Shown here piece by piece: positions 1 to 64,000 of a stretch of 64,000 bases of DNA. Under the pieces are notes generated by a model. The model worked only from the letters and a program-made list of their open reading frames with translations, did not search any database and had not been told where the DNA came from. Positions within the stretch are counted from its first letter, which is position 1, and the number at the start of each line of letters is the position of its first letter. The stretch comes from Thioclava dalianensis. Its GTDB lineage: Bacteria; Pseudomonadota; Alphaproteobacteria; Rhodobacterales; Rhodobacteraceae. A program made the translations under genes and the position numbers. The DNA lies in NCBI RefSeq assembly GCF_000715505.1, contig NZ_JHEH01000001.1, positions 1 through 64,000 of the forward strand, given 5' to 3'.

Positions 1-596
1 TGCGGATCATCATCGCTCTGGTGGTGATCTCAATCCTTGGCCTGCTGGCGGTCCCGTCTGCGAATGCGGGCGGACTGCCCGAGGCGAAGTTCCAGCCGCG
101 CAATGCGCCGATCACCTCCGGCGCATCCGTCACCGAAAAGCAGATCATCGAGAGCGCGCTGCCCTTCCTTGAGAAATGGGAAGGCGTGCGTCTCAAGGCA
201 TATATTCCGGTGCCCGGAGATGTGCCGACGATCTGCTCGGGCACCACGCGGGGGGTGAAGCTAGGCATGGTGCTCACGCCCGCGCATTGCAAGGCGATGC
301 TGCGCTCTGAGGCAACCGAGTATTGGCGCGGGGTTGCCGCCTATATGACCGAAGCAACCTTGCGCAGCCGGATCACCGTGCCGCGCGGTGGGGCGTGGAC
401 CAGCTTCTCGATCAATCTCGGCTGGGTGACCGCTGGCCGCGCGACGGCAATGCGCCGCCTGAATGCCGGCGACATTCGCGGGAGCTGCGATGCCATGACT
501 TGGTACAATCGCGCAGGCGGGCGGATCATGCGCGGGCTGGTCAACCGGCGCGACGCGGAATGGGTCAACTGCGTGTCTGGGCTGGGCAATGCCTAG
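1..596 (+). CDS. Phage endolysin, GH24 lysozyme (5' end outside window)
   Basis: This is a phage-type muramidase that would cut peptidoglycan during lysis. The reading frame is open to the window edge, so the true start may lie upstream; the first in-window start is GTG at 21. The visible N-terminus is a hydrophobic stretch ending in PSANA, which suits a signal peptide or signal-anchor-release segment. The catalytic Glu sits in the motif EKWEG. A downstream GDVPTICSGTT stretch matches the Asp/Thr part of the GH24 triad, although the common TIGYG is replaced by TICSG. About 190 residues is normal for the P21/lambdoid-like class. The stop overlaps the next gene start at 589, as expected for a lysis cassette. 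Confidence 0.85.
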   Translation, partial: RIIIALVVISILGLLAVPSANAGGLPEAKFQPRNAPITSGASVTEKQIIESALPFLEKWEGVRLKAYIPVPGDVPTICSGTTRGVKLGMVLTPAHCKAMLRSEATEYWRGVAAYMTEATLRSRITVPRGGAWTSFSINLGWVTAGRATAMRRLNAGDIRGSCDAMTWYNRAGGRIMRGLVNRRDAEWVNCVSGLGNA

Positions 597-900
597 CTGG
601 CGCCTGATCTTTGGCGTCGGGGTGATCGTCGCGGCGTTCTGGGCTGGGTGGCTCGCTCGCGGCACCTATGAGCGCGCACGGGATGCGGATGCGTTGCAGT
701 CGCAGATCCACGCCACGAACAAGGCGCAACGCGCTGCGAACGAGGCAAACGCGGCCAACACCGCCGCAGAGGTGGCCCGCCTCGCAGCACAGGCCGAGAA
801 TTACGCGCTGGGGCAGCAACTGGAGGATCAGGCATATGCTGACACGTCAAATAGCTGCGGCCTGTCTGCTGGCCGCGTTGAGCGGCTGCGGCAGCGATGA
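589..900 (+). CDS. Rz-like inner-membrane spanin (i-spanin)
   Basis: The 103-residue product starts with a membrane anchor (residues about 5-22). An Ala/Glu/Gln-rich region then suits a long periplasmic coiled coil (residues about 28-85). That topology, immediately behind an endolysin and overlapping its stop codon, is the pattern of phage Rz proteins, which span the periplasm and fuse the membranes at the end of lysis. There is no sequence motif to rely on, so the call comes from topology and position. Its 3' part is overlapped in another frame by the Rz1-like gene at 836. Confidence 0.7.
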   Translation: MPSWRLIFGVGVIVAAFWAGWLARGTYERARDADALQSQIHATNKAQRAANEANAANTAAEVARLAAQAENYALGQQLEDQAYADTSNSCGLSAGRVERLRQR

Positions 901-1093
901 GCAGGCGACACCGATTGCGCCAGTTATCCCGCCGTCGCTGCTGGTGCCTTGCGCTGCGCCGGTGGCGATCACGCCGGGGGCAATGAGCGATCGCGATGTA
1001 GAGATCGGCTGGGGCCGGGACCGCGCCGCGTTGCGGGCGTGCGGGTCTCTGCATCGCGGGCTTGTGCAGGTTGTCGCGCCTGCGGATGGGTGA
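836..1093 (+). CDS. Rz1-like outer-membrane spanin lipoprotein (o-spanin)
   Basis: An ATG at 836 opens an 85-residue frame whose N-terminus is a lipoprotein signal. It has a charged start, a hydrophobic core and the lipobox LSGC, with Cys at residue 18. The mature part is short and contains a proline-rich patch (PIAPVIPPSLLVP), typical of Rz1 proteins, which reach from the outer membrane to the i-spanin. It overlaps the last 65 bases of the Rz-like gene in a different frame. This arrangement is well known for spanin pairs and supports both calls. Confidence 0.75.
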   Translation: MLTRQIAAACLLAALSGCGSDEQATPIAPVIPPSLLVPCAAPVAITPGAMSDRDVEIGWGRDRAALRACGSLHRGLVQVVAPADG

Positions 1094-1115
1094 TTGCAGG
1101 CGGATCTGGCTGCGT

Positions 1116-1147
1116 CCAGTCGGCGGTGCAGTCTACTCGCCGACTGG
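1116..1147. terminator. Perfect 10-bp inverted repeat between convergent operons
   Basis: CCAGTCGGCG (1116-1125) and CGCCGACTGG (1138-1147) form a perfect 10-bp stem with a 12-base loop. It lies between the end of the rightward lysis genes and the end of the leftward small-gene operon, where a two-way terminator would be expected. A clear U-tract is missing on either strand, so termination is inferred from position and stem strength. Confidence 0.5.
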
Positions 1148-1165
1148 CCAATCATCCGGGGTGTT

Positions 1166-1242
1166 TGGACTGCGCGGCGGGATTCGAACCCGCAATCTCA
1201 GAAATAGAAGTTCCGTGCCTTATCCAGTTTGGCTACGCGCAG
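1166..1242 (-). tRNA. tRNA-Arg (anticodon UCU) with encoded CCA
   Basis: Read on the minus strand, the acceptor arms CTGCGCG and CGCGCAG pair perfectly. There is a D-stem GCC/GGC, an anticodon stem CGGAA/TTCTG around the loop CTTCTAT (anticodon TCT), and a T-arm GCGGG-TTCGAAT-CCCGC. CCA is encoded at 1166-1168. The discriminator base reads U (A at 1169 on the plus strand), which is unusual for an arginine tRNA. It is the last unit of the leftward phage operon, 12 bases after the stop of the gene at 1255. It would read AGA/AGG codons, which are rare in GC-rich hosts. Confidence 0.88.
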
Positions 1243-1254
1243 GTTTCTGGGGGT

Positions 1255-1497
1255 TTAGGACTCGGCTCGGATGATGGTCAGTCCCCGCGTCATTTTCTCA
1301 GGAACCATCATCTTCTCGTTGCCGACTGCGGGCTTGTTCGTGAGGGGCTGCACCTCGATCATGCTCTCGACGTGCAGCGCGCCGAGGTGGATACCTGCGA
1401 CCTTCCATTGAGTGACAAGCCCGAAGCGTGGGCAGCGATATTCTAGCATGTCGCCGGGCTTGATCTGGGTGTGATCGTCTATGGTCTGATATGGCAT
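1255..1497 (-). CDS. Hypothetical phage protein, 80 aa
   Basis: This is the last protein gene of the leftward operon, just upstream of the tRNA-Arg. I do not recognise a family. The protein is soluble, with a segment reading GDMLEYRC near residue 15 and a basic C-terminal half (PEKMTRGLTIIR). A strong ribosome site CCCCGGAGG lies just before the ATG, and the preceding gene stops about 25 bases upstream, so translation is probably coupled. A small beta-rich domain is possible, but that is a guess from composition. Confidence 0.6.
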   Translation of the reverse strand: MPYQTIDDHTQIKPGDMLEYRCPRFGLVTQWKVAGIHLGALHVESMIEVQPLTNKPAVGNEKMMVPEKMTRGLTIIRAES

Positions 1498-1520
1498 ATC
1501 GGCCTCCGGGGTTTTTAGGA

Positions 1521-1712
1521 CTAGTCGTTTTCGGCTTCGTATAGCGCCTGATCTTCGGCGCTAGGATCGTGGTTTTCACGGCGGTGCTGGCAGGCCGCAC
1601 AGTCACATTCATCGTCGGCGCATGTGCAGCAATCATTGCAGTTGCCGCACTCGCATATCGGGCCAGCCGCCCATTCGCCGCACAGGCATTCATTGCAATA
1701 CTTCTGCGTCAT
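1521..1712 (-). CDS. Very Cys-rich small phage protein, 63 aa
   Basis: I place the start at the ATG at 1712, directly after CCCCGGAGG. A longer open frame upstream would run into the neighbouring gene and has no ribosome site. The 63-residue product carries 12 cysteines between residues 6 and 41, in CxxC, CxC and CC patterns, followed by an acidic tail. This density suits binding of several metal ions, as in metallothionein-like or cross-brace zinc proteins, but no family is recognised. It sits fourth from the end of the operon counting the tRNA, among other putative zinc-binding small proteins. Confidence 0.65.
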   Translation of the reverse strand: MTQKYCNECLCGEWAAGPICECGNCNDCCTCADDECDCAACQHRRENHDPSAEDQALYEAEND

Positions 1713-1726
1713 GTCGGCCTCCGGGG

Positions 1727-1927
1727 TCAGTTGGATTGGATTTTGTCGGCGGTTACGATGCTCAAGCCTTGAGCGCGCAGTGCCTTCCATAGCCGGTGCG
1801 CTACTTCGTGGCGCGCGGCCTCATCGCCAGCGTTCGCGGCGGGCAGCGGCCCGTAGTCATTCGCAAAAGCCACGGCTGCGGATCGGATAGCCTCGACCCT
1901 TTGCTCGGGGGTCATTTTCTTGCGCAT
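1727..1927 (-). CDS. Hypothetical phage protein, 66 aa
   Basis: The 66-residue, probably all-helical protein starts with the basic stretch MRKKMTPEQR and ends in QSN. No family is recognised. It is preceded by a GAAAGGAG ribosome site, and its stop codon lies 14 bases from the start of the Cys-rich gene downstream, within the repeated junction module of this operon. The coding call rests on the ribosome site, the operon position and the tight spacing. Confidence 0.6.
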   Translation of the reverse strand: MRKKMTPEQRVEAIRSAAVAFANDYGPLPAANAGDEAARHEVAHRLWKALRAQGLSIVTADKIQSN

Positions 1928-1946
1928 CTGCGACTCCTTTCGGGGT

Positions 1947-2138
1947 TTAGATGGACTCGCGGGCCGCTTCGATTTCGGCCTCGACCTGTTCCTCTGCGGT
2001 CAGCGTCGGGTCTTCCCGCCACGCTTCAAGCCACGGCTCAGGCCCGGTAGTCGCGACAAGGCTTTCGCCCTGCGGCATGTAGCCAACCCGCACCGCTTCG
2101 GCGTCGATGGCGTCAAGATACTGCTGTTCAGTCTTCAT
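1947..2138 (-). CDS. Hypothetical acidic phage protein, 63 aa
   Basis: The protein is acidic, with an N-terminal segment TEQQYLDAIDAEAV and an Ala/Glu-rich helical C-terminus. No family is recognised. The ribosome site CCCCCGGAGG lies 7 bases before the ATG. The upstream gene ends at 2166 in the shared junction module, and the next gene follows after 19 bases. Confidence 0.6.
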   Translation of the reverse strand: MKTEQQYLDAIDAEAVRVGYMPQGESLVATTGPEPWLEAWREDPTLTAEEQVEAEIEAARESI

Positions 2139-2165
2139 GGTGGTTCCTCCGGGGGATTGTTGGAT

Positions 2166-2357
2166 TCAGTCGTCAAATGGTTTGCAGGTCCATGAGTGAG
2201 AGACATGGATCGACATTTCGAAGTCCTTGTCGCAGCTTTCGCATGTGCTGCTGTCGTTGCTCTCATTGTAATAGTTGGCGGGATCTTCGCTCGGCTGGTG
2301 CTGGTGGCCGCAGTATGGGCATTCCGGCCCGTCTGTGCTGTAGGTTTCATCTGGCAT
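2166..2357 (-). CDS. Small zinc-ribbon-like phage protein, 63 aa
   Basis: The start is the ATG at 2357, which follows CCCGGAGG; the frame stays open further upstream but without a ribosome site. Two Cys pairs, CPYC near residue 13 and CESC near residue 39, are spaced as in a four-Cys zinc ribbon. A further Cys lies near the C-terminus. Small zinc ribbons of this kind are common in tailed phages, but their role is mostly unknown. Its stop codon comes before the ATCCAAC block, unlike the neighbouring genes. Confidence 0.65.
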   Translation of the reverse strand: MPDETYSTDGPECPYCGHQHQPSEDPANYYNESNDSSTCESCDKDFEMSIHVSHSWTCKPFDD

Positions 2358-2371
2358 CGGCCCCTCCGGGC

Positions 2372-2611
2372 TCAGTTGGACTGGTTGAAAGGGCGCACTT
2401 CCGGGCCCCACACGAAATCGGGGATCCACTGCCCGGGTTCGATCCCGGGGACGCTGACACTCAACCGCTCATCGCCCTCCCCGTTGTTGTCGTTGACCTG
2501 AACGACCTCCCAGTCTGTGGACGCCCAATCCTCGCCCTCGGGCATGCGTGTCGGATGGACCAGCTTGGCCCAGTAGTGGCCTGGCCTGTTTGGTGTCGGA
2601 TGCTTTGGCAT
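2372..2611 (-). CDS. Hypothetical phage protein, 79 aa
   Basis: The protein has the segments GHYWAKLV (about residues 11-18), DWEVVQV and a Trp-rich end WIPDFVWGPEV, followed by a tail ending QSN. This Trp-rich layout resembles short phage hypothetical proteins that I have no function for. Start and stop both lie in the repeated junction module; the ribosome site reads CCCGGAG before the ATG at 2611. Confidence 0.6.
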   Translation of the reverse strand: MPKHPTPNRPGHYWAKLVHPTRMPEGEDWASTDWEVVQVNDNNGEGDERLSVSVPGIEPGQWIPDFVWGPEVRPFNQSN

Positions 2612-2626
2612 GGGTTACTCCGGGAG

Positions 2627-2878
2627 TTAGTTGGACTGTTGTTTTTCTGCTTCAATCTTGGCGCACGCCTCGGCAAATAGCTGTGCATTCTCGCGCTGCG
2701 TTTCGAGGTATTTTTCGTAGAGCGCCTCTGAAACCTCTCCTTCGCCGTGGCAAAGCGGGCAGGATGCTTGTCCGTAGTTTTCGCAGACGCACAGGTCGCC
2801 ACCGCAATGGCAGTCGATTTCGCCCCATCCCGAACATCGTGGGCATTGGCAGAAGTCCTCGTCAAAATCTTCGCACAT
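2627..2878 (-). CDS. DnaJ-type zinc-finger-like phage protein, 83 aa
   Basis: The N-terminal half holds two CxxCxGxG-like units (CPRCSGWG and CPLCHGEG), with extra Cys and His residues between them (DCHCGG and CVC). This is the zinc-centre pattern of the DnaJ Cys-rich domain. The C-terminal half is a charged helix, possibly a coiled coil (residues about 50-80). It lacks a J-domain, so it is not a DnaJ. The ribosome site CCCCGGAGG precedes the ATG at 2878. Confidence 0.68.
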   Translation of the reverse strand: MCEDFDEDFCQCPRCSGWGEIDCHCGGDLCVCENYGQASCPLCHGEGEVSEALYEKYLETQRENAQLFAEACAKIEAEKQQSN

Positions 2879-2893
2879 AGCGCCTCCGGGGTT

Positions 2894-3124
2894 TTAGGAC
2901 TGGTCGACCAAAGCGCTCTGTAGGGCGCAGATCATCTCTGCCGCGCTGCCATATGCACCGATAATCTCTTCCTGAAATGCGGATTTCCCGTTGTGAGCTG
3001 CGACAATCCATCCACCGTTCGGAGCCCCTCGAAGCAAGAGCTGATCGGTCTTGGAAAAAACGCCAATCATCGGCTTTTCATTGGTGTGGCGCGATGTCTC
3101 GCTGGTCGCAATTTCTTCAGTCAT
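2894..3124 (-). CDS. Hypothetical phage protein, first gene of the leftward operon, 76 aa
   Basis: The protein has no recognised family. It contains a segment NGGWIVAAHNGKSAF in the middle and a helical C-terminus ending in DQS. The ribosome site AGGAG lies 8 bases before the ATG. It is the first gene after the regulatory region at 3155-3236, so its promoter probably drives the whole eight-gene operon and the tRNA-Arg. Confidence 0.6.
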   Translation of the reverse strand: MTEEIATSETSRHTNEKPMIGVFSKTDQLLLRGAPNGGWIVAAHNGKSAFQEEIIGAYGSAAEMICALQSALVDQS

Positions 3125-3154
3125 TTAGTCGGCTCTCCTATGTTCCATTGTTGC

Positions 3155-3236
3155 GCTTTCATATCATTTACAGAAAGCACATTCTGTTGACGCTTGCAAT
3201 TGCTTTCTGTACTGAGAAAGAAAGCGGACAGAAAGC
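3155..3236. promoter_or_regulatory. Array of GAAAGC half-sites between divergent phage operons
   Basis: Five GAAAGC/GCTTTC units are seen: GCTTTC 3155-3160, GAAAGC 3173-3178, GCTTTC 3202-3207, GAAAGC 3220-3225 and GAAAGC 3231-3236. The second and third lie in a longer inverted pair, ACAGAAAGC (3170-3178) and GCTTTCTGT (3202-3210). The array sits between the leftward small-gene operon and the rightward gene at 3244 and overlaps a predicted promoter. This is the layout of a repressor or activator operator; the regulator itself is not identified. Confidence 0.55.
3187..3215 (+). promoter_or_regulatory. Predicted rightward promoter
   Basis: TTGACG (3187-3192) and TACTGA (3210-3215) are 17 bases apart, upstream of the gene starting at 3244. 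The -35 box is good and the -10 box is weak. The spacer contains the GCTTTCTG operator arm, so a bound regulator would cover the promoter. Confidence 0.5.
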
Positions 3237-3243
3237 GAGTGGG

Positions 3244-3723
3244 ATGGACATTGATAAGAAAGAGGACCCGTTCAACGGGAAATGGGCTGTCGTTACCGTC
3301 AATGAACGCCTGCCATCGAGGGGTGAGCAGATTGCCCGGGCCCGCGCTTGGGGCGTCACTGAATCGATGCTGGGGCGCAAGGATATCTCAGCACTGATCG
3401 TGGATGATGTGACCGGAAAGAGAACGACGAACTGGCCGGGGCTGCTCAAGAAGCGCGCGGTTTTCCTCGACGTGATGGGCACGGTATTGCCTGCCGGTGA
3501 TCAGGTTTTTTTCGCCACGCCGCTCTGCATCGGGTTCTCGCCCGCGCATGCGCGCCAGACCATCGAGCGCATTTGGTCGTGCGGGATGCTGGTTTACGTT
3601 CACACGGTGCGCGGCAACGGGTCAGCTCTCTATGAGGCTGGCGACGATATCACCGACTTGCTGGATATGGTGGCCGCAGAGCAGAATGCCGCCAATGTTC
3701 GCAAGTCCCGCAACAAGGTCTAA
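3244..3723 (+). CDS. Hypothetical phage protein, 159 aa
   Basis: I choose the ATG at 3244, which lies downstream of the promoter and operator region; the frame is open further upstream but would cross those elements. The protein is soluble and has no signal peptide or obvious membrane segment. It has a basic middle region (GKRTTNWPGLLKKRA) and ends in a basic tail. No family is recognised. Its place next to the operator array suggests a regulatory or early function, which is inference only. The next gene follows after 14 bases with the ribosome site CAGGAG. Confidence 0.6.
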   Translation: MDIDKKEDPFNGKWAVVTVNERLPSRGEQIARARAWGVTESMLGRKDISALIVDDVTGKRTTNWPGLLKKRAVFLDVMGTVLPAGDQVFFATPLCIGFSPAHARQTIERIWSCGMLVYVHTVRGNGSALYEAGDDITDLLDMVAAEQNAANVRKSRNKV

Positions 3724-3737
3724 ACAGGAGCGAAGGC

Positions 3738-4001
3738 ATGGAGCGAGCGAGGCGAAGATGTGAGACGTGCCCGTTCCGCGGCGCGACGGATAGCTACAGG
3801 CGGTCTGCGTCTCACCTGCAACCGGAGGACTGGCCGTGCCACACCGAGGATCTGCACGGCGATCTTGGCATCCAGTGTCGCGGGCACTGGCAGGCGGCGC
3901 GGAAATTCGGCCACCTGATCGGACCGCAAGCTGATGAGCGAGATTTGTCCGACGAAGGGCGAGCAGAACAGCGGGCGCTGATGGCGCTCGAATCCAACTG
4001 A
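3738..4001 (+). CDS. Small CxxCPFR protein, DUF6283-like
   Basis: The 87-residue product starts with a basic stretch, then the motif CETCPFR (about residues 8-14). Later come a Cys-His pair (WPCHTED, about residues 33-39) and QCRGHW (about residues 47-52). This CxxCP(F/W)R...CH...C layout matches the small phage- and actinophage-associated family DUF6283, probably a zinc-binding fold of unknown role. The gene follows the 159-aa gene with 14 bases between them. Its end, TCCAACTGA, repeats the junction element seen in the leftward operon. Confidence 0.65.
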   Translation: MERARRRCETCPFRGATDSYRRSASHLQPEDWPCHTEDLHGDLGIQCRGHWQAARKFGHLIGPQADERDLSDEGRAEQRALMALESN

Positions 4002-4136
4002 GGAGCAAAAGCGGACATCAGCCACTGTTGTCTCGGAGATATTGGCGATATAGACAAGTTTTGGAATACCGATGATCTGCGTCGCAGTCTTGCGGACATC
4101 GGGGTACCCATCTCTCGGGTGGGATGGGGCGGATAG
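4002..4136 (+). other. In-frame 44-codon extension after the stop at 3999-4001, no start codon
   Basis: The frame continues open from the UGA of the CxxCPFR gene for 44 codons to a TAG at 4134-4136. Its end (LRRSLADIGVPISRVGWGG) looks protein-like. There is no ATG, GTG or TTG in this frame, though an AGGAG lies at 4001-4005. It could be a remnant, a read-through tail, or chance. Otherwise 4002-4274 holds only a hairpin and a short repeat. Confidence 0.3.
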
Positions 4137-4161
4137 CCGGGATCGCGACCCGGAACCGTTC

Positions 4162-4190
4162 GGCGGGGAGAACTGCGAATGCTCCCCGCC
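4162..4190. terminator. Hairpin after the rightward phage genes
   Basis: GGCGGGGAG (4162-4170) and CTCCCCGCC (4182-4190) form a perfect 9-bp stem with an 11-base loop. It lies downstream of the rightward genes and upstream of the end of the leftward lipoprotein gene. No U-tract follows on the plus strand, so it is a possible Rho-assisted or two-way stop at best. Confidence 0.35.
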
Positions 4191-4214
4191 AAGCCTGAAA
4201 TATGAATTCAATCA

Positions 4215-4237
4215 GCTAAACCTTACCAGCGGTCCAG
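4215..4237 (-). repeat. Partial copy of the 3' end of the zinc-ribbon gene at 4774
   Basis: The 23 bases match 4773-4795 at 21 positions in the same orientation. On the minus strand they still read WTAGKV followed by a stop, exactly as the end of the gene at 4774-5004. The two copies flank the lipoprotein gene. Confidence 0.55.
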
Positions 4238-4274
4238 GGCAAGCCGATCCAATCGGCTCGCCAATGGTTTTAGT

Positions 4275-4637
4275 TCATTTGCAGGTGTAAGAGTATTCCC
4301 ACTGTGCAACCAAAACCATGCGGTTTTCAGTGATAGTGCACCCCTTACTGGAAGCAAATGATCTGGCAGCATCGCGGAAGGTTTGCTCGAGCTTCATATT
4401 GTTCCCGCCGATCCCAAATGTTGCACCGGCTTTTGCTCCCTCTAGCGAGGCCTTTCCAACGGTCGGAGTGATCATGAACTTGCCAAGGTCTGGACGGTCG
4501 AAGATGCGCCACGTTCTGCCGTCCGCAGAATAAAGCGATGGCTTGAAGTCATAGTTTTCGAAGGCATATCCAACGCCTTCCCCCGCGCATGCTGACAACG
4601 CACAAATACCGGCTAAGGCAAATATAAAGCTTTTCAT
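4275..4637 (-). CDS. Small secreted lipoprotein, 120 aa
   Basis: The N-terminus is a classical lipoprotein signal: MKS, a hydrophobic core and the lipobox LSAC, with the lipid-anchored Cys at residue 17. The mature part has a segment DGRTWRIFDRPDLGKFMITP and a C-terminal pair of cysteines (GCTI and YTCK) that could form a disulfide. No family is recognised. It lies in the cargo zone between the phage genes and the attachment site, so it may be a lysogenic-conversion gene, which is inference. Its codon use looks less GC-rich than the housekeeping genes downstream. Confidence 0.65.
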   Translation of the reverse strand: MKSFIFALAGICALSACAGEGVGYAFENYDFKPSLYSADGRTWRIFDRPDLGKFMITPTVGKASLEGAKAGATFGIGGNNMKLEQTFRDAARSFASSKGCTITENRMVLVAQWEYSYTCK

Positions 4638-4772
4638 GTGTCTCTCCTCTCAAAAGCTGATAGAGAGTACATGCTGTATGGTTTGGTTAAATATGTTCGA
4701 GATAATCTGCTTCAAAAGGTAGCAAAATGGCATCAGGGGAAAGCAGCGTTGCCAATAGCGTCAGCATTACCC

Positions 4773-4795
4773 GCTAAACCTTGCCAGCCGTCCAG
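4773..4795 (-). repeat. Second copy of the 23-bp repeat, inside the zinc-ribbon gene
   Basis: This is the full-context copy of the repeat at 4215-4237 and encodes the last residues of the zinc-ribbon protein. Confidence 0.5.
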
Positions 4796-5004
4796 CCAAA
4801 GCGAACGTCTGGCCTTCCTCGATGCCCGCAGCGGGCGCACCTCATCCGCGCGAGAATCTCGGGCCTGATGGTCCACCCCATTTCATCGAGCCACTCTCGC
4901 GGCAGGTCTGCGAGCTCAAGTATGCGCCCGTGGCCACACTGCAGGCAGTTGAGGCTGGCGAAGTGGCCTCTCTTCATGTGGGGCCTGTCAATCTCTGGCT
5001 CCAT
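4774..5004 (-). CDS. Small two-CxxC zinc-ribbon protein, 76 aa
   Basis: The protein carries CLQCGHG near residue 20 and CARCGHRG near residue 56, a four-Cys zinc-ribbon pattern. They are separated by a helical stretch (LADLPREWLDEMGWTIRPEILARM). It ends in FGWTAGKV. The ATG at 5004 has GGAG 9 bases upstream. Similar short CxxCGHRG proteins are common as hypothetical genes in this group of bacteria, and no function is known to me. It is the last gene before the attachment site. A shortened copy of its tail lies at 4215-4237. Confidence 0.6.
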   Translation of the reverse strand: MEPEIDRPHMKRGHFASLNCLQCGHGRILELADLPREWLDEMGWTIRPEILARMRCARCGHRGRPDVRFGWTAGKV

Positions 5005-5089
5005 TTACGAAGTGCTCCAAAGTTCACTGAACCTGGAAAGGCCGAAATTCCTTGGCCAAACCGAGAACATCGCCCATATACGAAGTGTT
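5002..5089 (+). repeat. Direct repeats near the attachment site (possible integrase arm sites)
   Basis: CAT(T/A)TACGAAGTG(C/T)T occurs at 5002-5016 and 5075-5089, 73 bases apart and 37-124 bases from the tRNA fragment. Short direct repeats flanking a core are typical of tyrosine-integrase arm sites. The first copy overlaps the start of the zinc-ribbon gene. The role is inferred from position only. Confidence 0.35.
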
Positions 5090-5125
5090 TCAGGGGCTAA
5101 ATATCAATAGCTTGGCGACGATCCG

Positions 5126-5175
<50 letters not shown>

Positions 5176-5291
5176 GTTCCCACAAGCACACCCCATGTGC
5201 TGCGCTAAGGCGCAGAGGATCTGCGCGGGTATCGCGCTGTGAAACTCCGGCGATTTGACCTAGCTTTAAGCCAAACGGAAGGAGACATCTC

Positions 5292-6233
5292 ATGAGCTGG
5301 AATCCCGCCCTCGATCCCGACATTCCGATTGGCGATGCTGTCGATGCCATTGAGACCGTCATCGCCCCCCGGGCGCGCGATATCGGCGGTTTCGAAGTGC
5401 GGCGCGCCTTGCCCTCGGCTGCGCGCCAGATGATCGGGCCGTTCATTTTCTTCGATCAGATCGGCCCGGTCGAGTTTCTCTCGGGCAGTCGCGGCATCGA
5501 CATCCGCCCCCATCCGCATATTGGCTTGGCCACCGTGACCTATCTGCTCAAAGGTCGGCTGCATCACCGCGATTCTCTGGGCACCAATCAATGGATCACG
5601 CCGGGCGCTGTGAACTGGATGAGCGCGGGCTACGGAATCACCCATTCCGAGCGCACCGATGGCAAGGTGCGCGAGACAGGTCAGGATCTCTTTGGCGTGC
5701 AGACATGGGTTGCGCTGCCGGAGGATCAGGAGGAAGGGCAGGCGCGTTTCGAGCATGTCGGTGCCGAGGCGCTGCCGCTCCTAGAGGGCGAGGGTAAACA
5801 GGTGCGCCTTGTGCTGGGCGATGCTTGGGGGGCGCGCGCTCCGCTCAAACTGCCCTCCGAGATGTTTTACGCCGATGCGACACTTGAGGCGGGCGCCAAG
5901 CTGCCTTTGCCCGACAATCACGAGGATCGCGGCGTCTATGTCCTGAATGGCGCTGTCACCGTGGCGGGTGAGACCTATGAGACGGGTCAGATGCTGGTCT
6001 TCCGCCCCGGGGATCGGATCTCGCTCACAGCGGGCCCACAGGGCGCGCGTGTGACGATTCTTGGTGGGGCCACGATGAACGGTCCGCGCTATATCTGGTG
6101 GAACTTCGTGGCCTCCTCCCGCGACAAGCTGGATGCCGCCAAGGAAGCTTGGCGGGCGGGCGATTGGGCGCATGGCCGCTTCCGCCTGCCGCCCGACGAT
6201 GACGCCGAGTTCATTCCCGCGCCCGAGCGCTGA
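5292..6233 (+). CDS. Pirin family protein (cupin)
   Basis: The protein is a bicupin of 313 residues, the usual pirin length. The metal-binding residues of the N-terminal cupin are visible as H74 and H76 in RPHPHIGLATVTYL and H118 and E120 in GITHSER. Family members are iron-binding, and some act as quercetin 2,3-dioxygenases; the bacterial role is mostly unclear, with redox sensing or enzyme modulation proposed. GGAGAC lies 8 bases before the ATG. It is the first chromosomal gene after the attachment site, and a clear terminator at 6282-6320 ends its transcript. Confidence 0.9.
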   Translation: MSWNPALDPDIPIGDAVDAIETVIAPRARDIGGFEVRRALPSAARQMIGPFIFFDQIGPVEFLSGSRGIDIRPHPHIGLATVTYLLKGRLHHRDSLGTNQWITPGAVNWMSAGYGITHSERTDGKVRETGQDLFGVQTWVALPEDQEEGQARFEHVGAEALPLLEGEGKQVRLVLGDAWGARAPLKLPSEMFYADATLEAGAKLPLPDNHEDRGVYVLNGAVTVAGETYETGQMLVFRPGDRISLTAGPQGARVTILGGATMNGPRYIWWNFVASSRDKLDAAKEAWRAGDWAHGRFRLPPDDDAEFIPAPER

Positions 6234-6281
6234 TTTGCCTAAGGCGACGGGCAGGTCTCTCGGTCCGCCCCGCCACAATCC

Positions 6282-6320
6282 GGCCCGGCCCTTTGGAAAA
6301 ATCCAAGGGTCGGGCCTTTT
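6282..6320 (+). terminator. Rho-independent terminator after the pirin gene
   Basis: GGCCCGGCCCTTTGG (6282-6296) pairs with CCAAGGGTCGGGCC (6303-6316), with one bulge and one G-U pair, and TTTT follows at 6317-6320. Confidence 0.75.
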
Positions 6321-6388
6321 AATTCTCAGCAAAGAAAGGCCGAAATTCGATGGCGTGAAATTTGCCGCATTTTTTCGCGTCGGGCCGC

Positions 6389-6417
6389 TTGACGGGGGTA
6401 GGGGACCTGCGTATTAC
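6389..6417 (+). promoter_or_regulatory. Predicted promoter of the tRNA-Asp cluster
   Basis: TTGACG (6389-6394) and TATTAC (6412-6417) are 17 bases apart. The start point would be about 35 bases before the first tRNA. The GGGGTAGGGG spacer is G-rich. Confidence 0.6.
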
Positions 6418-6458
6418 GCATCCCACGCTCGGATGGCGATCTGGGCAGATGGAAATAC

Positions 6459-6535
6459 GCGGTTGTAGCTCAGTTGGTTAGAGTACCGGCCTGTCACGCC
6501 GGGGGTCGCGGGTTCGAGCCCCGTCAACCGCGCCA
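6459..6535 (+). tRNA. tRNA-Asp (anticodon GUC), copy 1 of 4
   Basis: The sequence begins GCGGTTGTAGCTCAG and ends CAACCGCGCCA, with perfect acceptor pairing, an anticodon loop CTGTCAC and an encoded CCA. It is identical to copies 2-4. Confidence 0.97.
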
Positions 6536-6562
6536 CCATCCAGATCGCCCCGAGTGTTGTGC

Positions 6563-6639
6563 GCGGTTGTAGCTCAGTTGGTTAGAGTACCGGCCTGTCA
6601 CGCCGGGGGTCGCGGGTTCGAGCCCCGTCAACCGCGCCA
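6563..6639 (+). tRNA. tRNA-Asp (anticodon GUC), copy 2 of 4
   Basis: Identical to copy 1, placed 104 bases downstream after a 27-base spacer. Confidence 0.97.
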
Positions 6640-6666
6640 CCATCCAGATCGCCCCGAGTGTTGTGC

Positions 6667-6743
6667 GCGGTTGTAGCTCAGTTGGTTAGAGTACCGGCCT
6701 GTCACGCCGGGGGTCGCGGGTTCGAGCCCCGTCAACCGCGCCA
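6667..6743 (+). tRNA. tRNA-Asp (anticodon GUC), copy 3 of 4
   Basis: Identical to copy 1, again with a 104-base period and the same 27-base spacer. Confidence 0.97.
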
Positions 6744-6770
6744 CCATCCAGATCGCCCCGAGTGTTGTGC

Positions 6771-6847
6771 GCGGTTGTAGCTCAGTTGGTTAGAGTACCG
6801 GCCTGTCACGCCGGGGGTCGCGGGTTCGAGCCCCGTCAACCGCGCCA
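6771..6847 (+). tRNA. tRNA-Asp (anticodon GUC), copy 4 of 4
   Basis: Identical to copy 1. It is followed by a different sequence, leading to the hairpin at 6873-6888. Confidence 0.97.
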
Positions 6848-6872
6848 CTTCTTTCCCTGTTTCGCTTGAGAT

Positions 6873-6888
6873 ACCGCCTTCGGGCGGT
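6873..6888 (+). terminator. Hairpin ending the tRNA-Asp transcript
   Basis: ACCGCC-TTCG-GGCGGT is a 6-bp stem closed by a stable TTCG tetraloop. It is followed by a short AT-rich stretch (TATAT). It lies 25 bases after the last tRNA. Confidence 0.55.
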
Positions 6889-7051
6889 TATATCCGGGCG
6901 AACAGGTATGGAGACCGTCATGATCCTCTTTGTCCCAAGGTTTCGACCAGCCTTGCCGCCATGGGCGGCGATCTGACAGCGAGACGGGCCCGCTTTCGGG
7001 TCCCGGAATGGACAAGACGAGGGGCAGCAGCGCCCCGGCAGGAGTGACGCG

Positions 7052-8317
7052 ATGAAAGACGAATTGGACGCAAAAACCCTTATCGATCAGCTGGGCACGC
7101 AGGCCCGCGCGGCGGCAACCGAGCTCAGTGTAGCCAGTGCCGAGCGTAAGGATGCCGCGCTGATCGGGGCCGCCGAGGCGATCTTGGCCCGGCGCGCAGA
7201 GATCCTCACCGCGAATGGCGAAGACATGGCTTATGGCGCCTCAAAAGGGCTGAGCCCGGCGATGATGGACCGCCTGATGCTCGACGAGGCGCGTTTGAGC
7301 GCAATCGCCGACAGTTTGCGCGCGGTGGCTGGGCAAACCGACCCCGTGGGCGATGTGATTGCTGCGTGGGACATGCCGTCAGGCCTCCATATCGAGCGCG
7401 TGCGCACGCCGCTTGGCGTGATCGGCGTCATCTATGAATCGCGGCCCAATGTGACGGCAGATGCGGGCGCGCTCTGCCTTAAATCGGGCAATGCGGTGAT
7501 CTTGCGCGGTGGCTCGGAGAGCTATCATTCGAGCCGGGCGATCCATGCCTGTCTGGTGGAGGGGCTGCGCGGCGCGGGGCTGTCCGAGGACGCGATCCAG
7601 CTTGTGCCGACGCGCGACCGCTCGGCGGTGACCGAGATGCTGCGTGCGACGGCCTATATCGACGTGATCGTGCCGCGCGGCGGCAAGGGGCTGGTGGGTC
7701 TCGTGCAACGCGAGGCGCGCGTGCCCGTCTTTGCCCATCTTGAGGGGATCTGCCACGTCTATCTCGATGCCGAAGCCGATCCGGCGATGGCGGTAGAGAT
7801 CGCGCTCAACGCCAAGACGCGGCGGACCGGGATCTGCGGGTCGATGGAATGCCTGCTGCTGGATCGTGCCTTTTATGCGCGTCACGGCGCGGCTGTGATC
7901 GAGGCGCTGGTGGCGGCCGGTGTCGAGATGCGCGTTGAGGGGGAATTGAGCGAGATTGTCGGCACAGTGCCCGCCACGCCGGAGGATTTCGGGCGCGAGT
8001 TTCTCGACATGATCTGTGCGGCGCGTCTGGTTGATGGGCTGGAGGGCGCGATTGCGCATATCCAGACCTATGGCAGCCAGCATACCGATGCGATCGTGAC
8101 CGAGGATGCGGCGGTGGCCAGGCAGTTCTTCGCGAGGCTCGACAGCGCGATCTTGATGCATAACGCCTCGACTCAATTTGCCGATGGCGGCGAGTTCGGG
8201 ATGGGGGCCGAGATCGGGATTGCGACCGGCAAGATGCATGCGCGCGGCCCGGTCGGGGCCGAACAGCTCACTTCGTTCAAATATCAAGTTACGGGAAAAG
8301 GCACCTTGCGCGCCTAA
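7052..8317 (+). CDS. proA: Glutamate-5-semialdehyde dehydrogenase (gamma-glutamyl phosphate reductase)
   Basis: The enzyme reduces gamma-glutamyl phosphate to glutamate semialdehyde with NADPH, the second step of proline synthesis in the cytoplasm. The 421-residue length and the motifs [12 protein letters not shown] and [12 protein letters not shown] are typical. The active-site Cys262 lies in [12 protein letters not shown]. The ATG at 7052 follows GCAGGAGTGACGCG, a good ribosome site. proB is not next to it here, as the upstream side holds the tRNA array. The 150-base leader contains a GC-rich hairpin at about 6986-7003, which could be an attenuator or a leftover terminator. Confidence 0.96.
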
Positions 8318-8339
8318 GGCGGGTGGCGGTGCGGTTCGG

Positions 8340-8954
8340 CTATAGCCGGATCGTGCCGCCCGCCTCACCGATCTCCCAGCTCAGAGAGCGCCCCAGCCGC
8401 GCCATTTCGCGCGGCAGAAGGGCGAACTGCACCTGGGCGGGAGTGATGTCATGCAGACCGCCGTTCAGCGCCTTCCAAGGCGCGGCCTGCGGCCTGCTTT
8501 TTTCGCCCTGCGCGCTGAGGACCCAACCCTTGGATCCCGATGCAATCCGCAGCACACCGCCAAAGGGCAGGAGCGTCTCCAGACAGAGGATCGCCAGAAA
8601 GGCCAGCTTCACCTCGGCGCGCGGCAGGTCGCCTGATATCTGCCAGTCAACGGCGATCCGACCTTGGGCAAACATACCATCGAGCAGCCCCGAAATCTCG
8701 GCCTGTCCCAAGCGCTGCTCCTGCCCGGCCTGCCCGAACGCCACGCGAAAGAATTTGACCCGTGCATTCGCGGCCTCCACGCTTTGCGCGATCAGCTCCA
8801 TCTCTGGCCCAAGCTGCTGACCCGAAAGCGCCAGCAGCTCGACCCCGTTTCCAATTGCGCCCAGCGGACTGATCAGGTCGTGACAGAGCCGAGATCCCAA
8901 CAATGCGGCCAGAGACTCGTCGTCAAGACTTGCGTCGGAGGGCTCAAGGGGCAT
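8340..8954 (-). CDS. chpT: Histidine phosphotransferase ChpT
   Basis: ChpT passes phosphate from the hybrid kinase CckA to CtrA (and CpdR), and so controls cell-cycle or motility programmes in alphaproteobacteria. The phosphorylated His is H25 in SRLCHDLISPLGAI, the hallmark of the family. The C-terminal half is a degenerate Bergerat-like fold without ATP-binding boxes. The length of 204 residues is normal. It is transcribed away from the DUF3553 gene and converges with proA. In rhodobacters the CtrA route often controls gene-transfer-agent and flagellar genes, which is family knowledge. Confidence 0.9.
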   Translation of the reverse strand: MPLEPSDASLDDESLAALLGSRLCHDLISPLGAIGNGVELLALSGQQLGPEMELIAQSVEAANARVKFFRVAFGQAGQEQRLGQAEISGLLDGMFAQGRIAVDWQISGDLPRAEVKLAFLAILCLETLLPFGGVLRIASGSKGWVLSAQGEKSRPQAAPWKALNGGLHDITPAQVQFALLPREMARLGRSLSWEIGEAGGTIRL

Positions 8955-8979
8955 TTATATCTCCGAAAGTGAGGGCGTG

Positions 8980-9159
8980 ATGTACGAAATACTCGAACCC
9001 GGAATGTTGGTGCGAAATCCCCGCGAACCCGATTGGGGTGTGGGGCAGGTGCAGTCGCGGATTGCGCAGAGGGTCACGGTCAATTTCGAGCATGCAGGAA
9101 AGCTGGTGATTGATGGCCGGCAGGTGCCGCTGGAGTTGGTTTTGCCCGATCAAGGTTGA
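8980..9159 (+). CDS. DUF3553 domain small protein, 59 aa
   Basis: The short beta-rich protein has the family pattern of DUF3553: PGMLVRNPREPDWGVGQVQS, then VTVNFEHAGKLVI. A GTG lies directly before the ATG at 8980; I prefer the ATG, since GAGG sits 5 bases upstream. The fold resembles the small KOW/CarD-like beta barrels found at UvrD-family ends, but the function of the stand-alone protein is unknown. It is divergent from chpT. Confidence 0.8.
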   Translation: MYEILEPGMLVRNPREPDWGVGQVQSRIAQRVTVNFEHAGKLVIDGRQVPLELVLPDQG

Positions 9160-9302
9160 TAAAAGGTTAATCTTTGCTCTGTCTTTGTTGAAGCATGCGC
9201 GCAACGCCGCGGCCTCGCAAGCCCCCGCGTTTGGTTGAGAGATATTGCCAAGCGCGATACGGGTTTCTATGTACCTGCGACACGATCAAGGGATGGGGCC
9301 GC

Positions 9303-10079
9303 GTGACTGACACCGCTTCCTTCGAAATTCGACTGGCCGAGACAGCCTGCGATCTCGAGGCGTCGCAGCGCCTGCGCTACCGTGTTTTCGTTGAGGAATT
9401 GGGCGGTGGCGGTGCGACGGTGGATCATGCCGCGCGTATCGAGCGGGATTCTCTCGACGCGGTCTGCGATCACCTCGTTCTCATCGATCCCGCCCGGGCT
9501 TCGGGCGATCACGTCGTGGGCGCCTACCGGCTGTTGCGCAGTGATCAGGCGGCGCGCGCGGGGCGGTTTTACTGCGATAGCGAGTATGACCTGGGGCCGT
9601 TGCGACGCTCAAACCGCAAGCTGTTGGAACTGGGACGGTCCTGCGTGCATCCCGATTATCGGGGCGGGGCTGCGATGTTGCTGATGTGGAATGCGCTCGG
9701 GGATTACGTGCTGGCCCATGACGTCGAAATCCTGTTCGGCGTGGCCTCGTTTCACGGCACGGATGCGACGGCTCTGGCGCAACCTCTGGCCTGGCTGCAT
9801 CACCATCACCTCGCCCCCGAGGCGCTGCGTGTGCGCGCACTGCGCGAGGCCTTCCAGCCGATGGATCTGGTGGCAGAGGACGCGTTGGATCGGCGCGCCG
9901 CGATGGCGGATATGCCCAATCTGATCAAAGCCTATCTCCGGCTTGGCGGGTTTGTGGGCGAGGGCGCATTCATCGATCACGCCTTCAACACCACCGATGT
10001 CTTGCTGCTGATGGATACCGAGGCGATGAGCGCACGCCACCGGGCCTTTTATACCCGCCGGTTCGAGGAGCGTGCATGA
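9303..10079 (+). CDS. olsB: Ornithine-acyl-ACP N-acyltransferase OlsB (GNAT fold)
   Basis: OlsB transfers a 3-hydroxyacyl chain from ACP to the alpha-amino group of ornithine, making lyso-ornithine lipid for the membrane. The family pattern is visible: LRYRVFVEELG near the N-terminus, then VVGAYRLLR, LELGRSCVHPDYRGG and a conserved tail YLRLGGFVGEGAFID. I use the GTG at 9303, which has AAGGGA 8 bases upstream. An ATG at 9195 in the same frame would add 36 poorly conserved residues. It overlaps olsA by 4 bases (ATGA). Such pairs are often induced by phosphate starvation in this group; no Pho box was identified here. Confidence 0.88.
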   Translation: MTDTASFEIRLAETACDLEASQRLRYRVFVEELGGGGATVDHAARIERDSLDAVCDHLVLIDPARASGDHVVGAYRLLRSDQAARAGRFYCDSEYDLGPLRRSNRKLLELGRSCVHPDYRGGAAMLLMWNALGDYVLAHDVEILFGVASFHGTDATALAQPLAWLHHHHLAPEALRVRALREAFQPMDLVAEDALDRRAAMADMPNLIKAYLRLGGFVGEGAFIDHAFNTTDVLLLMDTEAMSARHRAFYTRRFEERA

Positions 10080-10903
10080 GTTGGATTGAGGCAGAGCCGC
10101 CGGTGACACAGATCGGCGCAGTGGGTTGGGCGCGCGTGTTGTGGCGCGGTCTGATGCTCGGGAGCGTGACCTTTGGCGGGCTCATCATACTGCTGCTGAT
10201 CCGGCTCATCGAGGCGCCCAAACACGGGATGCGCCGCCCTTGGACGCCGCATATCACGCGGTTTGTCTGCCGGATGGCCTTTCCGATCCTTGGGATCGAG
10301 TACAAGGTGACGGGGCTTCCGATGACACAGATCGGCGCGGTTGTCGCCAATCACGGCTCGTGGCTCGATATCTTTGCGCTTAATGCGTGCCAGAGCGTCT
10401 ATTTCGTCTCCAAGGCCGAGGTCGCGCGCTGGCCTTTCATCGGTTGGCTCGCCCGCTCCACCGGGACCGTCTTCATCCGGCGCGCCCGCAGCGAAGCCAA
10501 GGCGCAGCAAAAAATTTTCGAGGAGCGTATCCGCGCGGGTCATCACCTGCTGTTCTTCCCAGAGGGCACTTCAACAGATGCGCGCCGGGTTTTGCCTTTT
10601 AAACCAACGCTTTTTGAAGCGTTCTTCAGTCACGGCCTAGACCGGATCATGCAGATCCAGCCGGTCACGGTGATCTACCGGCCGCCCGAGGGCGAAGATC
10701 CGCGCTTTTACGGCTGGTGGGGCGATATGGCCTTTGGTCCGCATCTGCTCAAAGTCTTGGCGCAAAAGCATCAGGGTGGCGTCGAGGTGGTGTTTCACCG
10801 TCCTGTCAATGTCTCGGATTTCGACTCGCGCAAAGGGCTCGCGGCGGCGGCGGAATCGGCGGTGCGCGCAGGTCTGCCCTATGAGATCGCGCGCGCCCGG
10901 TAA
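10076..10903 (+). CDS. olsA: Lyso-ornithine lipid O-acyltransferase OlsA (PlsC family)
   Basis: OlsA adds the second acyl chain to lyso-ornithine lipid at the inner membrane. The acyltransferase motif HX4D is seen as H93 and D98 (NHGSWLD), and the second block reads FFPEGTSTD. The first 45 residues include a membrane segment. The ATG overlaps the olsB stop, so the two are translationally coupled. The 3' end overlaps the convergent RHH gene by 25 bases. Confidence 0.9.
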   Translation: MSWIEAEPPVTQIGAVGWARVLWRGLMLGSVTFGGLIILLLIRLIEAPKHGMRRPWTPHITRFVCRMAFPILGIEYKVTGLPMTQIGAVVANHGSWLDIFALNACQSVYFVSKAEVARWPFIGWLARSTGTVFIRRARSEAKAQQKIFEERIRAGHHLLFFPEGTSTDARRVLPFKPTLFEAFFSHGLDRIMQIQPVTVIYRPPEGEDPRFYGWWGDMAFGPHLLKVLAQKHQGGVEVVFHRPVNVSDFDSRKGLAAAAESAVRAGLPYEIARAR

Positions 10904-11103
10904 TAGGCCAGAACGTAAAGCCGCATCGCCGTGGCAAGCCCGGTCTCAACACCGCGTTCGACATCAATTTCAGACGCCAGCGCGTTGATCCCCATGCCTT
11001 TATCGCGTGCGACATCGCGAAAGGCGCGCCAGAATTCATCCTCAAGCGTCACCGAGGTGCGATGCCCGCCCAGCGTCAGCGAGCGCTTCTTGGGGCGGCT
11101 CAT
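10879..11103 (-). CDS. Ribbon-helix-helix domain protein, 74 aa
   Basis: The protein matches the RHH_4 type of small DNA-binding protein. A basic N-terminal strand (SRPKKRSLTLGGHRTSVTL) is followed by two helices (EDEFWRAFRDVARDKGM and INALASEIDVERG) and an extra C-terminal helix. It probably dimerises through the strand to bind DNA, but no target is known. It overlaps the DUF4169 gene upstream by 4 bases (ATGA), so they form a two-gene unit. It also overlaps the end of olsA on the other strand. Confidence 0.82.
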   Translation of the reverse strand: MSRPKKRSLTLGGHRTSVTLEDEFWRAFRDVARDKGMGINALASEIDVERGVETGLATAMRLYVLAYYRARAIS

Positions 11104-11282
11104 GTCTCATCCTCGCGGCGATGCCCGTCAAGCTGGCGATCACGGAGCGCGCGCTGTGCGTCGTCACTCTTTTTCTGGGCGGCGGTGCGACCGAATTTCG
11201 CAGCATTTTCAGCGCCCTGCGCGCGTTTCTTCGCGCGGGCCTGTTGCTTGCGAAACTGATTGAGATTGCTCACTTTGCTCAT
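11100..11282 (-). CDS. DUF4169 small basic protein, 60 aa
   Basis: The 60-residue protein is almost all charged helix. It has the family opening NLNQFRKQQARAKKRAQGAENAAKFGRTAAQK and a tail rich in Arg and Asp. DUF4169 has no known function. It is commonly found directly upstream of an RHH gene in alphaproteobacteria, as here with a 4-base overlap, which suggests they act together. Confidence 0.82.
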   Translation of the reverse strand: MSKVSNLNQFRKQQARAKKRAQGAENAAKFGRTAAQKKSDDAQRALRDRQLDGHRREDET

Positions 11283-11426
11283 CGTTCAAGAATGCCACAG
11301 GGCACGCGGTCGGAAAAGAGGTGGCGATCTGCTTTCGCGCATCACGCGCGGTGATGCGCTTCCCGTTTGACCCTGTGGCCAATCGCGGCCTAGATAGGGT
11401 CGACACGAGCGGGCGGAGTATCATCC

Positions 11427-12803
11427 ATGAAAGTCATCATCTGCGGTGCAGGTCAGGTCGGCTGGCAAATCGCACGCCATCTTGCCGGGGAACGCAACGA
11501 TGTGACGGTGGTCGATTCGAACCCCGATCTGGTACGCCGCGCCGCCGATACGCTGGACGTTCAGGGCGTTGTGGGCTTTGCCTCGCATCCGGATGTGCTT
11601 GAGCGTGCAGGCGCGCGCGATTGCGATCTGATGATTGCGGCCACCCATTCGGACGAGGTGAATATGGTGACCTGTCAGGTCGCCATGTCGGTCTTTGGGG
11701 TGACCCGCAAGATCGCGCGAATCCGCGCGCAGGCTTATCTGCAGCCCGAATATGCCGATCTCTATCGGCGCGATCACCTGCCCATCGACGTGGTGATCAG
11801 CCCCGAGCGCGAAGTGGCGGAAGCTGCGTTGCAGCGTCTGGCCGCGCCCTCGACTTTTGACACCGAGAGTTTTCTGGACGGTGATCTGCAACTTCTGGGG
11901 ATCGAGCTGGACCCGGAATGCCCGGTGCTTGAGACACCGCTGCGCCAGCTTACGGATCTGTTCTCGACGCTGCGGGCCTTGGTCGTGGGGATCCGGCGCG
12001 AGGGGCGGCTGTTTGCCCCGGAGCCGGGCGATCAGCTGTTCGCAGGCGATCAGATCTATGTCTTTTCTCATGTCGAGGATACCGCGCGCACGCTTGATAT
12101 CTTTGGCAAATCCACCCGCAAGCAAGAGCGGATTGTGATCATTGGCGGCGGCAATGTGGGCCTTGGCGTGGCCCGCGCGCTTGAGGCGCGCTCGGACCGG
12201 GTGCGCGCCAAGATCATCGAGGGACGGCGCGAGCAGGCGGAAGCGGCCGCCGATGCGCTCGACCGCACGATCGTGCTCAATGGCGACGGGATGAGCTCGG
12301 AGCTGCTTGAAGAGGCCAATATCGGCAATGCCGATGCGGTACTTGCGGTCACCGATGACGACAAGACCAACATTCTGGTCTCGGTGCGCGCCAAGCAGGC
12401 GGGCTGTCGGATGGCGATCTGTCTGATCAACGATCCGACGCTCGCCCCCTTGCTCAGCGCGCTCGATATCGACGCCTATATCAACCCGCGCGCGACCACC
12501 GTGTCCTCTATCCTGCGCCATATCCGGCACGGGCGGGTGCGCGCGATCTACTCGATCGGCGATGCAGAGGCGGAGGTGATCGAGGCGCAGGTGATGGGTA
12601 CCTCGCCGATGTCGGGCAAGATGGTGCGCGAGATCGACTTCCCCGAAGGTGTGCTGATCGGGATGATCCGCAAGGGCGACAAGCTGGTCAAACCCTCGGG
12701 CAATACCCGCGTTGAGGAGGGCGATATCGTCGTGCTCTTCGCATTGAGCCCTGATGTGCCGGAGGTGGAGCGCCTGTTGCAGGTGTCCATCGACTTCTTC
12801 TGA
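11427..12803 (+). CDS. trkA: Trk potassium uptake regulatory subunit TrkA
   Basis: TrkA is the cytoplasmic gating subunit of the Trk potassium transporter. It has two tandem RCK units. The first Rossmann motif is CGAGQVG (about residues 6-12) and the second is GGGNVG (about residue 240), each followed by an RCK_C domain that binds nucleotide or ligand. The length of 458 residues matches the family. The stop overlaps the start of trkH by one base, so they form an operon with the membrane subunit. Confidence 0.95.
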   Translation: MKVIICGAGQVGWQIARHLAGERNDVTVVDSNPDLVRRAADTLDVQGVVGFASHPDVLERAGARDCDLMIAATHSDEVNMVTCQVAMSVFGVTRKIARIRAQAYLQPEYADLYRRDHLPIDVVISPEREVAEAALQRLAAPSTFDTESFLDGDLQLLGIELDPECPVLETPLRQLTDLFSTLRALVVGIRREGRLFAPEPGDQLFAGDQIYVFSHVEDTARTLDIFGKSTRKQERIVIIGGGNVGLGVARALEARSDRVRAKIIEGRREQAEAAADALDRTIVLNGDGMSSELLEEANIGNADAVLAVTDDDKTNILVSVRAKQAGCRMAICLINDPTLAPLLSALDIDAYINPRATTVSSILRHIRHGRVRAIYSIGDAEAEVIEAQVMGTSPMSGKMVREIDFPEGVLIGMIRKGDKLVKPSGNTRVEEGDIVVLFALSPDVPEVERLLQVSIDFF

Positions 12804-14326
12804 TGTTGATGCGTCTGCGCGGATTGCCGGTTTCGATCCAGCTCATGCTGGTCTCTTCGCTTGCGATGTATTTGCCCGCGACCCATGCGCTGATCACCCA
12901 TCACCACCTGATCGCGCGGGCGTTTTTCTATTCGGGCACGCTGTTCTTCTTCGTCTCGAGCCTTGTGGCTCTCGCCAATGCCTCCAACCCGCGACCGCGC
13001 CGCGCGGGGCGGGCGAACCTTCTGAGCATGCTGGCGGTGTTTCTGATCCTGCCGATGATGCTTGCGGTGCCGTTCTATATCTCGCTGCCCGACACGTCCT
13101 ATTTCAACAGCTGGTGGGAGATGGTCTCCTCGCTCACCACGACCGGCGGCTCGCTTTATGAGCCCACGCGCCTTGCGGGCTCGCTCCATCTGTGGCGCGG
13201 GTTGGTGGCGTGGCTCGGCGGGTTTTACATGCTGGTGATGGCGATTGCGGTGCTCGCACCGATGCGCTTGGGCGGCTTTGAGGTGTTCTTCTCGGGCGGC
13301 CCGTCGGGCGCGCCCAAATCCGGCGCACCCGCAGCCGAGGGCGGGGCCGATACGAGCGAGCGCGTGGCCCATTACGCAACGCGCATTGCGCCCGCCTATA
13401 TCGCGATGACCGGCGGGTTGTGGCTGCTGCTGCTGATGGCGGGCGACACGCCGCTCACCGCTTTCATTCACGCGATGTCGACGCTGTGCACCTCGGGGAT
13501 CTCGCCTGTGGGCGGGATGGAGGGCAGCAATTCGGGGCTGGTGGGCGAGTTTCTGATCTTCGTGTTCCTGATCCCGGCGCTGTCGCGCAGGCTTTGGCCG
13601 GGCGGCGGCGAGCTGCGCGCCTCTGATCGGCGCCGCGACGACCCCGAGCTGCGTCTGGCTGCCGTGTTGATCTTGATCGTGCCGCTGTTCTTGTTCCTGC
13701 GTCACTGGATCGCGGCGCTGGAAGTGAAGATGCCCACCAATTTTATCGCGATCTTCGATTCGATCTGGGGAAGCCTTTTCACTTCGCTGTCTTTCCTGAC
13801 CACGACCGGTTTTGAATCCACCGCGTGGCAAGAGGCGCGCAACTGGTCGGGGCTGGGCACGCCGGGCCTGATCCTTGCGGGGCTCGCGATCATCGGCGGG
13901 GGCGTTGCGACCACGGCGGGCGGGGTGCGGCTCTTGCGGGTCTATGCGCTGTTGCGCCATGGTGAGCGCGAGCTGGACAAGCTGATCTACCCGACCTCGG
14001 TGGCAGGCGGCGGTGCCATGGCGCGCAAACTGCGTCGTGACGGGGCCTATATCAGCTGGATTTTCTTCATGCTGTTTGCGATCTCGATCGCGGCGGTGAT
14101 GATGCTGGTTTCGCTCTTTGGCCTGTCCTTCGAGCCCGCCACGATCCTGACTATCGCCGCGCTCTCCAATACCGGGCCGCTGGCAGGCATTGCAGCCGAT
14201 GTGCCGCTGAGCTGGGCCCATCTGAGTGAGCCGATCAAAGCCATATTCGCGCTGGCTATGGTCTTGGGGCGGCTTGAGACTTTGGCGATCATCGCGCTCT
14301 TCAACCCGGAGTTCTGGCGCGGCTGA
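12803..14326 (+). CDS. trkH: Trk potassium uptake membrane subunit TrkH
   Basis: TrkH forms the potassium pore. The four selectivity-filter-like loops are seen in order as TTTGG (SSLTTTGGS), CTSGISP, TTTGFE and SNTGP. They sit between many hydrophobic segments in 507 residues. It is fully consistent with trkA directly upstream. Its stop lies about 150 bases from hfq, so read-through into hfq is possible but not required. Confidence 0.95.
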   Translation: MLMRLRGLPVSIQLMLVSSLAMYLPATHALITHHHLIARAFFYSGTLFFFVSSLVALANASNPRPRRAGRANLLSMLAVFLILPMMLAVPFYISLPDTSYFNSWWEMVSSLTTTGGSLYEPTRLAGSLHLWRGLVAWLGGFYMLVMAIAVLAPMRLGGFEVFFSGGPSGAPKSGAPAAEGGADTSERVAHYATRIAPAYIAMTGGLWLLLLMAGDTPLTAFIHAMSTLCTSGISPVGGMEGSNSGLVGEFLIFVFLIPALSRRLWPGGGELRASDRRRDDPELRLAAVLILIVPLFLFLRHWIAALEVKMPTNFIAIFDSIWGSLFTSLSFLTTTGFESTAWQEARNWSGLGTPGLILAGLAIIGGGVATTAGGVRLLRVYALLRHGERELDKLIYPTSVAGGGAMARKLRRDGAYISWIFFMLFAISIAAVMMLVSLFGLSFEPATILTIAALSNTGPLAGIAADVPLSWAHLSEPIKAIFALAMVLGRLETLAIIALFNPEFWRG

Positions 14327-14472
14327 AAAGCCATAGATCCGGCAAAATAATGCGTACAACCTAACAATTTGTTTTTTGGGCTGGAATCTCCGGCCTTGCA
14401 CTGCATACTTGAGGAAACAGACGGGTCAACGGAGCTGTCCCGTAATCCGCGACAAAAACAAGGGCAAGAACA

Positions 14473-14706
14473 ATGGCTGGCGACAAACAGAACCTTCAGG
14501 ACGCATTCCTCAACCACGTTCGCAAGACCAAGGTTCCGGTGACGATCTTCCTGATCAACGGAGTGAAACTGCAAGGTGTGATCACCTGGTTCGACAATTT
14601 CTGCGTGCTTCTGCGCCGCGATGGCCAGTCGCAGCTTGTCTATAAGCACGCGATCTCGACGATCATGCCGGGGCAACCGATCTCGCTCTATGAAGGCGAC
14701 GACTGA
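14473..14706 (+). CDS. hfq: RNA chaperone Hfq
   Basis: Hfq forms a hexameric ring that joins small RNAs to mRNAs. The Sm1 motif ([18 protein letters not shown]) and the Sm2 motif (YKHAISTI) are both present, with a short tail ([13 protein letters not shown]), as is usual in alphaproteobacteria. The 77-residue length is normal. The 3' end overlaps hflX by 17 bases. The 146-base leader is AT-richer than its surroundings. Confidence 0.97.
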
Positions 14707-16003
14707 GCGCCCCGCCTTGAGTGAACTTCACGTCTCCGAACGCGCGCCCACACGGGCTTATGTGCTCCATCCCGACATCCCGTCGCGAGAGGGCCCTCGG
14801 CATTTGCCGAAATTCGCCCTCGCCGAGGCCGAGGCGCTTGCCCATGCGCTGCCCGGCCTAGAGGTCGTGGGCGGGCAGGTGGTGCGCCTGCCCAAACCCC
14901 ATCCGGGCCATTTGTTTGGCACGGGCAAAATGGCCGAGCTCAAGACGCAGCTCGAGGCTGATGAGATTGAGCTGGTGCTGATCGACGGTCCGGTCTCGCC
15001 GGTGCAGCAGCGCAATCTCGAGAAGGAATGGGGCGTCAAACTGTTGGACCGCACCGGGCTGATCCTCGAGATTTTCGCGGATCGCGCGCGCACCCGCGAG
15101 GGTGTGTTGCAGGTCGAACTGGCCGCACTTAGCTATCAGCGCACGCGCCTCGTGCGGGCCTGGACCCACCTTGAGCGCCAGCGCGGTGGTTTGGGTTTCG
15201 TGGGCGGGCCGGGCGAGACGCAGATCGAGGCCGACCGCCGCGCCATTGACGACCAGATGGTGCGCCTGCGCCGCCAATTGGCCCGCGTGGTCAAAACCCG
15301 CGAGCTGCACCGCGCCGCGCGTCGCAAGATCCCGTTCCCGATTGTGGCGCTGGTGGGCTATACCAACGCGGGCAAGTCGACCTTGTTCAACAAGGTGACC
15401 GGCGCCGAGGTCTTCGCGCAGGACATGCTGTTTGCCACGCTCGATCCCACGATGCGCGGGCTGACGCTGCCCTCTGGGCGCAAGGTGATCCTGTCCGACA
15501 CGGTGGGTTTCATCTCGGATCTGCCCCATGAGCTGGTCGCAGCTTTCCGCGCCACGCTCGAAGAGGTGCTTGAGGCCGATCTGATCTTGCATGTGCGCGA
15601 CATCTCGCATCCCGAGACAGAGGAACAGGCGCAGGACGTCAATGATATCCTAGGCACCTTGGGGGTCGATGAGGACGTCGTGCTCTTGGAGGTCTGGAAC
15701 AAGATCGACGCGATGGCGGAGGAGCCGCGCGCCGCCCTTCAGGTTCAGGCCGGGCGCGAGCCCGATATCGAGGCGGTCTCTGCGCTCAGCGGCGCGGGGC
15801 TCGATGGGTTGCTGTCGGCGATCGATGCACGGCTGGCCGAAGAAAAGCTCTTTGAGACGCTCGACGTGCCCTTTAGCGAGGGGCGCAAACATGCCTGGCT
15901 GCACGAGCAAAACGTCGTGCGCGCCGAGCAACAGAGCGAGACCGGCTGGCGCTGCGATGTCGAATGGAGCGCGGCTCAGCGCAACCGTTTCCGCGCTCTT
16001 TGA
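14690..16003 (+). CDS. hflX: GTPase HflX
   Basis: HflX binds the 50S ribosome and rescues or splits stalled ribosomes under heat or antibiotic stress. The N-terminal HflX domain is followed by the glycine-rich [19 protein letters not shown] stretch. The G domain follows, with G1 GYTNAGKST (about residues 223-231), G3 DTVGF and G4 NKID. I take the ATG at 14690, inside the end of hfq; a TTG at 14717 is an alternative. The hfq-hflX order is the classical one. Confidence 0.93.
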
Positions 16004-16068
16004 TCGTAGGCCCAAGAGGGCGGTTCTGCCCTGCTGCCAAATCTTTTCAGGTTGGGCAGTCCCCCCCA

Positions 16069-16138
16069 GGATATTTTCGTCAAGAGGAAGCCAAAAACCG
16101 GCTGACTTCCTCTTGATCTAAATATCCTTGCCGGAGGC
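16069..16138. repeat. Nested inverted repeat of a rhodobacterial intergenic type
   Basis: GGATATTT (16069-16076) pairs with AAATATCC (16120-16127), and inside it CAAGAGGAAG (16081-16090) pairs with CTTCCTCTTG (16106-16115). It lies between the convergent genes hflX and the penicillin acylase gene, so it may act as a two-way terminator. The right arm aligns with the element at 31053-31085. Confidence 0.65.
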
Positions 16139-16157
16139 ATCCGACATCTGAATGGGC

Positions 16158-18635
16158 TTAGTTTCCGCCTTGTTTGCCTGCAGGCAGCAAATGGGTCGTG
16201 CCCACAGAGGCTGCCCGTGCCAGCGCTGGATCCAGCGACATCGGGATGTAATCGCCCGCGCGCCACAGCTCGGCCAGATCGTCGTAGTGATGGCTCAGCG
16301 GGTGGCCGGACTGCCCGGTTGAGATGATAAAGACCGAGCTGTCGGGATCGGCGAAATCCAGCACTTCGCGATAGCCTGCCGCATGGACATTGGCGAAAGC
16401 ATCGGGCCCGTCGCCACCACGGGTCTCGCCGCGCATGAGGGTGAAATCGCCCCCGGAGGTGGATTGGCGGATGTTGACGAACCATTTCAGACCCGGAACC
16501 TTGCCCAGAACCGGGTGATCCTGCTCGGCGATATGGGCATCGCCCCAGCGCCAGCTCTCGACATTGGGCCCGTATTTCTTGGTCAGGTCCAGAAGGGCCG
16601 CGTCGAGCGATTGGCGCGCGATATCGGTGCAGGTCTCTTTCGGGGCGGACTGCACGATATCGCACCAGCGGCTCGCGCCATCGGTGTTGCGAAACACCCG
16701 CTCGATGAACTCCGGCTCGATATGGGTGAACTGTTTGGCCAGCGGGCCCAGCTCGTCGCGGATCAGGCGGTTTTGCAACTCTCGCATCCAGGCCGCATAG
16801 ATCAGCGGCTCGGGAAGGTGCTCGGACATCTCGCCATCCCAACTGGCCAGCAGCTCTAGTGCGCGCTGGCGTTGCCGCTCGGGCGTGCCCGCAGGGGCCG
16901 GGTCGCCCGTGAACCACAGATTGGCGCCCACCAGCGGCAGCAACCCGCGCGCCGCCGGGCTCACAGTGTCGAGCTGCGCCGAGATGAAGCTGTCGCGCGA
17001 ATGCACCTCGCGCTCGCCCAACAGCTTGGTCAGGCGCTGGATGCGCTGCGTGTCGCCCCAGTTGAAGCTCACATTATAGGGGAAGGGCCGATCCACCGTC
17101 TTGTTGTTGGTGTTGAGAACGATCCCGCCCTTGGGATTGATGAATTGCGGGTTGTCCTTGAAGGGCAGATAGCCCTGCCAGCGGTTTTTCTCTTCCCAGC
17201 CGGGCGCGGGCATCCGGCCTTGCGTGACATTGTCCTTGTCGCGCAGCGGGATCTTCCCGGCGGTCACAAGTGCCACGCCCGTCTTGTCGGCCAGCGTGAT
17301 GTTCTGGGCGGGGGCGACGATTTGCTGCGCGGCCTTCAGGGCCTCGGGGATCGATTGCGCGCGCATCAGCTCGACCGCGCCAGTCATCGTGGTGTCTTTC
17401 GGATCGAGGGCGGTCCAGGCCAGCGAGACGACCGAGTTGGGCGGCGTCACGGTGGCCAGATCGAAATGGCTGCCGGGGATGACCGGGCCGTTATCGGTCC
17501 AGCGCAGGGTGATTGTGACGGGTTTGGCATCCTTGACGTTGATGATCACCCGTCTGCTGCGGAACTTCTTATAGCCGTCGGGGGTGCGATACTGCGTCGG
17601 ATCCTTGGGATCGAGCTGTTCGATATAGAGATCCTGATCGTCGACATAGGCCGTGGTCAGCCCCCAGCCGAGATCCTTGTTGCGCCCCGAAAGCACCAGC
17701 GGCATGCCGGGGATCGTGCCTCCGATCACACCGCCGCTCTGAAGCTGGAGCCGGGCGAGATACCACACAGAGGGCGCGGTCAGACCCAGATGAGGGTCAT
17801 TGGCCAGCAGCGATCCGCCTGCCGCCGAGCGGTCGGGGGCGGCTGCCCATGCGTTGGAGGCGCCCGCCAGACCGCGTGCGGGCACCGGCGAGAGCATGCC
17901 CTCACCGCCATCGGCCACCTCGGTCTGGCGCGGGACGCTGGGAAACAGGCTGGCATAGCTGGGCAGGGTGGCCGTCGCCTGATCGGTATCGTCGGGCATC
18001 AAATCATTCACCCAGCCATGGCCCAACATCGAGACGCGCGCGCGCAGCACCTCGTCTTGCAGCTGCGAGGTGAGTTGCAGCGCCATCAGCTTCATGATCG
18101 CAATCGAATCCGCGGGCGTCCAATAGCTGATCTTGGAATTGAACAGGAAGAACTCGGGCGCCCCGCGCCCCATAGCGCCTTTGTTGACGATCTCAATCCA
18201 CTGATTGACGCCGCGCGCATAGGCCTCGAGCGCCTTCTTTGTGTAGTCGTCCTGCGCGGCGACAGAGGAGACCGCTGCGTCGTAAAGGCCAAGGCGGCGC
18301 ATCAACTCGTCAGTTTTCAGCGTGCGCGCGCCAAACATCTCGGAAAGCCTGCCTTGCACGGTCCGGCGCATCAGCATCATCTGCCACAGCCGGTCCTGCG
18401 CATGTGCGAGCCCCAGAGCAAAAAACGCATCGGGATCGCCTTTGCTAAAGATATGGGGCACATCCTCGGTGGTGCGCACGATCTCGACCGGGGCTTGCAA
18501 GCCTTCCACCTTATAAGTGGCGTTGTAATCGGGCAGGGAGCGCGACGCAAAATACCAGACCAGCCCGCCTGCCAGAACGATGCCAACCAGCACCGCCATG
18601 ATCAGCCGCACGCCCCATCGAAATGCCTTGTACAT
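16158..18635 (-). CDS. Membrane-anchored penicillin acylase family protein (Ntn hydrolase)
   Basis: The family cleaves amide bonds of acylated substrates such as penicillins or acyl-homoserine lactones after self-cleavage. I use the ATG at 18635. It begins with MYKAFRW and a membrane segment (about residues 10-35); the frame is open further upstream, but without family sequence. The small-subunit part follows (VEIVRTTEDVPHIFSKGDPDAFFALGLAHAQDRLWQM), and the nucleophile is Ser260 in AGASNAWAA. The remaining 565 residues are the large subunit. The 825-residue length is normal. The substrate is not predictable from this sequence. Confidence 0.9.
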   Translation of the reverse strand: MYKAFRWGVRLIMAVLVGIVLAGGLVWYFASRSLPDYNATYKVEGLQAPVEIVRTTEDVPHIFSKGDPDAFFALGLAHAQDRLWQMMLMRRTVQGRLSEMFGARTLKTDELMRRLGLYDAAVSSVAAQDDYTKKALEAYARGVNQWIEIVNKGAMGRGAPEFFLFNSKISYWTPADSIAIMKLMALQLTSQLQDEVLRARVSMLGHGWVNDLMPDDTDQATATLPSYASLFPSVPRQTEVADGGEGMLSPVPARGLAGASNAWAAAPDRSAAGGSLLANDPHLGLTAPSVWYLARLQLQSGGVIGGTIPGMPLVLSGRNKDLGWGLTTAYVDDQDLYIEQLDPKDPTQYRTPDGYKKFRSRRVIINVKDAKPVTITLRWTDNGPVIPGSHFDLATVTPPNSVVSLAWTALDPKDTTMTGAVELMRAQSIPEALKAAQQIVAPAQNITLADKTGVALVTAGKIPLRDKDNVTQGRMPAPGWEEKNRWQGYLPFKDNPQFINPKGGIVLNTNNKTVDRPFPYNVSFNWGDTQRIQRLTKLLGEREVHSRDSFISAQLDTVSPAARGLLPLVGANLWFTGDPAPAGTPERQRQRALELLASWDGEMSEHLPEPLIYAAWMRELQNRLIRDELGPLAKQFTHIEPEFIERVFRNTDGASRWCDIVQSAPKETCTDIARQSLDAALLDLTKKYGPNVESWRWGDAHIAEQDHPVLGKVPGLKWFVNIRQSTSGGDFTLMRGETRGGDGPDAFANVHAAGYREVLDFADPDSSVFIISTGQSGHPLSHHYDDLAELWRAGDYIPMSLDPALARAASVGTTHLLPAGKQGGN

Positions 18636-18770
18636 GCTTGCCTGCAACTCCCTCGTCTGGGGGCGTCGGTTGACGCGCCCGGTCCGCGCGTTACTAGTTG
18701 AGCGCGACGACACAATCAACGCAAGAGCGCACACAAGGCGCGTCATTGCATTCACGCAAGGGAGAGTTTC

Positions 18771-19643
18771 ATGGCGAAACTGGCATTTCTGGGTCTCGGG
18801 GTGATGGGCTATCCGATGGCGGGGCACCTACAGGCGGCAGGGCATGACGTCACCGTCTATAACCGGACCGCCGCCAAGGCCGAGGACTGGGTGAAGGCCC
18901 ATGGCGGGTCAAGTGCGGCGACCCCGCGCGAGGCCGCAAAGGGCGCCGATTTCGTGATGTCCTGCGTGGGCAATGACGATGACCTGCGCGAGATCTGTCT
19001 GGGCAAGGACGGCGCCTTCAAGGGGATGAAAACCGGGGCGATCTTTGTCGATCACACCACGGTTTCGGCCGCCGTCACCCGTGACCTGGCCGAAGAGGCC
19101 GGTGGGCATGGCGTGGCCTTTGTCGACGCGCCGATCTCGGGCGGACAGGCGGGCGCTGAGAACGGTCAGCTGTCGGTGATGTGCGGCGGCGCTCAGGCTG
19201 ATTATGACAAGGCCGAGCCTGTAATTGCGGCCTATGCCAAGATCTGCCGCCGGATCGGCGAGACCGGGGCCGGACAGGTCACCAAGATGTGCAACCAGAT
19301 CGCGATTGCGGGGATCGTGCAGGGGCTCTCGGAAAGCCTCAACTTCGCCGAGAAAGCCGGTCTCGATATCGCCTCGGTGGTCGAGGTGATCTCTCAGGGG
19401 GCTGCGGGAAGCTGGCAGATGGCCAATCGCTCAAAGACTATGGCTGAGGGCGAATTCGAGCACGGCTTTGCTGTCGACTGGATGCGCAAGGATCTCGCGA
19501 TTTGTCTGCAAACGGGTGACGAGATCGGTGCAAGCCTGCCCGTCACCGCGCTGGTCGATCAGTTCTACAAGGACGTGCAATCAATGGGCGGGAACCGCTG
19601 GGACACCTCGGCGCTGATCGCGCGGCTGCGCCGGTTCGACTGA
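18771..19643 (+). CDS. NAD(P)-dependent oxidoreductase, 3-hydroxyisobutyrate dehydrogenase family
   Basis: The enzyme belongs to the beta-hydroxyacid dehydrogenase family. It has the Rossmann motif GLGVMGYPMAGHL at residues 7-19, the substrate block FVDAPISGGQAGAENGQLSVMCGG and the catalytic Lys in GAGQVTKMCNQ. At 290 residues it has the normal size. Members reduce or oxidise 3-hydroxyisobutyrate, tartronate semialdehyde or succinic semialdehyde; which one applies here cannot be told. GGGAGAG precedes the ATG. It is divergent from the acylase gene. Confidence 0.88.
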   Translation: MAKLAFLGLGVMGYPMAGHLQAAGHDVTVYNRTAAKAEDWVKAHGGSSAATPREAAKGADFVMSCVGNDDDLREICLGKDGAFKGMKTGAIFVDHTTVSAAVTRDLAEEAGGHGVAFVDAPISGGQAGAENGQLSVMCGGAQADYDKAEPVIAAYAKICRRIGETGAGQVTKMCNQIAIAGIVQGLSESLNFAEKAGLDIASVVEVISQGAAGSWQMANRSKTMAEGEFEHGFAVDWMRKDLAICLQTGDEIGASLPVTALVDQFYKDVQSMGGNRWDTSALIARLRRFD

Positions 19644-20402
19644 TCAGCCGCGCGCCAGATACACCGCCCATGTCAAACCAAAGAGCACGGGCTGGTGGAT
19701 CAGGTAGATCGGCAGGCTGTGGCGCCCGGCAAACAGCGCCACGGCCATGATCCCGCGCCGCTCCCCGATGCGGTAGCGCGGCGCGCGCTCCAGCCAGCCC
19801 AGACGGGCCGAGAGCTTGGCCGCAGCCATCCCCCAGAGCAAGGGCGCAAGCCACGGAAAAACCGGCTCGAAATCGACGGAGGCACGCCATTGCGTCGACA
19901 GGCCCAGCCACCACAGGGCGGGATGGTTGAACGCGGCATTGGCGTAATCGAGATGGATCCACAGGATCGCGACGCCAAGCGTGGCCAGCAGCGGCCAGGG
20001 CAGGGCGATCAGCAAGAGCCCGATCACCGAGCTCACCGCGATCGAGTGCAAGATACCGTAATAGATGAAGAATTGCGGCATCATCAGATAGGTGGCGAGG
20101 CTCACCAGCGCCGCCGCCGCCACCAGCTTGACCAATCGCTGACAGAACGGGCGCAGCCGCACGCCGTGGCGATGCGCAAGCACAAGGCTGAAGCCCGCCA
20201 AGAAGATGAAGCTGCCCGCGACGAGACGCGCGAAGGCCTCCCAGCCAGGTTCGAAAATCGTGCCGGGCGGGGCAAAGCCGAAATTCTGTAAATCAAATGT
20301 GAAATGGAAGATCGCCATGCCGATCAGCGCAATGGCGCGGGCAAGGTCGGGAAAGACGAGGCGGGCGCGACCGGGTGCGCCTTGGGCGGGATCGTGTGTC
20401 AT
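19644..20402 (-). CDS. DUF1624 / heparan-alpha-glucosaminide N-acetyltransferase-like membrane protein
   Basis: The protein of 252 residues has about seven or eight membrane segments. It opens with PDLARAIALIGMAIFHFTFDLQ, the conserved N-terminal pattern of the HGSNAT_cat/DUF1624 family, and ends with the family-like RHSLPIYLIHQPVL. Family members are proposed acyltransferases acting across the membrane on glycans, but the bacterial substrate is unknown. I use the ATG at 20402, which has GGAGGTG 3 bases upstream. It converges with the gene at 18771, with no gap. Confidence 0.85.
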   Translation of the reverse strand: MTHDPAQGAPGRARLVFPDLARAIALIGMAIFHFTFDLQNFGFAPPGTIFEPGWEAFARLVAGSFIFLAGFSLVLAHRHGVRLRPFCQRLVKLVAAAALVSLATYLMMPQFFIYYGILHSIAVSSVIGLLLIALPWPLLATLGVAILWIHLDYANAAFNHPALWWLGLSTQWRASVDFEPVFPWLAPLLWGMAAAKLSARLGWLERAPRYRIGERRGIMAVALFAGRHSLPIYLIHQPVLFGLTWAVYLARG

Positions 20403-20618
20403 GGCACCTCCATTTGATGCTTTTTCGTCATCGGTCAAACCGGCGGTGTTGGCAAGAGCGGCCATTCCTCTGGGCCCCACACGAAACCCTCTCGATCTGT
20501 CACGCAGCTGTTACGCGTCGTCATGGAACTGGAAGCAATTTCAGTCGCTTCCTCGACACAGTCATGCCGCTTCGTTCGACCTCCTGGCCGCCCGATGCGG
20601 GCGCACGAGGAGGAACCC

Positions 20619-21863
20619 ATGTCGATATTTCAACCGCTGAAGGAGCTCACGCCCGTTCAGCGAAATACCGTTCTGGCCGCCTATCTGGGCTGGCTTCTTG
20701 ATGCATTCGACTTCTTCATCTTGGTCTTCGTGCTCAAAGATGTGGCCAAAGAGTTCAACACCACGATCGAGGCGGCGTCGGTTGCGATTTTCCTCACGCT
20801 GGCCGCGCGTCCGGTGGGCGCGTTCCTCTTCGGGATGGCGGCGGATCGTTGGGGGCGCAGGATCGTCCTGATGATCAACATCCTTGCCTTCTCGGCTCTG
20901 GAATTCGCCTCCGGTCTGTCCACCTCGCTTGCGATGCTGATCGTGCTGCGCACGCTTTACGGTGTGGCGATGGGGGGCGAATGGGGCGTGGGCGCTTCAC
21001 TTGCGATGGAGACGATCCCGCCCAAGGCGCGCGGTGCGGTCTCGGGTATCCTTCAGGCGGGCTACCCTTCGGGCTATCTTGCGGCCTCGATCGTGTTCTT
21101 CGCGCTCTACCCGGTGATCGGTTGGCGGGGCATGTTCTTCGTGGGGGCGCTGCCGGCGCTGCTGGTGTTCTTCCTGCGTCGCAAAATCCCGGAATCCCCG
21201 AGCTTTGAGCCGCTCGCAACCCGGGCCGCAGGGCCGTCGCTCGGAAGTCAGCTCAAGCGCAATCTGGGGCTGCTGATCTGGGTTGTACTGATGATGACCG
21301 CGTTCAACTTCTTCAGCCATGGCACGCAGGATGTCTATCCGACCTTCCTCGAGACCCAGCGCGGCTTTGACAGCCATGTCACCGGCGCCATCGCGATCTT
21401 CTATAATATCGGCGCGATCATTGGCGGCATCGTCTTCGGGGCGTGGTCGCAGAAAATCGGTCGTCGGAAGGCCATTGTGATCGCATCGCTTCTGGTGCTG
21501 CCCTCGGCATGGCTTTGGGTCTATGCGCCGGGCACCGTTCTGCTGGCCGTTGGGGCCTTCCTCGTGCAGTTCTTCGTGCAAGGCGCGTGGGGCGTGGTGC
21601 CTGCGCATCTCAACGAGCTCTCACCGCAGGGCATGCGCGGGACCTTCCCCGGTACGGCCTATCAACTGGGCAACCTGATCGCTTCGGGCAACGCGACGCT
21701 GCTGACCGGGTTGGCTGCGCATTGGACGCAGGCCGGGCAGCCTGATTACGGGCGCGCCATGCTGGTCGAGACGATCATCGTGGCCATCGCCGTGGCAGCA
21801 CTTGCGGGCTTCGGGATCGAGCGGAAAGAGCGTGTCTTCTCAAGCGATCCGCACGCGGAATAA
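20619..21863 (+). CDS. MFS transporter, carboxylate/sialate:H+ symporter-like
   Basis: The 414-residue protein has the 12-segment major facilitator layout. Motif A is seen as [10 protein letters not shown] after the second segment, and the repeat-half motif as [12 protein letters not shown]. The opening [21 protein letters not shown] resembles lactate/sialic acid (JEN/NanT-like) symporters, suggesting uptake of a small carboxylate by proton symport. I use the ATG at 20619 after GAGGAGGAACCC; the frame continues upstream without a ribosome site. The exact substrate is open. Confidence 0.88.
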
Positions 21864-22582
21864 GGCCTGCCACCGGGCGCGCGTGCCCAGCTAAGAGAGC
21901 GTGAGGGGCAGGGCGCGCGCCACAGCTCCCAAAAGAAAAGGGGGGGCCGTTTGGCCCCCCGGTTTCGATCAGAACGGGATTTCGTCGTCGAAATCCGAAC
22001 GGCCACCGCCGCCCGAGGACGAGCCGCCTTGGCTTCCGCCCGAAGGCCCGCCAAAGCCGCCGCCTCGTCGAAATCCGAACGGCCACCGCCGCCCGAGGAC
22101 GAGCCGCCTTGGCTTCCGCCCGAAGGCCCGCCATAGCCGCCGCCGTCATCATAGCCGCCCGAGGACGGGCCGCCATAGCCACCCGGGGCGCTGCCACCGC
22201 CGCCACCGCCGCCACCGCTGCCGCCACCATCGCGCCCGTCAAGCATCGTCAGCTCGGAGCGGAAGGGCCGCAGCACGACCTCGGTCGAATAGCGGTCCTG
22301 ACCCGACTGGTCTTGCCATTTGCGCGTCTCAAGCTGGCCCTCGATATAGACCTTGGAGCCCTTGCGCAGATATTGCTCGGCCACTTTGGCCAGCGGCTCG
22401 GAAAAGATCGCAACCGAATGCCATTCCGTGCGCTCCTTGCGCTCCCCCGAATTGCGGTCGCGCCAGGTCTCGGAGGTCGCGATGCGCAGGTTGCACACCT
22501 TGCCCCCGTTGGAAAAGGTCCGCACTTCCGGGTCGCGGCCCAGATTGCCGATCAAAATGACCTTGTTGACGCTGCCTGCCAT
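21746..22582 (-). CDS. ssb: Single-stranded DNA-binding protein, C-terminus frameshifted by an 80-bp tandem duplication
   Basis: The N-terminal OB fold ([20 protein letters not shown] to about residue 115) is normal, and a Gly-rich linker follows. The start is the ATG at 22582 after AGGAGGTGCGC. SSB tails should end in an acidic tip such as DDEIPF, which recruits repair and replication proteins. That tip and its stop are present at 21969-21986. However, an 80-bp duplication (21985-22144) puts it out of frame with the start. The uninterrupted frame instead reads [21 protein letters not shown]-like residues on to 21746, giving 278 aa. It could be real, or a single-base error in an 81-bp in-frame duplication. 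Confidence 0.9.
21931..21960 (-). terminator. Rho-independent terminator downstream of ssb
   Basis: On the minus strand GGGGGGCC-AAAC-GGCCCCCC (21941-21960) is followed by CTTTTCTTTT (21931-21940). It lies just after the stop codon of the canonical ssb end at 21969. That fits an ssb gene originally ending there, since the long shifted frame runs straight through the hairpin. Confidence 0.8.
21985..22144. repeat. 80-bp tandem duplication inside ssb
   Basis: Unit 1 (21985-22064) and unit 2 (22065-22144) both start TCGTCGAAATCCGAACGG and differ at one base (CCAAAG versus CCATAG near the end). The unit length of 80 is not a multiple of three. In the canonical frame each unit would encode a [17 protein letters not shown]-type linker and RSDFD. 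Confidence 0.92.
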
Positions 22583-22861
22583 GCGCACCTCCTGCGAATT
22601 TTCTCATGCCGCACCACTCCGGGCGCGGCGATTCTCGATATGTCCGAGATGGTATAGAACAGGCGCCCGCGCGAGGACAGGGGCTAGAGATGCGCGATGC
22701 AGCCCGCCGCTCGGCGGATTGGCGCGTAAATCTTTAGGTGGAGAGCGCAGATTCAGGACCGGCTCAACCGTTTAGCCGATGGGCGCGGACGACGTAGAGG
22801 TGCAGGTGGGCCTCGTCGGCACGGGACGGTCCCGGGCCGCGTTGAACAGGAGTTTCTCCCC

Positions 22862-23128
22862 ATGAAGAATGTCACCGCACTCGCCTCCGCAGCCCTGATC
22901 GCGGCCATCTGCGCCCAGCCCGTTCTGGCTGAAGGCAAGGAAGGTAAAGTCGCCCCCGCCAAGGAAAAAATGCTCACGACCCAGCTCACCAAGAAGGGCT
23001 ATGACGTGCGCCGCATGGAGATGGAAGGCGGTCTGATCGAGGTCTATGCGGTCAAGAACGGCAAGCGCATGCAGATGTACTTCAACACGGCGCTCAAGCA
23101 GGTCGAGCACAAAGCCGACAAGGGCTAA
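22862..23128 (+). CDS. Small periplasmic PepSY domain protein, 88 aa
   Basis: A signal peptide (MKNVTALASAALIAAICAQP, cut near ALA-E at about residue 23) precedes a 60-residue PepSY-like domain. Its pattern is LTKKGYDVRRMEMEGGLIEVYAVKNGKRMQMYFN. Such domains bind or modulate partner proteins outside the inner membrane, and this gene stands before a cytochrome b-like gene. The ATG at 22862 has AGGAG about 9 bases upstream. A joint transcript with the next two genes is likely (gaps of 70 and 7 bases). Confidence 0.83.
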   Translation: MKNVTALASAALIAAICAQPVLAEGKEGKVAPAKEKMLTTQLTKKGYDVRRMEMEGGLIEVYAVKNGKRMQMYFNTALKQVEHKADKG

Positions 23129-23198
23129 CGCGCTTGGCGGATCGGCCCCCTGCGGGCCGGTCCGCTCCCTGTTCCTTATCAGTGCGAGGAGACCGAGA

Positions 23199-23786
23199 AT
23201 GACACTGAACCAAACTGACGACCAAACGCCTGCGGATGATCCCGCATCCGCGCCGCATATCACCCACCGCGTCTGGGATCCCTTCGTGCGGATCTTTCAC
23301 TGGTCGGTTGCGCTGATGTTTACGGCAAATGCGTTTTTCACTTCCCCCAAACACGATCTGCATCACTGGATCGGCTATGGGGTGGCGGCTCTTGTCGGGC
23401 TGCGGGTGCTCTGGGGGATCTGGGGCTCGCGCCATGCCCGGTTTTCCGACTTTCCGCCCTCGCCTTCGGGCGCTTTGGGCCAGCTGCGCGATATGGCAAC
23501 GGGGCGGCGTCATGTGCATATCGGCCACTCGCCGCTGGGCGCGTTGATGATCTACAATCTGTTGGTGACGCTTCTGATCATCGTGGGCTCGGGCTATCTG
23601 ATGACCACCGATCAGTTTTGGGGCGTCAAATGGCCCCATGATGTGCATGTGATTGCCGTGGATTGGGCCGAGCTGTCGGTGGCCGCCCATATTGCCGCGG
23701 TGCTCTATGAGAGTGTCCGGTTGCGCGTCAATCTTGCCCACGCGATGATTACGGGTAAGAAAGTGTTCAAGCGCGTACGAGGGTAA
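23199..23786 (+). CDS. Cytochrome b561-like membrane protein, 195 aa
   Basis: The protein has four membrane segments. The first follows RVWDPFVRIFHWSVAL, the usual start of the Ni-Fe hydrogenase type b-cytochrome (cytochrome b/b6 domain) family. Heme-ligand candidates are His in FHWSV, in the HDLHHWIGY stretch and in the last segments (HDVHVIAVD and SVAAHIAAVLYE). Such proteins pass electrons between periplasmic partners and the quinone pool. AGGAGACCGAGA precedes the ATG at 23199. It lies between the PepSY gene and a membrane-bound LuxR-type regulator. Confidence 0.85.
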   Translation: MTLNQTDDQTPADDPASAPHITHRVWDPFVRIFHWSVALMFTANAFFTSPKHDLHHWIGYGVAALVGLRVLWGIWGSRHARFSDFPPSPSGALGQLRDMATGRRHVHIGHSPLGALMIYNLLVTLLIIVGSGYLMTTDQFWGVKWPHDVHVIAVDWAELSVAAHIAAVLYESVRLRVNLAHAMITGKKVFKRVRG

Positions 23787-23793
23787 CTCATAG

Positions 23794-24351
23794 ATGGCTG
23801 CGAAACGTGACTGGCCCCTGTCGGTCTGGACGAAGGAAGGCGGGCTCGCGGCGCTGATCTTGCTGCAGGCGGGCTGCGCCTTCGTTTTCGTCTCCGATAT
23901 CACCGGTGATCTGAGGCAGTATGGGCTCGACTCACTGCATCTGAGCATAGAGCTTGTGGCCAATCTGGGCCTCGTCGCGGCCATCGCGATCGAGGCCCGG
24001 CTGCTGCTGTCACTACTGCGTCGGCAGGAACGCTCGGAGCGCGCCCTGTCGGCCGCGCAGGGCGCGATGGCCGAGCTGATGCGCGCGCATTTCACGCTCT
24101 GGCGGCTCACGCCCGCCGAGGCCGATGTCGCGGGCTTCACGATCAAGGGATTTTCTGTGGCCGAGACTGCCGAGCTGCGCGGATCGGGGGAGGCGACAGT
24201 GAAATCGCAGCTCAACGCGGTTTATCGCAAGGCCGGCGTGTCCGGACGCGCGCAATTGGTCTCGATCTTCGTCGAAGAACTGTTTGCAGGCCCAATTCGC
24301 AGCGATGCCGAGCCGCAACAGGTTCCAAAAAGATCACGCACCCCCCACTGA
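23794..24351 (+). CDS. Membrane-anchored LuxR-type (GerE) transcription regulator, 185 aa
   Basis: Two hydrophobic segments (about residues 17-35 and 50-68) are followed by a short coiled stretch. A C-terminal LuxR helix-turn-helix comes next (about residues 105-165: LTPAEADVAGFTIKGFSVAETAEL, then a recognition helix near EATVKSQLNAVYRKAGV). There is no receiver or autoinducer domain, so it is not a standard response regulator. It would bind DNA while held at the membrane and could sense the state of the neighbouring cytochrome or PepSY proteins, which is inference. Confidence 0.85.
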   Translation: MAAKRDWPLSVWTKEGGLAALILLQAGCAFVFVSDITGDLRQYGLDSLHLSIELVANLGLVAAIAIEARLLLSLLRRQERSERALSAAQGAMAELMRAHFTLWRLTPAEADVAGFTIKGFSVAETAELRGSGEATVKSQLNAVYRKAGVSGRAQLVSIFVEELFAGPIRSDAEPQQVPKRSRTPH

Positions 24352-24452
24352 TCGGCGGTCCTTTGCCGATTGATTCGCGGTTTTGGTTTATTTTCTGATG
24401 TTTTGCCGTTAAGGACGTCCCCGAGTAGGGGAAGTGAACGTTAGGGTGGCCG

Positions 24453-25064
24453 ATGCGTAAGTTAATCGGGGTCGTCAGTCTTGGGGTGAGTTTTGCGCTC
24501 TGTCCGTTGATTGTACAGGCCGAAGGGCTCAAGCTCAGCAGCAATTCGTCAAAATCTCGTGCAATGCTGTTTCGCAATCAGACCCGGCTTCTGGATTCCC
24601 GTGGCGCCCAGCAATATGAGCATTCCTCGCGCCTCAAGCCCGGTGACAAAGCGGCCGCAATCTCGGGCAGCGAGAGGGTTCCGTCTTATAATGGGAAATA
24701 TCGCGGTCAATATATCGGGATCGCGCAAGCCGCCGCCGCCCGCCACAGCATCCCAAAAGATCTGTTCTTGCGCCTCGTGCAGCAGGAGAGCGGCTGGAAT
24801 CCGCATGCAGTGTCCCACAAAGGTGCCCGTGGGCTGGCGCAGCTGATGCCCGGGACCGCCGCCAAGCTTGGCGTCGATATTCGCGATCCGGCCCAGAACC
24901 TCGAAGGTGGGGCACGCTATCTTCGGATGATGTTTGACCGGTTCGGAAGCTGGCGCTTGGCGCTTGCGGCCTATAATGCGGGCCCCGAGGCCGTGGCCAA
25001 ACATGGGGGCGTACCGCCCTATCAGGAAACGAAAAACTACGTTCGGGTTATTCTGGGAGGCTGA
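24453..25064 (+). CDS. Lytic transglycosylase, SLT domain
   Basis: The enzyme cuts peptidoglycan between MurNAc and GlcNAc in the periplasm. A signal peptide (residues 1-23, ending IVQA) is followed by a linker and an SLT domain. The catalytic Glu is E112 in VQQESGWNP. Family motifs [17 protein letters not shown] and [25 protein letters not shown] follow. The 203-residue length suits the small single-domain type. Confidence 0.9.
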
Positions 25065-25172
25065 TCTCTTATCGCCTCCAGCCGCACCATATATTCAAAA
25101 ACCCCGCAATCCGAACAGGATGCGTGGTTTTGTTTATCTATTGCGCGAAGATACTCGCGCAAGTCACTGATA

Positions 25173-25730
25173 TCAGGGAATGATCCGCGTGTACTTGGTA
25201 CCTGCGAGCGAGGCACCTGCGATCAGCCCGGCTTGGCCAAAGACCAGCGCGATCACCGGAGCGGTCGAGGTCAGCGTCGAGGCGTTGATCGCGCCGCCAC
25301 GGTCGGGCAGTGCATAGCGCGCATCTGCGCCCATTTCCCAGCCATCCGAGCGGCGGAAGGTGGACAGCGCTTCGGGCGTCATGAAGAATAGGGCGTGGGC
25401 GAATTGCTGCGCGCCGATCTGGAAGCCGACGCTCGCCGAGGCCGCCGAGTAGTAATCGACAGTCACATTGTTGATCCGCAGTGCTCCGCGCCCGTAAGAG
25501 CCCCCGACGCCAAATCCGGCCTCCGTCATCAGCGGCATCCACAAAACACCGACCGATTTCGCTTCAAGATCGCGCGTTCCAGGGTATTTGTTGAGAAGGA
25601 AGTTGCGGGTCGCATCCACCCGGGCGTCAAGCTGCACGGCTCCGGTGTTGCCGATCCCGTTGCCACAGGCCGCAAGGGTCAGACCCGCACCGCCCAGCGC
25701 CAAAAGGCTCCGTCTGGAAATCATCGTCAT
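25173..25730 (-). CDS. SYLF (YSC84-like) domain lipoprotein, 185 aa
   Basis: The N-terminus has a twin-arginine-like start (SRRSLLALGG) running into a lipobox LAAC, so it is probably an exported lipoprotein. The SYLF domain (about residues 35-185) shows AKSVGVLWMPLMTEAGFGVGGSYGRGAL and SVGFQIGAQ, with the family pattern of a lipid-binding fold. The role in bacteria is unclear; envelope or lipid binding is suggested from eukaryotic members. It is convergent with the lytic transglycosylase. Confidence 0.84.
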   Translation of the reverse strand: MTMISRRSLLALGGAGLTLAACGNGIGNTGAVQLDARVDATRNFLLNKYPGTRDLEAKSVGVLWMPLMTEAGFGVGGSYGRGALRINNVTVDYYSAASASVGFQIGAQQFAHALFFMTPEALSTFRRSDGWEMGADARYALPDRGGAINASTLTSTAPVIALVFGQAGLIAGASLAGTKYTRIIP

Positions 25731-25872
25731 GGTTCTCTACTGCTCCGCTCATTTGCCTGATAGAACAGGCCTATTCGGTCTTATTCTGACCGGTTCGGGC
25801 AAATAATACCCCATGGAACCGGCCCTGTCACTTGCTGTTGAACTCGAAAACGTCTTTGTGGCGGATCGATGC

Positions 25873-26874
<1,002 letters not shown>

Positions 26875-27027
26875 CTCGGGCTCCTTATCTTTTGCTTTCA
26901 GGTGCCACGTATCCCCGCCGCAGGCAAGCCGGGCTGCAACAGTGCGGTCGCAAGGCCGGTTTAGATCTTTTGCTTGGGGCAGGGCTGGTCTAGATACGCA
27001 AGAGATTGACCAACCTGCGAGGGACGC

Positions 27028-27564
27028 ATGGAAATTTTCCGCATCATTGCCGATCTGATCGATCTGCGGAGCTTTTCCAACCTGTGGTACTGGATCGCCG
27101 TCGCGGTGGTCTGGTCGTCTGCCTCGCATTGGGTGCTGGGCGTGCCGTGGGACATGGTCGGACGCGCGCGCCGCAAAGGGGGCCGCGCCACGAGCGATCT
27201 GGTTGCGCTTGCCGAGATCAATTCCCGGCGCCTCGATACGATCTGGAGCGAGGCGGGGCTGGTGATCTCGATCATGTTCCCCTTCGCGTTGAGCTTCCTT
27301 GCCGTCACAGGCTTTGTCTACGGGGCGGAGTTCTCTCAGGCGCTGTTCCTATTTGCTCTGCCGCTGAGTGCGGTCTTCGCGCTCTCGGTGAGCCTCTCGC
27401 GGCGGCTCAGCGCGCAGTTTGAGAGCAGCAGTCTTGCGCCCGAGGCCGTGATCGCGGCACTGGCGCGCCACCGGGTCTGGATCCAGTTGATCGGCGTCGT
27501 GGCAATCGTCGTCACCTCCTTCTGGGGAATGTTCCAGAACCTGCGCTACGCCGCGTTCCTATAA
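27028..27564 (+). CDS. Conserved rhodobacterial inner-membrane protein, 178 aa
   Basis: The protein has four predicted membrane segments (about residues 17-40, 78-98, 102-120 and 150-170). A cytoplasmic charged loop (GRARRKGGRATSDLVALAEINSRRLDT) lies between the first and second. I know it only as a conserved hypothetical upstream of mfd in this bacterial group, with no function assigned. GAGGGAC lies before the ATG at 27028. Confidence 0.75.
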   Translation: MEIFRIIADLIDLRSFSNLWYWIAVAVVWSSASHWVLGVPWDMVGRARRKGGRATSDLVALAEINSRRLDTIWSEAGLVISIMFPFALSFLAVTGFVYGAEFSQALFLFALPLSAVFALSVSLSRRLSAQFESSSLAPEAVIAALARHRVWIQLIGVVAIVVTSFWGMFQNLRYAAFL

Positions 27565-27570
27565 GCGCTC

Positions 27571-27598
27571 TTGACACCACGATCAGGGTCGATACCTC
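27571..27598 (+). promoter_or_regulatory. Predicted promoter of mfd, possibly giving a leaderless mRNA
   Basis: TTGACA (27571-27576) and TACCTC (27593-27598) are 16 bases apart. The expected start point, about seven bases after the -10 box, falls at the ATG at 27606. No ribosome site is seen before that ATG. Confidence 0.4.
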
Positions 27599-27605
27599 GC
27601 TACGC

Positions 27606-30600
27606 ATGGATCATTTTGTACTTTCAGGCGCCCCTGAGGGCTATGACGCGGCGCTGATCGCGCGCGAGCTGGCCAAGGGTCAGCCTGTCATTCATGTGGC
27701 GCGCGACGATCGACGGCTCGCGGCGTTGCGCGCAGCGCTTGGCTTTTTCGCCCCAGAGGCACTGATCCTCGATTTTCCGGCTTGGGATTGTCTGCCCTAT
27801 GACCGGGTCTCGCCCAATCCTGATATCTCCGCGACCCGGATGGCGACGCTGGCGGCGCTTGCAGCCGGGGTGCCGGGGCCGTTCATTTTGCTCACAACCG
27901 TCTCAGCCGCGATGCAGAAAGTTCCCGCGCGCGCAGTTCTCGAAGGGGCGAGCTTTACCGCGCGTGTCGGTCAGCGCATCGATGAGCGGGCCTTGCGCGA
28001 TTTTCTCGTGCGGATGGGGTTTTCGCAATCCTCGACCGTCTCCGAGCCCGGCGATTACGCACTGCGCGGGGGCATCATCGATATCTACCCGCCCGGCGAG
28101 GGCGGCCCGGTGCGGCTCGATCTGTTTGGCGATGTGCTCGATGATGCGCGCGGTTTTGATCCGGTCACCCAGCGCACCACCGAAAAGCTGCCCGGAGTTG
28201 AGCTGGCCCCGGTCTCCGAAGTGATCCTCGACGAGCCCTCGATTGCCCGGTTTCGGCAGAATTACCGCGTGGAATTTGGCGCCGGCGGCGCGGAAGATCC
28301 GCTCTACGAGGCAGTGAGCGCGGGCCGCAAACAGGCGGGGATGGAGCATTGGCTCGGGTTTTTCCACGACCGGCTGGAGACGCTGTTCGACTATCTCCCG
28401 GACGCCACGGTTATGCTCGACGACCAGACCGTTGCGGCGCAGGAAAGCCGCTGGATCGGGATTGCCGATCAATATGATACGCGGCGCGAGGCGATGACGC
28501 GGCGCGACCGGCTGGATTCGGTCTATAAACCCGCGCCGCCCGCGCTGCTCTATCTCGATCCCACAGCATGGGAGGCGAGCTTGAAGCCGCGCCGCGTCCT
28601 GCGGCTTCAGGTGATCTCAGCTCCGCCGGGACCGGGTGTGCTCGATGCGGGCGGGCGTGTGGGCCGCAATTTCTCGCCCGAGCGCCAGATCGAAAACATA
28701 AGCCTTTTCAGCACGCTGAAAGATCATGTTCAAGCGCGGCTCGGCAAGGGGCCGGTGGTAATTGCCAGCTGGTCGGAAGGCGCGCGCGAGCGTCTCAAGG
28801 GGTTGATGGAGGATGAAGGTCTCTCGGGCGCCAAGCTGATTTCGGATGCGCGCGCGATTGCCGAGGGGCTGAACCTCACCGTCTGGCCGCTGGATGAGGG
28901 GTTCGAGGCACCGCGCGGCGATCGCGAGCTGACCGTGATCTCCGAGCAGGACGTGCTGGGCGCGCGGCTGGTGGCCAAGCCCCGGCGCAAGCGCAAGGCT
29001 GAGAATTTCCTGACCGAGCATAGCACGCTCAGCCCCGGCGATCTGGTGGTCCATGTCGATCACGGGGTCGGGCGCTACAAGGGGCTTGAGACCGTGCAGG
29101 CGCTTGGCGCGCCGCATGATTGCGTCTTGCTGGAATATGCAGGCGGCGACCGGCTCTATCTGCCGGTGGTCAATATCGAACTGCTCTCGCGCTATGGCCA
29201 TGAAGAGGGGCTGCTCGACAAGCTGGGCGGCGGCGCATGGCAGGCCAAGAAGGCCAAGCTAAAAGAACGCATCCGGCTGATCGCCGATAAGCTGATGCGG
29301 ATCGCAGCCGAGCGGCATCTGCGCAACGCGCCGATCCTCGAGGCCGCGCATCACGATTGGGAGGCCTTCGCCGCGCGCTTCCCCTATACCGAGACCGACG
29401 ATCAGATGTCGGCCATTGATGACGTGGTCGAGGATCTGAAATCGGGCACGCCGATGGACCGGCTGATCGTGGGCGATGTGGGCTTTGGCAAGACCGAGGT
29501 GGCGATGCGCGCGGCCTTTGTGGCCGCGCAATCGGGCATGCAGGTCGCGGTGATAGCACCCACCACGCTGCTCGCGCGCCAGCATTACAACTCGTTCGCG
29601 GAACGCTTCCGGGGCACAGCCCTCACCGTCCGCCCACTCTCGCGTTTTGTGTCGGCCAAGCAAGCGGCGGCAACGCGGGCGGGGCTGGCGGACGGCACCG
29701 TCGATATCGTGATCGGTACCCATGCGGTTCTGGCCAAATCGGTCAAGTTTCGAAATCTCGGACTTCTCGTGATCGACGAGGAGCAGCATTTCGGCGTGCA
29801 GCACAAAGAGCGCCTCAAGGAGATGCGGTCGGAAATCCACGTGCTCACGCTCACCGCGACACCGATCCCGCGCACGCTGCAACTCAGCCTGACGGGCGTG
29901 CGCGACCTGTCGATCATTGGAACGCCGCCCGTCGACCGGCTCGCGATCCGCACCTATGTCTCGGAATTCGACACGGTCACGCTGCGCGAGGCCCTGCTGC
30001 GCGAACATTATCGCGGCGGGCAAAGTTTTTACGTGGTTCCCCGAATTTCCGATCTTCCCGAAATCGAGGATTTCCTGAAAACGCATGTGCCCGAAATCCG
30101 CTATCTGGTTGCCCATGGGCAGATGGCGGCAGGCGAGCTCGATGACCGGATGAATGCCTTTTACGACGGGCAATATGACGTGCTTCTGGCCACGACGATT
30201 GTGGAATCGGGGCTCGATATCCCGACCGCCAACACGATGATCGTGCATCGCGCCGATATGTTCGGCCTCAGCCAGCTCTACCAGATACGCGGCCGGGTCG
30301 GGCGCGCCAAGACCCGCGCCTATTGCTACCTGACAACGAAGCCGCGCGCGCCGCTCACCCCGCAGGCGCAAAAACGCCTGCGCCTGCTGGGCTCACTCGA
30401 CAGTTTGGGCGCAGGCTTCAGCCTTGCCAGCCAAGATCTCGATCTGCGCGGCGCGGGCAATCTGCTGGGCGAAGAACAGTCTGGCCATATCAAGGAAGTC
30501 GGCTACGAGCTCTATCAGGCGATGCTGGAGGAGACGATTGCCAAGCTGAAATCGGGCGAGCTGACGGAAACCGGCGATGGCGATTGGTCGCCGCAGATCA

Positions 30601-31046
30601 ATTTGGGCGTGCCGGTGATGATCCCCGAGAGCTACATTCCCGATCTCGATGTGCGCTTGGGCCTCTATCGCAGGCTGTCGTCGCTGACCACCAAGGTTGA
30701 ACTGGAGGGCTTTGCCGCAGAGCTGATTGACCGGTTCGGGGAGCTCCCGCGCGAGGTGAACACGCTGCTTCTGGTGATGCGGATCAAGGCGATGTGCAAA
30801 CGCGCGATGATCGCCAAGCTCGATGCGGGCCCCAAAGGCGCGACCGTGCAGTTCCACAATGACAAATTCCCCAATCCCGCAGGGCTGGTGGAATTCCTCA
30901 CCGCCGAGCGCGATCTGGCGAAGGTGAAAGACAACAAGCTGGTCATCCGCCGCGACTGGAGTTCAGAGAAAGACAAGATCAAGGGCGCCTTCGCGATTGC
31001 CCGCGATCTTGCCGCCAAGGTCATCGAGGCCGCGAAGAAAAAATAA
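27606..31046 (+). CDS. mfd: Transcription-repair coupling factor Mfd
   Basis: Mfd removes stalled RNA polymerase from damaged DNA and brings in UvrA. The N-terminal UvrB-like domains (with DFPAWDCLPYDRVSPN) lead to a CarD-like polymerase-binding domain (LSPGDLVVHVDHGVGRYKGLE, about residues 478-560). Then come the helicase motors, with Walker A GDVGFGKTE near residue 622 and the DEEQ box near residue 722. The C-terminal TRCF domain completes the 1146 residues, the normal size. No frameshift is seen. It is followed by a repeat element and a terminator shared with fumC. Confidence 0.97.
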   Translation: MDHFVLSGAPEGYDAALIARELAKGQPVIHVARDDRRLAALRAALGFFAPEALILDFPAWDCLPYDRVSPNPDISATRMATLAALAAGVPGPFILLTTVSAAMQKVPARAVLEGASFTARVGQRIDERALRDFLVRMGFSQSSTVSEPGDYALRGGIIDIYPPGEGGPVRLDLFGDVLDDARGFDPVTQRTTEKLPGVELAPVSEVILDEPSIARFRQNYRVEFGAGGAEDPLYEAVSAGRKQAGMEHWLGFFHDRLETLFDYLPDATVMLDDQTVAAQESRWIGIADQYDTRREAMTRRDRLDSVYKPAPPALLYLDPTAWEASLKPRRVLRLQVISAPPGPGVLDAGGRVGRNFSPERQIENISLFSTLKDHVQARLGKGPVVIASWSEGARERLKGLMEDEGLSGAKLISDARAIAEGLNLTVWPLDEGFEAPRGDRELTVISEQDVLGARLVAKPRRKRKAENFLTEHSTLSPGDLVVHVDHGVGRYKGLETVQALGAPHDCVLLEYAGGDRLYLPVVNIELLSRYGHEEGLLDKLGGGAWQAKKAKLKERIRLIADKLMRIAAERHLRNAPILEAAHHDWEAFAARFPYTETDDQMSAIDDVVEDLKSGTPMDRLIVGDVGFGKTEVAMRAAFVAAQSGMQVAVIAPTTLLARQHYNSFAERFRGTALTVRPLSRFVSAKQAAATRAGLADGTVDIVIGTHAVLAKSVKFRNLGLLVIDEEQHFGVQHKERLKEMRSEIHVLTLTATPIPRTLQLSLTGVRDLSIIGTPPVDRLAIRTYVSEFDTVTLREALLREHYRGGQSFYVVPRISDLPEIEDFLKTHVPEIRYLVAHGQMAAGELDDRMNAFYDGQYDVLLATTIVESGLDIPTANTMIVHRADMFGLSQLYQIRGRVGRAKTRAYCYLTTKPRAPLTPQAQKRLRLLGSLDSLGAGFSLASQDLDLRGAGNLLGEEQSGHIKEVGYELYQAMLEETIAKLKSGELTETGDGDWSPQINLGVPVMIPESYIPDLDVRLGLYRRLSSLTTKVELEGFAAELIDRFGELPREVNTLLLVMRIKAMCKRAMIAKLDAGPKGATVQFHNDKFPNPAGLVEFLTAERDLAKVKDNKLVIRRDWSSEKDKIKGAFAIARDLAAKVIEAAKKK

Positions 31047-31052
31047 GCTCCC

Positions 31053-31085
31053 CTTCATCTTGGCCCAAATACCTCGGGGGGAGGC
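31053..31085. repeat. Rhodobacterial intergenic element, second copy
   Basis: CTTCATCTTGGCCCAAATACC, followed by a G-rich run and GGAGGC, aligns with CTTCCTCTTGATCTAAATATCC...GGAGGC at 16106-16138. Both lie between convergent genes. The G/C-rich sequence to about 31110 (GGGGGGAGGCC...GGCCGGGGGGC) can form further hairpins. Confidence 0.55.
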
Positions 31086-31133
31086 CAAAGGCCGGGGGGC
31101 AGAGCCCCCAACCCCGAGACCAAAGCCAAAGAC

Positions 31134-31169
31134 CCAAAAGAAAAAGGGCGGCACCGCAGCGCCGCCCTT
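31134..31169 (-). terminator. Terminator of fumC
   Basis: AAGGGCGGC (31144-31152) and GCCGCCCTT (31161-31169) form a perfect 9-bp stem. On the minus strand it is followed by TTTTCTTTTGGG (31132-31143), the U-tract for the leftward fumC transcript. Confidence 0.85.
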
Positions 31170-31194
31170 CAAACCTCTCGCCGAGACGACGATC

Positions 31195-32589
31195 TCAGTC
31201 CTTGGGACCGATCATATCCTCGGGCCGCACCACGCGGTCGAAGGTCTCCTCATCGACGAAGCCAAGCGCAATGGCCTCTTCCTTCAAAGTCGTGCCATTC
31301 TTATGCGCGGTCTTGGCGACCTTGGTGGCATTGTCATAGCCGATGGTGGGTGCAAGTGCCGTCACCAGCATCAGGCTTTCCTTCATCAGCTTTTCGATGC
31401 GCGGCTTATTGGCCTCGATTCCGCTCACCATATTGTCGGTGAAGGCCGAGGCGCTGTCGCCCAGAAGCTGCATCGATTGCAGCACGTTATAGCTCATCAT
31501 CGGATTGTAGACGTTGAGCTCAAACGCGCCTTGCGAGCCTGCAAAGCCGACCGCCGCGTCATTGCCCATGACATGAGCGCAGACCATGGTGAGCGCTTCG
31601 GCCTGCGTCGGGTTCACTTTCCCCGGCATGATCGACGAGCCCGGCTCGTTCTCGGGCAGCAGCAGCTCGCCCAGACCCGAACGCGGGCCGGAACCGAGAT
31701 AGCGGATGTCATTGGCGATCTTGAAGAGCGAGGCCGCCACGGTTTTCAGCGCGCCCGAGAACATCACCATCGCGTCGTGACCGGCCAGCGCTTCGAATTT
31801 GTTGGGGGCCGTGACGAAGGGCAGGCCGGTGATTTCGGCCATATTTGCCGCAACAGCCTCGGCCCAGCCCTTGCGGGTGTTGAGCCCGGTGCCCACGGCG
31901 GTGCCGCCCTGTGCCAGCTCATAGATATCTCCCAGGGCGCTCTCGACCCGCTCGATGCCTTTTTTCACCTGATGCGCGTAGCCCGAAAATTCCTGGCCCA
32001 GCGTCAGCGGCGTGGCATCCTGCGTATGGGTGCGCCCGATCTTGATGATATCCTTGAATTCCTCGGATTTCGTCTCAAGCGCGGCATGCAGTTTGCGCAG
32101 CCCCGGCAGCAGCCCGTCACGCGCCTGCATTGCGATGCCGACATGCATGGCGGTGGGGAAGGTGTCGTTCGAGGATTGCCCCATATTGCAGTGATCATTG
32201 GGGTGGACAGGATCCTTGGAGCCCATCTTGCCGCCCAGCATTTCAATCGCGCGGTTCGAGATGACCTCGTTGGCGTTCATATTGGACTGCGTGCCCGAGC
32301 CAGTTTGCCAGACGACAAGCGGGAAGTTGTCGTCGAACTTGCCGTCGATGACCTCGGTGGCCGCGGCAATGATCGCATCGGCGATCTTGGCATCCATCGT
32401 GCCCTGCGCCTTATTGGCCTGCGCGCAGGCTTTCTTGATCACGCCCAGAGCGCGAATGATCGGGACGGGCTGGCGCTCCCATCCGATCGGGAAGTTGATG
32501 ATCGAGCGCTGGGTCTGTGCGCCCCAGTACTTGTCGGCGGGAACGTCAAGCGGACCGAAGCTATCGGTCTCGGTGCGGGTCGCGGTCAT
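31195..32589 (-). CDS. fumC: Fumarate hydratase class II
   Basis: FumC is the iron-independent fumarase of the citric acid cycle. The family signature [11 protein letters not shown] lies near residue 318 and contains the catalytic Ser loop. The substrate blocks [17 protein letters not shown] and [14 protein letters not shown] are complete. Two ATGs are four codons apart. I choose 32589, since GGAGG lies 5 bases before it, rather than 32601. That gives 464 residues, the normal length. A terminator follows at 31134-31169. Confidence 0.95.
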
Positions 32590-32674
32590 CTGGGCCTCCA
32601 TGCGCTGCGAAAACTCCCCAGCGTTCTAGGACGGCGCGGGGGCGTTTGCAATCAGTATGCAGAGGTATACCGGC

Positions 32675-33142
32675 TTACTTGCGGAATTGATCGAGGCTGA
32701 CGACTTCGGCATCGCCGCGCGGGGCCGGGGCCTCATCCTCGTCATCGCTTTCCTCGGTGTCCTCATCCGTGAGGTCATCCTCGTCATAGCCCTGCGTCTC
32801 AAAGCGCAGACCGAACTCGACGGAGGGATCGACAAAGGTCGAGATCGCATCGAAAGGCACGTAAAGCGGCTCGGGCGCGTTGCCGAAATTCAGCGTGATG
32901 TTGAAGCCCTCATCGCTGACCTCAAGCCCTTCATACCAGTGCTGGATCACGACCGTCATTTCTTCGGGATAGCGTTCATGCAGCCAATCGGCCAGCTCGG
33001 CATCGGGATGACGGGTGTCGAAGGTGATGAAGAAATGATGCTCACCCGGCAAGCCGTTGGCCGCAATATCGCTCAGCACGGTCTGAATCAGGCCGCGCAT
33101 CGCATCATGCATCAGATTACCGTAATCGATCGAACGCGTCAT
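32675..33142 (-). CDS. sspB: SspB-like ClpX adaptor protein
   Basis: SspB ties ssrA-tagged and other substrates to the ClpXP protease. The 155-residue protein has the SspB fold pattern (HHFFITFDTRHPDAELADWLHERYPEEMTVVIQHWYEGLEV), followed by a long acidic linker. The tail DAEVVSLDQFRK corresponds to the ClpX-binding end. It is the alpha type found in alphaproteobacteria. The tmRNA gene lies about 810 bases further upstream on the same strand, so two parts of the same quality-control route sit near each other. Confidence 0.88.
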   Translation of the reverse strand: MTRSIDYGNLMHDAMRGLIQTVLSDIAANGLPGEHHFFITFDTRHPDAELADWLHERYPEEMTVVIQHWYEGLEVSDEGFNITLNFGNAPEPLYVPFDAISTFVDPSVEFGLRFETQGYDEDDLTDEDTEESDDEDEAPAPRGDAEVVSLDQFRK

Positions 33143-33235
33143 TCCCGGTCCCTTCTTATGGTTGCACTCAGCATAAGGGATTCGTGGCTGGAGAAAAGGG
33201 GGGCTGCGGGACGAGTTGGGGCGCGTTCGCGCCGC

Positions 33236-33919
33236 TCATCCGATTGGGCGTGTGAGTTCACGGATCAGCTTGAGCCGGATCGCGCGGGCATAATCGAGAA
33301 AGCCCTGAGCGGTCACGACAAACCCGTCTCTCGTGATCACGTGGCGCAGGTAGAAATTGGTCACCGTGCGCCCAAACCCGTCAATTGCCAGCCCGTTGAG
33401 CGTAATCCCCTGCAGTTCCGCGGACCGCCGTGCGGCTGCGGTCGGGCGTCCCGCATTGAGCGGCCCATCGCCCGAAAGATCCGCCACATGCCGTTCGCAA
33501 TCGGCAACATCAGCAAATTGCGCCACGGCGAATGTGATCGCTTCGCCCACCGCCGTATCCGAACCAAGATAGGCGCGCGGCATTGCCTGCACGCGGGCGG
33601 CAAATCGTGCGGCATCGGCATGAGAGTTGATCGCGATCCAAGGCAGGCTCAGCGTCATCTGGCCCGCGCCGGACCATTGCGCGACCGCCAGCCGGTCACG
33701 GCCTTGCACTAAAGCGTCTACGACGACCGGATCGAGCAGCGCTGCACTAAGCCCATCGACCTGAAGGCGATATTCGTCCCGGTCGATCGAGCCCGACACA
33801 TCCATTGACAGCAGCAATGCCGTCTCGCAGGCGTGGGCTGTCACGGGCAGGGCCACGCCAAAAAGCGCCGAGCAAAACAGCGCGGCGCGAGAAAAGGCAG
33901 GGCGACATCGCAGGCTCAT
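33236..33919 (-). CDS. DUF1194 von Willebrand factor A-like secreted protein
   Basis: A signal peptide (to about residue 31, ending AHA) is followed by a vWA-like domain with a MIDAS-type motif DVSGSID near residue 40 and LSGDG near residue 148. Metal-dependent binding to a partner is the usual use of this fold, but DUF1194 itself has no known role. Four cysteines could form disulfides in the periplasm. It lies between sspB and the tmRNA gene. Confidence 0.85.
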   Translation of the reverse strand: MSLRCRPAFSRAALFCSALFGVALPVTAHACETALLLSMDVSGSIDRDEYRLQVDGLSAALLDPVVVDALVQGRDRLAVAQWSGAGQMTLSLPWIAINSHADAARFAARVQAMPRAYLGSDTAVGEAITFAVAQFADVADCERHVADLSGDGPLNAGRPTAAARRSAELQGITLNGLAIDGFGRTVTNFYLRHVITRDGFVVTAQGFLDYARAIRLKLIRELTRPIG

Positions 33920-33951
33920 CGCAAAAGGATGCCACCGCTTCGCATATTTCC

Positions 33952-34277
33952 AAAGGGAAAAGGTGCAGGATTCTGTTGCAAGGCTCCTGCGGGCCCCGCC
34001 TTACGCGGCTAAGCGCAAGGAGTTAGGTTTCGATCTCTCGAACTGCTTACGCAGCAAGAGCGACCGGAGCACGGTTGTCGTTGGCAACTGTACAAATCGC
34101 ACCGATGACGGTGGTAGCTCACCGGGACAAAGCTTACCCCTTTAGACGTTCGTCGATCCTATTTCGGCCCCATTCTCCCCCAACGAGGGTGGTTTGGTGG
34201 AGCCGCCGGGTACCGCCCCCGGGTCCGATCCGCTTATTACGAGCGCGTTTATGTCCATAGTCCCCACGAGTGGGAAC
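33952..34277 (-). ncRNA. ssrA: Permuted two-piece tmRNA (trans-translation RNA)
   Basis: The tag frame at 34047-34085 reads ANDNRAPVALAA and a stop, a typical alphaproteobacterial tag for stalled-ribosome rescue. The gene is circularly permuted: the acceptor piece comes first, ending TCCACCA at 34195, then a 23-base spacer (34172-34194), then the coding piece starting GGGGCCG at 34171. GGGGCCG pairs with CGGCTCC in the acceptor piece, with one G-U pair. The T-arm CCGGG-GGCGGTA-CCCGG is present. A hairpin (33965-33990) followed by a T-rich stretch marks the 3' end. The outer ends are estimates. Confidence 0.93.
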
Positions 34278-34283
34278 GAGACA

Positions 34284-34312
34284 GATATAGGCGGCACGGC
34301 GCGGGGGATCAA
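34284..34312 (-). promoter_or_regulatory. Predicted tmRNA promoter
   Basis: On the minus strand TTGATC (34307-34312) and TATATC (34284-34289) are 17 bases apart, placing the transcript start near 34277. Confidence 0.65.
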
Positions 34313-34322
34313 GGGGGGCAGA

Positions 34323-35504
34323 TCAACTCCCCTCAGCAGGAATGCCCAGCAAAGTCATCGCAAGCCCCACGACTGCCAGCGCCCAGAAGGCACCACTTTT
34401 CAAACCCTTGCTTTGCAACGCAGCGAGCACCGCCTGCAAGGTGTAATAGGCCGCGAAGGCGCGCGAGGCATAGGAGATGATCACGAAAATATCCGTGCTC
34501 CACGTCAGCGCGACGCCCGTCGCAATCAGCACCGGATAGGCGTGTTTGGGCGCGATCTTTCCCCTCGTGAATTCCGAGATCAGACCGCCCGCGCCGCCCG
34601 TATCCGCGACGGCTGCGGAGAATTGCGCGGCCAAGGCCGCCGCCACCAGCATGCCCGGCAAGATGGGCGCTACGACCCGCATCATGTCGATGATCGCGGT
34701 CTCATTGAGGTTATGCGCATCGGGGGTGAACAGAAAGGCCAGCAGCGTGATGTAGATCATGTAGATTGCCGTGGCCAACATCTGCGCCCAGCGCATCGCG
34801 TCGATCCGCGTCGGCGCATCATAGCTTTTGCCAAGATAGCGCGCGGTCTCGAAGCCCTGCACGGTCACGATCAGACCAAAGATCAGGCGCAGCGCGTCCC
34901 ATGGCCCCATGCGGGAGGGATCGAAGATCAGCGCGTGATCGACGGCCTTGCCGCCAAAGAACACCGCAAGGCCCAAGAGCAGCCCGCCGATGATCGCGAG
35001 CTTGAGGGCGACGGTCGCATATTCCATATTCTCCAGCGCATGAAACCCGCCGCTAAATCCTGCCACCGCGACCACGCCCAGCATCACGGTCGTGACGATC
35101 CGCGCCGTGAGATCGCCATCCCAAGGTGTAAGAGAGACCGCGAAGGCCCCGAAAAGATTGAGATAATAGGCGACCGAGATCACATAGGCGAAGGCCAGTG
35201 CCAGCTGAGCCACCTGCTCGATCCGTGCGACAAGCGCTGTGTCGGGCGTCTCTTCGGCGGCGATATTGGTGCGCACGGCTGCGCCAAACAGCCAGCCCGC
35301 CAAGCACAGAACCGCCATCGCCACCGGGGCCCATGCGCCAAATTGCACTTCGAGGATCGGCCCAAGGATCAAAAAACCCGAGCCGATGATAGAGGCCAGC
35401 GGCGTGATCATCGCCCGCCAGCGCGGACGCCCGCGCAGGAATGGCAGGAACATCGCGCCAAGGATCGCAAGCGACAGAAGGAAGATGGAAAAATTGAGAA
35501 GCAT
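34323..35504 (-). CDS. APC-like permease, about 10-12 membrane segments
   Basis: The 393-residue protein is nearly all membrane segments. It has a broken first segment (GSGFLILGPILEVQFGAW) and an EFTRGK-type loop, as in the amino-acid/polyamine/organocation superfamily, so it is probably a secondary transporter. The substrate cannot be told. I take the ATG at 35504; an alternative lies at 35525, and the frame is open beyond that into the promoter region. It is divergent from the photolyase gene and shares its 210-base upstream region. Confidence 0.7.
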   Translation of the reverse strand: MLLNFSIFLLSLAILGAMFLPFLRGRPRWRAMITPLASIIGSGFLILGPILEVQFGAWAPVAMAVLCLAGWLFGAAVRTNIAAEETPDTALVARIEQVAQLALAFAYVISVAYYLNLFGAFAVSLTPWDGDLTARIVTTVMLGVVAVAGFSGGFHALENMEYATVALKLAIIGGLLLGLAVFFGGKAVDHALIFDPSRMGPWDALRLIFGLIVTVQGFETARYLGKSYDAPTRIDAMRWAQMLATAIYMIYITLLAFLFTPDAHNLNETAIIDMMRVVAPILPGMLVAAALAAQFSAAVADTGGAGGLISEFTRGKIAPKHAYPVLIATGVALTWSTDIFVIISYASRAFAAYYTLQAVLAALQSKGLKSGAFWALAVVGLAMTLLGIPAEGS

Positions 35505-35581
35505 AGGGCCTAGGCCTCGCAGCATGACAAAGGACGGATGTACCGCTGGAGCGATAAGGCGCGAGAAGGCATGCGGTTCCC

Positions 35582-35599
35582 TGTCACGGCGTTGTGACA
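35582..35599. promoter_or_regulatory. Palindrome between the permease and photolyase genes
   Basis: TGTCAC (35582-35587) and GTGACA (35594-35599) form a 6-6-6 palindrome in the divergent region. This is a plausible operator for either gene, with a layout like dimeric regulators. The binding protein is unknown. Confidence 0.4.
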
Positions 35600-35716
35600 C
35601 GCTACTGGCCCGCGTGGCGCGCTGCAAGGGGCTGTCAGCGGCCAAATCGCGTCGATAAATGAACCAACTGGGCCGTTGGGCGTAATGTCCTAGCAAGATA
35701 ACCGAAGGGGCAGTTT

Positions 35717-37126
35717 GTGAGCGATGTGAATATCCTGTGGCTGCGGCGCGATTTCCGCTTTCATGATCATCCCGCAATGGTTGCGGCCTGTGCCGACGGG
35801 GCGCGGGTGATCCCGGTGGTGATCCGTGATGCGCAGATCGACTCGCTTGGGGCCGCTCCGAAATGGCGGATGGGCGAGGCGATCGCGCAGTTCTCGGACG
35901 CGCTTGGCGAGATCGGGTCGCGGCTGATCCTGCGCACGGGCGAGCCTTTGCAGGTGCTGCGCGAGCTTGTGGCGCAGACGGGCGCGCAATCGGTGCATTG
36001 GTCGCGCGCCTATGATCCGGCCTCGATTGCGCGCGACACAGAGGTTAAAACCGGTCTCAAGGCAGATGGAACGGGTGCGCAGAGCCATGCGGGCCATCTG
36101 CTGTTTGAGCCGTGGAGCGTGGAGACCGGCAAGGGCGAGCCCTACAAGGTCTATAGCCCGTATTGGCGCGCCGTGAAGGATCGCTTCATCGACGCACCGC
36201 TGAAAACCGTGTCTGAACTTCCCGCGCCAAGTGATTGGCCAGACAGCGAAAACCTGAATGACTGGGGTTTGGGTCGCGCGATGAATCGCGGCGCTGACGT
36301 GGTTGCGCGCTATGCGCATGTGGGCGAGGCTTCGGCGCAGGGGCGTCTGGCGGCCTTTCTGCGCGATCATGTGGACCATTACAAAGAGATGCGCGATATC
36401 CCGTCTTCGGGGGCGACCTCGGGGCTGTCGGAAAACCTGACCTATGGCGAGATTTCTCCGCGCGCGATCTGGCATGCGGGCTGGCGGCATCTCGAAGAAG
36501 GCGCGCAGGGCGCGGAGCATTTCCTCAAAGAGCTGGTCTGGCGCGAATTCGCGTGGCATCTGCTCTATCACTTCCCCGATCTGGCGGATGCAAATTGGCG
36601 CGAGGAGTGGAACGGCTTTCCTTGGCGTCCTGACAATAACGACGCCGAGGCGTGGCGGCGCGGTATGACGGGCGAACCTTTCGTCGATGCCGCGATGCGC
36701 GAGATGTATGTGACGGGCACGATGCACAATCGCGCGCGGATGATCGTGGCTTCTTACCTGACCAAACATCTGATGACCGACTGGCGGGTCGGGCGGCGCT
36801 GGTTCGAGGCGTGCTTGATCGATTGGGATCCAGCGTCGAATGCGATGGGCTGGCAATGGGTGGCAGGTCCGGGGCCGGATGCAGCACCGTATTTCCGCGT
36901 CTTCAACCCCGAGACGCAACTTGAAAAGTTCGATAAATCAGGTCTCTACTGTCGGGACTTCATCGCCGAAGGGCAGGGGAACCCGCCCCAAAGCGCGCGC
37001 GATTTCTTCGCCGCAATCCCGCGCAGCTGGAATCTTTCGCCTGATCAGGACTACCCGACGCGTATTGTGGCGCTCAAGGAGGGACGTGAGCGCGCGCTGA
37101 GCGCTTATCACAGCCATCGAGACTAG
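35717..37126 (+). CDS. phrB: Deoxyribodipyrimidine photolyase (cryptochrome/photolyase family)
   Basis: The enzyme uses light and FAD to split pyrimidine dimers. The N-terminal alpha/beta domain starts LWLRRDFRFHDHPA. The FAD-binding C-terminal part shows GLSENLTYGEISPRAIW, FLKELVWREFAWHLLYH, MHNRARMIVASYLTKHL and DWRVGRRWFEACLIDWDPASNAMGWQW, all diagnostic. The start is the GTG at 35717 after AAGGGG. The length of 469 residues is normal for a class I CPD photolyase. Confidence 0.95.
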   Translation: MSDVNILWLRRDFRFHDHPAMVAACADGARVIPVVIRDAQIDSLGAAPKWRMGEAIAQFSDALGEIGSRLILRTGEPLQVLRELVAQTGAQSVHWSRAYDPASIARDTEVKTGLKADGTGAQSHAGHLLFEPWSVETGKGEPYKVYSPYWRAVKDRFIDAPLKTVSELPAPSDWPDSENLNDWGLGRAMNRGADVVARYAHVGEASAQGRLAAFLRDHVDHYKEMRDIPSSGATSGLSENLTYGEISPRAIWHAGWRHLEEGAQGAEHFLKELVWREFAWHLLYHFPDLADANWREEWNGFPWRPDNNDAEAWRRGMTGEPFVDAAMREMYVTGTMHNRARMIVASYLTKHLMTDWRVGRRWFEACLIDWDPASNAMGWQWVAGPGPDAAPYFRVFNPETQLEKFDKSGLYCRDFIAEGQGNPPQSARDFFAAIPRSWNLSPDQDYPTRIVALKEGRERALSAYHSHRD

Positions 37127-37260
37127 GCGCGACGCCTGTCGCAGCCGGGCTTCATGCCACGCTTTATCCGCAATTTCGCCCTAATTTTGGTCCATTGGCT
37201 CCGATAGTCTTCTAGGCTTCCGGGGTGCGTCGTGGGGGCGAGGGATTACGGAGTAACGGT

Positions 37261-37743
37261 ATGCAGCGTTTGGTTGTTCGAAATTCACAGATGCAGATCC
37301 CGACCATGGCCAAGCTTTGCGCGGCGCTGTGGCTTGCCTTCACGGGGTTCTTCGCCGCGCAAGAGATCCTGCCCAATCTGCCCGATGGGGTCGAGGGCGC
37401 GGGCGTGCTGCCCGTGATCGCCGCCTCCTTCGGATTGTTGATCGGCTGGCGCGTGGTCGGGCTTTATCCGGGGCGGCGCTGGCATGAGGCGTTAAATGAC
37501 GGGCTTCGCGGGGCGGTCTATATGATGCTCTGGAGCTACGGGTTTCTGGGCGTCGCGCAGATGCTCAAACTCGCATCGCGCATGCGCTATCGTGATATCG
37601 GCGAGGCCACTATCGACATTGTCGGGCAGGCTGCAATCGTCGCGCAGGCCTCGATGTCGCTGAGTGTGGCCGCTGTGCTGATTGTCGGCGCGGCCTTTGC
37701 CGGTCTCAGCTCGGAATGGGCGCATCGGCGCTTTGGGCGATAA
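37261..37743 (+). CDS. trgA: TrgA family membrane protein (tellurite resistance locus)
   Basis: TrgA is a small inner-membrane protein of the Rhodobacter sphaeroides trgAB tellurite-resistance locus, with unknown mechanism. Four hydrophobic segments are seen in 160 residues. The motif IAASFGLLIGWRVVGLYPGRRW and the following NDGLRGAVYMMLW match the family. I use the ATG at 37261, with GGAG 7 bases upstream; starts at 37291 or 37306 are possible. trgB follows after 79 bases. Confidence 0.88.
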   Translation: MQRLVVRNSQMQIPTMAKLCAALWLAFTGFFAAQEILPNLPDGVEGAGVLPVIAASFGLLIGWRVVGLYPGRRWHEALNDGLRGAVYMMLWSYGFLGVAQMLKLASRMRYRDIGEATIDIVGQAAIVAQASMSLSVAAVLIVGAAFAGLSSEWAHRRFGR

Positions 37744-37822
37744 GCGCGTATCGGGAAAGCCTTGACATCACGGGTCAGGCTTGCACGCTGCGGCCAGTTC
37801 AATTGCAATCGGCCTCCCAATT

Positions 37823-38947
37823 ATGATTCAGCATTTTTTCTACGGCACGCTGTGCCATCCGCCACTGCTCGCGGCGGTGATCGGGCGCGTGCCCGAGATG
37901 CGCCGGGCCAGCCTTGCCGATTTCGCAGCCCGCGAGGCCTGCGCCGAGGGGGTGGGCTTGGGCTTTCCGATATTGGTGCCCGAGGCCGGGATCACCACAC
38001 GGGGGCTTTTGTGCCAGCTCAGCGACAAGGAAGCCGAGGCGATCAGCTGGTATGAATGGGGCTACCGGGCCGAGCAAATGGATGTGGTGGGCCCCAAAGG
38101 GCTGGAGCCTGCGCGCGTCTGGCATCCCGAGAGCGGGCATTGGGAGGTGGGCGATCTCTGGACGCTCGATGACTGGATGCCACGTTGGGGCGCGCTGAAA
38201 ACCGAAGGGGCGCGCGAATTTATCCGCGAGGCGCGTCAGATCGGTCCAGAGGCCGCCAATCGCCGCTATGGCTCGATCTTGTTGCGCGCAGCCTCCAAGA
38301 TCAATGCGCAAACCGCGCCGCTGCCCGAAACCCTGCGCAGGAAGGCCACGCCTGACGACGTGAAGATCGAGGCACAAGATATTGGTTATCATGGGTTCTT
38401 TCTGGTCGAAGATTATCGCCTTCGGCATCGGCTGTTCGATGGCGGGCAGTCCGAGCCGCTGGAGCGCGCAGTGTTCGTCTCGGGCGATGCGGCGGTGGTT
38501 TTGCCCTATGATCCGGCGCGCGACCGGGTGCTTTTGATCGAGCAGTTTCGGCCCGGTCCGATGGCACGCGGAGAGCCCAACCCGTGGCTCATCGAGGCCA
38601 TTGCGGGGCGCGTCGATCCCGGTGAACCGCCCGAGACTACCGCCCGGCGAGAAGCTCTGGAGGAGGCAGGCATAACGCTTGCGGAGTTGATCAAAGCCCC
38701 GCGCTTTTATGCCTCACCGGGGGCAAAGACGGAGTTTATCCATTGTTATATCGGCGTGACCGATCTGCCCGATGAGGCCGGATCTCCGGGCGGGCTTGCC
38801 TCTGAAGGCGAGGATATTCGCCCGCATCTGGTACCGTTTTCGCGCTTGATGGAGATGGTCGAGAGCGGCGAGGCGGGCAATGCGCCGCTGGTCGTTCTGG
38901 CCCTTTGGCTGGCACAGAACAGGGCACAGTTGCGCGCCAAGGCTTGA
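37823..38947 (+). CDS. trgB: TrgB: gamma-glutamylcyclotransferase-like domain fused to an ADP-ribose-pyrophosphatase-type NUDIX domain
   Basis: The N-terminal part (about residues 1-130) opens with the FFYGTLCHPPLL motif of the GGCT/AIG2 fold. The C-terminal part (about residues 190-374) is a NUDIX hydrolase. Its Nudix box is GRVDPGEPPETTARREALEEAG at about residues 262-283, with the REx2EExG core intact, as in ADP-sugar pyrophosphatases. TrgB of R. sphaeroides was linked to tellurite resistance. The domain pairing suggests action on nucleotide-sugar or glutathione-like molecules, which is inference. Confidence 0.87.
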   Translation: MIQHFFYGTLCHPPLLAAVIGRVPEMRRASLADFAAREACAEGVGLGFPILVPEAGITTRGLLCQLSDKEAEAISWYEWGYRAEQMDVVGPKGLEPARVWHPESGHWEVGDLWTLDDWMPRWGALKTEGAREFIREARQIGPEAANRRYGSILLRAASKINAQTAPLPETLRRKATPDDVKIEAQDIGYHGFFLVEDYRLRHRLFDGGQSEPLERAVFVSGDAAVVLPYDPARDRVLLIEQFRPGPMARGEPNPWLIEAIAGRVDPGEPPETTARREALEEAGITLAELIKAPRFYASPGAKTEFIHCYIGVTDLPDEAGSPGGLASEGEDIRPHLVPFSRLMEMVESGEAGNAPLVVLALWLAQNRAQLRAKA

Positions 38948-39014
38948 GGTGCAGCGCGGCTCGGCCTAAGTCTGAGGCAGCGCTCGAGAGGTGTGCGCGA
39001 CAGTGGAGGCTTCA

Positions 39015-40046
39015 ATGCGACTTTTCAGTGATCTTGCGGCTGCGGTGGGCCATACGCCGCTCATCAAATTGCGTCAGGCCTCAGAGGCCACGGGCTGCAC
39101 GATCCTTGGCAAGGCGGAGTTCCTCAATCCCGGCCAGTCGGTCAAGGACCGCGCGGCGCTGTTCATCATCCGCGACGCGATCCAGCTCGGCACGCTGCGC
39201 CCCGGCGGCACCATCGTTGAGGGCACGGCGGGCAATACCGGGATCGGGCTTGCACTGGTCGGCGCCTCGATGGGTTTCCGCTCGGTGATCGTGATCCCCG
39301 AGACCCAGAGCCAGGAAAAGAAAGACATGCTGCGGCTTGCAGGGGCCGAACTGGTCGAAGTCCCAGCCGCGCCCTACAAGAACCCGAATAATTTCGTGCG
39401 CTATTCCGAGCGTCTGGCCATCGCGCTCAATGAGAGCGATCCCAACGGGGCGATCTGGGCCAACCAGTTCGACAACACGGCCAACCGGCAGGCTCATATC
39501 GAGACCACCGGTCCCGAGATCTGGGAACAGACCGGCGGCAAGGTCGACGGCTTCACCTGCGCGGTGGGGTCTGGCGGCACGCTGGCGGGCATCGGCCTTT
39601 ATCTTCAGCCCAAGGGCGTCAAGATCGCGCTGGCCGACCCCGACGGCGCAGCGCTGCACAGTTTCTACACCACGGGCGAGCTGAAATCCGAGGGTTCCTC
39701 GATTGCCGAGGGCATCGGGCAGGGCCGGATCACCGCCAATCTTGAGGGGTTCACCCCTGATATGAGCTTCAACATCCCCGATAGCGAGGCTCTGCCCATC
39801 GTGTTCGACCTGCTGGCCCATGAGGGGCTGTGCCTAGGGGCCTCTTCGGGGGTGAACGTTGCGGGCGCGATCCGCATGGCCAATGAGATGGGGCCGGGCC
39901 ACACGATTGTGACGGTGCTGTGCGATTACGGCCAGCGCTATCAGTCGAAACTGTTCAATCCTGCCTTCCTGCGTGAAAAGGGCCTGCCCGTGCCGGACTG
40001 GCTTGACGGGCCGGGGCGGTCGGTGCCGGATGTGTTCGCCCAATGA
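39015..40046 (+). CDS. cysK: Cysteine synthase A (O-acetylserine sulfhydrylase)
   Basis: CysK makes cysteine from O-acetylserine and sulfide with pyridoxal phosphate. The Schiff-base Lys is K44 in NPGQSVKDRAA. The phosphate-binding loops EGTAGNTGIGLA and GSGGTLAGIG are complete. I take the ATG at 39015 after GGAGG; the frame is open further upstream. At 343 residues it is slightly longer than the E. coli enzyme. It sits third in trgA-trgB-cysK, the order known from R. sphaeroides, and overlaps the channel gene downstream by 4 bases. Confidence 0.95.
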   Translation: MRLFSDLAAAVGHTPLIKLRQASEATGCTILGKAEFLNPGQSVKDRAALFIIRDAIQLGTLRPGGTIVEGTAGNTGIGLALVGASMGFRSVIVIPETQSQEKKDMLRLAGAELVEVPAAPYKNPNNFVRYSERLAIALNESDPNGAIWANQFDNTANRQAHIETTGPEIWEQTGGKVDGFTCAVGSGGTLAGIGLYLQPKGVKIALADPDGAALHSFYTTGELKSEGSSIAEGIGQGRITANLEGFTPDMSFNIPDSEALPIVFDLLAHEGLCLGASSGVNVAGAIRMANEMGPGHTIVTVLCDYGQRYQSKLFNPAFLREKGLPVPDWLDGPGRSVPDVFAQ

Positions 40047-42583
40047 TCTGGCGATTGGCGCGCCTGTGTTTGGTGCTTCTCATGCTGGCTCTGCCGGGGC
40101 TGGCACTTGCGCAATCGGGCGGTCAACCCGATACGCCCGACTATAACGCTTGGGAAAAGATTGCGAGCAGCGCTGAGACCCAAGTTCAGGACGGCACGAT
40201 CAACGGGACCGCGCTCGATGACCTGCGCAGCTCGATCACTGATTGGCGCCAGAAATTTCAGGCGGCCGAAGGGGTCAACTCGGCTCAGATCGATACGGTG
40301 AAAGCCCAGATCAGCGGGCTTGGACCGGCCCCCAAAGAGGGCGAGACCGAAGATAAGGCGATTGCAAGCCGCCGCTCGCAGCTCAATGACGAGCTCTCTT
40401 CGCTGCAAGCGCCCGTGATACGCGCCAAAGAGGCCGAGAGCCGCGCCGATGCGATCGTCGCCAATATCGACAAGCTGATCCGCGCACGACAGACTGACAA
40501 GTTGCTGCGGCTGACGCCGACACCGCTGAACCCGGTCAACTGGCCCGCGGCGCTGACGGTCACGACGGCTTTGGGCGGGGCGCTTGGCTCGGAGATGACG
40601 CAGCGGCTGAGCGGGCGCGACCCTTACGCCACGCTGCGCGATCATGCGCCGGTGATCGTCGGGCTGTTGCTGCTGGCCTTGCTGCTGACGATCCGGGGAC
40701 GGGCGTGGATCGAGAAGCTTGCGCTGGTGCTTGAGGCCAAGCTTGCGCTGCGCGCGCGCCGCGTGATCGATGCGATCGTCTCGCTGGGGCAATTGTTCCT
40801 GCCACTCGCAGGCGTCATCTTGTTGGTCACGGCACTGCGCCAGACCGCGCTGATGGGGCCGCTTTGGGATGAGCTGGCGATTACGCTGGCCGGATCCTCC
40901 ACCGTGATTATCACCTCGATCTGGCTCGCAGGCCGTGTCTTTCCGAAAAGCGAGACGCAAGAGGCGCCGTTAAAACTCTTGCCATCGCGCCGCCGTGAGG
41001 GGCGGATCCTGACGATCACGCTGGGCGTTCTCGTCGCGATGCAAGGGCCGCTGGCCTCATGGATCACGAGCCGGGGCGAGCAGGTGCTCGACAGCGCCGC
41101 CAAGACCGCAGCGCAAGCTGATGCGCTGGCCACGACGCTCGATGCCGGTTTCGGCGTTCTGGCCTTTCCGGTGCAGGTGCTGGGCGGGCTGTTCCTGTTC
41201 CGCTTCGGGCGCCTCATGCGGCGGCATATGCGCTATGAGACCGCCGATAACGAGGAGAGCGTGTTTCGCGACCGTCTCGTGGTGGCCATCGGCTCTCTGG
41301 TGATCGCGGTTGCTGTGATCGGGCCGCTGCTGGGCGCGATTGGTTATGTGAACGCCGCAAACGCCCTGATCTGGCCGCTGGTCAAGACGTTGGGCCTGAT
41401 GGCGCTGGTGCTGCTCACGCAGGAGTTCTTCGCCGATCTCTTCGTTCTTGTGACGCGGCGCGAGGATGATGCGCGCGAGTCGCTGATCCCGGCGCTGATC
41501 GGGTTCTTGCTGGGGCTGATGGCGCTGCCAATTGCGGCTCTGATCTGGGGGGCACGGGTCGATGATCTGCTTGAGCTTTGGGCGAATTTCCAAAGTGGGA
41601 TGTCGGTCGGGGGCGTGAATATATCACCCGGGGTCTTTGTGACCTTCGTGGTGATCTTCATGGTCGGGCTTCTGGCCACGCGGATCGTTCAGGGCGCGCT
41701 CAAGACCTCGCTGTTGCCCAAGACCAAGATCGACAAGGGCGGTCAGAACGCGATTGTCTCGGGGCTTGGCTATCTGGGGATCTTTCTCGCAGCCCTGATC
41801 GCGATTTCCTCGGCCGGGATTGATCTCAGCTCGCTCGCGATTGTCGCAGGTGCATTGTCGGTGGGGGTTGGTTTCGGTCTGCAAACCATCGTTCAGAACT
41901 TCGTCTCGGGGATCATCCTACTGATCGAGCGGCCGATCTCGGAGGGCGACTGGATCGAAGTCGGCAGCCAGATGGGGATCGTGAAGGCGATCTCGGTCCG
42001 CTCTACCCGGATCGAGACTTTCGACCGTACCGAAGTGATCGTGCCCAATGCCGATCTGATCTCGGGTCAGGTGACGAACTGGACGCGCTCGAACGTGACG
42101 GGGCGGTTGATTTTGCCAGTGGGCGTGGCCTATGGCACGGACACGCGGCTGGTCGAGAAGATCCTGCTGGAGATCGCGCAGAACGAGGCGCTGGTGATGA
42201 TGAACCCGGAACCCACCGTGGTGTTCAGCGGATTTGGCGCAAGCAGTCTTGATTTCGAGATCCGTGCGATCCTGTCGGATGTGAACTTCATCCTGCGGGT
42301 GAAAAGCGACATGAATCACGAGATCAACGCCCGGTTCGCCGAGGCCGGGATCGAGATTCCCTTCCCGCAGCAGGATCTGTGGTTGCGCAATCCCGAGACC
42401 CTGCGCGCAGCGCCCCAGCGTCCCGCCACGGATGAGACGCCGCCTGCGCCCGAAAAGGCCGATGAGCCCAAAGAGCGCGCCGAACAGCTTGGCCGTCCGA
42501 TGAAGGGTGAAGGGATGGAGGAGGTCGACCGCCAAAGCGAAAGCGACACCGATGGTGACGCAGGCGGAGACGGGGCGCGCTAG
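40043..42583 (+). CDS. Large mechanosensitive channel, DUF3772 + MscS family
   Basis: A signal peptide (to about residue 23) leads into a periplasmic helical DUF3772 domain (about residues 30-160). About ten membrane segments follow, then the MscS core (about residues 600-770: LGVGFGLQTIVQNFVSG-like pore helix, then EGDWIEVGSQMGIVKAISVRSTRIETFDRTEVIVPN). The tail is long, charged and probably disordered. At 846 residues it is of the MscK-like large type. Such channels release solutes on osmotic downshift. It overlaps the cysK stop by 4 bases. Confidence 0.9.
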   Translation: MIWRLARLCLVLLMLALPGLALAQSGGQPDTPDYNAWEKIASSAETQVQDGTINGTALDDLRSSITDWRQKFQAAEGVNSAQIDTVKAQISGLGPAPKEGETEDKAIASRRSQLNDELSSLQAPVIRAKEAESRADAIVANIDKLIRARQTDKLLRLTPTPLNPVNWPAALTVTTALGGALGSEMTQRLSGRDPYATLRDHAPVIVGLLLLALLLTIRGRAWIEKLALVLEAKLALRARRVIDAIVSLGQLFLPLAGVILLVTALRQTALMGPLWDELAITLAGSSTVIITSIWLAGRVFPKSETQEAPLKLLPSRRREGRILTITLGVLVAMQGPLASWITSRGEQVLDSAAKTAAQADALATTLDAGFGVLAFPVQVLGGLFLFRFGRLMRRHMRYETADNEESVFRDRLVVAIGSLVIAVAVIGPLLGAIGYVNAANALIWPLVKTLGLMALVLLTQEFFADLFVLVTRREDDARESLIPALIGFLLGLMALPIAALIWGARVDDLLELWANFQSGMSVGGVNISPGVFVTFVVIFMVGLLATRIVQGALKTSLLPKTKIDKGGQNAIVSGLGYLGIFLAALIAISSAGIDLSSLAIVAGALSVGVGFGLQTIVQNFVSGIILLIERPISEGDWIEVGSQMGIVKAISVRSTRIETFDRTEVIVPNADLISGQVTNWTRSNVTGRLILPVGVAYGTDTRLVEKILLEIAQNEALVMMNPEPTVVFSGFGASSLDFEIRAILSDVNFILRVKSDMNHEINARFAEAGIEIPFPQQDLWLRNPETLRAAPQRPATDETPPAPEKADEPKERAEQLGRPMKGEGMEEVDRQSESDTDGDAGGDGAR

Positions 42584-43312
42584 ATGGGTGATGTGCCTGC
42601 GTTTCGCGCCAATCCCTATCTGCGCCGGGTTGAGACGGAGGTCACGGGCCACACGGCGGAGGGCGGGATTTGCTGCGCGGATTCGATCTTTTATCCCACG
42701 GGGGGCGGGCAGCCCGGCGATAGCGGACGGCTGCATTGGTCCGGTGGCTCACTTGGCATTGCCACCGCCATAAAGCCGGGCCCTGATGCGCCGGGGCCCG
42801 CGATCCTCGTGCCCTCCGAGCCGCAGCCAATGCCGCGCGTGGGCACGATCGTGACCCAAGAGATCGACTGGGAGCGCCGTCACCGCCACATGCGGATGCA
42901 TACGGCGCTGCATCTGCTGTCGGTGGCGCTGCCCTTTCCCGTGAGCGGTGGTCAGATCGGCCCGGAGCGCGGGCGGCTGGATTTCGATATGCCGGAAAAG
43001 CCGGAAAATCCCGATGCGATCACAGCGCAGATCAACGACTGGATCGCGCAGGATCTTCCCGTCAACGAATATTGGATCACGCAAGATGAGCTGCGCGCAC
43101 ATCCCGAGCTGATCAAGACGATGTCGGTCAGCCCGCCTGCGGGTTCAGGCCCGGTGCGGCTGATCGCGATTGGAGAGGCGGCTGCGCGGATCGATCTGCA
43201 ACCCTGTGGCGGCACCCATGTCGCGCGTCTGTCAGAGATCGGGGCGGTGCGCCTTGGCAAGATCGACAGCAAGGGCCGCCAGAACCGCCGGGTCTATCTT
43301 CATCTCGTCTGA
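42584..43312 (+). CDS. AlaX-like alanyl-tRNA editing protein, 242 aa
   Basis: This stand-alone editing domain hydrolyses mischarged Ser- or Gly-tRNA(Ala). The zinc-binding residues of the family are seen as H106 and H110 (MHTALHLL) and C208 and H212 (CGGTHV). The N-terminal half holds the FYPTGGGQPGDSG motif shared with alanyl-tRNA synthetase editing domains. Its ATG immediately follows the stop of the channel gene, so it belongs to the same operon. Its 3' end overlaps the convergent PACE gene by 13 bases. Confidence 0.9.
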   Translation: MGDVPAFRANPYLRRVETEVTGHTAEGGICCADSIFYPTGGGQPGDSGRLHWSGGSLGIATAIKPGPDAPGPAILVPSEPQPMPRVGTIVTQEIDWERRHRHMRMHTALHLLSVALPFPVSGGQIGPERGRLDFDMPEKPENPDAITAQINDWIAQDLPVNEYWITQDELRAHPELIKTMSVSPPAGSGPVRLIAIGEAAARIDLQPCGGTHVARLSEIGAVRLGKIDSKGRQNRRVYLHLV

Positions 43313-43749
43313 GTGAGCCCTGCGCGGCTTGTGCGCGCATCGGGCGGCGGGAAAACGAGGTCATAGAGCCAGTTAAACCCAAAGGCGTAGACCAGATAGA
43401 AGAGCGCAAAGGACAGGTCCATCACGAAGGCCGCGCCCAGCGAGATCCCCAGATACCATGCGATGAACGGCATCAGCACGATCAGCAAGCCGCCCTCGAA
43501 GCTTACGGCATGGACGATGCGGATGCGCAGCGTTTTGACCGTTGTGCCGCAAAGGCGCCGGAGCGCGCGATCAAAGGCGTAGTTATACGCAAAATTCCAG
43601 ACGGTCGCGAGGGTTGCGCTGACGATCGTGACCACACCAATCGCATGCGCGGGCATGTGAAAGACCGCAGAGCCAAGCGGAATGACGATCAGGAGGGCGA
43701 TGATTTCGAAGCTGAGTGCGTGACGAAGACGGTCGAGCGGAGAGCGCAT
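43300..43749 (-). CDS. PACE family efflux protein (BTP domain)
   Basis: The 149-residue protein has four membrane segments built from two related halves, the pattern of proteobacterial antimicrobial compound efflux proteins. The first half opens DRLRHALSFEIIALLIVIPLGS and the second opens RIVHAVSFEGGLLIVLMPF, each with the conserved Glu after Ser-Phe. Known members export chlorhexidine or polyamines by proton exchange. The substrate here is not known. Confidence 0.88.
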   Translation of the reverse strand: MRSPLDRLRHALSFEIIALLIVIPLGSAVFHMPAHAIGVVTIVSATLATVWNFAYNYAFDRALRRLCGTTVKTLRIRIVHAVSFEGGLLIVLMPFIAWYLGISLGAAFVMDLSFALFYLVYAFGFNWLYDLVFPPPDARTSRAGLTQTR

Positions 43750-43915
43750 GGGACACCAAATATCGGTGCCGGGTCGTCCCGGCTATGGACCAGATCGGGG
43801 AGGTCGTCCTCGCAGGGTCCAGATGGCACGGGATTGCGCGATTTTCAAGAGGCTGCGGCTTGCGCGGCGCCCTTGGTTGCAGCCGGGGAACCATGGGTCC
43901 CCCGGCGCGTGGCTC

Positions 43916-45244
43916 TTACTTCTCTGGGAGCAAGCCGCGCGGGCTGAAGCGCAGCACCCCGAGCAAGATCACCCCCATCACCAGCATCCGCATATGAGCG
44001 GCCGAGGCGATCATATGGGCCTTGAACGGGCCATCGGGGAAGGGGCTGGCCAGCAGCCCCATGATGTCTGGCCCCCAGTCGCCGGCCTTGACCCAGACAT
44101 ACCAGATCAGCACACCGCCTAGAATTGCGCCCCAGTTGCTGCCCGAACCGCCCACGATCACCATCACGAGGATCAGGAACGTGTAGCGCAGCGGGTTGTA
44201 GCTGGAAGGCGTCATCTGCCCGTCGAGCGAGATCATCATCGCGCCCGCAAGCCCGATCACCGCCGAGCCCAGCACGAAGATCTGCAGATGCCTGCGGGTG
44301 ATGTTCTTGCCCATTGCGGCCGCAGAGATCTCGTTGTCGCGGATCGCGCGCATCATCCGACCCCAAGGTGAGCGCAGCGACATCTCGGTGAGCCACAACA
44401 GCACGAGTATGACCACAACAAAGAGCACCAGAAAGGCCAGCTTTACGGTGATCGTGGAGCCCAGCGTCGGATCGATCCCCCAAGCCTGCATCTGGGCCAC
44501 GAAGGCCTGACTGTTTTGCAGGTTGATCTCGTAGGGCACCGGCCAGGGACGCGGAATGCCGTTGACGTTGAGCACGCCACGATCCAGCCATTGCTCGTTT
44601 TTCAGGACCGCCACGAGGATCTCGGCAATGCCGAGCGTCGCGATGGCCAGATAATCCGAGCGCAGACCGAGGGCCGTCTTGCCCACAAGCCATGCGGCAC
44701 CCGCAGCCAAGATCGCGCCCACGGGCCAGCTGATCAGGGTCGGAAGGCCAAGACCGCCGAGGTTGCCAGCCGCCGACGGGTTGATCGCCTCAATGGCCGA
44801 GACCGCCGGGTCAAGAAAGAACCGATAGGCGAAAAAGCCCACGATCAGCACGGCTGCCACGGCCAGCCCGCGCGCGAGCCCATGCAACCGCTTATACAGC
44901 CAGACGGCAGCGAGCACGGCAATTGCAGCGATGATGAAGGCCACGATCAGGCCAAACCCACCGGCTTTGAATGCGCCTTGCGTGGGGGGCATCGAGATCA
45001 GCACGGGCGCCAGACCCCCAAGGGCCACAAAGCCCATCGCGCCTGCATTGAACAGGCCCGCATAGCCCCATTGCATATTTACCCCCAGCGCCATGATCGC
45101 CGAGATCAAGCCCATATTGAGGATGCCGAGCGCCGAGTTCCATCCCGAGGTCACCCCCTCAAGGACGATGAGCGCGGTCATGATCGCGAAGAACAGCGGG
45201 GCGCGCAGGCGGCTGGTTTCTGCAGCTTGACGAGTGTTGCTCAT
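43916..45244 (-). CDS. livM: Branched-chain amino acid ABC transporter permease LivM
   Basis: LivM is one half of the membrane channel of the leucine/isoleucine/valine importer. About ten membrane segments fill 442 residues. The LivM-type blocks NMQWGYAGLFNAGAMGFVALGG and LRSDYLAIATLGIAEIL, and the ATP-subunit contact loop SPWGRMMRAIRDNEISAAAMGKN, are visible. It is the last gene of the operon and overlaps livH by 4 bases. Confidence 0.93.
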   Translation of the reverse strand: MSNTRQAAETSRLRAPLFFAIMTALIVLEGVTSGWNSALGILNMGLISAIMALGVNMQWGYAGLFNAGAMGFVALGGLAPVLISMPPTQGAFKAGGFGLIVAFIIAAIAVLAAVWLYKRLHGLARGLAVAAVLIVGFFAYRFFLDPAVSAIEAINPSAAGNLGGLGLPTLISWPVGAILAAGAAWLVGKTALGLRSDYLAIATLGIAEILVAVLKNEQWLDRGVLNVNGIPRPWPVPYEINLQNSQAFVAQMQAWGIDPTLGSTITVKLAFLVLFVVVILVLLWLTEMSLRSPWGRMMRAIRDNEISAAAMGKNITRRHLQIFVLGSAVIGLAGAMMISLDGQMTPSSYNPLRYTFLILVMVIVGGSGSNWGAILGGVLIWYVWVKAGDWGPDIMGLLASPFPDGPFKAHMIASAAHMRMLVMGVILLGVLRFSPRGLLPEK

Positions 45245-46248
45245 ACGATTTTCCCCTTGAAGAGACCCGTCGGCTTGAAGATCAGAACGAGGATGAGGAT
45301 GGTGAAGCTCACGGCGTATTTGTAATCGGTCGAAAGAAGCTGCACGAGCCCGTCAGGCTCCCAGTTCGGGATCAGGTAGGTGACCACCTTTTTCCACGCA
45401 TAGGTCAGACCCACTTCCGAGAAAGAGATCACGAACCCGCCCGCAATTGCGCCCACCGGATTGCCGATGCCACCCACGATCGCCGAGGCGAAGATCGGCA
45501 GCAGAAGCTGGAAATAGGTGAAGGCTTTGAAGCTTTTGTCGAGCCCGTAGAGCGTGCCCGCAATGGTGGCCAGCGCGCCGGTGATGATCCATGTGACCGC
45601 CACGACCTTATTGGGGTCAATGCCCGAGAGGAGCGCCAGATCCTCGTTGTCGGAAAAGGCGCGCATCGATTTCCCGGTGCGCGTCCGGCCCAGAAACCAG
45701 AACAGCGCAGCCACCACGATAACGGCTGTGACCACGGTGATCACTTGCGTCGAGCGCAGCGTGAGCGGCTCGGTCAAGCCGGTCATCTCGCGCCATTGAC
45801 GGGCGTTGATGATAAAGCGCGCGCCATCGTCGAAGTTGATCTGATCGACGCCGATCAGGAAGCGGGTGAGCGCATTCATCACGAACATCACGCCGACCGA
45901 GACCATCACCATCACGACGGGGGCGGCCCGCACGCGGCGGTAATAGCGATAGACGACGCGGTCGGTCCCCAGCATCAGCGCCGAGGTGATGACGATGCCA
46001 AAGGGCAGGGCGAGCAGGGCTGTTGGCAACGGACCGAAGCTGATGCCCATGGCCTGAAAGCCCCAGGTGATCAGGATCGTGACGCCCGTGCCAAAGGCCA
46101 TCGTGTCGCCATGGGCGAAGTTGGAGAACCGCAGGATCGAATAGATCAGCGTGACGCCAAGCGCGCCAAGCGCAAGCTGCGCGCCATAGGCAGTGGCGGG
46201 GATGATGACATAGTTGGTAACCGCGACCAGCGCGTTGATGATATCCAT
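45241..46248 (-). CDS. livH: Branched-chain amino acid ABC transporter permease LivH
   Basis: LivH is the second channel half, with about eight membrane segments. The contact loop reads TGKSMRAFSDNEDLALLSGIDPNKV, and GGIGNPVGAIAGGFVISFSE follows. I use the ATG at 46248; the frame is open upstream into livF without family sequence. It follows livF after 4 bases and overlaps livM. Confidence 0.92.
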   Translation of the reverse strand: MDIINALVAVTNYVIIPATAYGAQLALGALGVTLIYSILRFSNFAHGDTMAFGTGVTILITWGFQAMGISFGPLPTALLALPFGIVITSALMLGTDRVVYRYYRRVRAAPVVMVMVSVGVMFVMNALTRFLIGVDQINFDDGARFIINARQWREMTGLTEPLTLRSTQVITVVTAVIVVAALFWFLGRTRTGKSMRAFSDNEDLALLSGIDPNKVVAVTWIITGALATIAGTLYGLDKSFKAFTYFQLLLPIFASAIVGGIGNPVGAIAGGFVISFSEVGLTYAWKKVVTYLIPNWEPDGLVQLLSTDYKYAVSFTILILVLIFKPTGLFKGKIV

Positions 46249-46252
46249 TGGA

Positions 46253-46957
46253 TCAGCCCCCCAGGAAGGTGCGGCGGACATCGGGATCGGCCAGCAGCGC
46301 CTGTCCGGTGTCGGTGTATTTGTTCGCGCCCTGCACAAGCACATAGCCCTTATCGGCGATCTCAAGCGCCTGACGGGCGTTTTGCTCCACCATCAGGATC
46401 GAGATGCCGGTGCGGGCGACCTCGATGATGCGGTCGAACAGCTCGTCCATCACGATGGGCGAGACCCCGGCGGTGGGCTCATCGAGCATCAGGAGTTTCG
46501 GCTGGGTCATCAGCGCGCGCCCGACGGCCACCTGTTGGCGTTGACCGCCCGACAGCTCTCCGGCGTTCTGGCGCCGCTTGTCCTTGAGGATCGGGAACAG
46601 GTCAAAAACCTGCTCCATCGTGACGCGGTAATTATCGTTGCGGATGAAGGCCCCCATCTCGAGGTTCTCCTCAACCGTCATCGTCGGAAAGACGTTATTG
46701 ACCTGCGGGACGAAACCCATGCCCTTCTTGACGCGGTCTTGCGGCGAGAGCGCGCTGATATCGGTCCCGTCCAGCGTGACCTGACCTGCGCGCAGGCCCA
46801 GCATGCCGAACACTGCCTTCATAGCGGTGGATTTGCCCGCCCCGTTGGGGCCCACGATGACCGCAATCTGGCCCTTGTCGACGGTGAGCGTGCAATCGTG
46901 CAAGATATCGGCCTTGCCATAGCCGCCCGTCATGTTTGTGGCGCTGAGATAGCTCAT
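46253..46957 (-). CDS. livF: Branched-chain amino acid ABC transporter ATP-binding protein LivF
   Basis: LivF has Walker A GPNGAGKST, the signature LSGGQRQQVAVGRALM and Walker B LLMLDEP. At 234 residues it is the shorter of the two ATPases. Its start overlaps the end of livG by 4 bases. Confidence 0.94.
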   Translation of the reverse strand: MSYLSATNMTGGYGKADILHDCTLTVDKGQIAVIVGPNGAGKSTAMKAVFGMLGLRAGQVTLDGTDISALSPQDRVKKGMGFVPQVNNVFPTMTVEENLEMGAFIRNDNYRVTMEQVFDLFPILKDKRRQNAGELSGGQRQQVAVGRALMTQPKLLMLDEPTAGVSPIVMDELFDRIIEVARTGISILMVEQNARQALEIADKGYVLVQGANKYTDTGQALLADPDVRRTFLGG

Positions 46958-47826
46958 TCCTGGTCCCCCTCATCGCCGCTCTGACCGGCCTCGTCACCAA
47001 GGCCCGGCTGGGCGCCGTGATCTTCATGCGCAAGCGCCTCGCGGCCCTCTTCGCCTTTGACCTTGTTCTTCAGACCGGTGCCCAGATAGGCCTCGATGAC
47101 GGCCTCGTTTTCCATGATGTGATCGGCAGAGCCCTTGGCCAGCACGCGCCCCTCGGCCATCACGATCACCGGGTCGCAGAGACGTCCGATGAAATCCATG
47201 TCATGCTCGATCACGCAAAACGTGTAGCCGCGCTCTTTGTTGAGGCGCACGATCGCATCGCCGATGGTATTGAGCAGGGTGCGGTTCACACCGGCGCCCA
47301 CCTCGTCGAGAAATACGATCTTGGCCTCGACCATCATCGTGCGACCAAGCTCCAACAGCTTTTTCTGGCCGCCCGAGAGATTGCCTGCCTTCTCATCGCG
47401 CAGATGCGAAATCGTCAGGAAATCAAGCACATCATCGGCTTTCTCAAGAAGCGCCGCCTCCTCCTTCTGGATCTGTTTGCGCCCAAACCAAGTGTTCCAC
47501 AGCGTCTCGCCCGATTGGGCGGCGGGCACCATCATCAGGTTCTCGCGCACGGTGAGCGAGGGAAACTCATGGGCGATCTGGAAGGTGCGCAGCAAGCCTT
47601 TGTGAAACAGGGCATGCGGCTTGAGGCCGGTAATGTCCTCGCCATCCATCGTGACACGTCCTTCGGTGGGTTCATGAACCCCGGCGATCACGTTGAAAAG
47701 CGTGGATTTTCCCGCGCCGTTGGGGCCGATTAGCCCGGTGATGGAGCCAGTCTCGATTTCGAGACTTGCCCCGTCGACAGCGTGAAAGCCGCCGAAGGAT
47801 TTGACGAGATTCTCAACCCGGATCAT
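46954..47826 (-). CDS. livG: Branched-chain amino acid ABC transporter ATP-binding protein LivG
   Basis: LivG has Walker A GPNGAGKST, the signature NLSGGQKKLLELGRTMM and Walker B IVFLDE followed by VGAGVN rather than the more common PxAGLN. The 290 residues include a charged C-terminal tail of about 35 residues (KVKGEEGREALAHEDHG), longer than in E. coli LivG. The ATG at 47826 follows AGGGG. It is the first gene after the terminator behind livK. Confidence 0.92.
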   Translation of the reverse strand: MIRVENLVKSFGGFHAVDGASLEIETGSITGLIGPNGAGKSTLFNVIAGVHEPTEGRVTMDGEDITGLKPHALFHKGLLRTFQIAHEFPSLTVRENLMMVPAAQSGETLWNTWFGRKQIQKEEAALLEKADDVLDFLTISHLRDEKAGNLSGGQKKLLELGRTMMVEAKIVFLDEVGAGVNRTLLNTIGDAIVRLNKERGYTFCVIEHDMDFIGRLCDPVIVMAEGRVLAKGSADHIMENEAVIEAYLGTGLKNKVKGEEGREALAHEDHGAQPGLGDEAGQSGDEGDQE

Positions 47827-47887
47827 GGGGTCCCCTGAAAGCTTGCGATTCACATAAACTATGCGCCGCAATGTTTTGTTTTAATTG

Positions 47888-47914
47888 AAAAACAGCCCGG
47901 ATTTCTCCGGGCTG
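47888..47914 (-). terminator. Terminator between livK and livG
   Basis: On the minus strand CAGCCCGGA-GAAA-TCCGGGCTG (47893-47914) is followed by TTTTTC. It lies 20 bases after the livK stop and would lower transcription into livGFHM, so that the binding protein is made in excess over the membrane parts. Confidence 0.8.
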
Positions 47915-47933
47915 CCTTAGGCCGTGACCGCGC

Positions 47934-49118
47934 TTAGCGGTACTTCACGGTCTCGATTTTGCCGTCTTTGATAGTGATTTCGCGGAAAGAGCCTGCGGCT
48001 TCGCCGTTTCCGATCAGACGCACAGCGGTGGCGCCTTCGTAATCGATCGGCTTGCCTTCCTTGAGCAGTTCAAGACCTTTGGCCAGCTCACCGGCATAGA
48101 TCTTCTCGCCGGGACCGTTTGCGACTTCCATAACCTTGGTCTTGTAGACGCTCGGATCGGTCGATTTGGCGTCCTGCATCGCAAGCAAGATCAGAGCCGC
48201 CGCATCATAGGCCGAGGCCGAGTAGGCCGACGATCCATCGAAGCCAGCCGTTTTAGCCGCCGCGAGGAAGCTATCCATGCCTTGGCCCTGCGAATCCGGG
48301 TACTGGCCAATCGAGCCATTGATTTCCTTGCCGAAATTGTCTTCCAGCGTCTTGCCGACCATCCCGTCGGGGAAGACGAATGTCGAGAAAGCACCTGTGT
48401 CGAGCGCGCCGCGCAGGATGCCCGAGCCGCCTTGGTCGATATAGCCCACGATCACCAGCGCATCGCCACCGGCCGAGGCGAGCGAAGCCACTTCCGCGGA
48501 ATAGTCGCCCTTGCCGTCTTCATGCGCGGCCGAGATCGTGACCTTACCGCCCTTCGCTTCATAGGCTTTGTCGAAAGCGTCGGCGAGACCTTTGCCGTAA
48601 TCGTTGTTGGTATAGGTCACGGCGACCGATTTGATACCTTTTTCAATCACTTCGTCGGCCATCACGTCGCCCTGACGGGCATCGGACGGGGCCGTACGGA
48701 AGAAAAGGCCATCATCGGGCATCGTCGACAGAGCCGGCGAGGTCGCGGAGGGCGAGATCATCACAACACCATTGGGCATGGCTACGTTTTGCAGCACAGC
48801 GGTCGTGGCGCCCGAGCATTGCGCGCCCACGATCCCCGAAACTTTGTCGGAGGTCACCAGCGTTTCAGCCGCAGCAGTCGCAGCGGAAGCGTCGATGCAG
48901 GTCGAGTCGCCCTTGACCGGGGTGACGGTGCTGCCATCCATGAATTTACCGGAATCCGAGACTTCCTTGATGGCCAGCTCAGCGCCCGCATCCATGTTCG
49001 GCGCCATCGATTCCAGCGGACCCGTGAAGCCCAAGAGCACACCGATCTTGACGTCATTTGCATAGGCGCCGGACGCACCCAGCGCGATTGCGGCCGAAGC
49101 CAGAAGAATTTTTTTCAT
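47934..49118 (-). CDS. livK: Branched-chain amino acid ABC transporter substrate-binding protein
   Basis: The periplasmic binding protein has a signal peptide (about residues 1-20, ending AYA) and the type I fold. It opens DVKIGVLLGFTGPLESMAPNMDAGAELA and has a disulfide-type Cys pair (STCID and GAQCSGAT) shared by the Leu/Ile/Val family. GGGAG lies 7 bases before the ATG at 49118. The upstream region contains TATAAA (about 49171-49176 on the minus strand) and an inverted repeat CTCGCG-TTCTGG-CGCGAG (49140-49157), which could form an mRNA leader hairpin. Confidence 0.93.
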   Translation of the reverse strand: MKKILLASAAIALGASGAYANDVKIGVLLGFTGPLESMAPNMDAGAELAIKEVSDSGKFMDGSTVTPVKGDSTCIDASAATAAAETLVTSDKVSGIVGAQCSGATTAVLQNVAMPNGVVMISPSATSPALSTMPDDGLFFRTAPSDARQGDVMADEVIEKGIKSVAVTYTNNDYGKGLADAFDKAYEAKGGKVTISAAHEDGKGDYSAEVASLASAGGDALVIVGYIDQGGSGILRGALDTGAFSTFVFPDGMVGKTLEDNFGKEINGSIGQYPDSQGQGMDSFLAAAKTAGFDGSSAYSASAYDAAALILLAMQDAKSTDPSVYKTKVMEVANGPGEKIYAGELAKGLELLKEGKPIDYEGATAVRLIGNGEAAGSFREITIKDGKIETVKYR

Positions 49119-49306
49119 AGTTTCACTCCCGTGTTGGAACTCGCGTTCTGGCGCGAGATTAGTGCGCGTTTTTATAAAAGGAAACACCGCGCTCACTTGG
49201 CAGTCACGGAAAATTGGATCAAAAGGTCAAGCCGGTACCTGGGGTGCATAACGTCAACGTCAGTGCCTGTGTGGCATTGTGAAGCCTGCAAGGTGGGCTC
49301 TGGATT

Positions 49307-50353
49307 TCACTCCAGCGCCCGGTCGGCCTCGGGGGTGCCGCCCGAGGTGCCGCGCTCGCGATAGGGCGTTGTCTGATAATGTGCGCGGTAGCATTTCGAG
49401 AAATGCGAGGGCGAGGCAAAGCCGCAGGCCATCGCCACGTTGATCACGCTCATCTCCGTCTGCATCAAGAGGTTACGCGCCTTTTGCAGCCGCAATTCCA
49501 TGTAATAGCGCTTCGGGCTGCGGTTGAGATAGCGCCGGAACAGCCGCTCAAGCTGGCGCGCGGACATGCCCACTTCTGTGGCCAGCAATGCGGGGCTGAT
49601 CGGATCCTCGATATTGTTTTCCATCCGCCCGATGACCTGCGCAAGCTTCGGGTGGCGCACGCCGATCCGCGTCGGGATCGAGAGCCGCTGCGTGTCGCGA
49701 TCCGTGCGGATCGAGGAATGGATCATCTGATCGGCCACGGTATTGGCCAGCTCATCGCCGTGATCGGCGGCAATCAGGCGCAACATCAGATCGATGGAGG
49801 CGGTGCCGCCTGCGGTGCTCAGCCGGTTGCCATCGATCACGAAAACCGAGCGCGTCAGCTCGACATCGGGGAAATCCTCGCAAAACGCATCTGTGTTTTC
49901 CCAATGGATCGTCGCGCGCCGCCCATCGAGCAGACCCGCCTCGGCCAGCGCCCAAGTCCCGGTGCACAGCCCGCCCATGGCGGCCCCACGCCGCGCCTCG
50001 CGGCGCAGCCAGTTCAGGATCGGCTTGGTGATCGTCTCGGCCACATCGATGCCGCCGCAGACCAGCACCGTCGAATCGCGGGGCAATTCTTCAAGCCCCA
50101 TATCGGTGCGAAACACCGCGCCGTTCGAGCAGGTGACATCGCGATGCGCTTCGCCCACCAACTGCCAGTCATAAAGCTTCTGACCCGTCGCCTGATTGGC
50201 CAGCCGCAACGGCTCGATGGCACTCGCAAAAGCCATCATCGTGAAGCGCTCGAGCAGCAAAAATGTGAAACTGCGCGTGCGTGTCGCGGCGGCAAGTTTG
50301 ATCGTCCCCTGAGAGGGCGCGGGACGTTGCTGGCGGTGCGCGCTTTGCGACAT
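49307..50353 (-). CDS. GlxA family transcription regulator (DJ-1/PfpI + AraC HTH)
   Basis: The N-terminal DJ-1/PfpI-like domain (about residues 25-190: [24 protein letters not shown], then [22 protein letters not shown]) is followed by an AraC-type double helix-turn-helix (about residues 240-330). That region includes [22 protein letters not shown] and [23 protein letters not shown]. Relatives regulate use of choline, carnitine or arginine derivatives; the ligand here is unknown. I use the ATG at 50353. It lies divergent from the DAHP synthase gene and next to the liv operon. Confidence 0.9.
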
Positions 50354-50460
50354 GGCTACGGCTCGGCTATTGACCTTTTTTTTCACGCAAACAGCAAATC
50401 TCGGGGCCGCGCAAGCGAAAGCTGTTCCACTGAGCGGACCGAGGCCGGTCGAAATGGGGT

Positions 50461-50488
50461 TTGTTCTGCTCTCCGCCTTGGGTATAAG
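50461..50488 (+). promoter_or_regulatory. Predicted promoter of the DAHP synthase gene
   Basis: TTGTTC (50461-50466) and TATAAG (50483-50488) are 16 bases apart, about 40 bases before the ATG at 50531. Confidence 0.45.
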
Positions 50489-50530
50489 CGCGCCCGGTAC
50501 CTTAGAAATCGTATTGGAAGGATCAGACAG

Positions 50531-51901
50531 ATGGGTAAGGGTTGGAGCAAATCGGACTGGCGCGCAAAACCGCGGGTTCAGATGCCCGACTATCCCGACG
50601 CGGACGCGCTCCATACGGTAGAGCAGACCCTGTCGCGTATGCCGCCGCTGGTCTTTGCCGGCGAATCCCGTCGGTTGAAAGCGGAATTGGCGCAGGCGGC
50701 ACGCGGTGAGGCGTTCTTGCTGCAGGGGGGGGATTGCGCAGAGGCGTTCGGTGAGTTTTCCGCCGACAACATCCGCGACACGTTCAAGGTCATGCTGCAA
50801 ATGGCCGTGGTGCTGACCTGGGGTGCGAAAGTCCCGGTGATCAAGGTTGGCCGGATGGCGGGGCAATTCGCAAAACCGCGCTCGGCCGCGACCGAGACCA
50901 TCGGCGGCGTGGAACTGCCCAGCTATCGCGGCGACATCATCAACGGTTTTGATTTCACCGAAGCCGCGCGTCTGCCCGATCCCAACCGGATGCTGCAGGG
51001 CTACACGCAGGCGGCGGCTACGCTGAACCTGCTGCGCGCCTTCTCGACGGGTGGTTTTGCCGATATGCACCGGGTCCAAAGCTGGATCGCGGGCTTCACC
51101 GACGCGGAGGAAGCCGAAAAATACCGTCAGGTCGCGGAGCAGATCTCCGAGGCGATGGAGTTCATGCGCGCCGCCGGCATCACCGCCGAGACTGCCCATG
51201 AGCTTGGCTCGGTCGAATTCTACACCAGCCACGAGGCCTTGCTGCTCGAATATGAAGAGGCGCTGTGCCGCATCGATTCCACCACCGGTCTGCCGGTGGC
51301 CGGGACGGGTCACATGATCTGGATCGGGGATCGCACCCGTCAGCCCGATGGCGCCCATGTCGAGTTCTGCCGGGGCGTGCAGAACCCGATCGGTTTGAAA
51401 TGTGGTCCGACCACCACCGAGGACGATCTCAAGGTTCTGATGGAAAAGCTGAACCCGGAGAACGAGGCGGGTCGTCTGACGCTGATCGCGCGGTTCGGCG
51501 CGGGCAAGGTCGGCGATCATCTGCCGCGCCTGATCCGCGCGGTCGAGGCCGAGGGCGCCAATGTGGTTTGGTCCTGCGATGCGATGCATGGCAACACGAT
51601 CAAATCCGACAGCGGCTATAAAACCCGGCCCTTCGATTCCGTGTTGCGCGAAGTGCGCGAGTTCTTCGCGATCCACAAAGCCGAGGGCACGATCCCGGGC
51701 GGTGTGCATTTCGAGATGACCGGGCAGGACGTGACCGAATGCACCGGCGGCGTGCGTGCGGTGACCGATGGCGATCTCTCAAGCCGCTACCACACCGCCT
51801 GCGATCCGCGTCTGAACGCCTCGCAATCGCTGGAGCTGGCCTTCCTCGTGGCCGAAGAGCTGCGCGATCGCCGCCAGCTTGCCAAGGCCGTGTCGCTCTG
51901 A
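50531..51901 (+). CDS. aroG: 3-deoxy-7-phosphoheptulonate synthase, class II
   Basis: The enzyme joins phosphoenolpyruvate and erythrose-4-phosphate, the first step of aromatic amino acid synthesis. Class II features are present: [11 protein letters not shown]-like start ([18 protein letters not shown]), [24 protein letters not shown], the Cys and His metal-binding motifs (GDCAE and [10 protein letters not shown]) and [17 protein letters not shown]. The 456-residue length is normal. AAGGATCAGACAG precedes the ATG at 50531. A strong terminator follows. Confidence 0.94.
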
Positions 51902-51924
51902 GCGCAAACGACCCTCACGATAGC

Positions 51925-51953
51925 AAAAGGCCCGGATCGCTCCGGGCCTTTTT
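51925..51953 (+). terminator. Rho-independent terminator after the DAHP synthase gene
   Basis: AAAAGGCCCGGA (51925-51936) pairs with TCCGGGCCTTTT around a TCGC loop, with a run of Ts at the end. Because the stem is symmetric it may also serve the convergent alpha-glucosidase transcript. Confidence 0.88.
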
Positions 51954-51983
51954 CGTTTTATATCTAACACTTATCGGGCGATG

Positions 51984-53579
51984 TTAAGCCTCGACCCAAG
52001 CCGCGCCATTGGGGCCAAGCGTGAGTTTTCCGCCCTCAATCGAAGCCGCGAGCGACGGGCCCGTCAGCGTGCCTTCGGGGGCCTGAAGGCTCACCGTCTC
52101 GGCGCTCAGGTTGAAGATGCAGGTCACGCGTTGATCTTGCGCGACCCGCACGAAGCCCAGAAGCGGCTCGTCCAGATCAAGAAAATCGGAGCGCCCGCTG
52201 GAGAGCGCCTGCGAGCCTTTACGGAAGGCGAGCATTGCGCGATACTGTGCGAGCACTCCGTCATTGGTCTTTTCCTGCAGGCTCACGGCACGCGCCGCCT
52301 GCGGGGCTTTCACCGGCAACCACGGCTTGACCTCGGAGAAGCCCGCATTGGCGCTTTCATCCCAAACCATCGGCGTGCGGCAGCCGTCGCGTCCCTTGTT
52401 TTCGGGCCAGAAGCGCAGGCCGGGCGGGTCGGTCAGCTCGGAATATTCCAGCTCGGTCTCGCTCAGGCCCAGCTCTTCGCCCTGATAGATCCCGATCGTG
52501 CCCTGGAACGAGGCCAACATCGAGATTGCCAGCTTGGCCACCGCATCCTGAGTGCCGTAATTCTTCCAGCGCGTCACATGGCGCTGAACGTCGTGGTTCG
52601 AGAAGGACCAGCTTGGCCAGCCATCGGGGGCATTGGTGAAGAAGCCCTCGATACGCGAGCGGAAATGCTCGGGCGTGAATTTCGGCCCCAGCATGTCAAA
52701 GCTATAGGCCATGTGCAGACGGTCATCGCCGCGGGTATATTCCTCCATGATGCCGAGGGCGCGATGAGGCACTTCGCCAACCTCGCCGATCAGCATGCGC
52801 GCGTCATACGCGTCCATCACTGCGCGCATCCGCTGCAGAAATGCTAGGTTTTCCGGTCGGTTCTTGTCATATTCGTGGTCTTGCATGTCGTAGGTCGCGA
52901 CGGGCGGCCAGCCTGCCGGGTCGGCGGGCATCGGGGGGTTGTCGCGCAGCTCGGGGTCGTGGAAGTAATAATTCACCGTATCGAGCCGGAACCCATCCAC
53001 ACCGCGATCAAGCCAGAAGCGCAGCACATCCAAAAGCTCGTCTTGAACGTCGGGGTTGTGCAGGTTGAAATCTGGCTGCTCGATCAGGAAGTTATGCAGG
53101 TAATACTGGCGCCGCTCGGGGGCGTATTCCCAAGATGACCCGCCGAAATTCGACTGCCAATTCGTGGGCGGCGTGCCATCGGGCTTGGGATCCGCCCAGA
53201 CATACCAATCGGCCTTCTCACCAGTCTTCGATTTGCGCGATTGCTGGAAATAGGGGTGCTTATCCGAGCTGTGCGAGAGCACCTGATCGATCACCACTTT
53301 TAGCCCCAACTCATGGGCGCGCGCGACCAATGCGTCGAAATCGGCCAAGGTGCCGAATTGCGGATCGATATCGCGGTAATCCGAGACGTCATAGCCCATA
53401 TCGGCCATTGGCGAGGTGAAGATCGGCGAGAGCCAGATCGCATCCACGCCAAGGCTTGCGACGTGATCGAGCCTGCGCGTGATCCCTTTGAGATCGCCGA
53501 TTCCATCGCCCGAGTCGTCTTGAAAGCTGCGCGGGTAGATCTGGTAAATTACCGCGCCGCGCCACCATTCCGTGTTCAT
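51984..53579 (-). CDS. GH13 alpha-glucosidase (oligo-1,6- or maltodextrin type)
   Basis: The protein is a cytoplasmic amylase-fold hydrolase of 531 residues. It opens WWRGAVIYQIYPRSFQDDSGDGIGDLKGI. The catalytic residues are D200 (GFRLDTVNYYF), E266 (LIGEVGE) and D330 (SFSNHDVQRH). No signal peptide is seen, so it probably releases glucose from short malto-oligosaccharides inside the cell. The ATG at 53579 follows AGGAGC. It is divergent from glgP with a 180-base shared upstream region, which suggests joint control with the glycogen genes. Confidence 0.92.
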   Translation of the reverse strand: MNTEWWRGAVIYQIYPRSFQDDSGDGIGDLKGITRRLDHVASLGVDAIWLSPIFTSPMADMGYDVSDYRDIDPQFGTLADFDALVARAHELGLKVVIDQVLSHSSDKHPYFQQSRKSKTGEKADWYVWADPKPDGTPPTNWQSNFGGSSWEYAPERRQYYLHNFLIEQPDFNLHNPDVQDELLDVLRFWLDRGVDGFRLDTVNYYFHDPELRDNPPMPADPAGWPPVATYDMQDHEYDKNRPENLAFLQRMRAVMDAYDARMLIGEVGEVPHRALGIMEEYTRGDDRLHMAYSFDMLGPKFTPEHFRSRIEGFFTNAPDGWPSWSFSNHDVQRHVTRWKNYGTQDAVAKLAISMLASFQGTIGIYQGEELGLSETELEYSELTDPPGLRFWPENKGRDGCRTPMVWDESANAGFSEVKPWLPVKAPQAARAVSLQEKTNDGVLAQYRAMLAFRKGSQALSSGRSDFLDLDEPLLGFVRVAQDQRVTCIFNLSAETVSLQAPEGTLTGPSLAASIEGGKLTLGPNGAAWVEA

Positions 53580-53758
53580 TTCGCGCTCCTGTTGCAATTG
53601 CATTATGCCTCTTCTCGCGGCAACCTTACCTGTGTTAGCGCAAACGGCAACCGCTGCGCCGTGGATTTTCCGGCTTGCCTTGACGATGGCGGGGGCAGGC
53701 CGCATCAATCATTCGAGAGCTGTTTTCGCAGCCATTCCTCGCCTCGGAGACACGCCCC

Positions 53759-56155
53759 GTGAAAGACACCCATTTGCCCACCGTTCAGGTCCTGCGCGAC
53801 GAGATCGAACATCACCTGACCTATTCGATGGGCAAAGATGCCCGCCATGCTTCGGTCTATGATTGGCGCATGGCGCTCAGCCTTGCAATCCGCGATCGGG
53901 TGGTTGCGCCATGGTTCGCCGCGACCCGCAAGACATGGGAGACCGGGGCCAAGCGGGTTTACTACCTGTCGATGGAGTTCCTGATTGGGCGGATGCTGGA
54001 AGATGCCGCGATCAATCTTGGCATCCGCGACACCTGCCGGGAGGCGCTTGAGGCGCTTGGCCTCGATTACGAGGCGGTGGTCGAGAACGAGCCCGATGCC
54101 GCGCTTGGCAATGGCGGGCTGGGGCGCTTGGCTGCGTGCTACATGGAGAGTATGGCAAGCCTTGGCTGTCCGGGCTACGGCTATGGCATTCGCTACGAGC
54201 ATGGGCTTTTCAAGCAGAAATTCGAGGCCGGGCGGCAGGTCGAGCTGCCCGAGGACTGGCTGCGCCAGCGCCACCCCTGGGAGTTCGAGCGCCCCGAATC
54301 CGTCTATGAGATCGGCTTCAAGGGCACGGTCGAAATGGTCGATGGGAGGGCCGTCTGGACGCCCGGCGAGACGGTGCTGGCTGAGGCCTGCGATATGCCG
54401 ATTGTGGGCTGGGAGGGCAAATGGGCCAATACGCTGCGCCTGTGGTCGGCCAAACCCACCGAGCAATTCGACCTCGCGCGCTTCAACCATGGCGATTACG
54501 CCGCCGCCGCCGAACCCGAGGCGCTGGCACGGACGCTCTCGCGCGTGCTCTATCCCGATGACACGACCTATGCGGGCAAAGAGCTGCGGCTCAAGCAGGA
54601 GTTCTTCCTGACCTCCGCCGCGCTGCAAGACATCCTGCGGCGCCATCTCGCAGCCGAGCTCGCGCTGGAAGATCTGCCCGATCACGTGGCAATCCAGATG
54701 AACGACACCCATCCCGCGATTGCGGGGCCCGAGCTGGTGCGGTTGTTGATGGATGTGCATGGCATGGAATTCGAGGCCGCCATCGACATCACGGTGAAAT
54801 GCCTTGGCTACACCAACCACACGCTGCTGCCCGAAGCGCTCGAACGCTGGGCGACCTATCTGATGGGCACCGTGCTGCCGCGCCATATGCAGATCATCGA
54901 GAAGATCGACAGCTGGCACCGTGCAGCCCATCCCGGGCGGCCCGATTACGTGGGGATCGTCAAGCATCAAGAGGTGCGGATGGGCGAGCTGGCCTTCATC
55001 ACCGCCCACAAGGTCAATGGCGTCTCTGCACTGCATACCGAGCTGATCCGGGAAAACCTGTTTCCGCAGCTCAACCGCCTGCATCCGGGGCGCATCATCA
55101 ACCAGACCAACGGGATCACGCCCCGGCGCTGGCTGCGCATGGCCAATCCCGCGCTCTCGCATCTGATCACCGAAACCATCGGCGCGGGCTGGGAGGCCGA
55201 TCTTGACCGGCTGCGCGCGCTCGAGCCGTATATCGAGGATGCGGGTTTTCTCGATCAGTTCATGGCCGCCAAGCGCGTCAATAAAGAGCATCTGGCGCAT
55301 TGGATCGCGCAGAACCAAGGCATCACTGTCAGCCCCGATGCGATGTTCGACGTGCAGATCAAGCGGCTGCATGAATATAAGCGCCAGCTTCTGAACATCC
55401 TGCAGACCATCGGGGAATGGCACGAGATGCGGGACAATCCGCAGGCCGATTACCAGCCCCGCGTTAAGATCTTTGGCGGCAAGGCAGCCCCCGGCTATGT
55501 CGCGGCCAAGCAGATCATCCGGCTGATCAAGGACGTGGCCGAGGTGATCAACAATGATCCTGCCATTGGTGATCGTCTCAAGATCGTCTATCCGGCCAAT
55601 TACAACGTCTCGATGGCCGAGCGGCTGATCCCGGCGGCGGATCTCTCCGAGCAGATCTCCACCGCGGGCAAAGAGGCCTCTGGCACCGGCAATATGAAAT
55701 TCGCGCTCAACGGCGCGCTGACCATCGGCACGCTCGACGGGGCCAATGTGGAGATCCGCGAACAGGTGGGGGCCGAGAACTTCTTCCTGTTCGGGCTGAC
55801 AGCACCCGAGGTGACGGCGCGGCGCGAAGATCCCGAACATGCGCGCCATGCGATCCTTGAGAGCCAGATGCTGCAAGATGTGCTGCAAATGATTGCCGAG
55901 GGGCGCTTCTCGCCTGAAGAGCCCGGACGCTATCACGATCTCGTTCACACGATGTGGAACAGCGACTATTTTCTCGTGGCTTCGGATTTCGAAGCGTACC
56001 GCGCGGCTCAGAAAGAGGTGGACGCGGCCTTTGCCAATCGCGCAAGCTGGGCGAAGATGGCCGCCCTCAATACGGCGCGAATGGGATTTTTCTCGTCCGA
56101 CCGGGCAATTGCGGGCTACATGAGAGATATCTGGGAGACACGTTCGGCCCTGTAA
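53759..56155 (+). CDS. glgP: Glycogen phosphorylase
   Basis: GlgP releases glucose-1-phosphate from glycogen chain ends using pyridoxal phosphate. The PLP-binding block reads [28 protein letters not shown], with the Lys in [18 protein letters not shown] lies near the N-terminus. At 798 residues it is complete. The start is the GTG at 53759, with GGAG upstream. It opens the rightward glg cluster; glgB follows after 31 bases. Confidence 0.96.
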
Positions 56156-56186
56156 TCACCCGGGGTCGCAGCGAGCAAGGAGCGAT

Positions 56187-58337
56187 ATGGCACTGATCGA
56201 CCGCGCGACCGCCGAAGCCCTGACCGAAGGCCTGCATGCTGATCCGTTCTCGGTGCTGGGGCTCCATGAGACGCGTCTGGTGGCCTTTGTGCCGGGAGCC
56301 GCGCAGGTCTGGGCAGTGGGCGCGCGCGACGAGGTCGAGCTTGCCGAAATCATCCCGGGGCTCTTTGGTGCGAACTGGTCAGGCGGAGCCTATCGGCTGC
56401 GCGCCAGCAACGCGCATGCCACATGGGATTTCGACGATCCTTACGGCTTTGGTCCGGTGCTGGGGCCAATGGATGAATATCTGATCGGCGAGGGCACGCA
56501 TAAGAGGCTTTGGGAAAAACTCGGCGCGCATGTGATCACCCATGAAGAGGTCGACGGGGTGCATTTCGCGGTCTGGGCGCCCAATGCGCGGCGGGTCTCG
56601 GTCGTGGGAGATTTCAATTTCTGGGACGGGCGGCGCCATCAGATGCGCCGGATCGGGGAGACCGGCGCGTGGGAGATCTTCGTGCCGGGGCTACATGCGG
56701 GCGCGCTTTACAAATACGAGCTGCTCGATGCGCAGGGCCGCTTGCTGCCGCTCAAGGCCGATCCGCTGGGCTTTGGGGCAGAGCATCCGCCGGCGCAGGC
56801 CTCCGTTGTGCGCAAGCTCGGCCAGCATCATTTTGGCGATGCGTCGTGGATCAAGCACCGCGCCGCGCGTCACGACCGGCATGCGCCGATCTCGATCTAC
56901 GAGGTCCATCTGGGCTCATGGGTGCGGATCTGGGACGAGGGCGGACGCCCGCTGAGCTATCATGAGCTGGCCGAGAAGCTGATCGATTACGTCTGCGACC
57001 TGGGCTTTACCCATATCGAGCTGCTGCCGATCACCGAATTTCCCTTCGACGGCTCTTGGGGGTATCAACCGATCGGGCTTTATGCGCCCACGATCCGGCA
57101 TGGCCGCCCCGAGGAATTCGCCGAGCTGGTCGATGCGGCGCATCGGCGCGGCATTGGCGTGATCCTTGACTGGGTGCCGGGACATTTTCCGACCGATGCC
57201 CACGGGTTGCAGCGCTTCGACGGCACGGCCCTTTACGAGCATGCCGATCCCAAGGAAGGGTTCCATCAGGACTGGAATACCTTGATCTACAATTACGGTC
57301 GACGCGAGGTTGCGAATTATCTTCTCGCCAACGCCTTGTTCTGGCTTGAAGAATATCACCTCGACGGGCTGCGCGTGGATGCGGTGGCCTCGATGCTTTA
57401 CCGCGATTACTCGCGCGAGCCGGGCCAATGGGTGCCCAATAAGGATGGCGGTCGCGAGAACCTCGAGGCCATTGCCTTTCTTGAGGCGATGAATGCCGCC
57501 TCCTATGGTGGGGCCGAGGGGATCATGACCATCGCCGAAGAGAGCACGGCCTATCCCGGCGTGACCCGTCCGGTCCATGAGGGGGGCTTGGGTTTTGGGT
57601 TCAAATGGAACATGGGCTGGATGAATGATTCCTTACGCTATTTCGCCCGCGATCCACTGTATCGAAAGCACCACCATAACGAGCTTACCTTCGCAAGTTC
57701 ATATACTTACAGCGAGAACTTTATCCTTCCTATCAGCCATGACGAAGTGGTGCATGGTAAGGGCTCGATGCTGGGCAAGATGCCCGGAACGGAGGCCGAG
57801 AAATACGCCAATCTGCGCGCATTCTATGCGTTTCAATGGGCGCATCCGGGCAAGAAGCTGCTGTTCATGGGGCAGGAATTCGGCCAGTGGTCGGAATGGA
57901 GCCATGAGCGTGAGCTGGACTGGTATCTGCTCAACGATGCCCGCCATCAGGGCATCCGGAACCTCGTGCGCGATCTCAACCGGCTCTATCGCGAGACGCC
58001 CGCCTTGCATTGGGGCGATTGCGAGCCGCAGGGCTTTGCGTGGATCGAGGCCGACGATGCAGAGCATTCGGTCTTCGTGTTCGAACGCCGCGCGCCCGAT
58101 GCGCCGACGGTCGTGGTTGCGGCGAACCTGACGCCTGTGGAGCGCACCTATCGGATCGGACTTCCGCAAAGCGGGGAATGGGTCGAGATCCTCAACACCA
58201 ATTCAGCCCATTATGGCGGCGAGAACTGGGGAAATCTGGGTTACATCACCGCCCAGAGTGAGCCGCATTCGAACCGTGACTTCAGTGCGGAGGTCTATTT
58301 GCCGCCGCTCTCTGTCGTGATGTTCACGCAAGCCTAG
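56187..58337 (+). CDS. glgB: 1,4-alpha-glucan branching enzyme
   Basis: GlgB adds alpha-1,6 branches to glycogen. A CBM48 domain ([22 protein letters not shown], about residues 125-150) precedes the GH13 core, with catalytic residues D398 ([10 protein letters not shown]) and E451 (TIAEEST), and a C-terminal beta domain. At 716 residues it is of the usual long type with an extra N-terminal domain. AAGGAGC precedes the ATG. It lies between glgP and glgC. Confidence 0.96.
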
Positions 58338-58364
58338 ATTTTCATCAATTGGGAGGGGGAGAGA

Positions 58365-59636
58365 ATGAAACCACAGCCAAACACGCGCCTGAGCGCGCAG
58401 GCCATGGCCTTTGTCCTGGCGGGCGGTCGCGGCAGTCGCCTGATGGAGCTGACCGACCGACGCGCCAAACCTGCCGTCTATTTCGGGGGCAAGACCCGGA
58501 TCATCGATTTCGCGCTCTCCAACGCGCTCAATTCCGGTATTCGCAAGATGGCGATCGCGACGCAATACAAGGCGCATTCGCTGATCCGCCATGTGCAGCG
58601 CGGCTGGAACTTCTTCCGTGCCGAGCGCAACGAATATCTTGATATTCTTCCCGCAAGTCAGCGCGTGGCCGATAGCCGCTGGTATCTGGGTACTGCCGAT
58701 GCGGTTGCGCAAAACATTGATATCATTGATGATTACGGTGTGAAATTCGTGATCATTCTGGCCGGCGATCATATCTATAAGATGGATTACGAGGTCATGC
58801 TGCAAGAGCATGTCACGACCGGCGCGGATGTCACCATCGGTTGTCTGACCGTACCGCGCACCGAGGCTAAGGCTTTTGGGGTGATGGCGGTCGATGCCAA
58901 GGGGCAGGTCACCGAGTTTCTCGAAAAGCCGAAAAACCCACCCGGGATGCCAGATGATCCAGAAAACAGTCTGGCCTCGATGGGGATCTATGTCTTTGAC
59001 TGGGCCTTCCTGCGCGATCTGTTGCGCCGCGATATGGAGGACAGCAATTCCAGCCATGATTTCGGCCATGATCTGATCCCCGATATCGTGAAGAACGGGC
59101 GCGCGATGGCGCATAAGTTTTCCGATAGCTGCGTGACATCGGGGCTGGAAACCGAGCCTTATTGGCGCGATGTGGGCACCGTGGATGCCTTCTGGCAGGC
59201 CAATATCGATCTGACCGATTTCACGCCCAAGCTCGATCTTTACGACAATGCCTGGCCGATCTGGACCTATGCCGAGATCGTGCCGCCCGCGAAATTCATC
59301 CATGACGAGGATGATCGGCGGGGCTCGGCGGTCTCATCGCTGGTTTCGGGCGATTGTATCGTGTCGGGCTCGGAAGTGCGCCATTCGCTGTTGTTCACCG
59401 GCGTGCGCGCGCATAGCTTTTCGGCGCTCGATCAAGCGGTTGTTTTGCCTTATGTCGATATCGGGCGGCACGCGAAGCTCAGCCAATGCGTGATCGATCG
59501 CGGGGTGCAGATCCCGGCGGGTCTCGTGGTGGGCGAAGATCCCGAAGAGGACGAGAAGTGGTTTCGAAGATCGGAAGGCGGCGTCGTTCTGATCACGCAA
59601 CCAATGCTTGACAGGCGCGCCGCCGCGCTGGATTGA
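58365..59636 (+). CDS. glgC: Glucose-1-phosphate adenylyltransferase (ADP-glucose pyrophosphorylase)
   Basis: GlgC makes ADP-glucose, the controlled step of glycogen synthesis. The nucleotide loop [25 protein letters not shown] (about residues 19-43) and the [16 protein letters not shown] block are typical. A C-terminal beta-helix follows. At 423 residues it matches the family. GGGAGGGGGAGAGA precedes the ATG at 58365, an unusually long purine-rich ribosome site. Rhodobacterial forms are known to be activated by fructose-6-phosphate or pyruvate. Confidence 0.95.
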
Positions 59637-59708
59637 AAAGCGGGCAGGGCGCGCGGGTGGTATCACCGGTTTGCGCCTGTCCGCGCACTGTGGAGCGATT
59701 GAAAACGC

Positions 59709-61126
59709 ATGAAAAAAATCCTCTCCGTCGCCTCCGAGGCCGTCCCGCTGATCAAGACCGGAGGCCTGGCCGATGTGGTTGGCGCCTTGCCCGGCGCACT
59801 GGCGCCGCTCGGGTGGGAAATGCGGGTGCTGATCCCGGCCTATCGCGGAGTTATAAAACTTCTGAAATCGAAGAAATCGGTTTGGCAGACGCCGGATCTC
59901 CATGGTGGCGAGGCCCGTCTGATTGAGGGTCGTATCGCCGGTCTGTATGTGCTCGCGCTCGACGCGCCGCATCTCTATGACCGCGAGGGCGGACCGTATT
60001 CCGACGCGGCGGGGGATTATCGCGACAACGCCACGCGCTTTGCGGCGCTTTGTCAGGTGGCAGCCGAGATCGCGCGCGAGGGTGTGGCGGGATGGCGCCC
60101 CGATCTGGTCCATGCCCATGACTGGCATGCGGGGCTCGTGCCGTGGTATCTGCGCGATGAGACGATCCCAACGGTGCTCACGATCCATAACGTCGCCTTT
60201 CAGGGCCGGTTTGCGCGCAGCACGCTTGAGGTGATGCAGCTTCCCGAGGCGGATTTTCATCGCGATCGGGTGGAATATTGGGGGGATGTCTCGACCCTGA
60301 AGGCAGGTTTGATGGGCGCGGATGCGATCACCACGGTCAGCCCGCGCTATGCGCAAGAGCTGATGCGGCCTGAATTCGGTATGGGGCTGGAGGGCGTGTT
60401 GCAACTGCGCGCAGATCGCCTGCACGGCATTCTCAACGGCATCGATCCCGAGCTGTGGTCGCCCGAGAATGACCCGCATATCGTCTCGTTCTCGGCCACG
60501 AGAATGCAGGGAAAAGAGCGCAATAACAAAATGTTGCAAGAGGAATTTCAGCTAGATGTGGAAGGGCCATTGGCGATCCTTGTCAGCCGGTTGACCGATC
60601 AAAAGGGGATCGATCTGATTGCCCCCGCGATTGAGCCGTTTCTTGACGCGGGCGGCGGGCTTGTGGTGCTGGGCTCAGGCGATCGCCGCGCAGAGGCCGC
60701 GATGCTCGATCTGGCTGCGCGCTACCCGTCGCAGGTGGGTGTGCGGATCGGCTATGACGAGGCGCTGAGCCATCGGATGTTCGCAGGCGGTGATGCGGTT
60801 CTCGTGCCCTCGCGGTTCGAGCCTTGCGGGCTCACCCAGCTTTACGGGCTGCGCTACGGCTGTCTGCCGGTGGTCGCGGCAGTGGGTGGGCTGGCCGATA
60901 CGGTGATCGGGCTCACGCCTGCGACCGAGGCTGCGAAGACCTCCACGGGCTTTGTCTTTCACCCCGTCGATGCGCTGGCCTTGCGTCAGGCACTGGCGCA
61001 GGTAACTGCGCTTTACGCCGATCCGAAGGCATGGGCCGCTACGGTGCGCCGGGCGATGAAAACCGATTGGGGCTGGGCGCGCTCGGCTGAGCGGTATGCT
61101 GCATTGTTTCAAGGGTTGCTGAGTCC

Positions 61127-61130
<4 letters not shown>
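59709..61130 (+). CDS. glgA: Glycogen synthase, ADP-glucose type (GT5)
   Basis: GlgA extends alpha-1,4 chains from ADP-glucose. The GT5 motif KTGGLADVVGALP starts at K17. The C-terminal half has VSRLTDQKGIDLI and the glycogen synthase EPCGLTQLYGLRYG block with its catalytic Glu. The length of 473 residues is normal. GGAGCG lies about 10 bases before the ATG. It overlaps glgX by 4 bases. Confidence 0.95.

Positions 61131-64000
<2,870 letters not shown>

Follow-up and report, generated by a model that had tools for sequence, protein, structure and literature searches.

A tandem duplication in the glycine-rich linker of a Thioclava dalianensis ssb gene places its acidic tip out of frame as recorded, possibly through a base missing at the joint between copies

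The window analysed here is the whole stretch of 64,000 nucleotides at positions 1 to 64,000 of contig NZ_JHEH01000001.1 from Thioclava dalianensis (Rhodobacteraceae; assembly GCF_000715505.1), a draft genome of 4,179,056 bases in 98 contigs with an estimated completeness of 99.99%. One of its minus-strand genes, ssb, encodes an SSB domain (Pfam PF00436; residues 5-105, E 1.3e-37 in a domain search) followed by a glycine-rich linker, with DNA for the canonical acidic tip, DDEIPF, and its stop codon lying downstream (Table 1). According to an excerpt of PMC7145534, the linkers of bacterial SSB proteins differ in length, spanning about 25 to 125 residues. Within the linker of this gene, two 80-bp units stand head to tail at a spacing of 80 and an identity of 79/80, as the preliminary description of the locus had reported. 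The same description had placed the intact tip and stop in a frame other than that of the start codon; we confirm this as a phase of +2, and correct the coordinates given (21969-21986 cover DEIPF plus the stop, the full element running from 21989 to 21969). The first unit is read as linker in the phase of the start codon, and the second unit, together with the tip, occupies the other phase. As recorded, the reading frame thus lacks an acidic tip at its C-terminus, and other sequence carries it to its end at 21746.

Table 1. Features of the ssb locus (positions in the window; features listed in gene direction)
Feature	Position	Strand	Remarks
ssb open frame	21746..22582	(-)	ATG 22582, first stop 21748-21746, 278 codons
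N-terminal DNA-binding (OB-fold) part	22229..22582	(-)	118 aa, intact; at most 97% identity to same-genus genomes
First 80-bp unit	22065..22144	(-)	upstream copy in gene direction
Joint between 80-bp units	22054..22065	(-)	phase lost here; sole substitution 10-11 bases beyond
Second 80-bp unit	21985..22064	(-)	one substitution, 22054 vs 22134
Canonical acidic tip DDEIPF and stop	21969..21989	(-)	intact, phase +2 relative to start codon
Terminator-like hairpin after ssb	21931..21960	(-)	8-pair stem 21960-21941, then T-rich tail

The array has a G+C content of 74% and includes 22 GGC triplets; its TRF score of 313 ranks second among the six TRF rows of the window. A separate tandem array was observed at 6458-6848, where four tRNA-Asp (gtc) genes occupy 104-bp units (3.8 copies, 100% matches between copies), representing either an unusually perfect amplification or a feature of the assembly.

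Beyond the tip, the 51-nt terminator stretch has a folding energy of -26.6 kcal/mol (z -2.88), and the terminator scan that located the stem yields two terminator-like sites here against a mean of 1.1 in shuffled sequences. The earlier proposal that the shifted frame reads through this terminator is borne out: the frame of the start codon crosses the hairpin, remains open to 21746, and on its way enters DNA antisense to a neighbouring open frame (20523-21863) that we take to encode a membrane transporter. Since the open frame includes the terminator, the likelier result of a real break would be a stop-less message, and so a low level of SSB; the stable tip-less protein suggested earlier is the less probable outcome. 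Stop-less messages are handled by tmRNA, and under a real break many ssb messages, terminated at the hairpin with no in-frame stop yet reached, should go to that pathway. The window carries a minus-strand tmRNA gene (about 33956-34316), whose tag ARAGORN reads as ANDNRAPVALAA.

Comparison with relatives placed the altered phase in context. Within the genus, each of the 15 other genomes retrieved by the searches has the tip in frame. So do 43 of the 45 genomes examined that belong to other genera of the same family; the remaining two (L157, L183) are cut by contig ends. Taken together, 58 of the 60 same-family genomes besides that of the window have the tip in frame and two are cut. These counts concern the family, the ssb search having also covered 40 genomes of other families. 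A second set, comprising 80 loci kept from 584 stretches of a contig database that encode a relative, and overlapping the first genome set (L062 is G015), gave the same picture, with the tip in frame at the end of 78/80 loci, one locus cut (L096) and one with a different ending (L081). At the latter, from Paracoccus aminovorans strain HPD-2 (match 3001-3351), DDSIPF is followed by six residues before the stop, and the tip is not terminal as recorded. Among the loci scanned for an out-of-phase tip, only that of the window has one. The frame break is private to one assembly among the relatives examined, in line with the initial suspicion of a recent change or an error. A search for a second genome of the species found none: the nearest of the 15 other same-genus genomes is 84% identical over the ssb gene, and the contig listing may omit records of this genome or very close ones. 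A search of plasmids gave, among the matches listed, a best identity of 80.7% over 47% of the query, and a literature search found no report of a frameshifted ssb with a tandem duplication.

One way in which the recorded sequence could still serve the cell is a frameshift that recovers the tip, as also raised in the preliminary description; we considered programmed -1 slippage, ribosomal or transcriptional, giving a fraction of the protein its tip. The phase of the tip is open from 22148 to the tip, and a shift in this interval would reach it. Between 22148 and 21989, however, the start frame contains no heptamer of the X XXY YYZ type, and homopolymers of at least four bases from which a shift could reach the tip are likewise missing; there are five weaker slip sites in this stretch, whose second half consists of three identical bases. 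Nor are the overlapping frames of a programmed -1 frameshift gene conserved in the 60 same-family genomes, 58 of which have the tip in frame while two are cut. Lacking a canonical heptamer, a homopolymer of at least four bases and conservation in the relatives examined, a slippage mechanism appears extremely improbable.

We surveyed linkers for close repeats of at least 24 bp, with at least 90% identity and a spacing of 24-120 bp, in 140 cases made up of the window and sets of 29, 80 and 30 loci (with overlap between the sets, and with three loci truncated at contig ends). Repeats of this kind were present in 16/140 linkers, or 15/139 when the window is set aside. Their spacing is a multiple of three in 15 of the 16, the sole exception being the spacing of 80 in the window; glycine-rich, codon-patterned DNA by itself favours multiple-of-three repeats, and the 15 cases do not amount to proof of 15 duplications. 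The longest close repeat among the 140 linkers is likewise that of the window, extending over 92 bp at an identity of at least 90%, with the next longest at 40 bp. Repeated linker modules are accordingly ordinary, a close duplication of this length is not, and a frame-breaking spacing is unique among the 140 linkers.

A near-perfect tandem repeat whose unit is not a multiple of three would alter phase with each change in copy number, and tandem repeats of about 80 bp are unstable; the array might on these grounds act as a reversible switch, expanding and contracting by slippage so that a culture mixes in-frame and out-of-frame tips. Against such a switch, none was seen in the relatives examined, and we find no sign that one has been conserved. 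Cells in the off state should moreover grow poorly, so that an assembly should display the on state, and the substitution between the two copies indicates that the second is not a fresh exact copy. We judge this explanation very unlikely.

The two departures between the copies, namely the loss of phase and the single substitution, both lie at most 12 bases from the joint, an arrangement reproduced in 1.6% of simulations with two random sites, in a test picked after the data were seen. In 14% of simulations, two random sites in the array lay no more than 11 bases apart. This clustering fits an error in joining the copies, or one complex cellular event, and fits a fresh exact duplication less well. 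Two further approaches to the origin of the joint were set aside. Microhomology was considered as a means of telling an 80-bp from an 81-bp event: the recorded breakpoints share 0 bases, like those of 41% of random linker pairs, so that the two events are not told apart in this way. A unit one base longer would have four shared breakpoint bases (counted by eye), and at least four are shared in about 9% of random pairs, lending weak support to the longer unit. Copying of the joint from elsewhere in the genome was likewise rejected, its 22-mer matching itself (0 mismatches) and three places at 3 mismatches, with two places for a reversed control.

The general accuracy of the assembly was gauged by screening for other broken frames. 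Comparison with genome G007 (contig C1, bases 1-264000; identity of at least 60%) matched 57/211 frames over 64,116 aligned bases, some of the matched frames being antisense, so that real genes number fewer than 57; it raised four flags, each of which was traced to an antisense frame overlying an intact gene or to an intergenic gap. The reverse direction (69/203 frames, 73,932 bases) raised none. A comparison restricted to the window, at an identity threshold of 45%, drew on 17, 14 and 10 frames of G007, G010 and G003, respectively, and raised two flags, both in non-coding frames: one was an upstream extension read in the wrong frame, and the other lay antisense to an open frame. With all flags explained, a general excess of indel errors in the assembly can be rejected, no genuine frameshift having been found elsewhere in the stretches compared. 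The screen is coarse: the overlapping matches of the two ssb phases kept it from flagging the ssb break itself, and for a tandem repeat of 74% G+C it is hardly informative. The absence of another genuine frameshift under this coarse screen favours a real break, and an assembly that is accurate elsewhere counts against an error at ssb. An excerpt of PMC4787001 names GGC and inverted repeats as error sites of the Illumina GAII (citing Nakamura et al.), and puts Illumina deletions in one data set at about 5e-6 per base, the platform behind the present assembly possibly being a different one.

The genome also encodes other SSB proteins, one of which bears out the earlier suggestion that another ssb exists elsewhere. 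A protein of 134 aa with the tip DDEIPF intact at its end (PF00436, E 1.9e-26) is encoded on contig C64 (7,153 bp; L140, 1555-2112), next to frames that presumably specify a metal-transporting ATPase and an ApbE-like protein; it is 44% identical to the chromosomal SSB. A further copy, reduced to its 3' part at the edge of contig C80 (L141, 3-242), also ends in DDEIPF and differs from the C64 protein in at least one residue. Two similar accessory ssb copies are thus located on different small contigs. Clear extra SSB matches occur in two of the 15 other genomes of the genus (G001, G015), with a weak one (E 2.3e-6) in a third, and in all three of these genomes the tip of the chromosomal gene is in frame.

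Since another contig carries a complete ssb that ends in DDEIPF, the cell could tolerate loss of the chromosomal tip, and the C64 protein could be a replacement for the chromosomal SSB. The break may accordingly be real, as a fixed or recent mutation whose product is tail-less or rapidly destroyed, the second DDEIPF-bearing SSB supplying the function alone or in mixed tetramers. Both accessory copies end in the tip, and E. coli in vivo requires each tetramer to have two tails or more, as stated in an excerpt of PMC7145534, which is consistent with such a supply. Yet G001 and G015 combine an extra SSB with an in-frame chromosomal tip, which argues that the accessory gene does not usually replace the chromosomal one; the OB fold shows no decay (Table 1); and the low identity noted above leaves the C64 protein a candidate replacement. 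A real break of this sort is possible, if doubtful. The fuller claim, that the recorded sequence is real and that a free-living bacterium with a tip-less chromosomal ssb relies on an accessory SSB from another contig, or on mixed tetramers, as its hub for the proteins of replication and repair, is unlikely.

The explanation that we prefer is that one base is missing at the joint. A tandem duplication would have lengthened the ssb linker, a kind of change seen in these glycine-rich linkers, though longer and closer here than in relatives, and the duplication itself is probably real. The normal ssb product would keep its DDEIPF tip; the recorded unit would lack, where the copies meet, the one base that makes its length divisible by three, and this missing base would reflect a local error of consensus or assembly within a GC-rich repeat and not the working state of the species. 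It would, on this account, be absent from the recorded sequence and not from the living genome. The in-frame tips of relatives and the multiple-of-three spacings (15/16) count in favour of an error, as do the switch of phase between the copies, the richness of the array in GC and GGC, and the clustering of departures at the joint. On the opposite side stand, besides the accuracy of the assembly elsewhere, the rarity of Illumina deletions and the loss of a base outside a homopolymer; a complex cellular event would also cluster changes at the joint. The lack of any other close repeat so long among the 140 linkers marks the locus as unusual apart from the lost base, and with a second ssb present a real break could be tolerated; both points also weigh against an error. 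In view of these considerations we give roughly even credence to an error of consensus or assembly where the copies join, and regard an error as somewhat likelier than a real mutation.

If the break is real, the locus would show in a natural setting whether the recruiting work of the tip can pass to an accessory SSB when the chromosomal SSB lacks it. If it is an error at the joint, which we judge the likelier case, it warns that a GC-rich repeat can make an essential gene look broken in an otherwise good draft.

Compared with the SSB of the E. coli type (PF00436), the gene described here has the same SSB domain, glycine-rich linker and DNA for a DDEIPF tip, and differs in that the tip, as recorded, is out of phase with the start. 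Related ssb linkers likewise hold repeated modules, but with spacings that are multiples of three and repeats of at most 40 bp, in contrast to the spacing of 80 and the 92-bp repeat of this gene. The C64 protein shares the SSB domain and DDEIPF with its chromosomal counterpart and differs from it in having a short linker and a tip that is in frame; accessory matches resembling it occur in G001, G015, G049 and other genomes.
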